A stretch of DNA of 33,834 nucleotides from Acidobacteriota bacterium (lineage in GTDB: Bacteria > Acidobacteriota > UBA6911), in the NCBI GenBank assembly GCA_012729555.1, contig JAAYCX010000052.1:1-33834 (forward strand), in the 5' to 3' direction. The translations under genes were made by a program, and so were the position numbers. Of the stretch, positions 1 to 33,834 are shown piece after piece. A model generated the notes under the pieces. The model saw only the letters and a program-made list of their open reading frames with translations. It ran no database searches and had not been told where the DNA came from. Each line of letters starts with the position of its first letter. Position 1 is the first letter of the stretch.

Positions 1-179
1 CCGCCCTCGCCGCGGGTGTCGGCGCCGCCATCGGGCGGGAACTGCTCGATACCACCCTGGCGAGCGAGGAGGAGGTCACGGCGCTGCTCAAGATCCCGGT
101 CCTGGCCACCATTTCCGAGGTGCCCGCCAAGCAGCTGAAGAAGCCGGGCCGGAGCGGCGGGATGCTCAAAAGCGCCTGA
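1..179 (+). CDS. Polysaccharide chain-length determinant (Wzz/GNVR type), C-terminal fragment
   Basis: Only the last 58 codons are present; the gene enters from the left edge and ends with TGA at 177-179. The visible part begins with an Ala/Gly-rich membrane stretch (the second transmembrane helix), followed by GRELLDTTL, then EEEVTALLKIPVLATISEVP and a short basic tail. In Wzz-type co-polymerases the second membrane helix is followed by an E-L-L-D segment and a 'l-x-iPVL-x-x-I' element, and this matches. These inner-membrane proteins control the length of exported polysaccharide chains and usually sit beside a cytoplasmic tyrosine autokinase, as here. The subfamily cannot be fixed from so short a piece; the neighbours suggest the PEP-CTERM/exosortase-associated type. 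Confidence 0.75.
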   Translation, partial: ALAAGVGAAIGRELLDTTLASEEEVTALLKIPVLATISEVPAKQLKKPGRSGGMLKSA

Positions 180-286
180 AAATGGGGAAAGAGTCTGGAG
201 CGGAATGCCGATAGCGGACTTGAACGGGTATTACGGCGGATGATAATTATTATTGACTGGGCCGGCAGGGAGCCGCGGAACGCTAA

Positions 287-1174
287 ATGAGCGAAATATT
301 CGATTTTCTGAAAAAGGCCGAAAAGGAACGGAAGCAGGTGATCCTGCCCCCGGAGCCGGAGGTGGAAGAGCCCGATTTCGGCGCGGAGCCGGGGCCGGTC
401 GAAGCCTCCTGGTCGCCGGCAATGGAGGCGGAGCCGGTGCCGCAGGAACTCGAGCTCTGCCGCGACGACCGCTTCGATCTCACCGACGCCGCCCCCCAGG
501 TCAAGACCGTCATGGACCCCCTGACCCTGATCGGGGAGCAGTTCCGGCTCCTCCGGTCGCGCCTCGGGCTGATGCAGAAACAGAGGGGGATCAAGACCAT
601 CCTGGTCACCAGCACGGTGCCGGAGGAGGGGAAGACCTTCACCGCCTCGGGCCTCGTCGGGGTGCTGGCCCAGGAGCCGGGCAAACGCGTCCTCCTGATC
701 GACGCCGACATGCGCAAGCCGCGCTCGGGGATCAGTTTCGGCCTCAACGGTTCCGCTTCCTCCGTCGGCCTTTCCGAGGTCCTGCAGGGGAACGTGTCGT
801 TCCGGGACGCGGTCCTGACCTGCACCAACCCGCAATTTTCCTTCCTGTCGTCGGGCCCGCTCCCGCCCAACCCCTCGGAACTGCTCAGTTCCCCCATCCT
901 GGAACAGACCCTGAAGGCGGCGGCCTCCGATTTCGACTGGGTCATCGTCGATTCGCCGCCGGTGCTGTCTCTTTCCGACACCGTGCTCCTGGCGCCGCTG
1001 TGCGACGCCGTGGTGCTGGTGGTGAGGGCCAATTCCACTTCGGCGCGGCTGGTGGAGGACGCGGCCGGCCGGATCGGGAAGGAGCGGATCTGCGGCGTCA
1101 TCTTCAACCGGCAGAAACACCTGACGTCGTCGAAGTATTATTACCAGTACTATTACCGTAAGGTTAAGTCCTGA
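287..1174 (+). CDS. Tyrosine autokinase of exopolysaccharide locus (CpsD/CapB/BY-kinase family)
   Basis: A 295-residue cytoplasmic BY-kinase that would phosphorylate its own C-terminal tyrosines and regulate chain export through the adjacent Wzz-type membrane protein. Visible motifs: a Walker A variant STVPEEGKT (109-117), Walker A' VLLIDADMRKP (135-145), Walker B VIVDSPP (219-225) and a terminal cluster YYYQYYY (284-290) with six tyrosines. The first 70 residues are acidic, Pro/Glu-rich and low in complexity. The N-terminal FDFLKKAEKER resembles kinases in PEP-CTERM-associated loci (family memory, not a search). The ATG at 287 is the first good start before the conserved region, with a modest AGGGAG about 15 nt upstream. 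Because the membrane partner is a separate gene, this is the split kinase type rather than the fused Wzc type. Confidence 0.9.
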   Translation: MSEIFDFLKKAEKERKQVILPPEPEVEEPDFGAEPGPVEASWSPAMEAEPVPQELELCRDDRFDLTDAAPQVKTVMDPLTLIGEQFRLLRSRLGLMQKQRGIKTILVTSTVPEEGKTFTASGLVGVLAQEPGKRVLLIDADMRKPRSGISFGLNGSASSVGLSEVLQGNVSFRDAVLTCTNPQFSFLSSGPLPPNPSELLSSPILEQTLKAAASDFDWVIVDSPPVLSLSDTVLLAPLCDAVVLVVRANSTSARLVEDAAGRIGKERICGVIFNRQKHLTSSKYYYQYYYRKVKS

Positions 1175-1245
1175 GAGTTCGTGACGCGAAATCGCCCGTT
1201 CCCGCCGCGGTCCGGGCCGGAGCGGCGAAACCGGAGGACGCTCGC

Positions 1246-2076
1246 ATGCTCAACGCCTTCAGCGTGGACGTGGAGGACTATTTCCACGTGGAGGCCTTCG
1301 CTTCCTGCGTCTCCCCTTCCGACTGGGGCAGCTACGCCTGCCGCGTCGAACGGAACATCGAGCGGATCCTGGAGATGCTCGAGCGGCACCGGACGAGGGC
1401 GACGTTCTACGTCCTCGGCTGGGTGGCCGAGCGCCATCCGTGCCTGGTGCGGCGGATCGGCGCGGCCGGGCACGAGATCGGCTGTCACGGCCACGCGCAC
1501 CAGCGCATCCACCGGCAGGACCGACGCGAGTTCCGCGAGGATGTCCGCCGCGCGCGCCTCTGCCTGGCGGACCAGGCGCAGGCGCCGGTCGAGTGCTACC
1601 GGGCTCCCAGCTTTTCGATCACCCGCCCGACGCTGTGGGCCCTGGACGTGCTGGCCGAAGAGGGTTTCCGCATCGACTCCTCCATCTTTCCGGTGCGCCA
1701 CGACCTGTACGGCATCCCGGACGCCGAGCGCTTTCCCCACGTCAGGAACGGGATCGTGGAGTTTCCCCCCACCACCGTGCGGATGGCGGGTACGAACCTG
1801 CCGGCCGCCGGGGGCGGGTACCTGCGCCTCTTCCCGCTCGGGGTGACGCGCTGGGCCATCCGGCGGGTGAACGGGGTCGAACGGAGGCCGGCCATGGTCT
1901 ACCTCCACCCGTGGGAGCTGGACCCCGACCAGCCAAGGATCCGGGCCCCGCTCCGCTCCCGTTTCCGGCATTACACGAGCCTCGCCGGGATGCAGAAGAA
2001 GGTGGACCGGCTGCTGGGCGAATTCCGGTTCTCGACCGTCACTGATGTCTGCCGGGGGCTTTCGCTCATTTCCTGA
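1246..2076 (+). CDS. Polysaccharide deacetylase, PEP-CTERM-locus subfamily (NodB fold plus DUF3473-like tail)
   Basis: A 276-residue carbohydrate esterase that probably removes acetyl groups from the exopolysaccharide. NodB motif 1 is SVDVEDYFHVEAF (6-18) with catalytic Asp8/Asp11. Metal-binding motif 2 is HGHAH (His81 and His85), preceded by ATFYVLGWVAERHP and EIGC. Motif 3 is YRAPSFSI (118-125), and the late histidine lies in YLHPWELDPDQPR (from 219). The elements FPVRHDLYGIP, FPPTT and GGGYLRLFP are characteristic of the exosortase-associated subfamily. GGAGG at 1233-1237 sits 8 nt before the ATG and supports this start. No signal peptide is visible, so a cytoplasmic or membrane-associated site is likely. 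The kinase upstream ends 71 nt away, probably in the same transcript. Confidence 0.92.
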   Translation: MLNAFSVDVEDYFHVEAFASCVSPSDWGSYACRVERNIERILEMLERHRTRATFYVLGWVAERHPCLVRRIGAAGHEIGCHGHAHQRIHRQDRREFREDVRRARLCLADQAQAPVECYRAPSFSITRPTLWALDVLAEEGFRIDSSIFPVRHDLYGIPDAERFPHVRNGIVEFPPTTVRMAGTNLPAAGGGYLRLFPLGVTRWAIRRVNGVERRPAMVYLHPWELDPDQPRIRAPLRSRFRHYTSLAGMQKKVDRLLGEFRFSTVTDVCRGLSLIS

Positions 2077-2101
2077 ATGCCCCCCGTCTTGATAAATCTT
2101 A

Positions 2102-2131
2102 TTGACGGCGACGGGAGGCGGCTCTTATAAT
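2102..2131 (+). promoter_or_regulatory. Strong sigma-70-type promoter for the sugar transferase gene
   Basis: TTGACG (2102-2107), an 18-nt spacer and a perfect TATAAT (2126-2131). The expected transcription start is near 2138, giving a leader of about 165 nt before the ATG at 2305. It lies in the gap after the deacetylase gene, so the sugar transferase and VanZ genes can be expressed independently of the upstream genes. Confidence 0.75.
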
Positions 2132-2161
2132 GATCAAACCTCACCACCGGCCGGAGTGATT

Positions 2162-2239
2162 ATGAAGATCCGGAAAAACCCAAAAATCCGCAGGGAGAAT
2201 ACTGGAAGGAGGCGCAAGGCATTTCATAGTTTTCATTGA
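2162..2239 (+). CDS. Possible 25-residue basic leader peptide
   Basis: A short frame beginning about 24 nt after the predicted transcription start. ATG at 2162 is preceded by GGAG (2153-2156) at a 5-nt spacing and it ends with TGA at 2237-2239. The product starts MKIRKNPKIRR and ten of its 25 residues are Lys or Arg. Its stop overlaps an in-frame TTG (2236) of the downstream sugar transferase frame, an arrangement that would allow translational coupling. No family is recognised. It could equally be chance in a 5' untranslated region; the case rests on promoter, ribosome-binding site and position only. Confidence 0.25.
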   Translation: MKIRKNPKIRRENTGRRRKAFHSFH

Positions 2240-2304
2240 ACCCTTTCGGGCTTCTGGCCGATCAGTCCATTGACGGTTGTTCCAACGGTAAGAGCGGAAA
2301 TACT

Positions 2305-3684
2305 ATGTGGCGTTACCTGGCGTTGAGGAAGTTTGGAATCGTTTTCACGGAGACCCTGCTCCTGATGGGCTGGATCCTCCTGGGACACCTCATCCGCTTC
2401 GGCCGGGTCCCCGATTCGGTCCTCCCCCCGGCAAGCCTCCTGGTCAAGGCGTTCCTGATCGCCGTCATCTTCCAGCTGGTGATGCACCTCAACGACGTTT
2501 ACGGCTTCCAGGGTTCGCGCCTTTCCCGGGCCTTCGTCCTTCGCCTGTTCCAGTCCCTCATCATCGCCTGGTGCATCCTGGCCGTGCTCTTCTACGCCGT
2601 GCCGCACGGCGACCTTAGCCGGGTGGGGCTGGTTTACGGCATGCTCCTCTGCTCCGCCTTCCTCGTCCTCTGGCACACCATGCTCCGGCTCTACATGCGG
2701 GTGCGGACCCCGCGCACCAACCTCCTGGTGCTGGGGACGGGCAACCTCGCGCGCGAGGCGGTGCGCGAGATCCTGCGCCACCCCGAGCTCGGCATCAAGG
2801 TGGTGGGCTTCGTGGACGACGATCCCGGCCTGGTCGGGGTGTCGATCGTGAACCCGAGCGTCATCGGCGTCTACCAGGACCTGGCCAAGCTGGTCGGCGG
2901 CCACCGGGTGGACCGGATCGTGGTCGGGCTGCAGGACCGCCGGGGGAAGCTCCCGATCAAGGAGCTGCTCGATTTCAAGACCCGCGGGATCGCCATCGAG
3001 GACGCCACGACCTTTTACGAGCGGGTGGCGGGCAAGATCCCCATCGAGAACCTCAAGCCCAGCTGGCTGGTCTTCAACAGCGGCTTCGGCGTTTCCAAGA
3101 GCATGCTGGCCAAGAAGCGGATCTTTTCGATCCTCTTTTCCTTTTTCCTCCTCCTCGCGCTCTCGCCGCTCCTGGTCCTGGTGATGATCGCCATCAAGCT
3201 CGAATCCAGGGGCCCCGTCTTCTACCGGCAGGAACGGGTGGGGCAGGACGGGCGGGGGTTCATCCTGTACAAGTTCCGATCGATGCGCGAGGACGCCGAA
3301 AAGGACACCGGCCCCGTATGGGCGCGGGAGGGGGACGACCGGGTCACCCGGGTGGGCCGCATCCTCCGGCGGACGCGGATCGACGAGCTGCCGCAGTTCT
3401 ACAACGTGCTGCGGGGGGACATGAGCCTGGTCGGCCCGCGGCCGGAGCGTCCCGTGTTCGTCGACCAGCTGTCGGAAGAGATCCCCTATTACCCCCTGCG
3501 CCACGTGGTCAAGCCCGGGATCACCGGGTGGGCGCAGATCAACTACGGCTACGCGAACACCCTGGAGCACACGATCGAAAAGCTGCAGTACGACCTGTTC
3601 TACATCAAGAACATGTCCTGGATCCTCGACATCCTGATCGTGCTCGAAACGGTCAAGACCGTCATGGTCAAACGCGGGTCGTAG
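2305..3684 (+). CDS. Undecaprenyl-phosphate sugar-1-phosphate transferase, exosortase/PEP-CTERM-associated type
   Basis: A 459-residue inner-membrane initiating glycosyltransferase that would load the first sugar phosphate onto undecaprenyl phosphate. About four N-terminal membrane helices (10-130) precede a CoA-binding-like Rossmann segment LLVLGTGNLAREAVREIL (140-157). A further helix (272-297) precedes the catalytic bacterial sugar-transferase domain with KFRSM (323-327), DELPQ (360-364), GPRPERP (377-383), KPGITGWAQ (403-411) and LQYDLFYIKN. KPSWLVFNSGF (251-261) is typical of the PEP-CTERM-associated group. I chose ATG 2305, where a normal first helix begins and weak AGAGCGGA precedes. 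A TTG at 2236 would add 23 atypical residues but cannot be excluded. Confidence 0.93.
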   Translation: MWRYLALRKFGIVFTETLLLMGWILLGHLIRFGRVPDSVLPPASLLVKAFLIAVIFQLVMHLNDVYGFQGSRLSRAFVLRLFQSLIIAWCILAVLFYAVPHGDLSRVGLVYGMLLCSAFLVLWHTMLRLYMRVRTPRTNLLVLGTGNLAREAVREILRHPELGIKVVGFVDDDPGLVGVSIVNPSVIGVYQDLAKLVGGHRVDRIVVGLQDRRGKLPIKELLDFKTRGIAIEDATTFYERVAGKIPIENLKPSWLVFNSGFGVSKSMLAKKRIFSILFSFFLLLALSPLLVLVMIAIKLESRGPVFYRQERVGQDGRGFILYKFRSMREDAEKDTGPVWAREGDDRVTRVGRILRRTRIDELPQFYNVLRGDMSLVGPRPERPVFVDQLSEEIPYYPLRHVVKPGITGWAQINYGYANTLEHTIEKLQYDLFYIKNMSWILDILIVLETVKTVMVKRGS

Positions 3685-3765
3685 CCGGCTCTCCCGCCGC
3701 GCGCCGCGGCATTCTTCTCGCCTCCATTCCCCAATCGGTGTACAGTGCCTTCTTTCGGGGGACGC

Positions 3766-5013
3766 ATGGGAAAGTGGAAGTACCTGTTCGCCGCCTATAT
3801 CGGATTCGTGATCTACGGCACCCTGATCCCGTTTCATGTCGTGGACTCGCTCCAGGGGGTCTTTCGCAACCTGGAGGCCGTCCGGTGGCTCCCCTTCTGG
3901 GATCTCCACCGCGGACGGATCGCGTCGGTCCCCGACATGGTCCAGAACGTCCTCCTGTTCCTTCCCATCGGAATCCTGGGGGCCCGTTGCCTCGGGCGGC
4001 GGTTGGCTCCCACCCTCGCGACCGGTTTTGGTTTAAGCCTGCTGGTAGAAGTTCTGCAGCTCGTGACCCCCAACCGGGTGAGTTCGGTCAACGACCTGGT
4101 CTTCAACACCCTCGGGACCGCGGCCGGCTTCTTCCTCTGTCTCCGGCTGGCGCCCCTCTGGCCCCGGCTGATCCATAGCCCGGTCTTCAGGGAAATCGCC
4201 CGGGTCCCCGGCGCCCTCCCCCTCCTGATGCTGATGCTCTACAGCTGGGTCTACGCGCTGGAGCCGTTCAACTTCACCCTCGACGTGGGTGTCGTGTGGT
4301 GGAACGTGCGGGCGATTTTCCGTCAACTCCTCCACCCGCGCCTGGTGCTCGGCGACGAACTCATCCTGGCCTCGCAGTTCGCCCTGATGGGCTTTCTGGC
4401 AGCCGGGCTTCTCCAGAAGCTCCGGGTGCGCGCGGCCTGCGCCCTCTCCCTTTTCCTGGTGGCCCTCTGGGCCGCGGTCACCGAGATGAGCCAGTTGATC
4501 GTGGCTTCCCGGGTGGCGAGCCTTCTCACCCTCGCTTTTTCCTGGATCGGGGCCGCCATCGGGGTGGCCGCCCGCGCCTGGTACACCCTCTCCCCCCGGC
4601 CCGGCAGGCTCTTCGTCCTCTACGCCCTCTTCCTCCTCGCGGCCCATGCCGTCGACGCTCTGAGCCCCTTCACCCTGCGCGAATCGTATCTCCGCCCGGC
4701 CCTCCTCCCCTTCCGGCAGTACCAGTCGGCCTACTTCGTCAGCGCCCTGAGCAACGTCTTCCACGCGCTCCTGGTCTTCATGCCCCTGGGCTTCCTGGCC
4801 TCCCGCATCCGGTTCGGCCGGGCACGGGGCCTCCTGTTCTGGAGCGTGCTCCTGGTCGCCCTGGTCGCGATCGAACTCGGGCAGGGGTTCATCGCCGGCC
4901 GCTACCCGGACGTGACCGACTTCTTCCTTCCGTTCGCGGGGGCCGTGATCGGATGGTGGGTCGCCGAGAAGGCACGGGAGCACGGTTTTACGTTGCGGAA
5001 CTCGTCGCCATGA
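3766..5013 (+). CDS. Membrane protein with three VanZ-like repeats
   Basis: A 415-residue polytopic membrane protein. The first unit is a clear VanZ-like domain: DMVQNVLLFLPIGILG (57-72), then E95-x2-Q98, R104, D110, N114 and a G-x3-G helix. The pattern recurs as EMSQLIVASRVAS (240-252) with IGAAIG, and as ELGQGFIAGRYPDVTD (370-385) with AGAVIG, each preceded by its own F-x-(P/M)-x-G helix. VanZ-family proteins are small membrane proteins of mostly unknown role; VanZ itself gives low-level teicoplanin resistance. Position suggests a part in cell-surface polysaccharide assembly, but that is inference. ATG 3766 is preferred over GTG 3745 because GGGGGA (3756-3761) is well placed. The transferase gene ends 81 nt upstream. 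Confidence 0.85.
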   Translation: MGKWKYLFAAYIGFVIYGTLIPFHVVDSLQGVFRNLEAVRWLPFWDLHRGRIASVPDMVQNVLLFLPIGILGARCLGRRLAPTLATGFGLSLLVEVLQLVTPNRVSSVNDLVFNTLGTAAGFFLCLRLAPLWPRLIHSPVFREIARVPGALPLLMLMLYSWVYALEPFNFTLDVGVVWWNVRAIFRQLLHPRLVLGDELILASQFALMGFLAAGLLQKLRVRAACALSLFLVALWAAVTEMSQLIVASRVASLLTLAFSWIGAAIGVAARAWYTLSPRPGRLFVLYALFLLAAHAVDALSPFTLRESYLRPALLPFRQYQSAYFVSALSNVFHALLVFMPLGFLASRIRFGRARGLLFWSVLLVALVAIELGQGFIAGRYPDVTDFFLPFAGAVIGWWVAEKAREHGFTLRNSSP

Positions 5014-5028
5014 AGTTCCAGGTTGTGT

Positions 5029-5451
5029 TCAACCAAGGAGCCGGTGGCTTATATGGAACAGGTCAGCCGCCTGGGATAGCGCCTTGTCCGCCGTGATGAG
5101 GGTGAGGCCGTTGGAGAATGCAGCGGCGAGGTGCAACGCGTCCGGAGCTCTCAGGGTGGTTTTGAACATGGAGAGCCATTTGCATGCTGTGGAATATTCC
5201 CGATCCTCGATGGGAAGGATTCGGTAAATCCCGTCCGTGCGATGCCGGCGGAATACCGACAGGATGACCTGGGCGGATTCTGCGGGAAGCTCCCCGGTGC
5301 GGGTTTTCAGCGCCAGGGCCGAGATGAATTCCAATTCGCAGAGCATGCTTTTTGCAGGTGGCGAAGCTGCCCGGATTTCAAGCTGGGCCGCGGAACTGAG
5401 GGCTTCGGGGTAGTAGTAGGCAACCAGAACGCTGGTGTCGATGTAGGCCAT
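5029..5451 (-). CDS. vapC: VapC-type PIN-domain toxin
   Basis: A 140-residue PIN-domain protein, the predicted ribonuclease toxin of a type II toxin-antitoxin pair. The core is visible: MAYIDTSVLVAYYYPE with Asp5, a helix CELEFISALALK with Glu39/Glu41, RAPDALHLAAA with Asp104, and LITADKAL with Asp122. These acidic residues would bind the catalytic metal. Its ATG shares one base with the stop codon of the upstream antitoxin (TGATG), indicating coupled translation. The stop lies 15 nt from the convergent VanZ-repeat gene. The RNA target cannot be read from sequence. Confidence 0.9.
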   Translation of the reverse strand: MAYIDTSVLVAYYYPEALSSAAQLEIRAASPPAKSMLCELEFISALALKTRTGELPAESAQVILSVFRRHRTDGIYRILPIEDREYSTACKWLSMFKTTLRAPDALHLAAAFSNGLTLITADKALSQAADLFHISHRLLG

Positions 5452-5699
5452 CAATATCTGCCTTGGCGGCGGTTTTCGATGACTATGCGCGAGAGACTCT
5501 TTTCATCCTCCCGGATTTCCAGGGCTTCACGAAAGGGGGCGAGGTCCGGGGCTTTTTGATGTTCGGGGGATGCAGCCGGCGGGACGAGGCGGGCGACGAT
5601 CCTGCCCCTCCGGGTGATCAGCACCGATTCACCGTTTTCGACCGCGCGGACAAGGTCACTCAATCGCGCGCGCGCTTCCTTCAGGTTTACGGGGCCCAT
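5451..5699 (-). CDS. Phd/YefM-type antitoxin of the VapC toxin
   Basis: An 82-residue antitoxin. Its N-terminal half, NLKEARARLSDLVRAVENGES followed by VLITRRGRIVARLVP, is the Phd/YefM dimerisation and DNA-binding fold. The C-terminal half is charged and probably disordered until it wraps around the toxin. GGGAGGGAA lies just before the ATG. Such proteins normally repress their own operon; no clear operator palindrome was seen upstream, where only weak promoter-like elements occur between 5700 and 5822. Confidence 0.88.
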   Translation of the reverse strand: MGPVNLKEARARLSDLVRAVENGESVLITRRGRIVARLVPPAASPEHQKAPDLAPFREALEIREDEKSLSRIVIENRRQGRY

Positions 5700-5822
5700 C
5701 GATTCCCTCCCGCAGGGTTATGCCTCAAGCGTAATCCTTGCGCCGCCGCGAATCAACAACGCCAGGATCGAGGCTTTCCATCTGGATCGTAAACGTATGA
5801 TTAGAGTGGAAATAGAGTTTTT

Positions 5823-5897
<75 letters not shown>

Positions 5898-5916
5898 CCT
5901 CTTGCGGCAGGAGAAA

Positions 5917-5925
5917 ATTCTAGCA
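5917..5925 (-). promoter_or_regulatory. Extended -10 element for tRNA-Gly
   Basis: On the minus strand TGC-TAGAAT is an extended -10 (TGn plus a near-consensus hexamer), 19 nt before the mature tRNA 5' end. No good -35 hexamer is visible at the usual distance, which fits an extended -10 promoter. Confidence 0.5.
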
Positions 5926-5976
5926 TAAATCGACGGAATTTCAGCCCCGAGATGCAAAAAATCTGCAAGGGGGATC

Positions 5977-6321
5977 CTAAAAGGCATCCCGGTAGAGCTG
6001 GACCTCGCGGCCGACGACCGAGACGATGTCGAAGCGGTAGTCGTACCGGCCGAGGTCGAAGCGGGCGATGAAGTCCTCGGCCGCGCGGCGCAGGGCCTGG
6101 CGCTTTTCCCAGTCGACGTACTCCCACGGCTCGCCGTAACGCCTCGACGCGCGCGTCTTCACCTCCACGAACACGAGGGTATCCCCCTCGAAGGCGACCA
6201 GGTCGAGTTCGCCCGAGCGGGCGCGGTAGCGGCGGGCGAGGACGTCGTAGCCCGCGCGCACGAGGAAGCGGCAGGCGAGCCGTTCCCCGCGCCGGCCCAG
6301 GAGCAGGTGAGGCGCCGTCAT
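5977..6321 (-). CDS. yraN: YraN/UPF0102 family endonuclease-like protein
   Basis: A 114-residue protein of usual family length. Conserved features are GRRGERLACRFLVRAGY (9-25), RYRARSGELDLVAFEGDTLVFVEVKTR (31-57) and the C-terminal RFDIVSV strand. Asp40 and Glu53-x-Lys55 form the PD-(D/E)xK nuclease-like core. The family is related to Holliday-junction-resolvase folds; its cellular role is not settled. It begins 27 nt after cysS ends and is probably co-transcribed with it. Confidence 0.92.
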   Translation of the reverse strand: MTAPHLLLGRRGERLACRFLVRAGYDVLARRYRARSGELDLVAFEGDTLVFVEVKTRASRRYGEPWEYVDWEKRQALRRAAEDFIARFDLGRYDYRFDIVSVVGREVQLYRDAF

Positions 6322-6348
6322 GGGGGGATTGTTTGGCCCGCCCCCCTC

Positions 6349-7758
6349 CTATTTCACCGCCTTTTCGCCCGGGGCCCGCTTCCAGCGGACCCCTTCGCGG
6401 GTGTCCTCGAGCTGGATCCCCTCGGCCAGGAGCTCGTCGCGGATGCGGTCGGCTTCGGCGAAATCGCGCCGGCGGCGGGCCTCCTGCCTCGCCTCGATCC
6501 GCCGGGCGATCTCCTCGTCCAGGAGCTCCGGCCGGCCGCGCAGGATGCCAAGGACGCCGTCGATCTCCTCGAGGAAGGCGACGGCCAGCCGGGCGTCCCC
6601 GCCCGTCAGGGCCCCGCGGGCGTCCCGCTGGTTGGCCGCGCGCACGAAGTCGAAGAGGGCGCCGAGCGCGGCGGAGGTGTTGATGTCGCTGTCCATCGCC
6701 TCCCGGAACTTTCCGCGGGCGGCGGCGGCCTCGGCTTCGAATTCGGGGGTGGGGGCGTCCTCCGACGCCTTTTCCCGCGCCCGCAGGAGGAAATCCTCGA
6801 GCCGCGCGATCGACGCGGAGGCCTGGCGCAGCCCGTCCATGGTGAAATTGAGCTGCTTGCGGTAGTGGACCGAAAGGAGCAGGTAGCGGATCGCCTCGGG
6901 GGCGTACCCCTGCCCGGTCAGGTCGCGCAGGGTGAAGAAGTTGCCCAGCGACTTGGACATCTTCTCCCCCTCCACGATCAGGAACTCCGGGTGGACCCAG
7001 TAGCGGGCGAAGGGGCGGCCGGTGGCGCATTCGCTCTGGGCGATCTCGTTTTCGTGGTGGGGGAAGACCAGGTCGATCCCGCCGCAGTGGATGTCGAACG
7101 TTTCCCCCAGGTACTTCATGCTCATGGCCGAGCACTCGATGTGCCAGCCGGGCCGGCCGGGGCCGAGCTCGGTCTCCCAGAAGTCCTCCCCCTCCTTCTT
7201 CGCCTTCCAGAGGACGAAGTCGCGGGCGTTGGCCTTGTCGTACTTGTCGCTGTCGACCCGCGCCCCCGCCTGGGCCCCGCTGAAATCGGCCTTGCTCAGC
7301 TTCCCGTACCCCTCGAACCGGGCGATGTCGAAATAGATCGAGCCATCCTTGCGGTAGGTGAACCCCTTCTCCTCCAGGCTGCGGATCAGGGCCACCATTT
7401 CGGGGATGTGGTCGGTCGCCCGGGGCATGACGTCGGGCGGGTCGATCCGGAGCGTCCGGCTGTCCTCGAGGAAGGCCTCGGTGTAGCGCGAGGTGTAGTC
7501 GCTGAGCGACACCCCCTCCGCGCGCGCGTTCCGGATCGTCTTGTCGTCGACGTCGGTGATGTTCATGACATGCCGCACCCGGTAGCCGCTGTAGCGGAGG
7601 TAGCGCCGCAGCAGGTCCTGGAAGACGAAGGTACGGAAGTTGCCGATGTGGGCGTAGTCGTAGACCGTGGGGCCGCAGGAGTAGAACCGGACCACCCCCT
7701 CCTCGACGGGGCGGAACTCCTCTTCGCTGCTGGAGAGCGTGTTGTATATTCTGAGCAT
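6349..7758 (-). CDS. cysS: Cysteinyl-tRNA synthetase
   Basis: A 469-residue class Ia synthetase that charges tRNA-Cys. Zinc and cysteine-selecting residues fall at the same numbers I recall for the E. coli enzyme: Cys28 in CGPTVYDYAHIGN, Cys209, His234 and Glu238 (HHENE). The HIGH-like motif is HIGN (37-40) and the second signature is KMSKS (266-270). A helical DALR-type domain and the anticodon-binding tail complete the normal length. A promoter-like -10 lies in the 66-nt gap upstream. Confidence 0.98.
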   Translation of the reverse strand: MLRIYNTLSSSEEEFRPVEEGVVRFYSCGPTVYDYAHIGNFRTFVFQDLLRRYLRYSGYRVRHVMNITDVDDKTIRNARAEGVSLSDYTSRYTEAFLEDSRTLRIDPPDVMPRATDHIPEMVALIRSLEEKGFTYRKDGSIYFDIARFEGYGKLSKADFSGAQAGARVDSDKYDKANARDFVLWKAKKEGEDFWETELGPGRPGWHIECSAMSMKYLGETFDIHCGGIDLVFPHHENEIAQSECATGRPFARYWVHPEFLIVEGEKMSKSLGNFFTLRDLTGQGYAPEAIRYLLLSVHYRKQLNFTMDGLRQASASIARLEDFLLRAREKASEDAPTPEFEAEAAAARGKFREAMDSDINTSAALGALFDFVRAANQRDARGALTGGDARLAVAFLEEIDGVLGILRGRPELLDEEIARRIEARQEARRRRDFAEADRIRDELLAEGIQLEDTREGVRWKRAPGEKAVK

Positions 7759-7789
7759 AGTTTTGTCCCGCCTGGTTGCCGGAGCCCCA

Positions 7790-7817
7790 ATTATACCGAT
7801 TTCGGCCGCAGGTACAA
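7790..7817 (-). promoter_or_regulatory. Probable promoter for cysS-yraN
   Basis: On the minus strand TTGTAC (7812-7817), a 16-nt spacer and a perfect TATAAT (7790-7795), with the cysS ATG about 30 nt beyond. The -10 is strong and the -35 is poor (three of six consensus bases). Confidence 0.5.
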
Positions 7818-7824
7818 CGCGCGG

Positions 7825-9414
7825 TTATCTTTTGGGGAGGATCCGCACCAGGCGGAAGTTCCCCTGCGTGGCGAGGGGGACGGTGTCGAAGCCGCCCGCC
7901 TCACCGATCTCCCGCGCCCCCTCCGCTTTGGTGACGACCAGGGCTCCCGTACGGCCGGCGACCCCCCGCCGCAGCGCAGCGAGGTCCTTCGGCTCGGCGT
8001 CCACCCGGTATCCCGTGTAGTAGTGCAGGCTGTGGTGAAAGAAGCGGTAGGTCAGGATCGGCTCCTCCCCGCGGCGCAGGGCGAGCGCCTCGCGGGCGAT
8101 CGTCCGGGTGGAGTGGTAATCGCCGAGGAGGGGGAAGGCGAAGACGACCACCGCCAGGACCAGCGCCGCGCCTCCGAGCGCCGTCGCCCGGACGGCGCCG
8201 AGGGGGCGGTTCCTCCAGCCGTAATACAGGGCGAAGCCTGCCGGGACCAGGACGGCGAGGGAAATCGCGAGCCCCTCGCGCCAGTGCCCCCCGTAGTCCT
8301 TCTGGAAGAAGACGGGCGCCGCCAGGGCGAGGCAGAGGGCAAGGAGCGCCTCGGCGGTCACGGCGGCGCGCAGCAGCCTCGGCTCCGCCCCCTCCCGGAC
8401 CCAGGGCGCGAGGCGCGCGCCCAGGAGCAGGGCCAGCGGCGGGAGGGAAGGGAGAATGTAGCCCGCGAGCTTCGACCCCGACAGGGAAAAGAAGAGGATG
8501 GGGAAGAGCAGCCAGCAGAGGATGAAGAGGGGGGCGGGGCGCCACCGGCGCCAGCGCCGGAGTTCCTCGAGGGGGCTTGTGCCGGCCAGCGCCACGAGCC
8601 ACCCGCTCCAGGGGAAGAAGAGGGCCAGAAGCACCGGCAGGTAGTAGTAAAAGGGCTGGGCGTGGTGATGGATGTCGGTGACGTAGCGGGCGAAATTGTG
8701 GTTGACGAAAAAGGTGGCGACGAAGGCGTAACCATTTTCCCGAAAGGCCAGCCAGAACCAGGGGACCGATACGGCCAGCGCCACCGCTGCCCCCGGACCC
8801 GTGCGCCAGCGCCGGAACATCCCCTCTCTCCCGCCGAAGTACCAGGAGAGGAGCCCTACCCCCGCTGCGAGAACGAGGGCCACCGGCCCCTTGCCCAGCA
8901 CGGCCAGGCCGAGAAAGACCCAGGCGGCCAGCACCTTCCAGCCGAGGTCTTTTTCCACCGCGACGGCCAGGACCGAGAGCGCCAGGGTGAGGCAGCAGGT
9001 AAAGGGCATGTCGGTCGAGGCGCTGCGGCCGAAACCGGCGAAGCCGAGGCTCGTGACCAGGATCGCGCCGCCCAGGAGGCCGGCCAGGGGGGACCAGATC
9101 CGGGTCCCGGCCCAGAGGACGGCCAGGGCGGAGAGGAGGGCGCAAAGGGCGGGTCCGACGCGGGCGGCCGTCTCGGGGCTGCCGAACAGGGAGCCGGGCG
9201 CCCGGGCGATCCAGTAGTAGAGCGGGGGCTTTTCGAGCCACGGCCTCCCCTCGAGCGTCGGGGTGACCCAGCGCCCGGACAGGCGCATCTCCTCTGCGAT
9301 GCGGGCGTAGCGCGGCTCGTCCGCCCCGGTGAGGGGCAACCGGCCGAGGCCGGCCCAGAGGGTGGCTATCGAGAGGGCGGTGACGATGAGGAGGGAGGAG
9401 AGAGCTCGTTGCAC
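7825..9414 (-). CDS. ArnT-like GT39-family glycosyltransferase (integral membrane)
   Basis: A 529-residue polytopic membrane protein with about a dozen hydrophobic helices. The first periplasmic loop carries the family's acidic pair in GADEPRYARIAEEM (Asp32-Glu33), followed by LEGRPWLEKPPLYYW (54-68); both are hallmarks of the PMT/ArnT superfamily, which moves sugars from a polyprenyl-phosphate donor to lipid or protein acceptors. ARYVTDIHHHAQPFYYYLPVL in the middle is also typical. The acceptor cannot be inferred: no lipid A aminoarabinose genes are nearby. It sits between groL and cysS on the same strand, separated from groL by a palindrome. Confidence 0.88.
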   Translation of the reverse strand: MQRALSSLLIVTALSIATLWAGLGRLPLTGADEPRYARIAEEMRLSGRWVTPTLEGRPWLEKPPLYYWIARAPGSLFGSPETAARVGPALCALLSALAVLWAGTRIWSPLAGLLGGAILVTSLGFAGFGRSASTDMPFTCCLTLALSVLAVAVEKDLGWKVLAAWVFLGLAVLGKGPVALVLAAGVGLLSWYFGGREGMFRRWRTGPGAAVALAVSVPWFWLAFRENGYAFVATFFVNHNFARYVTDIHHHAQPFYYYLPVLLALFFPWSGWLVALAGTSPLEELRRWRRWRPAPLFILCWLLFPILFFSLSGSKLAGYILPSLPPLALLLGARLAPWVREGAEPRLLRAAVTAEALLALCLALAAPVFFQKDYGGHWREGLAISLAVLVPAGFALYYGWRNRPLGAVRATALGGAALVLAVVVFAFPLLGDYHSTRTIAREALALRRGEEPILTYRFFHHSLHYYTGYRVDAEPKDLAALRRGVAGRTGALVVTKAEGAREIGEAGGFDTVPLATQGNFRLVRILPKR

Positions 9415-9429
9415 GGGGGGAGTTAAACA

Positions 9430-9467
9430 CGGATGGCACGGATTTTCAAAGCAATCCGTGCCATCCG
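9430..9467. repeat. Long perfect intergenic palindrome between groL and the GT39 gene
   Basis: A 15-bp perfect inverted repeat, arms 9430-9444 and 9453-9467, with an 8-nt loop; flanking TAAAC and GGTTTA nearly extend it. It lies 13 nt past the groL stop codon. On the minus strand it is followed by GTGTTTAACTCC, not a real U-run, so it is not a standard intrinsic terminator, though it could act as an mRNA 3' barrier. It may be a dispersed repeat; only one copy occurs in this window. Confidence 0.75.
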
Positions 9468-9479
9468 CGGTTTACGAGG

Positions 9480-11120
<1,641 letters not shown>

Positions 11121-11150
11121 CTACTCCTTATGTATTTGTATTGCTTTGGG

Positions 11151-11438
11151 TTATGCGAGAACCGCGAGGATTTCGTCTTCCCGCATGATGACGTATTCCT
11201 GGTCGTCGATCTTGATTTCCGTCCCGGAGTACTTTCCGAAGAGGATCCGGTCGCCGGCCTTGACGTCCATGGCCGCGCGCTTGCCGTCATCCATCATCTT
11301 GCCCGGTCCGGCCGCAATCACCTCGCCCTCCATCGGCTTTTCCTTGGCGGTATCGGGGATGATGATACCCCCCTTGACCGTTTCCTTCTCTTCCATCCGC
11401 TTTACCAGAACCCGATCGTGCAAAGGTCTCACATTCAT
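11151..11438 (-). CDS. groS: Co-chaperonin GroES (Hsp10)
   Basis: A 95-residue lid protein for GroEL. It has the family start [14 protein letters not shown], the mobile loop [19 protein letters not shown] (about 17-35), and the roof and core segments [10 protein letters not shown] and [26 protein letters not shown] precedes the ATG. First gene of the heat-shock operon. Confidence 0.98.
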
Positions 11439-11507
11439 CTTGGTGTCTCCTCTCCAAATAGTTGCATTTATAAAGACTTGCCTATTGCTTACCGGCTGGC
11501 CCCGCCG

Positions 11508-11534
11508 TTAGCACTCCCTCGCGGCGAGTGCTAA
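11508..11534 (-). promoter_or_regulatory. CIRCE operator (HrcA binding site)
   Basis: A perfect consensus: TTAGCACTC (11508-11516), exactly 9 nt, GAGTGCTAA (11526-11534). It begins one base past the -10 hexamer of the groES promoter, so bound HrcA would block initiation. The hrcA gene is not in the window but must be expected elsewhere in the genome. Confidence 0.97.
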
Positions 11535-11535
11535 C

Positions 11536-11563
11536 AGTATAAGAGGGATTTTCGGCTTGTCAA
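11536..11563 (-). promoter_or_regulatory. Vegetative promoter of groESL
   Basis: On the minus strand a perfect TTGACA (11558-11563), a 16-nt spacer and TATACT (11536-11541). The CIRCE element lies immediately downstream and covers the start site. Confidence 0.9.
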
Positions 11564-11648
11564 TCTGGAGGCCGGAATTATGTGCCCATTCCAAAAAAAA
11601 ACATAGGCGGGACCCGGCACGGCCGAACTGGCACGGCGAATTTGGTGA

Positions 11649-11682
11649 TATAATACGTATGTCTGTTAAACATAATATACGT
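11649..11682 (+). promoter_or_regulatory. Possible promoter and operator of the second toxin-antitoxin module
   Basis: TATAAT at 11649-11654 is followed by an inverted repeat ACGTAT (11655-11660) / ATACGT (11677-11682) with 16 nt between the arms, just before the antitoxin gene. This AT-rich patch stands out from GC-rich surroundings and could be where the antitoxin represses its own operon. No convincing -35 is seen. Confidence 0.35.
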
Positions 11683-11698
11683 GCAGCGGGTGAAGGAG

Positions 11699-11947
11699 AT
11701 GGCGGTCAAACTAACACTGGCCCTGGACGAGGCGGTGATCCAAAAAGCCAAGCGATATGCCAGCAGACAGAACATCAGCCTTTCAAAGCTGGTGGAGTTC
11801 TACTTCTCGTCGCTCGCCTCCGACGACGTATCCGGCCGGCACGGCATGCCCCCGATCACCGCCGGGCTCGCCGGCATGGTGAGGGTGGAGGCACCGGGGG
11901 AAGACATGGACCTGGTGGCTGAATCGGTCAGCGAAAAATATCTATGA
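11699..11947 (+). CDS. Antitoxin, DUF6364-like ribbon-helix-helix type
   Basis: An 82-residue protein. MAVKLTLALDEAVIQKAKRYASRQNISLSKLVEFYFSSL-type sequence gives one beta strand and two helices, the ribbon-helix-helix layout of DUF6364-like antitoxins (recognition by eye). The rest is acidic and probably binds the toxin. Its stop overlaps the toxin start by four bases (ATGA). The start is uncertain: ATG 11699 gives the family-like N terminus but AAGGAG abuts it directly; GTG at 11690 or 11681 would add three or six residues. Confidence 0.75.
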   Translation: MAVKLTLALDEAVIQKAKRYASRQNISLSKLVEFYFSSLASDDVSGRHGMPPITAGLAGMVRVEAPGEDMDLVAESVSEKYL

Positions 11948-12384
11948 AGGCGCGGATATTCATCGACACCGACGTTTTTCTGGACACCATTCTCGACCGG
12001 AAGCCGCATGCGGTTTACTCAAACCGGATTCTGGCCCTGTGCGAGCAAAACCAGGTCGAGGGATTCACCTCGAGCCTCGTCATCGCCAACATCTACTATA
12101 TCCTCAAAAAGCTGTCGAAACACGAGAGGGCGCTCCTGGCCATCCAGCGGATCGGTTCCATCATCCGGATCCTGCCCTTCACCCAACGAGAAATCGGGGA
12201 ATCCGCGAGCGCCGGTTTTCCCGACTTCGAGGACGGGGTCGAGCATTTCATCGCGGTCAATAACGGCCTGGACAGCATCATCACACGCAATGTCCGGGAT
12301 TTCCGCAAGGCCTCCCTGGGCGTGCTCACGCCGCGGGAATTCCTGCAGTCATTCGTGTGTCGCGACGGGGAGGGGCAAACTTAA
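11944..12384 (+). CDS. PIN-domain toxin of the second module
   Basis: A 146-residue PIN-domain protein. IFIDTDVFLDTILDRKPH carries Asp8, Asp10 and Asp14. FTSSLVIANIYYILKK (41-56) is the usual second helix of this PIN subgroup. GFPDFEDGVEHFIAV has Asp94/Asp97, and IITRNVRDF closes the site with Asp119. It is presumably an RNase held inactive by the overlapping upstream antitoxin. It differs in sequence and subgroup from the VapC at 5029-5451. The stop codon runs into the first Pho-box-like repeat of the pst operon. Confidence 0.85.
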   Translation: MKARIFIDTDVFLDTILDRKPHAVYSNRILALCEQNQVEGFTSSLVIANIYYILKKLSKHERALLAIQRIGSIIRILPFTQREIGESASAGFPDFEDGVEHFIAVNNGLDSIITRNVRDFRKASLGVLTPREFLQSFVCRDGEGQT

Positions 12385-12434
12385 CCGAATCTTAACACTC
12401 TCCTTATAAAGGCTTAACGAAGGTAATGTAAATA
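12381..12434 (+). promoter_or_regulatory. Pho box (four 11-bp-phased repeats) and -10 region of the pst operon
   Basis: TTAACC (12381), TTAACA (12392), CTTATA (12403) and TTAACG (12414) start exactly 11 bp apart. PhoB/PhoP-type regulators bind such 11-bp direct repeats; TTAACA-like units are the Bacillus PhoP form. Nine bases after the last repeat is TAAATA (12429-12434), a plausible -10 with no separate -35, as expected for an activated promoter. The PhoB-like regulator encoded in this operon is the natural candidate to bind it. Confidence 0.7.
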
Positions 12435-12462
12435 TCTACCAGAATTGAGTTTAGGAGGGCAG

Positions 12463-13308
12463 ATGAAGATATCGGGATGGTTGGGTGTGCTGGGAGCGGC
12501 TGTCGCCCTTGCGGGCTGCGGCGGGGGCGGGTCGGCCGCCAGGACGGTCACCATCAAGGGCTCGGACACGATGGTGATCCTGGGGCAGCGGTGGGCCGAG
12601 ACCTACATGAAGGAGCACCCGGAGGAGCGGATCCAGGTCACGGGGGGCGGGTCGGGGACGGGGATCGCCGCCCTGATCAACGGCGGGACCGACATCTGCG
12701 AGGCCTCCCGCCCCATGAAGGAGAAGGAAAAGGAGATGGTGCGCAAGCGCCACGGTCGGGAGGTGGTCGAGATCCCGGTGGCCCTGGACGGCATCGCGAT
12801 CTATGTCCCCGAGTCCTCGCCGGTGGAGGCGCTGACCCTGGGGCAGCTGAAGGCGATCTACACCGGCAGGATCCGCAACTGGAGCGAGGTGGGGGGCCCC
12901 GACCGCAGGATCGTCGTCTACAGCCGCGAGAACAACTCCGGCACCTACGTCTTCTTCAAGGAGCACGTGCTCGATAACGAGGACTTCGGGCGGGAGGTCC
13001 AGACGCTCCCCGGCACCGCCGCCGTGGTCAACGCCGTCAGCAAGGACCCCGCCTCGATCGGCTACGGCGGGATCGCCTACGCCTCGGGAATCCGGCCCGT
13101 CGCCGTCAAGGCGGACGAGGCGGCCGGCGGGGTGCTCCCCTCGATCGAAACGGTGGAGCGGGGGACCTATCCCCTGTCGCGCCAGCTCTTCTTCTACACG
13201 GTCGGCGCCCCGCAGGGGACCACCAAACAGTTCATCGACTGGGTGCTGACGCCGGAGGGGCAGGAAATCTGCGAAAAGGTGGGGTACTACCCCCTGGTCT
13301 GGAAATAG
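12463..13308 (+). CDS. pstS: Phosphate-binding lipoprotein PstS
   Basis: A 281-residue periplasmic phosphate receptor. The signal peptide ends in lipobox LAGC with Cys19 as the lipidation site, followed by a Gly-rich linker. Phosphate-binding loops are IKGSDTM (31-37), GGGSGTG (61-67) and the later SRENNSGTYVFF segment. AGGAGGG (12453-12459) fixes the ATG; an in-frame GTG/TTG-type extension upstream lacks support. First gene of pstS-pstC-pstA-pstB1-pstB2-phoU-phoB, directly behind the Pho box. Confidence 0.94.
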   Translation: MKISGWLGVLGAAVALAGCGGGGSAARTVTIKGSDTMVILGQRWAETYMKEHPEERIQVTGGGSGTGIAALINGGTDICEASRPMKEKEKEMVRKRHGREVVEIPVALDGIAIYVPESSPVEALTLGQLKAIYTGRIRNWSEVGGPDRRIVVYSRENNSGTYVFFKEHVLDNEDFGREVQTLPGTAAVVNAVSKDPASIGYGGIAYASGIRPVAVKADEAAGGVLPSIETVERGTYPLSRQLFFYTVGAPQGTTKQFIDWVLTPEGQEICEKVGYYPLVWK

Positions 13309-13312
13309 GCCG

Positions 13313-14293
13313 ATGCGCGACCGAAGAAGCGGCTGCCGGACGATGCATGCGGCGGGACGATCGGGGGCGTGGGGCGACCGGGTGGCCAGGGTTCTGATCA
13401 CCGGGAGCGCGATGCTGGCGATCGTGTCGCTGATTCTGATCTTTATCTTCATCGGCAAGGAGGCGCTCCCGATCTTCACCTCGGCCGAAATCCAGGAGGA
13501 GGCCAACATAGGCAACCTCTTCCTGCCCCAGTCGGCCGGCGGGGGGGCCGGGGAGGAGTACACCTGGCAGCCGGTCTCGGAACTTCCCAAGTACTCGCTC
13601 CTGCCGCTGCTGGCCGGGACGCTGAAGGTGACCATCATCGCCTCGCTGATCGCCATCCCGCTCGCGGTCCTGGCCGCCCTCTACACCGCGGAGTTCGCCC
13701 CGGCCTGGGCGCGCGAGACGGTCAAGCCCGCCATCGAGCTCCTGGCCGGGATCCCGAGCGTGGTGGTCGGCTTCTTCTGCCTGATGGTGCTGGCCGACTG
13801 GCTGCAGGGGGCGTTCGGGTGGACCTTCCGCCTGAACGCCATGACGGCGGGGATCGGCCTGAGCCTCGCGGTGATCCCCATCGTCTACACCGTCTGCGAG
13901 GACGCCTTCTCCTCGGTGCCGCAGGCCTACCGGGACGGGTCGGTGGCCATGGGCGCCTCCTCCTGGCAGACGGCGTCGCGCGTCGTCCTCCCGGCGGCGA
14001 TGCCCGGGGTCCTGGCGGCCTGCGTGCTCGGTTTCGGCCGGGCCATCGGCGAGACCATGATCGTGCTGATGGCGTCGGGCAACGCCGCCATCCTCTCGTG
14101 GCTTCCCACCGATTCGATCCGCACCTTTTCCGCGACGATCGCGGCCGAGCTCGGGGAGGTGGTCGTGGGGAGCCCGCATTACCACGTCCTCTTTTTCATC
14201 GGCGCCTTCCTTTTCGTGATCACCTTCGCCATCAACCTGCTGGGGCACTGGTGGGTGGGGCGGTTGCAGAAGAAGCTCCAGGGGGCATCCTGA
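13313..14293 (+). CDS. pstC: Phosphate ABC transporter permease PstC
   Basis: A 326-residue inner-membrane permease with an N-terminal helix (25-48), a periplasmic segment, then about five helices. The EAA coupling loop lies in YRDGSVAMGASSWQTASRVVLPAAMPG (206-232), followed by GFGRAIGETM. The extracytoplasmic segment between the first two helices contains a Gly-rich stretch (about 75-80). It starts 4 nt after pstS. An alternative ATG at 13343 would remove ten basic residues. Confidence 0.93.
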   Translation: MRDRRSGCRTMHAAGRSGAWGDRVARVLITGSAMLAIVSLILIFIFIGKEALPIFTSAEIQEEANIGNLFLPQSAGGGAGEEYTWQPVSELPKYSLLPLLAGTLKVTIIASLIAIPLAVLAALYTAEFAPAWARETVKPAIELLAGIPSVVVGFFCLMVLADWLQGAFGWTFRLNAMTAGIGLSLAVIPIVYTVCEDAFSSVPQAYRDGSVAMGASSWQTASRVVLPAAMPGVLAACVLGFGRAIGETMIVLMASGNAAILSWLPTDSIRTFSATIAAELGEVVVGSPHYHVLFFIGAFLFVITFAINLLGHWWVGRLQKKLQGAS

Positions 14294-14296
14294 GCC

Positions 14297-15205
14297 ATGG
14301 TCGACCGAACGAGATTTGTCGGGGGCGCCTTTCAATCCCTGTGCATCCTTGCCTGCGTCCTGATCGTCCTGATGCTGGCCGTCATCCTCGGCGACATCGT
14401 GATCCACGGCCTGGGCACCGTCACCTTCTCCTTCCTCACCAGGGCGCCGGAGACCGGGATGACGGGCGGAGGGATCTTCCCCGCCATCTTCGGGACCTTC
14501 GCCCTGGTCGTGCTCATGACGATCGCGGTGATCCCGCTCGGGGTGGCCACGGCCATCTACATGCACGAATACGCGCCCAAGCGTTCGCGCCTCGTCCAGG
14601 CGGTGAGGCTGGCGATCCAGAACCTGGCCGGGGTCCCCGCCATCGTATTCGGCCTCTTCGGGCTCGGGTTCTTCATCGAGTTCATCGGCCGGGGGATGGA
14701 CCGGGTCTTCTACGGCGGGGAACTGGTCTACGGCCAGCCGGCCATAGTCTGGGCGGCCCTGACGATGGCGCTCCTGACGATGCCCACGGTGGTGGTGGCG
14801 ACGGAAGAGGCGCTCCGGGCGATCCCCCAGGGCTACCGCGAGGTGGCCTATTCCCTCGGGGCGACCCGGTGGCAGATGATCCGCCGCGTGGTGCTCCCCC
14901 AAGCGGTCGGCGGCATCCTCACGGGAGGCATCCTGGCCGTCAGCCGGGGCTCGGGGGAAGTGGCCCCGGTGATGTTCACCGGGGCGGCCTACTTCCTCCC
15001 CGAACTGCCGGCCCGGCTCAACAGCCAGTTCATGGAGCTGGGCTATCACGTCTACGTGATGACGACGCAGTCCCCCGACGTGGAGGCGACCAAGCCGATC
15101 CTGTACGCGACGGTGCTGGTGCTGCTGGGCCTGACCTTCCTGCTCAACTTCAGCGCGATCATGATCCGCGCCCAGATCCGCAAGAGGCTGCGCCATGGCC
15201 GATAA
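14297..15205 (+). CDS. pstA: Phosphate ABC transporter permease PstA
   Basis: A 302-residue permease pairing with PstC. Six hydrophobic helices are visible. The EAA loop is YREVAYSLGATRWQMIRRVVLPQAVGG (180-206), and SRGSGEVAPVMFTG follows, both typical for PstA. GIFPAIFGTF (59-68) and NLAGVPAIVFGLFGLGFF (109-126) are also family-like. It starts 3 nt after pstC and overlaps pstB1 by 11 nt. Confidence 0.94.
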   Translation: MVDRTRFVGGAFQSLCILACVLIVLMLAVILGDIVIHGLGTVTFSFLTRAPETGMTGGGIFPAIFGTFALVVLMTIAVIPLGVATAIYMHEYAPKRSRLVQAVRLAIQNLAGVPAIVFGLFGLGFFIEFIGRGMDRVFYGGELVYGQPAIVWAALTMALLTMPTVVVATEEALRAIPQGYREVAYSLGATRWQMIRRVVLPQAVGGILTGGILAVSRGSGEVAPVMFTGAAYFLPELPARLNSQFMELGYHVYVMTTQSPDVEATKPILYATVLVLLGLTFLLNFSAIMIRAQIRKRLRHGR

Positions 15206-15980
15206 ACCGAAACCCCGGGGGGAGGAAACCCCCGCGCCCTGCGAAATCGGGACCGAACGGCTGCGGGTGCGGGCAGGGAAGGACGAGATCCTCAAGGGGA
15301 TCACCCTCTCGGCCCGGCGGGGGGAGATCGTCTCCATCATCGGACCCGCGGGAGCGGGGAAGACGACGTTTCTCCGCTGCCTCAACCGGATGGCCGACCT
15401 CGACCTCGACCTGGCCGTCTCCGGCCGGGTCCTGCTCGACGGGCGGCCGGTCGGCGACCTCAACGTGGCCGCCCTGCGCCGGCAGGTGGGGATGGTCTTC
15501 TCGGTCCCGACGCCGCTTCCGATGACGGTGTACGAGAACCTGGTCTTCGGCATCCGCCTCGTCGCCCGGGGACGCAACGGCTTTGACGAGCAGGTGGAAA
15601 ACTCCCTGCGCGCGGCCTACCTGTGGGACGAGATGAAGGACCGGCTGAACGAGCCGGCGCGCAACCTGTCGGGGGGGCAGCAGCAGCGGCTCTGCCTGGC
15701 GCGTTCGCTCGCCCTGGAGCCCCGGGTCCTGCTGCTGGACGAACCCTGCTCCGGCCTCGACCCGATCTCCACCGCGAAGATCGAGGAGGCGCTCCAGGAG
15801 CTGAAAAGCCGGCTGGCCGTGATCCTGGTGACCAACAACGTCAAGCAGGCGGCGCGGGCTTCGGACCGTACCGCCTTCTTCCTGTTCGGCGAACTCGTCG
15901 AAATCGGGCCGACCCACGACCTCTTCACCACCCCGGCCCATCCCAGGACCGCCGATTACATCACGGGGAGGTTCGGATAA
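15195..15980 (+). CDS. pstB: Phosphate ABC transporter ATPase PstB1, with degenerate A-, Q- and H-loops
   Basis: A 261-residue nucleotide-binding subunit. Intact elements are Walker A GPAGAGKTT (50-58), signature LSGGQ (158-162) and Walker B VLLLDE (178-183). Three catalytic-site elements are altered. The A-loop aromatic expected opposite Tyr20 of PstB2 is Ala27. The Q-loop reads VFSVPTPLP with Ser103 in place of Gln. The switch reads LVTNN with Asn214 in place of His. These positions were checked codon by codon. The frame is open and full length, so this is divergence and not a broken gene. It probably pairs with PstB2, whose losses are complementary. Confidence 0.93.
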   Translation: MADKPKPRGEETPAPCEIGTERLRVRAGKDEILKGITLSARRGEIVSIIGPAGAGKTTFLRCLNRMADLDLDLAVSGRVLLDGRPVGDLNVAALRRQVGMVFSVPTPLPMTVYENLVFGIRLVARGRNGFDEQVENSLRAAYLWDEMKDRLNEPARNLSGGQQQRLCLARSLALEPRVLLLDEPCSGLDPISTAKIEEALQELKSRLAVILVTNNVKQAARASDRTAFFLFGELVEIGPTHDLFTTPAHPRTADYITGRFG

Positions 15981-15987
15981 CCGCCCC

Positions 15988-16761
15988 ATGGAACCCCGTA
16001 TGCCTATGGAAACCATGATCGAGACCCGGTCCCTGAACCTCTGGTACGGGAGCTTTCACGCCCTCATCGACGTCACCCTCCGGATCCCGCCCCGGGCCAT
16101 CACGGCCATCATCGGCCCCTCCGGCTGCGGCAAATCGACGCTGCTGCGCGTCATCAACCGCATGAACGAGCGGATCCCCGGCGTGCGGGTCGAAGGGGAC
16201 GTTCTCCTCGAAGGGAGGTCGATCTACACCGGCCCGATCGACCTCGGACAGCTGCGCAAGAGGGTGGGGATGGTGTTTCAGCGTCCCAATCCCTTCCCCC
16301 TCTCGGTGTTCGAGAACGTCGCCTACGGGCCGAGGATCCACCGCCTCGCCGGCGGGCAGGAACTCGAGCGCCGGGTGGAGCAGAGCCTGCGGGCCACGGG
16401 GCTGTGGGACACCCTGAAGGACCGCCTGGGGGCCTCGGCGCTGGCGCTGGCGCCGGAGCAGCAGCAGCGCATCTGCATCTCGCGCCTGCTGGCGGTCCAG
16501 CCCGACGTCCTGCTGATGGACGAGCCGGCCAGCGCCCTCGACCCGATCGCCACGGCGCGGATCGAGGAGCTGATGCTGGAGCTCAAGGAGCGGTACACCA
16601 TCGTCATCGTCACCCACAACATGCAGCAGGCGGCCCGGATCTCGACCCGGACCGCGTTCATGCTCCTCGGGGAGCTGGTCGAAGTGGGGGAAACCCAGAC
16701 GGTGTTCACGAAACCCTCCGACCCGAAGACGGAGCAGTACATTTCCGGGAGGTTCGGATGA
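15988..16761 (+). CDS. pstB: Phosphate ABC transporter ATPase PstB2, with degenerate signature motif
   Basis: A 257-residue ATPase closer to canonical PstB. It has A-loop LNLWYGSF with Tyr20, Walker A GPSGCGKST (43-51), Q-loop VFQRPNPFP with Gln98, Walker B VLLMDEP with Glu179, and switch IVTHNMQQAAR with His210. The ABC signature, normally LSGGQ, reads LAPEQ (154-158) while the following QQR is kept. A homodimer would therefore lack a normal signature at both sites. The gene follows pstB1 by 7 nt. Several in-frame ATGs (codons 1, 5, 7 and 10) leave the exact start open. Confidence 0.93.
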   Translation: MEPRMPMETMIETRSLNLWYGSFHALIDVTLRIPPRAITAIIGPSGCGKSTLLRVINRMNERIPGVRVEGDVLLEGRSIYTGPIDLGQLRKRVGMVFQRPNPFPLSVFENVAYGPRIHRLAGGQELERRVEQSLRATGLWDTLKDRLGASALALAPEQQQRICISRLLAVQPDVLLMDEPASALDPIATARIEELMLELKERYTIVIVTHNMQQAARISTRTAFMLLGELVEVGETQTVFTKPSDPKTEQYISGRFG

Positions 16762-17444
16762 TGCGTCAACTCGAGGGGAAGATACAGGGCTTGCAGGAAC
16801 GGCTCCTGCTCATGGGGCGCCTGGCGGAATCGATGCTGCAGACGGCGCTTCGGGTTCTGATCGAACGCAACGGGGCGCTGGGCGCCGAAGTCGAGCGCAT
16901 GGAGCACGAGGTCAACGAGCTGCAGATCGAGATCGACGACACGGCGGTCAAGCTGACGGCGCTGCAGCAGCCGGTCGGGGGGGACGTGCGCTTCCTCTTC
17001 ATGGCCTCCCGGATCGCCACGGAGCTCGAGCGCATAGCCGACCAGGCGGTCAACATCATCGAAAACGCCCGGCACCTGCTCGCGGCGCCCCCGCTCAAGC
17101 CGCTGGTGGACCTGCCGGTCATGGGCGAAATCGCCGAGGGGATGGTGAAGGACAGCCTCGAGTCGCTGGTGGCGAGGGATTGCGCCCTGGCCGGGCGGGT
17201 CTTCGAAGAGGAGAAGAAGGTGGACGCCTACCGCGACCAGATCTTCCGGGTGCTGCTGACCTACATGATGGCGGACCCGGGGACGATCGAGCGGGCGCTC
17301 GCGCTGATTCTGATCTCGCGCAACCTCGAGCGGGTGGGGGACCACGCCACCAACATCGCCGAGGAGGTGATCTACCTGGTCGAGGGGCGGGAGGTGCGCC
17401 ACAGCCACGAGAGCGACACCCGCCGGCCCGAAGCGGAGGCCTGA
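16758..17444 (+). CDS. phoU: Phosphate signalling protein PhoU
   Basis: A 228-residue, all-helical protein with two PhoU repeats. The first carries ASRIATELERIADQAVNIIENA and the second LILISRNLERVGDHATNIAEEVIYLVEG, both with the family's E/D-R-(I/V)-(A/G)-D-x-A metal-cluster motif. PhoU links Pst activity to PhoR/PhoB signalling. GGGAGG (16747-16752) serves either ATG 16758 or 16761; the first overlaps the pstB2 stop (ATGA). It fits the usual last-but-one place in a pst-pho operon. Confidence 0.95.
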   Translation: MMRQLEGKIQGLQERLLLMGRLAESMLQTALRVLIERNGALGAEVERMEHEVNELQIEIDDTAVKLTALQQPVGGDVRFLFMASRIATELERIADQAVNIIENARHLLAAPPLKPLVDLPVMGEIAEGMVKDSLESLVARDCALAGRVFEEEKKVDAYRDQIFRVLLTYMMADPGTIERALALILISRNLERVGDHATNIAEEVIYLVEGREVRHSHESDTRRPEAEA

Positions 17445-17446
17445 CC

Positions 17447-18136
<690 letters not shown>

Positions 18137-18172
18137 CGGCGGCATCGCGTCCCCGTCCCCCTTCTGCGGCCC

Positions 18173-19639
18173 CTACTCTGCGCGCCGCTCCCTGAAGAAG
18201 GAACCGCTCTCGAGCAACCTGAAGATGGCGGTGTTGTCGATGTATTTCCCCGACCACCCCTCGTCGAGGTCGTAGATCTTCCGGAGGTTGGGCTCCACCC
18301 CGATGACATACCGCTCGAAAAGGCCGCTCCCGGCCCCGCGGACGTAGAAGGGGACGAGGGTATTGCTGTGACTGCCCGAGTGGTACCAGAGTTCCGGCAG
18401 GCGGCCCGCGCCGTTGTCCCTGACGTGGGCGTAATCGACGCCGTGGTCGAAAGTCCCGTTGCCGTCGACGTCGAAGAAGGTGGACCCGTCGACCCGCCCG
18501 TCCCCCCAGAGATAGCCGCACTCATGGTCGGCGGTGACCACGAGCAGCGTGTTGCTCCAGTTGTTGCCCCCGGTGTCGCGGTCCAGGTACTCGACGACGG
18601 CCTCCACCGCGCGGTCGAAATCGATCTGCTCCTCGATCATCCGGCCGGCGTGGTTGTCGTGGTTGGCCCAGTCGACGGCTCCCCCCTCGATCATGAGGGC
18701 GAACCCCGCCGGGTTGTTGTCGAGCACGTTGAGGGCCCCGCGCGTCATCGTCGCCAGGTCGGGAACGTCATTGTTGGCGGGAACCGCCCGGGGGGGCGTC
18801 TTGTCGTTGCGCGGAGCGCGGCTGCCGCGCCGCTGCTGGAGCGTCTCGTACACGTGCGGGAGGCCGAAGACCCTGTCCGGCGTATTCCCCCGGCCGAGGG
18901 CCTCGAATTCCGTCAGGGTTGAAATGAGGGTCCAGCCGTTGGCGCCCGCCGACAGGTCGCGCCAGTGCGATTCGTCGCCGATGAGGCCGTAGGAGGGGAG
19001 GGAACGCCGGCCGGCGTCGTTGTCGTATTCAGGGTTCCCCGGGGCCAGGATCACCTTCAGCATGCCGTGGTGGTTCTGCGCGTCGTAGTGCGTGTTGTGC
19101 GCGCCGGGCTCGCGGCCGTAGATCGCCTCCTTTGCGAGGGCGGGGTAATTCATGCGGCTCCGGCTGTGCCCGTAGACGGCGGCCGGGGTGGCGTGAACGA
19201 AGGGGACGCTCGAAACGGCCCCGATGCTCCTCCCCGCGCGTGCCGCCTTTTCGAACAGGGTTTCGAGGGGAGTTCCGCCGGGGGTGACGTTGATTTCGTT
19301 GTCGTACGCCTTGACGCCCGTGTAGAGGGCGGTGGCGGCCGCCGCGGAATCGGTCGCGCCGCTCTTGGCGTAGTTGAAATCGGCCGCCATCGCGGCCGGG
19401 TCGTAGGGCCTTCCGGTGTACCCGTTGCGGTGGCCGGCCGAATGCGTCTGCATCGCCCAGCGGTGTTCGAACCGTTCGTACACGGCCTTGCGGCCGGTGT
19501 AGTACTCCGTCGCGCGCACGGTGTTGAATCCCTGGCCGTCGCTGATCATGAGGATGATGTTCTTGATTTCCGGGTCTCCCGCCCGCACTATCGGCGTGAG
19601 AACGAGAAGGGCGATGATCGCGGCGTATCCTGTCTTCAC
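18173..19639 (-). CDS. phoA: Secreted alkaline phosphatase (PhoA-type)
   Basis: A 488-residue exported phosphomonoesterase. A signal peptide (1-20, ending IVRA) precedes NIILMISDGQG with metal ligand Asp34. The nucleophile is Ser98 in GATDSAAAATAL. Further ligands are Glu318 (IEGG), Asp323, His327, Asp371-His372 (ADHE) and His424 (SGSHSN). A D-x-D-x-N-x-T-x-D loop (390-398) resembles a calcium-binding loop. I chose GTG 19639 because GGGAGGAAG lies about 8 nt upstream and a signal peptide starts there; a longer frame to 19762 would bury it. It is convergent with phoB and divergent from the porin. Confidence 0.93.
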   Translation of the reverse strand: MKTGYAAIIALLVLTPIVRAGDPEIKNIILMISDGQGFNTVRATEYYTGRKAVYERFEHRWAMQTHSAGHRNGYTGRPYDPAAMAADFNYAKSGATDSAAAATALYTGVKAYDNEINVTPGGTPLETLFEKAARAGRSIGAVSSVPFVHATPAAVYGHSRSRMNYPALAKEAIYGREPGAHNTHYDAQNHHGMLKVILAPGNPEYDNDAGRRSLPSYGLIGDESHWRDLSAGANGWTLISTLTEFEALGRGNTPDRVFGLPHVYETLQQRRGSRAPRNDKTPPRAVPANNDVPDLATMTRGALNVLDNNPAGFALMIEGGAVDWANHDNHAGRMIEEQIDFDRAVEAVVEYLDRDTGGNNWSNTLLVVTADHECGYLWGDGRVDGSTFFDVDGNGTFDHGVDYAHVRDNGAGRLPELWYHSGSHSNTLVPFYVRGAGSGLFERYVIGVEPNLRKIYDLDEGWSGKYIDNTAIFRLLESGSFFRERRAE

Positions 19640-19739
19640 TGTCTTCCTCCCTGGCTGGTGTCCTGTCCTGTCTGGAATAACACGGGGGGGGGCCGAAAGC
19701 CACGATTTTCGCCGATTCCGGTTCCGGTCCGGTCCGGAT

Positions 19740-19793
19740 TTGTTTAAATATTCACGGCGCATTCATCAAGGCTTAACGGAGCCCGGGTACCTT
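19740..19793 (+). promoter_or_regulatory. Pho box and -10 region upstream of the porin gene
   Basis: TTGTTT (19740), TTCACG (19751), TTCATC (19762) and TTAACG (19773) start 11 bp apart. The last unit lies within AAGGCTTAACG, identical to the copy before pstS. TACCTT (19788-19793) follows after 9 nt, the same spacing as at pstS. The inner repeats are weaker than at pstS. Confidence 0.55.
19741..19769 (-). promoter_or_regulatory. Possible phoA promoter overlapping the Pho box
   Basis: On the minus strand TTGATG (19764-19769), a 17-nt spacer and TAAACA (19741-19746). It would give a leader of roughly 95 nt before the GTG start. Its overlap with the porin Pho box means one regulator could act on both directions. 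Both hexamers deviate from consensus. Confidence 0.35.
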
Positions 19794-19875
19794 TCCCGCT
19801 GTCTCGAGGAGGAATCCCGGCGGCCCGGGTGTCGGGCGCGAGGGACGGGAACAGGACCTGTCAAGGAGACGATCG

Positions 19876-20973
19876 ATGAGAGGAACAGTCGGGGTGATCA
19901 GCCTGGGGATGCTGCTTTTGCCGGCCGCGGCGGGTGCGGCCGATTCCTGGACGGACAAGGTGAAACTCAAGGGGGACTTCCGCTACCGGCACGAAACCAT
20001 AAAGGTCGAGGATCGGGATGCGCGTAACCGGCATCGCATCCGGGCCCGCTTCGGCGTCGAGGCGAGGCCGAGCGACAACGTCCTCGTCGGCCTGCAGCTC
20101 GCCAGCGGCTCGGCCGATCCCGTTTCCACCAACGAAAGCCTGGACGGCGGATTTTCCACCAAGGACATCCGCCTCGATCTGGCTTACTTCGACCTGGGGT
20201 TCCAGCGGGCTCCGGGATTGCACCTCCTCGGGGGGAAGATCCAGAACCCCTATTACACGCCGGGGGGAACCGAGCTGATCTGGGACAGCGACCTGAACCC
20301 CGAAGGGGGCGCCCTCAGATATTCCGGGAAAAGCGGCGGCGTGAAGCTTTTCACCAATATCGGCGGCTTCTGGGTCGAAGAGCGGAGTTCCGACGTCGAC
20401 ACCTGGCTGTTCGGAGCCCAGGGGGGGGTCGAGCTCGCCTTCCCGGATAAAAAGGGGTCCTTTACCGCCGGCGCCGCTTATTACAACTATGAGAACGCCC
20501 GGGGCCAGAGCCCGATTTTCGATTCCGACGACCCCTTCGGGAACAGCGTCGATGAAGCGGGGCGCTACCTGCACGATTACGACCTGGTGGAGTTGTTCGG
20601 CGAGCTGAAGATCCAGGCCGGAAGCGTCCCGGTGGCCGTCTTCGTCGATTACGTGAAGAACGTGGCCGAGGGGGAGATCGCCGGCAACGAGGGGTGGCTC
20701 GTCGGCGCCAGGGCGGGCAAGCTCAAGGATCCCGGATCGTGGGAGCTCCGCTACAACTACCGCAACATCGAGAAGGACGCGGTGCTCGGCGTCTTTACCG
20801 ACAGCGATTTCATCGGCGGCGGGACCGACGGCAAGGGGAGCGAATTCGGCGTCGACGTCCAGGTGGCCAGAAACTTCACCGCGGGCGCCACCTGCTTCCT
20901 CAACAAGCTGGGGACGGCCGCGGGCGCCGACGATTTCCACCGGCTGCAGCTCGACCTGGTGTTCAAGTTCTAA
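19876..20973 (+). CDS. Putative outer-membrane porin (Porin_5-like), Pho-regulon member
   Basis: A 365-residue exported beta-barrel protein. A signal peptide (about 1-22) is followed by LKGDFRYRHETIKVEDRDARNRHRIRARFG, a start typical of the 'putative porin' family. Alternating hydrophobic strands run to a C-terminal phenylalanine (LDLVFKF), the usual barrel-assembly signal. AAGGAG precedes the ATG by 8 nt. The 11-bp-phased repeats upstream match the pst promoter, so phosphate uptake across the outer membrane is a reasonable guess, comparable in role to OprP. It is not clearly an OprP homologue by sequence. The stop codon overlaps the convergent HTH gene by four bases. Confidence 0.85.
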   Translation: MRGTVGVISLGMLLLPAAAGAADSWTDKVKLKGDFRYRHETIKVEDRDARNRHRIRARFGVEARPSDNVLVGLQLASGSADPVSTNESLDGGFSTKDIRLDLAYFDLGFQRAPGLHLLGGKIQNPYYTPGGTELIWDSDLNPEGGALRYSGKSGGVKLFTNIGGFWVEERSSDVDTWLFGAQGGVELAFPDKKGSFTAGAAYYNYENARGQSPIFDSDDPFGNSVDEAGRYLHDYDLVELFGELKIQAGSVPVAVFVDYVKNVAEGEIAGNEGWLVGARAGKLKDPGSWELRYNYRNIEKDAVLGVFTDSDFIGGGTDGKGSEFGVDVQVARNFTAGATCFLNKLGTAAGADDFHRLQLDLVFKF

Positions 20974-21209
20974 CGCTGTTTTCTCGGGATCTTTCCCAGG
21001 CTGACCTTCTTGGAGAGGGTGTTGCGGTGGATGCCCAGGGCGGCCGACGTCTTCTGGAGGTGCCCGTTGTTGCGCCGCATCACCTCGGAGATGAAGCAGC
21101 GTTCGAACTGCTCCATGGCTTCGGTGAAGAGGATCCCCTTTTCGACCATCTCCGCGCAGAGGGCCTCCAGGCGCTCCTTGAGCCTCGGGGGGCGGGGGGT
21201 GTCGCTCAC
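20970..21209 (-). CDS. Small Fis-type helix-turn-helix protein
   Basis: A 79-residue protein whose C-terminal half, AMEQFERCFISEVMRRNNGHLQKTSAALGIHRNTLSKKV, is a Fis-family HTH (HTH_8) as found at the end of NtrC-type activators and in stand-alone Fis. It has no AAA+ or receiver domain. GTG 21209 overlaps the cvpA stop (GTGA) with GGGGGAG upstream, so it is translationally coupled to cvpA. The target is unknown. Small stand-alone proteins of this kind are usually annotated as Fis-family regulators. Confidence 0.8.
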   Translation of the reverse strand: MSDTPRPPRLKERLEALCAEMVEKGILFTEAMEQFERCFISEVMRRNNGHLQKTSAALGIHRNTLSKKVSLGKIPRKQR

Positions 21210-21754
21210 GGCTCCCCCCTCTGGCGGTTCCAGGCCTCGAGGACCTTCCTGTAGTGCGCGTGGAACTTGTCCTTCAGGCTTCGGGGCGTCAGCCGGACGG
21301 CGGCGCTGGCGCCCCCGAGCAGGTAGGGGGCCAGGACCGACCGGGCCATGATGTTTTCCCTCACCGGGAAGGCGATGAGGGCGAGAACGAGGATGGAGCA
21401 GATGGCCCACCCGCGCACGAAGCCGAAAATGGAGCCCAGGAAACGGTCGGCTCCCTTGAGCGCGGCCGCCTTCAGGAACCGGTTCAGGGCGAAGGACACG
21501 AGCGCCCCCGCCGCCAGGGTGCCCAGGAAGATGAGGAGGAAGCCGGCCAGGTTGGCGATCGCTTCGGTCCGGAACAAATCGATCAGGCGCTCGGCCGGGA
21601 CCGGGTAGAAGAAGACGGCGAGAAGGAAACCGGCGATCAGGGCCACGAGGCTGACGAGTTCGCGCACCAGGCCCTTGAGCAGGGCCAGGAGCGTGGACAC
21701 GGCCACGATTCCGGCGAACAGGACGTCGAAATAGGTCCACTGGGCTGAAAGCAT
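21206..21754 (-). CDS. cvpA: CvpA family inner-membrane protein
   Basis: A 182-residue protein with four N-terminal hydrophobic helices. YFDVLFAGIVAVSTLLALLKGLVRELVSLVALIAG is the characteristic CvpA opening, and a later GADRFLGSIFGFVRGW matches the family's conserved loop. CvpA is linked to colicin V production and envelope homeostasis in enterobacteria, and often lies near purine genes; here purC is immediately upstream. The C-terminal 45 residues are cytoplasmic-like and charged. Confidence 0.88.
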   Translation of the reverse strand: MLSAQWTYFDVLFAGIVAVSTLLALLKGLVRELVSLVALIAGFLLAVFFYPVPAERLIDLFRTEAIANLAGFLLIFLGTLAAGALVSFALNRFLKAAALKGADRFLGSIFGFVRGWAICSILVLALIAFPVRENIMARSVLAPYLLGGASAAVRLTPRSLKDKFHAHYRKVLEAWNRQRGEP

Positions 21755-21766
21755 GGCCTCAAGGTT

Positions 21767-21810
21767 ACACAGGTTTCACAAATAAAAAAACCCATTTGTG
21801 AAACCTGTGT
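21767..21810. repeat. Long perfect intergenic palindrome between purC and cvpA
   Basis: A 17-bp perfect inverted repeat, arms 21767-21783 and 21794-21810, around a 10-nt loop of seven A and three C. It sits 19 nt past the purC stop and 13 nt before cvpA. The stem is followed on either strand by mixed sequence and not a T-run, so it is not a classic terminator. Its AT content differs from the surrounding GC-rich DNA. Confidence 0.8.
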
Positions 21811-21828
21811 TCCCGAATTCTCCCCTCC

Positions 21829-22728
21829 CTAAATCAGAGGGGAACCGGTCAGGAGCCGGTAGGCTTCGAGATACTTGGCCGCGGTCCCCTCCACCACCCG
21901 GGGTGGGAGTTCGGGGGCCGGCGGCTGCTTGTTGAAGCGGATCTCCTCCAGGTAATCCCGGACGTACTGCTTGTCGAAGGAAGGCTGGCTTTTGCCGGGT
22001 TCGTACCGGTCGCGGGGCCAGAACCTGGACGAATCCGGCGTCAGGACCTCGTCGCACAGGATGATTTCGCCGTTGTAGACGCCGAACTCGAATTTGACGT
22101 CGGCGATGATGATGCCGCGCGACAGGGCGTACTCCGCCGCCCGCGCGTAGATCTGGAGCGTGAGGTCCCGGAGCCTGGAAGCCTGGTCCTCCCCGATCAT
22201 CCGGGCGGCCTCCGCGTAGGAAATGTTCAGGTCATGCCCCGACTCCGCCTTGGTGGCCGGGGTGAAGACGGGTTCGGGGAGCCGGTCGCACTCCCTCAGG
22301 CCCGGGGGGAGGGGAATGCCGCAGACCGTGCCGCTTTCCCGGTATTCGGTCCACCCCGACCCGGCCAGGTAGCCGCGCGCCACGCACTCGATCGGGAACA
22401 TCTCGGCCTGTACCGCCAGCATGCTCCGCAGGTCGAGGACCTCGCGGTGGCGCTGGAGGTCCGGGGGGAACTCCCCGGCGTCGGCGCTGACCAGGTGGTT
22501 GGGGACCAGGTCGCGCATCATGCCGAACCAGAAGCGCGACAACTGGGTCAGCACCGCCCCCTTCCAGGGGATGGGGGTGGGGAGGACGACGTCGAAGGCG
22601 GAGATGCGGTCGGTCGCCACGATCAGGAGTTCGTCCCCATAGGCGTACAGGTCGCGCACCTTTCCCCGGCGGAGCAAGGTCAAGCCGGGGAGGTCGGTCT
22701 GGACGCAAAGGTTCGGTTTCTTTTCCAT
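21829..22728 (-). CDS. purC: Phosphoribosylaminoimidazole-succinocarboxamide (SAICAR) synthase
   Basis: A 299-residue purine-biosynthesis enzyme that joins CAIR and aspartate using ATP. GKVRDLY (22-28) forms the ATP loop, and TDRISAFDVVLPTPIPWKG (39-57) is the first PurC signature. The second is in YAEAARMIGE and DVKFEFGVYNGEIILCDEVLTPDSSRFW, with the catalytic acidic residues. Length fits the long form common outside enterobacteria. It starts 13 nt after smc on the same strand. Confidence 0.97.
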   Translation of the reverse strand: MEKKPNLCVQTDLPGLTLLRRGKVRDLYAYGDELLIVATDRISAFDVVLPTPIPWKGAVLTQLSRFWFGMMRDLVPNHLVSADAGEFPPDLQRHREVLDLRSMLAVQAEMFPIECVARGYLAGSGWTEYRESGTVCGIPLPPGLRECDRLPEPVFTPATKAESGHDLNISYAEAARMIGEDQASRLRDLTLQIYARAAEYALSRGIIIADVKFEFGVYNGEIILCDEVLTPDSSRFWPRDRYEPGKSQPSFDKQYVRDYLEEIRFNKQPPAPELPPRVVEGTAAKYLEAYRLLTGSPLI

Positions 22729-22741
22729 AGTCCTCTCCGGA

Positions 22742-25700
22742 TCAGCTGGCCAGCGCCTGCTGCTGACGGAAATCCACGCCGATGATTTTCGATACCCCAG
22801 GCTCCTCCATGGTGATGCCGTACATCGTCTGGGCCGTTTCCATGGTGTTCTTGTTGTGGGTGATGATGATGAACTGGGTGTTGTGGCTCAGCTCGGTCAC
22901 CAGCCGCGCGAAGCGGTTGACGTTGGCGTCGTCGAGCGGCGCGTCGACCTCGTCCAGGACGCAGACGGGGCTCGGGCGGTAGCGGAAGATGGCGATCAGC
23001 AGCGCCAGGGCCGTCAGGGCCTTCTCCCCCCCCGACAGCAGCAGCACGTTCTGCAGCCGCTTCCCCGGGGGCTGGGCGATGATGTCGATGCCGCTGTCGA
23101 GCATGTCCTCCTCGTCGAGCAGCCTCAGGTCGCACTGCCCGCCGCCGAAGAGGATCTGGAACACCTCCTGGAAATTCTTCCGGATCGCCCGGAACGCCTC
23201 CTCGAACTGTTCGACGGAGCGCCGGTTGATGTCGGCGATCGCCTTCTGGATGTCGGCGATCGATTTCTCGATGTCCAGCCGCTGGCCGTTCAGGAACTGG
23301 TAGCGCTGCTCCAGCTCCTTGTACTCTTCCAGGGCGCGCATGTTGATCGGGCCGAAGTTTTCGACCGCCTCGCGCATCCGGTCGTGCTCCTCGGCCACTT
23401 CCCGGTACTCGCGCTGCCACCCGTCGTCCTCGATGTCGACGACGAGCTCGGCTACCGGAAGGTGGAACTCCTCCTGGCAGTGGCGCTCGAGATGCTCCAG
23501 GTCGTTTTCGAGCCGGGTTTTTTCGATCTCGATCCGGCTCCGGGCGTTCATGGTCTCCTCGCGCCCGGAGTGCAGGACCCGCAGCCGCTCCTCCACCTGC
23601 CCGAGCGCCGCGCGCCCGGCCGAGAGGGCCGTCTGCATCGCTCCGAGCGTTTCCTCCGTCGTCTCGATGGCCCCGGCGCATGCGGCCATCCTCTCCCTGG
23701 CCTGCTCCTGGGCGGCGGCGAGTTCCCCGATCCGTTCGCGCACCTGCGCGGCCTCGGTCCGGCTGGCTTCGGCGCGCCGGCGCACCTCCCCCGATTCCTG
23801 CTCGAGCCGGCGCAGGTCGGCGTCGATGCCCGACCGGCGCTCCTTCTTGACGGCGAGGGCGGAGACGAGGGCGCCGAGGTCCCTGGAGAGCGTGGCGCTT
23901 CCGGTACGGAGCGACTGCAGCCGCGCGTTCAGTCCGGCCAGCTCCGCCGACCCGGTGCCGCTGCGCGCTTCGATCCCGGCGATCTCCCCGGCCGCCCCCT
24001 CGAGGCGGGACTCGAGTTCCCGCCGCTCCGCGCCGAGCTGGCCGAGTTCGGTGTCGGCCACCTGCTCCGCCTGCTCGATCCGGCCCAGGTCGGCTTCGAT
24101 CCTGGAGATCTCGTGTCCCTGGAGGGCCGTCTCCACCTCCAGCTTGCGGGCCTCGGCCGTCAGGGCCTTGATCGATTCCGCCGTGACCGACTGGTCCTCC
24201 TTGAGGCGGGAGAGCGCCGCGCGCGCCGATTCGATCTTCTGGGCCACCGCGGCCAGCTTCTTCCCGAGTTCCCGCTTCTCGCGCTTCAGGGCGAGAAAGC
24301 CCGCCATCGATTTTCGTTCGCCGACGGCCGAGAGGGTGCCGCGGGGGGAGTAGGCCTCCCCCGAGAGGGTCAGAAAGTTGGCGGCTGGCGATCGCTCGGC
24401 CACGCGAAACGCCGTATCGAGGTCGGAGACCATGACGGTCGAGGCGTATTCGGGGAGCGCGCGCCCGAACGCGCTCTTGACGTCGGGCGCCATGCGCAGC
24501 AGCTCGTCCAGGTAGCCTATCACCCCGTCGCCGCCGACTTCCGGCCGGCCGGCGCCGGTGCCGTGGCAGTGGCCGTTCTGCAGGGTCATGAAGGTGCATT
24601 TCCCCGCGCCGATCCGTTTGAGCCGCTCCACCCCGCTCATGGCGTCCTCGCGGCTTTCGACCAGGATGTACTGCAGCGGGGCGTTCAGGTAGTCCTCGAG
24701 CGCGGTCTCGTAGGCCGGATCGGTCTCGATGTGGTCGGCCAGCGTCCTGGCGCGGCACGCCTCCTCCCCCGGGACCCGCGTGGAGAGGTATTTCTGCACC
24801 CCCTCGGAATAATTGCTGCGCCGCTGCTCGATCTCCTCGAGCGAGGAGTAGCGGTGCTGCATCAGGCCGTGCTCGTTGGAGAGCGCCGCGAGTTCCTCCG
24901 CGAGCCGTTCGATCTCGCCCGCCAGGCTGGCGGCCCGGGCATCGAGCCCCTCGCCGGCGGCGGCCACTTCCTGCTGCCGGGCGGCCTTGCGGTCGTGGTC
25001 GGCCCGCACCCTCTCGAGTTCGGCCGCCCGTCCGGCCCGCTCTTCCGCCCTGATCTGCCGCTCGTTTTCGAGCCGCGCGGCCCGGGCCGAGATCCGGGCC
25101 AGGCTTTCCTGGCAGCGGGCCTGCAGGTTCTTCAGGTCCGACAGCTTCCCGGCCCCGGTCAGGAGGAAGGAGCGGAGTTCGTCGATCTGTGTTTCGGCCG
25201 CCCGGATCTCCTCCTGCAGCCGTTCGCTCTTCGCCTGTTCGGTCTCGACGACCTCCCGCTCCCGCGTGATCTCTTCCGACAGGGCGCGTCCGGTCTCCCG
25301 GAGACGCTCCGTCTCGCTCCCGATGACGCGTTCCCGGTCGGCGATGGCCGCCTGTTCGCGCTCGAGCTCCCCGGTGCGGGCGATGAGGGCCAGGCGCTGG
25401 GTTTCCTGGTTTTCCTGCAGGTTCCGGGCGTCGCCCGCCTCGACCTTGAGCGCCGTCAGGCGCTCGCGGACCTGGTTGACCTCCTCTTCCTGCCGGGTGC
25501 ACTCCCGGCGCGCGTCGTCCCGCTCGCCCTCCGCTCCGGCCAGCTCGGCCAGCACCGCCTCCTCCCGCTCCCGGGCGGCGGTGAAACGCTCGGCGCACTC
25601 GGACAGCTTCCGGCGCAGTTCGCGGTCCTCCATCCCGACCTTGAGGCGCGCGACGGAGCGCAGCTCCTCCCTCAGCCGGTTGTAACGCCGCGCCTTGGCC

Positions 25701-26344
25701 GCCTGCCGGCGCAGGGAGTTCAGCTGCCGCACCACCTCGCGGGTGATGTCCTCGGCCCGAAGCAGGTTCTGCTGCGCCTGTTCCAGCTTGCTCTCCGCCG
25801 AATAGCGCCGGCTCTTGAAGAGGGTGATCCGCGCCGCTTCCTCGATCAGGCTGCGGCGCTCGGCCGGCTTGGAACTGAGGATCTGGCCGATGCGCCCCTG
25901 CTCGAGAATGGCGTAGGAGTTGGGCCCCAGCCCGGTCCCCTCGAACAGGGCCTGGATGTCCTTCAGGCGGCAGCGGCGCCCGTCGAGGTAATACTCGCTT
26001 TCGCCCGAGCGGTAGAGCCGCCGGCCCACGGTGAAGCTCGCCGGGTCGAACTCGGGCGCCCCCGGGATCTCGATCGGGTCGTCCAGCGAGAGGGTCAGGA
26101 TGACCTCGGCGAAGCCGGTCGGTTTGCGCTTCTGGGTCCCGTTGAAGATCACCCCTTCCATCTTGTCGGTGCGCAGCGATTTGGCGCTCTGCTCCCCGAC
26201 CACCCAGCTGATGGCGTCGGAGATGTTGCTCTTCCCGCAGCCGTTGGGGCCGACGATGGCCGTGACCCCCTCGTGGAAAGGTATGTGCGTGCGGTCGCAG
26301 AACGATTTGAATCCCACGAGCTCCAGTTTCTTGATTCGGTTCAT
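22742..26344 (-). CDS. smc: Chromosome segregation ATPase SMC
   Basis: A 1200-residue SMC of full length. The N-terminal ATPase half has FKSFCDRTHIPF and Walker A GPNGCGKSN (32-40). Two long heptad-rich coiled coils flank a hinge domain at about 515-670 with Gly-rich turns. The C-terminal half has the ABC signature LSGGEK (about 1103-1108) and Walker B VCVLDEVDAPLDDANVNRF (from 1127), then the THN switch. SMC dimers with ScpA and ScpB organise the chromosome; those partners are not in this window. The coiled coils are rich in Glu, Arg and Ala, which produces long open antisense frames. Confidence 0.98.
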   Translation of the reverse strand: MNRIKKLELVGFKSFCDRTHIPFHEGVTAIVGPNGCGKSNISDAISWVVGEQSAKSLRTDKMEGVIFNGTQKRKPTGFAEVILTLSLDDPIEIPGAPEFDPASFTVGRRLYRSGESEYYLDGRRCRLKDIQALFEGTGLGPNSYAILEQGRIGQILSSKPAERRSLIEEAARITLFKSRRYSAESKLEQAQQNLLRAEDITREVVRQLNSLRRQAAKARRYNRLREELRSVARLKVGMEDRELRRKLSECAERFTAAREREEAVLAELAGAEGERDDARRECTRQEEEVNQVRERLTALKVEAGDARNLQENQETQRLALIARTGELEREQAAIADRERVIGSETERLRETGRALSEEITREREVVETEQAKSERLQEEIRAAETQIDELRSFLLTGAGKLSDLKNLQARCQESLARISARAARLENERQIRAEERAGRAAELERVRADHDRKAARQQEVAAAGEGLDARAASLAGEIERLAEELAALSNEHGLMQHRYSSLEEIEQRRSNYSEGVQKYLSTRVPGEEACRARTLADHIETDPAYETALEDYLNAPLQYILVESREDAMSGVERLKRIGAGKCTFMTLQNGHCHGTGAGRPEVGGDGVIGYLDELLRMAPDVKSAFGRALPEYASTVMVSDLDTAFRVAERSPAANFLTLSGEAYSPRGTLSAVGERKSMAGFLALKREKRELGKKLAAVAQKIESARAALSRLKEDQSVTAESIKALTAEARKLEVETALQGHEISRIEADLGRIEQAEQVADTELGQLGAERRELESRLEGAAGEIAGIEARSGTGSAELAGLNARLQSLRTGSATLSRDLGALVSALAVKKERRSGIDADLRRLEQESGEVRRRAEASRTEAAQVRERIGELAAAQEQARERMAACAGAIETTEETLGAMQTALSAGRAALGQVEERLRVLHSGREETMNARSRIEIEKTRLENDLEHLERHCQEEFHLPVAELVVDIEDDGWQREYREVAEEHDRMREAVENFGPINMRALEEYKELEQRYQFLNGQRLDIEKSIADIQKAIADINRRSVEQFEEAFRAIRKNFQEVFQILFGGGQCDLRLLDEEDMLDSGIDIIAQPPGKRLQNVLLLSGGEKALTALALLIAIFRYRPSPVCVLDEVDAPLDDANVNRFARLVTELSHNTQFIIITHNKNTMETAQTMYGITMEEPGVSKIIGVDFRQQQALAS

Positions 26345-26381
26345 AGCGTTCGTGCCACCCTTTCCGCCGTCTCGTTTCCCT

Positions 26382-27293
26382 TTACTGCAGGTTCAGATGA
26401 AAGAAACCCGCCACCTGCCTGTCGTAGTTTTGGAGCCCCTCGCCGCTCATGGCATGAACCCGCCCGGTCGGGTGGGTCATGAACTCGCCGTCGGGCGCCT
26501 TTTCATGCAGGTCCGCGGTCGAGGCCGCGAGCACCCTGCGCCCCTCCCCCTGGATGAAGAGGAGCGATTTCCCCGCCAGTTCCTCGACCGGCAGGGGCCG
26601 GTCGAGGAACCGGAGGTCGGGGATATGGAGCAGCCTGAAGAGCTGCCAGCACCCGAAGCGCAGGGCGCGGTTGTCCACCCCGAATTCCTCGGCGATCCGG
26701 TAGCCCAGGAACTGCTCGATGGTTTCGTAGGCGCTGTCGGCGGCGACCGCCCGGACTTCCGGGAACGCGGCCGCGGACTTGAGGGCCGCGAAGGCGCTCG
26801 TGTCCACCCCCCAGATCCCCATCCGCTCCGGGTTGTTTTCGGGGCGCCCGATCATGAAGCGCACGGCGTCGGCCATCTCCCCCGTTTCTTCGAGCCCGAG
26901 CGTGCTGGCCCCCCTGGGCGCGGCGCCGCTCCCGCGCTGGTCGACCACCAGCAGGTTGAACCCGTGCTGATGGAGGGCGACCGCCAGGCTCAGGGCGTCC
27001 GACCGGCTCATGCCGTGGCCCGGGGCCAGGATGATGCCCGGGGCGTGCCTGAGTCCCGGGATCCACCACCCCGGGATCGATCCCCCGCGGCTCGAGGGGA
27101 CCTGGAGTTCGAGCGACGGGAGGAGGTAGTGCGACGGGTTGACCGATTCGGTCACGGCCCCGGGATGGGAGATTGTATACACCAGGAAACCCAGGACCAG
27201 GGCGCCGCCTGCAAGCAGGACAAGGCAGGAGGGCAACAGCGTCCGCCGTAACCATCCCGACTTGGTTTTAGCCTTTAACGCCCGCCGTTTCAT
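26382..27293 (-). CDS. Membrane-anchored alpha/beta-hydrolase with Asp at the nucleophile position
   Basis: A 303-residue protein with a basic N terminus and one membrane helix (19-41), then an alpha/beta-hydrolase domain facing the periplasm. The oxyanion segment is ILAPGHGMSRSD and the second strand is LLVVDQRGSG. The nucleophile elbow, normally G-x-S-x-G, reads GVDTS (162-166), placing Asp164 at the nucleophile position. The late histidine is in GRVHAMSGEG (His280), and the usual acid may be Glu250. The Asp codon (GAC) was read from the DNA. It may act like Asp-nucleophile haloalkane dehalogenases or epoxide hydrolases, or be non-catalytic. ATG 27293 is preferred; an ATG at 27323 adds ten residues. 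Confidence 0.78.
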   Translation of the reverse strand: MKRRALKAKTKSGWLRRTLLPSCLVLLAGGALVLGFLVYTISHPGAVTESVNPSHYLLPSLELQVPSSRGGSIPGWWIPGLRHAPGIILAPGHGMSRSDALSLAVALHQHGFNLLVVDQRGSGAAPRGASTLGLEETGEMADAVRFMIGRPENNPERMGIWGVDTSAFAALKSAAAFPEVRAVAADSAYETIEQFLGYRIAEEFGVDNRALRFGCWQLFRLLHIPDLRFLDRPLPVEELAGKSLLFIQGEGRRVLAASTADLHEKAPDGEFMTHPTGRVHAMSGEGLQNYDRQVAGFFHLNLQ

Positions 27294-27379
27294 GGAAATA
27301 AGGCTCCGGGAATCCGCCCGCATCCGGGCCGTGGGAGTCGGCTGCGGGTCGAGCTGTCGTGTTTCCGCTGTCGGGGGTC

Positions 27380-27410
27380 AATATAGCATAGGGGATTGCA
27401 GCAGGGTCAA
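27380..27410 (-). promoter_or_regulatory. Possible promoter for the hydrolase-smc-purC run
   Basis: On the minus strand TTGACC (27405-27410), a 19-nt spacer and TATATT (27380-27385), about 85 nt before the hydrolase gene. The spacer is longer than optimal. The local sequence is AT-richer than its surroundings. Confidence 0.4.
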
Positions 27411-27432
27411 GAAAAATCACAATATAATGGGG

Positions 27433-28071
27433 TTATTTGAGTAACTGGCTACCATATGTTGAGTTTAGGGAGGTTTTCCGTCGGGCCCCCCGGCCGAGGG
27501 TGCGCAAGTCCCCGGGAGTATTGATATTAGCCAGGTCGGAGTCGAAAAACGGGCCCTGGTCGGGCGTCACCCAGCGGATGCGCAGGGGGCCGTCGAGGAA
27601 GGTGGCGATCACCTTCCGGGCGCCGCGCTCGAGGGCCTCTTCGATCCTCGGCAGGCAGCTCCTCCGGTAGACGGCGCACAGCGGGTGGGCCAGCCCCCCC
27701 TCCGAACGGGGGATGGCGGCGTCGTACCCTTCGGCGAGGCGGACGAGATTTTCGAGCAGCCGGGTGGGCACGCTCGGCAGGTCGCAGGCCAGGACGAGGT
27801 AGAGGGTGGCTTCCTCGTGATGCATGGCGGCGTGAACCCCCGCCAGCGGGCCGTGATCCCTGTAGCGGTCGGGGACGACGGGGAACCCGAGGAAGCGGTA
27901 GGCGTCCTCCTCGTCGGCCGAGACCAGGATGCGGCGGGTCAGGGGGAGCACCCGATCGATCACGATCCGGATCAGGCTGCGTCCGTCGACCGTGACCAGC
28001 GCCTTGTTGCTCCCCATCCGGCGGCTCTTCCCGCCGGCCAGGATGACGGCGCACAGATCCTCGTTAGCCAT
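27433..28071 (-). CDS. mobA: Molybdenum cofactor guanylyltransferase MobA
   Basis: A 212-residue nucleotidyltransferase that adds GMP to molybdopterin. CAVILAGGKSRRMGSNKAL (7-25) is the GTP-binding signature with the G-G-x-S-R-R-M-G loop. DHGPLAGVHAAM and LVLACDLPSVP (with the metal-binding Asp) follow. The C-terminal half has ANINTPGDL, common in this fold. No other molybdenum cofactor genes are nearby. The start is chosen at ATG 28071, just before the conserved strand; in-frame ATGs at 28080 and 28083 are possible, and a longer frame into the divergent gene is unlikely. Confidence 0.9.
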   Translation of the reverse strand: MANEDLCAVILAGGKSRRMGSNKALVTVDGRSLIRIVIDRVLPLTRRILVSADEEDAYRFLGFPVVPDRYRDHGPLAGVHAAMHHEEATLYLVLACDLPSVPTRLLENLVRLAEGYDAAIPRSEGGLAHPLCAVYRRSCLPRIEEALERGARKVIATFLDGPLRIRWVTPDQGPFFDSDLANINTPGDLRTLGRGARRKTSLNSTYGSQLLK

Positions 28072-28175
28072 GGATCCCATCATCGGGCCCCGGCCGTTGT
28101 TCGTCAACCGCAATGTGTCATTCGCCCTCACCCCGGGGCATTCTGTTATATACTGGCCGGGAAAGGTCGGGACAG

Positions 28176-29987
28176 ATGACAACACGTTCGCTCTGGCTTG
28201 CCGCGGCGCTTTCGGCCCTCGCGGCGCTCCCCTATTCCGGGTCGGCGGCGGCCCCGGATTTCTTCCGGATCGAGGACCTCCGCCCCGGACTCAGGGGGAC
28301 CGGCAGGACCTGTTTCCAGGGGACCCGGCCCGAGGAGTTCCAGGTGGAAATCCTCGGGGTGATGCGCGGGGTGTCGCCGGGCGCCGATTCGGTGCTGGCC
28401 CGCTTCAGCGGCGGGCGGATCGACAGGTACGGCATCTTCGAGGGGATGAGCGGCAGCCCCGTCTACATCGACGGGAAGCTCCTCGGCGCCGTCGCTTACT
28501 CCTACGCCTTCGCCCGGGAGCCGATCGCGGGGATCACGCCCATCGCCCACATGGTGGACGCCTTCGAGGAAAAGGGCGGGGGCCTTCGCCTGGAAAAAGG
28601 GGGAATACGGGACGGCATGCTTCCGCTCCCCGCCGTAGGCGGGGGAGGGCTCGAATTCCCCATCCTGCCGGGAGGGGGCGCCGCCCCGGGCGCGCGGGAC
28701 GCGCATTCTTTGCTCCCCATCGCCACTCCCCTCTCCCTGGGGGGCTTTCATCCCGGGACTCTGGAGGCTTTCGCCCCCCGCTTCCGTGCCGCGGGGATGA
28801 CGCTGCTGCAGGGATCCGGAGCCGCATCCGGCGACCCGCCGGGGGACCAGCCCCCGTTCGAGCCCGGCTCCAACATCGTGGTTTCGCTCGTGGAGGGGGA
28901 CCTGGATGTCTCCGCCGGGGGCACGGTGACCTATGTGGACGGGGACCGACTCTATGCCTTCGGGCACAACCTCCTGGAACTGGGGAACACGGAGCTCCCG
29001 ATGCGCCGGGCCAGCGCCGTGACCATCTTCCCCAGTTTCGAGAGCTCCTTCAAGATCCTGGCCGCGGGCGGCGTCGCGGGCGCGATCCGCCAGGACCGGG
29101 GCATGGGCATCTACGGCATCGTGGGGGACCGGGCGCGCACGGTGCCGGTGCGGATCGGGCTCCTCTCCAGCCGCGGCGCGCGGAAGGAATACCGGTTCGA
29201 GCTGGCGCGGGACTCCATGCTGACGCCGGTCCTGCTCAATATGACGGTCTACAACACCATCACCGCGTCCGAGCGCGCCCAGGGGGGGGCCACGATCGGG
29301 GTCACGGGGAAGATCGGCATCGGAAACCAGCCCGAGGTCCGGGTCGCCGGACGCTTCTCCTCACGGAGCGAAGCGGTGCAGAACGCCGCGCTTTCGGTCG
29401 CCGTGCCTGTCAACTACCTGATGGAAGCCGGATACCCGGACCTGGACCTCGAGCGGATCGACCTGGAGATTTCGGTCCTGGAAAAGGACCGGAGCGCCCG
29501 GCTCGACTCGATCCGGGTGGATCGCCGGGAGGTGCGGGCGGGGGATTCGGTCGAGCTGACGATGACGGCTCAGCGGCCAGACGGGGAGATCCTCCGGGAG
29601 GTTCGCACCGTGCGGATCCCGGCGACCGCCTCCCCCGGCCCGCTCACCCTGACCCTGGCCGACGGGTCGGCCCTGACGACGCTGGAACAGCAACAGGAGG
29701 GGGGCGCCCTGACACCGCGCGACCTGGGTCAGCTGATCGGGTTCCTCAACCGGATGCGCCGGAACGACCGTCTCTATCTGCGCTTTTCGCGGCGCGAGCC
29801 GGGGGTGGTGATGCGAGGGGAGGGGATGCCGGGCCTCCCCCCGTCGATCCTTTCGGTGCTCCAATCGGAGCGGAAATCGGGGGCCCTGACCGCAATCCGC
29901 ACCTCCACCATCGCGGAATACGAACTTCCCGCGTCCGATGACGTCATCGCCGGCTCCCGGTCGGTGGCGATCGAGATCAAGCCCTGA
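28176..29987 (+). CDS. Exported SpoIVB-like (peptidase S55) protein with reversed motif order
   Basis: A 603-residue exported protein. A signal peptide (about 1-26) precedes EEFQVEILGVMRGVSPGADSVL and IFEGMSGSPVYIDGKLLGAVAYSY (88-110), the S55 serine motif with Ser92 as likely nucleophile. About 170 residues later comes GGTVTYVDGDRLYAFGHNLLELGNTELPM (248-276) with His264, resembling the SpoIVB histidine motif. In SpoIVB the histidine comes first, so this is an apparent rearrangement. A Gly/Pro-rich linker (150-230) separates the two, and a beta-rich tail of about 200 residues follows. ATG 28176 is supported by the signal peptide and GGTCGGGAC. The next gene starts 14 nt on. Confidence 0.82.
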   Translation: MTTRSLWLAAALSALAALPYSGSAAAPDFFRIEDLRPGLRGTGRTCFQGTRPEEFQVEILGVMRGVSPGADSVLARFSGGRIDRYGIFEGMSGSPVYIDGKLLGAVAYSYAFAREPIAGITPIAHMVDAFEEKGGGLRLEKGGIRDGMLPLPAVGGGGLEFPILPGGGAAPGARDAHSLLPIATPLSLGGFHPGTLEAFAPRFRAAGMTLLQGSGAASGDPPGDQPPFEPGSNIVVSLVEGDLDVSAGGTVTYVDGDRLYAFGHNLLELGNTELPMRRASAVTIFPSFESSFKILAAGGVAGAIRQDRGMGIYGIVGDRARTVPVRIGLLSSRGARKEYRFELARDSMLTPVLLNMTVYNTITASERAQGGATIGVTGKIGIGNQPEVRVAGRFSSRSEAVQNAALSVAVPVNYLMEAGYPDLDLERIDLEISVLEKDRSARLDSIRVDRREVRAGDSVELTMTAQRPDGEILREVRTVRIPATASPGPLTLTLADGSALTTLEQQQEGGALTPRDLGQLIGFLNRMRRNDRLYLRFSRREPGVVMRGEGMPGLPPSILSVLQSERKSGALTAIRTSTIAEYELPASDDVIAGSRSVAIEIKP

Positions 29988-30001
29988 CACGAGGTCTCTG
30001 C

Positions 30002-32206
30002 ATGCATATGAGGAAAACCACCCTGCCGGCCGCCTTTCTGGCCCTTTCGATCGCCTCCTGGGCCGCCATGCCCCGGTTCTGGGAGAACTTCACCCGGGAG
30101 GAGCTGCTCCAGGGGAGTTTCAGCGGCGTTTCCCTCGGCCCGGAAGGGGCGCTGTCGCTCGCACCCCCCCTCGACCTCTGGTTCGACACCGGCCAGGAAT
30201 ATATCTTTTCCATGGTCCGCGACCGGGCGGGCAACCTCTACGTCGGAACGGGGACGGAAGGGAAGGTGTACAGGATCGACCCCGAAGGGAAGGGGAGCCT
30301 GTATTTCGATTCCGGAGAACTCCACGTCTTCGCTCTGGCGCTCGATTCCTCCGATACCCTGTACGCCGCGACCTCTCCCGACGGGAAGGTCTACCGCCTG
30401 GGCGCGGCGAACGACCCCCGGGAATTCTGCGACCCGGAAGAAAAGTACATATGGGCGATGGCGTTCGACCCGGAGGACAACCTCTACCTCGGGACCGGGG
30501 CCGGCGGCGCCATTTACAGGGTGGACAGGGCGGGGGAGGCGTCCCTCTTTTACGCCTCCGGCGACAGCCACGTCCGCTGCCTCGTGATCGAGGGGAAGAA
30601 CCTGCTGGCGGGGACCGCGCCCGACGGGCGGGTGCTCCGCGTGGACGGGCGCGGGAGGGGGTTCGCCCTGGCAGACACCCCCTACGAGGAGGTGCACGCG
30701 CTCGCCCTGGACCGGTTCGGCACCCTCTACGCCGTGGCCTCCTCCCCGAAGGCGCCCGGGGCCCCCGCCGGGACCGCCCCCGCCGGGGAGGGGGACCCGA
30801 AGGTCTCGACGACGGTGACCGTCGTGGCGACTGTGAGCGCGGCGGGCTCCACGGCGGGTGGGGCGGGGCAGGCGGCCGGCCCCCCCCCTGCAGAGACCCC
30901 GACGGGGAAGGAGTCCGCGGCCACGGCCGTCTATGCCATCGCGCCCGAAGGCGCCGTGGAGCTCCTTTACAGCACCGCGGGGGGGATGGCGTTCGATGCC
31001 GCTCCCGGAGCCGACGGGGCCCTCCTGCTTGCCACCGGGCCGAAGGGACGGCTGCTGAAGATCCGCCCCGGCGGCCGCCCGGCGGTGGTCACCGACCTGC
31101 CCGAGGAGGACGCGGTCCGGCTGCTCCGGGCGGGGGACGACGTGTATGTCGGGGCCAGCAACCGGGGAAAGGTCTACCGCCTCCGGCAGGGGAGGGCGGC
31201 TTCGGGGGTGTTCGAGTCCGACCCGCTCGATGCCGGGATCGTCTCCTCCTGGGGGAGGATTTCCTGGAACGCGTTCGATGGCGGCCGGGGCGTCACCCTG
31301 GCCACCCGGAGCGGGAACACCCCCCGGCCCGACCCTTCGTGGAGCGACTGGACATCCTATCCGGAGCCCGGCCGGCAGATCGGGAGCCCGCGCGCCCGCT
31401 ACCTGCAGTGGCGGGCCGGCTTCGAGGGGGAAGGGGAAGAAGCCTCCCTGGAAGGGGTGCGGATCTCCTACCTGCAGCAGAACGTGCGGCCGCGCGTCAC
31501 CGAACTCAAGGTCCTGCCTCATGGGCTGGCGCTCGAGAAGCAGCCGTCGCTGGCTGCGAGCGGCATCTACTCCGTCGATGTCGATGACGGGAGGAGCCTC
31601 CTCGCCCCGCGCCGACGGGGGAGGGAGGACCAGCCCCTCCCCCCGCGGCAGGCGCTCGAGGCCGGGGTCCGGTCCTTTACCTGGAAGGCGGAGGACGACA
31701 ACGGGGACCCCCTGCTCTACTCCCTCTACTTCAAGGGGGAGGCGGAATCGGAGTGGAAGCTGCTGGGATCGAACCTCGTCGACACCTTTTACACCCTCGG
31801 CACGGCGTCGCTCCCGGACGGGACCTACCGGTTGAAGGTGGTGGCCAGCGACGAACCGGGCAACAGCTTCGACCGTTTCCTCATCGGGGAGCGGGTGAGC
31901 GCCCCCTTCGTCGTGGCCGGCTCCCCCCCCTCGATCGAGATCCTCTCGCGGTCGGTCGAGGGGCGCAGGGTGGAGGTCCGGTTCCGGGCGGGGGTCTCCG
32001 CCGGAGCCGTTCAGAGCGCGGAGTATTCGATCGACGGGGGCGCCTGGCGCCTCCTTTCCCCCGTCGACGGCATCGCCGACTCCCCTCTCGAGGAGTATCT
32101 CATGGTGACCCCTGAGCTTGCGCCCGGGGAGCACCTGATCGGCATCCGGGCGGGCGATCGCAACGGGACCACCGGGACCGCCGGCTTCGTTCTGGCAGTC
32201 CCCTGA
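30002..32206 (+). CDS. Exported beta-propeller protein with C-terminal beta-sandwich
   Basis: A 734-residue exported protein with signal peptide (about 1-22). The repeat L-Y-v-G-T-x2-x-G-k-v-Y-R-i-D recurs at 79-92, 120-133, 160-173 and 200-214, then near 241, 340 and 375, at about 40-residue spacing, giving about seven blades. A Gly/Ala/Pro/Thr-rich insertion (248-305) interrupts one blade. After residue 430 come sandwich-like domains, including SFTWKAEDDNGDPLLYSLYFKGEAESEWKLL, a fibronectin-like strand pattern. Function is unknown; such proteins usually bind ligands or partners at the cell surface. GAGG at 29991 supports the ATG. It is probably co-transcribed with the S55 gene. Confidence 0.8.
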   Translation: MHMRKTTLPAAFLALSIASWAAMPRFWENFTREELLQGSFSGVSLGPEGALSLAPPLDLWFDTGQEYIFSMVRDRAGNLYVGTGTEGKVYRIDPEGKGSLYFDSGELHVFALALDSSDTLYAATSPDGKVYRLGAANDPREFCDPEEKYIWAMAFDPEDNLYLGTGAGGAIYRVDRAGEASLFYASGDSHVRCLVIEGKNLLAGTAPDGRVLRVDGRGRGFALADTPYEEVHALALDRFGTLYAVASSPKAPGAPAGTAPAGEGDPKVSTTVTVVATVSAAGSTAGGAGQAAGPPPAETPTGKESAATAVYAIAPEGAVELLYSTAGGMAFDAAPGADGALLLATGPKGRLLKIRPGGRPAVVTDLPEEDAVRLLRAGDDVYVGASNRGKVYRLRQGRAASGVFESDPLDAGIVSSWGRISWNAFDGGRGVTLATRSGNTPRPDPSWSDWTSYPEPGRQIGSPRARYLQWRAGFEGEGEEASLEGVRISYLQQNVRPRVTELKVLPHGLALEKQPSLAASGIYSVDVDDGRSLLAPRRRGREDQPLPPRQALEAGVRSFTWKAEDDNGDPLLYSLYFKGEAESEWKLLGSNLVDTFYTLGTASLPDGTYRLKVVASDEPGNSFDRFLIGERVSAPFVVAGSPPSIEILSRSVEGRRVEVRFRAGVSAGAVQSAEYSIDGGAWRLLSPVDGIADSPLEEYLMVTPELAPGEHLIGIRAGDRNGTTGTAGFVLAVP

Positions 32207-32306
32207 GGCCAAGGTTCGAGTTGCGCAAATCCGGCCGAGCGTGTAATGTCATAGGGTTCCGGATGGGGGAAGCCCCGTCAAAAAATGGAGCGGGGTGAGG
32301 TCGTAT

Positions 32307-33824
32307 ATGAAAAGAGAATGCAGCAGACGGGTCGTCGCCGCCATCGCGGTTTTTTCGCTTCTTGCGCTGGCGCTGCCGGCATGGGCCCAGCAGGGGGAGA
32401 TCCAGGTGACGTGCCTGGACGCCTCGGGCGGCGCCTTGAAGGACGTCAAGGTCGTCATCATCAACCTTCTTACCAAAAAATCCAAGGACGAGAAATCGAA
32501 CGGCCAGGGGATCGCCGCCTTTGACAAGCTCGATGACGCTATCTACCGGGTGGTGGGGCGCAAGGAGGGTTTCGCGCCCGCTTTCCACGAGTTCGTCGAC
32601 ATGAAGGGGGCGTCCGCGTCGGTCACCCTCAAGTTCGAGGCGGGCGCGGACCGGAAACTCCATTTCGAGGATCCGCTCCTGGAAAAGAACGCCGCCGCCC
32701 TGCTGCAGCAGGGACTGGGGGCCTACCAGCAGAACGATCTTCCGGGGGCGGAGAAACTTTTCCGCCAGTCGCTTGAAATCAACCCCTCCTCGGCCGAAGG
32801 GCTCTACTACCTCGGCGCGACGCTCCTCCGGCAATCCCGGTTCGACGACGCCGCCGAAACCTGGAAGAGGGCGGAGGCCGTCGCGGCGGTTCTGAAGAAG
32901 CTCCCCTCCACGGCCCCGGCGGGCAAGGCCAACCCGTACGAGACGATCGAGCGGAATGTGGGGCAGCAGCTGCAGCAGATGCCGATCTTCAAGGCGGAAT
33001 CGGCCTTCAAGGCGAAGAAGTACGAGGAGGCGGCCCTCCTCTACGCCGAGGCCGCCAAGGCGTTTCCGACGAACCCCGACCTCCATGCCAACCGGGCCCG
33101 CGCCCTGTCCCAATCCAAAAAATGGGACGAGGCCATCGCGGCCGTCGACAGTGCGCTCAAGCTCAAGCCGGGGGACGCGTCCCTGGCGGATCTCAGGAAG
33201 ACGATCGTCGGCCTGAAGGAGAACGAGGCGATCCAGAAAGCCCAGGGCCTGCTGGACGCTGGGAACAAGATGCTCGGGTCCGGGGATGCTGCGGGCGCCC
33301 TCGGGAAGTTCCAGGAGGCCAACACCCTCATCGCCGCCGAGAAGCAGGCTCCGATCTGGAGACAGATCGGACGCGCGCTGGCCAAGCTCGAGCGCCGGGA
33401 CGAGGCGGAGGCCGCCTTCCGCAAATCGATCGAACTGGCCCCGGAGGGCAGCCTGGCCGAATACCAGATGGCCTTCGCGCAGTTCTACCTGGATGGCAAG
33501 AAGTTCGAACAGGCGGTCGACGTCATGGCCGATCCCCGGAGCGCGGGCGACCGCAGCCCCGAGAGGGTCCTGACGGACCTGGCCGAAAGGGTGAAGAACC
33601 AGGAGCCGCGGCTTGCGGAGGCGGCCCTGGAAAGGGTGATCAAGATCAACCCGGCCAACGCCGACGCCTACTACGACCTCGGCCGGCTCTACTTCGCCGA
33701 GGGGAAGGAAAAGGACGCGCGCACCCTGGAATTGCTGAACAGGTTCGTGGAGATCGGGACCGACCAGGCCAAGCTCGAGGATGCCAAGGGCCTGCTCTAC
33801 GTGGTTTCGAAACGGAGTCAATAG
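32307..33824 (+). CDS. Exported TPR protein with N-terminal carboxypeptidase-regulatory-like domain
   Basis: A 505-residue protein. The signal peptide ends in LALPAWA (cleavage near 27/28). Residues 30-110, GEIQVTCLDASGGALKDVKVVIIN followed by a G-x-A-x-F-D-K-L turn and YRVVGRKEGF, form a CarboxypepD_reg/CNA-B-like beta-sandwich. From 125 onward are tetratricopeptide repeats: GLGAYQQNDLPGAEKLFRQSLEINPSS, then AESAFKAKKYEEAALLYAEAAKAFPTN, and others to the end (YDLGRLYFAEGKEKDA). Probably periplasmic or outer-membrane scaffold. ATG 32307 is chosen with GGTGAGG (32294-32300) upstream; GTG 32295 would add four residues. The gap upstream holds a small hairpin only. Confidence 0.85.
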   Translation: MKRECSRRVVAAIAVFSLLALALPAWAQQGEIQVTCLDASGGALKDVKVVIINLLTKKSKDEKSNGQGIAAFDKLDDAIYRVVGRKEGFAPAFHEFVDMKGASASVTLKFEAGADRKLHFEDPLLEKNAAALLQQGLGAYQQNDLPGAEKLFRQSLEINPSSAEGLYYLGATLLRQSRFDDAAETWKRAEAVAAVLKKLPSTAPAGKANPYETIERNVGQQLQQMPIFKAESAFKAKKYEEAALLYAEAAKAFPTNPDLHANRARALSQSKKWDEAIAAVDSALKLKPGDASLADLRKTIVGLKENEAIQKAQGLLDAGNKMLGSGDAAGALGKFQEANTLIAAEKQAPIWRQIGRALAKLERRDEAEAAFRKSIELAPEGSLAEYQMAFAQFYLDGKKFEQAVDVMADPRSAGDRSPERVLTDLAERVKNQEPRLAEAALERVIKINPANADAYYDLGRLYFAEGKEKDARTLELLNRFVEIGTDQAKLEDAKGLLYVVSKRSQ

Positions 33825-33834
33825 TCTTGCCCGC

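Follow-up and report, generated by a model that had tools for sequence, protein, structure and literature searches.

The protein encoded at positions 28176-29987 (forward strand) of the window, the whole 33,834-nucleotide stretch of Acidobacteriota DNA that was analysed, is a circularly permuted relative of the S55 serine peptidases and not a SpoIVB orthologue. With a probability close to 0.8, we consider it to be a secreted or periplasmic, active, S55-like serine protease with a beta-propeller partner. Somewhat more cautiously, we also regard it as probable that across the phylum the chymotrypsin fold has undergone a natural circular permutation: the catalytic residues follow the order Ser-His-Asp, an Asp takes the place of a SpoIVB Asn, and the protease forms a two-gene system with an exported propeller. 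The frame translates into 603 residues with no internal stop, and in the product the S55 serine motif GMSGSP (Ser92) precedes the histidine motif GH (His264). The initial annotation had placed GMSGSPVYIDGK at residues 90-101 and FGHNLLELGN at residues 262-271, and both were found there in the translation of 28176-29987. The relevant features are the following.

28176-29987, forward strand: gene of the permuted S55-like protein; open frame of 603 residues plus stop, PF05580 match over the cut-off.
28176-28250, forward strand: probable Sec signal peptide, residues 1-25, no lipobox Cys; hydrophobic stretch, AAA, modelled helix at residues 4-15.
28257-28586, forward strand: serine half, residues 28-137, counterpart of SpoIVB 313-426 by hhalign and VIA-align.
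28443-28460, forward strand: GMSGSP motif, residues 90-95; invariant, aligns to SpoIVB Ser378.
28449-28451, forward strand: Ser92 codon, predicted nucleophile, in the GMSGSP motif.
28587-28703, forward strand: linker, residues 138-176, Gly/Pro-rich in this protein; low pLDDT, variable among members.
28704-28811, forward strand: small beta-alpha-beta element, residues 177-212, ahead of the histidine barrel; secondary structure of both models.
28857-29135, forward strand: histidine half, residues 228-320, counterpart of SpoIVB about 209-300; hhalign, shuffles, model of residues 177-346.
28965-28967, forward strand: His264 codon, predicted general base; 61/61 members, aligns to SpoIVB His236.
29094-29096, forward strand: Asp307 codon, predicted third triad residue; Asp in 61/61, aligned to SpoIVB Asn290.
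29136-29984, forward strand: C-terminal region, residues 321-603, beta-beta-alpha units and then an Ig-like part; AlphaFold2 secondary structure.
30002-32206, forward strand: exported beta-propeller gene, conserved partner downstream; Reg_prop match and linkage.

The signal peptide was called by direct reading of the sequence, together with the helix at residues 4-15 of the model, and suggests that the protein is exported. On the minus strand, the longest frame of a mobA-like gene (27433-28185) overlaps the start of the protease gene by ten bases (28176-28185); the true start of the mobA-like gene probably lies further inside this frame.

The order that the initial annotation gave for SpoIVB, histidine motif before serine motif, holds in the structure 9lnf and in 12 other canonical sequences. 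This set of 13 comprised the 9lnf chain, nine sequences from phage-collection records (faecal metagenomes) and three from plasmid records, and all of them read PDZ domain, GTxT...GH, GMSGSP, with minor motif variants. In 9lnf, which is B. subtilis SpoIVB, His236 of the GH motif stands ahead of Ser378 of GMSGSP. The nine phage-labelled records are UNVERIFIED 'Bacteriophage sp.' entries from human faecal samples (L115-L123; MT83xxxx), and because they encode canonical SpoIVB they may be mislabelled bacterial contigs. Scans of viral contigs with SpoIVB and the permuted family as queries gave no matches, and a plasmid scan found canonical SpoIVB alone.

Standard domain annotation detects one half of the protein. 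PF05580 matched with 29.1 bits (cut-off 25), aligning residues 46-119 to positions 128-201 of its 210, so that it reaches the serine half only and does not run through the whole domain in the His-then-Ser order of the profile. It matched 61/61 family members at E 0.01, and no other Pfam family matched more than a single member; PDZ_2 gave one weak match among the 61. The SpoIVB equivalog TIGR02860 scored 24.7 bits, again in the serine half only, which is far below its cut-off of 305.25. Since the serine half alone is detected, annotation by PF05580 hides the rearrangement.

Comparison of profiles recovers both halves. When the canonical protease domain was compared by hhalign with the alignment of the 61 family members, the canonical serine half fell on residues 31-110 (E 1e-13) and its histidine counterpart on residues 245-320/345 (score 46.8-47.5, E 7e-7 to 1.7e-6), in swapped order relative to the normal S55 domain. 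The initial annotation had claimed that the segments around both motifs match the SpoIVB halves, and these profile matches bear it out. For the histidine half, 100 column shuffles scored at most 20.8 and the reversed profile 18.9; the canonical segments 209-250 and 278-305 each aligned at the expected site, and inside this half the motifs GTxTxxD...GH and Gx[IV]xx[ND]xxxGI[YF]G keep their canonical order. Profiles were used here because single-sequence HMM scores are weak: the window protein scored 4.6 bits, with decoys up to 8.2. Against PDB sequences, the family profile had one match, SpoIVB 9lnf, through the serine half, and the histidine-half profile had no significant match; CylK, at E 0.45, was judged a chance hit.

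The half-swap check proposed in the initial annotation joined both halves into an unbroken match with the canonical S55 domain. When residues 228-320 were moved ahead of residues 28-137 in the family profile, the alignment covered columns 11-192 with a score of 130.5 (E 3.4e-20), whereas the native order aligned the serine half only (columns 112-192, score about 95-100). The 60 controls with shuffled histidine columns reached at most 99.3, and the 29 that used segments from elsewhere in the protein at most 98.8, so that the gain from swapping over the best control is 31 score units. With the single sequence of the window protein the gain was small (30.9 bits versus 27.1-28.5 in controls), and the swap evidence is for this reason a property of the profile. 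By profile comparison, shuffles and swap together, both halves of the protein are homologous to those of S55, regardless of their order, and the reading of a circularly permuted domain is supported. The rearrangement cuts the chain between the two barrels, in the variable linker that joins them.

The AlphaFold2 model of the full-length protein, built with 61 sequences, had a pLDDT of 86.4 and a pTM of 0.86; the packing of the two halves that would bring Ser92 and His264 together is read from the latter value. The linker was modelled mostly below pLDDT 60 (residues 132-176) and below 50 at 134-149, 155-157 and 163-174, and it differs in length and sequence among the 61 members. It is the new junction where the old ends meet, as had been proposed for a Gly/Pro-rich linker at the old termini; the window sequence is indeed rich in Gly and Pro there. 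In VIA-align, residues 26-138 matched the C-terminal barrel of DegQ, Rv3671c, Rv0983 and SpoIVB. The serine half gave Z 6.0 against 9lnf 313-426 (107 residues, 3.5 A) and Z 6.8 against DegQ 127-243, values (6.0-6.8) which are modest and tied among DegQ, Rv3671c and SpoIVB. A separate model of the histidine region 177-346 (pLDDT 81.8) gave 50 listed matches, nearly all to trypsin-fold proteins (Z 4.4-6.3), with 9lnf absent among these 50; the matches span almost whole target chains and fit either of the two pseudo-symmetric barrels. Each half thus resembles trypsin-fold proteases with Z below 7, two six-stranded barrels being expected for the PA clan. With an E-value limit of 0.001, Foldseek matched neither the full-length model nor the histidine half alone to any structure. 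In the full model the strands of the histidine half are 233-241, 244-255, 258-261, 270-285, 291-308 and 311-316, by which His264 comes directly behind strand 3 and Asp307 sits at the end of barrel strand 5; His57 and Asp102 of chymotrypsin occupy these same barrel places.

The beta-alpha-beta element (residues 177-212) stands where SpoIVB carries its PDZ domain. A PDZ relic was sought in the linker with the canonical PDZ profile, without a significant match. If the permutation had arisen by tandem duplication, the element at 28704-28811 is the site where the PDZ domain would have been left. Further along the chain, strand-strand-helix units are predicted twice in residues 321-438 (29136-29530), at 322-365 and 372-417, and the model suggests that this part is internally repeated; Glu366 is invariant. 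Residues 440-603 gave weak VIA-align matches (Z 4-5) to Ig-like domains, for example C3 MG and CGTase.

Could the protein be a lone N-terminal serine barrel, half of an S55 domain, fused to an unrelated domain with a chance GH motif? PF05580 and single-sequence searches recognise the serine half only, and the histidine region lacks a significant PDB sequence match, as this reading would predict. It is nevertheless very improbable in our view, given that the histidine-half profile match (E 1.7e-6) lies far above its shuffles, the swapped alignment exceeds its best control by 31 score units, the histidine region alone models as a trypsin-type barrel, and both of its motifs stand inside it in canonical order. 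An independent permutation in another trypsin-fold family of HtrA type, without derivation from S55, seems to us if anything still more improbable. The serine-barrel fold is equally near to DegQ, Rv3671c and SpoIVB (Z 6.0-6.8, tied), which would suit such an origin, but SpoIVB is the only sequence match among all PDB chains, PF05580 is the only Pfam family shared by several of the 61 members, and GMSGSP and GTxT...GH are S55 signatures.

A permuted S55 domain would have its active site assembled from both barrels, and the relevant positions are strictly conserved: Ser92, His264, Asp307 and Arg308 are invariant in 61/61 members, and GMSGSP with Ser92 is invariant in 61/61 and 30/30 members. Ser92 corresponds to SpoIVB Ser378 and His264 to SpoIVB His236, the catalytic Ser and His of S55. 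Within Gx[IV]xx[N/D]xxxG[IV][YF]G, a gap-free alignment sets Asp307 opposite SpoIVB Asn290, a position held by Asn in 12/13 canonical sequences. The position of SpoIVB Thr393 is Thr in 13/13 canonical sequences, and in the permuted family, where it is Ala (46) or Ser (15) among the 61 members, that Thr is not kept. The sequence conservation points to a Ser92-His264-Asp307 triad and to a catalytically active protein. The SpoIVB structure paper describes His236 and Ser378, makes no confident assignment of the third triad residue, and suggests Thr393 (PMC12502668). Our comparison bears on this question and points to Asn290 over Thr393; we put forward the hypothesis that Asn290 may complete the SpoIVB triad.

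The same residues bear on whether catalysis has been lost, leaving a permuted S55-like fold that serves as an exported scaffold or binding protein and keeps its motifs for structure. The Ala or Ser at the Thr393 place would be in keeping with such a loss, and the large C-terminal Ig-like regions and the propeller partner would fit a scaffold. Pseudoenzymes, however, usually lose at least one catalytic residue, whereas Ser92, His264 and Asp307 are invariant across 61 diverse members, and Asp307 offers a standard third residue. We therefore judge this explanation unlikely, though less so than the two discussed above, and favour an active permuted protease. Such an enzyme would fold like SpoIVB (MEROPS S55) into two barrels of chymotrypsin type, with the barrels encoded in reverse order: a serine barrel, a flexible linker, the histidine barrel and then the extra C-terminal domains. 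The barrels would pack as in SpoIVB and join Ser92 (nucleophile), His264 (base) and Asp307 (acid), and since the three residues would meet in this way, the chemistry could be ordinary despite the Ser-His-Asp order of the chain.

The initial annotation had seen an unusual rearranged fold in one protein. The rearrangement stands by profiles and swap test, but it is not peculiar to this protein and holds across the Acidobacteriota. A relative was found in 139/149 sampled genomes of the phylum, mostly in single copy, with the permuted order in every relative examined, and canonical-order S55 was not seen among these genomes. PF05580 matched 179/199 genomes of the phylum, and the matches, among those listed, always start at profile position at least 94. 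When 84,980 species were scanned, the best 80 loci were essentially all from Acidobacteriota. An assembly artefact was excluded, because the order is identical in every relative examined, including single-contig genomes and dozens of independent assemblies. Because His generally precedes Ser in the trypsin fold, SpoIVB included, we take the permuted order as derived, and a single origin, early in or before the Acidobacteriota, from a His-Ser ancestor appears likely.

The protein shares with SpoIVB (MEROPS S55, PF05580, TIGR02860; PDB 9lnf; from B. subtilis and other endospore formers) the GMSGSP and GTxTxxD...GH motifs, profile homology of both halves and probably also export; a two-barrel fold is predicted for it as well. 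It differs in the reversed halves, the lack of a detected PDZ domain, about 280 extra C-terminal residues, Asp at the Asn290 place and Ala or Ser at that of Thr393, a score far under the TIGR02860 cut-off, and a propeller gene as neighbour instead of recN or spo0A. The HtrA-type proteases DegQ, DegS, Rv0983 and Rv3671c have a similar serine-barrel fold (Z 5-6.8), but their order is His-Asp-Ser and they show no sequence match to the permuted family. That circular permutation can occur naturally within a superfamily of peptidases reportedly has a precedent in the papain-like peptidases, the subject of a classification paper; these are cysteine peptidases, and their fold is unrelated. In trypsin-fold proteases the linear order His-Asp-Ser counts as a hallmark, and the PA clan order gives way here to Ser92-His264-Asp307. 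Clans group enzymes by fold and/or by catalytic-residue order (PMC3434108). If our reading is true, this lineage-wide barrel swap would show the catalytic order not to be fixed and a cut between the barrels to be tolerated. Such a natural circular permutation, in one of the best-known enzyme folds, has apparently not been described before: no permuted S55 or trypsin-fold protease turned up in a literature search, which is weak evidence, as subscription papers were mostly outside its coverage.

The genomic context is not that of sporulation: recN and spo0A are not the neighbours in the window, where the protease gene lies between the mobA-like gene and the gene at 30002-32206 (forward strand), which encodes a probable exported beta-propeller protein with a Reg_prop match. 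Adjacency of protease and propeller is strong. At 80/92 listed S55 loci a co-directional propeller gene follows downstream within 5 kb, and at 74 no more than 300 bases separate the two genes. In the 99 Acidobacteriota genomes common to the protease and propeller searches, the propeller gene is present in 95 and the S55-like gene in 93, and all of these 93 have the propeller (93/93). Among the six genomes without the S55-like gene, four had no propeller match and two a weak match only; since G049 alone is near complete, the other five being 72-87% complete, the evidence from co-absence is thin. Three genomes (G019, G071, G092) carry two S55-like copies, each with its own propeller beside it. 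The protease is probably a conserved housekeeping protein which acts together with the propeller of the adjacent gene; the propeller may be its adaptor, its regulator or its substrate. Both genes occur, though not as same-strand neighbours, in G007, G009, G013, G025, G038, G051, G063, G075, G084, G086 and G096. On contig C28 of genome G037 (8892-12983) the two genes are convergent, a local exception to the co-directional pairing.
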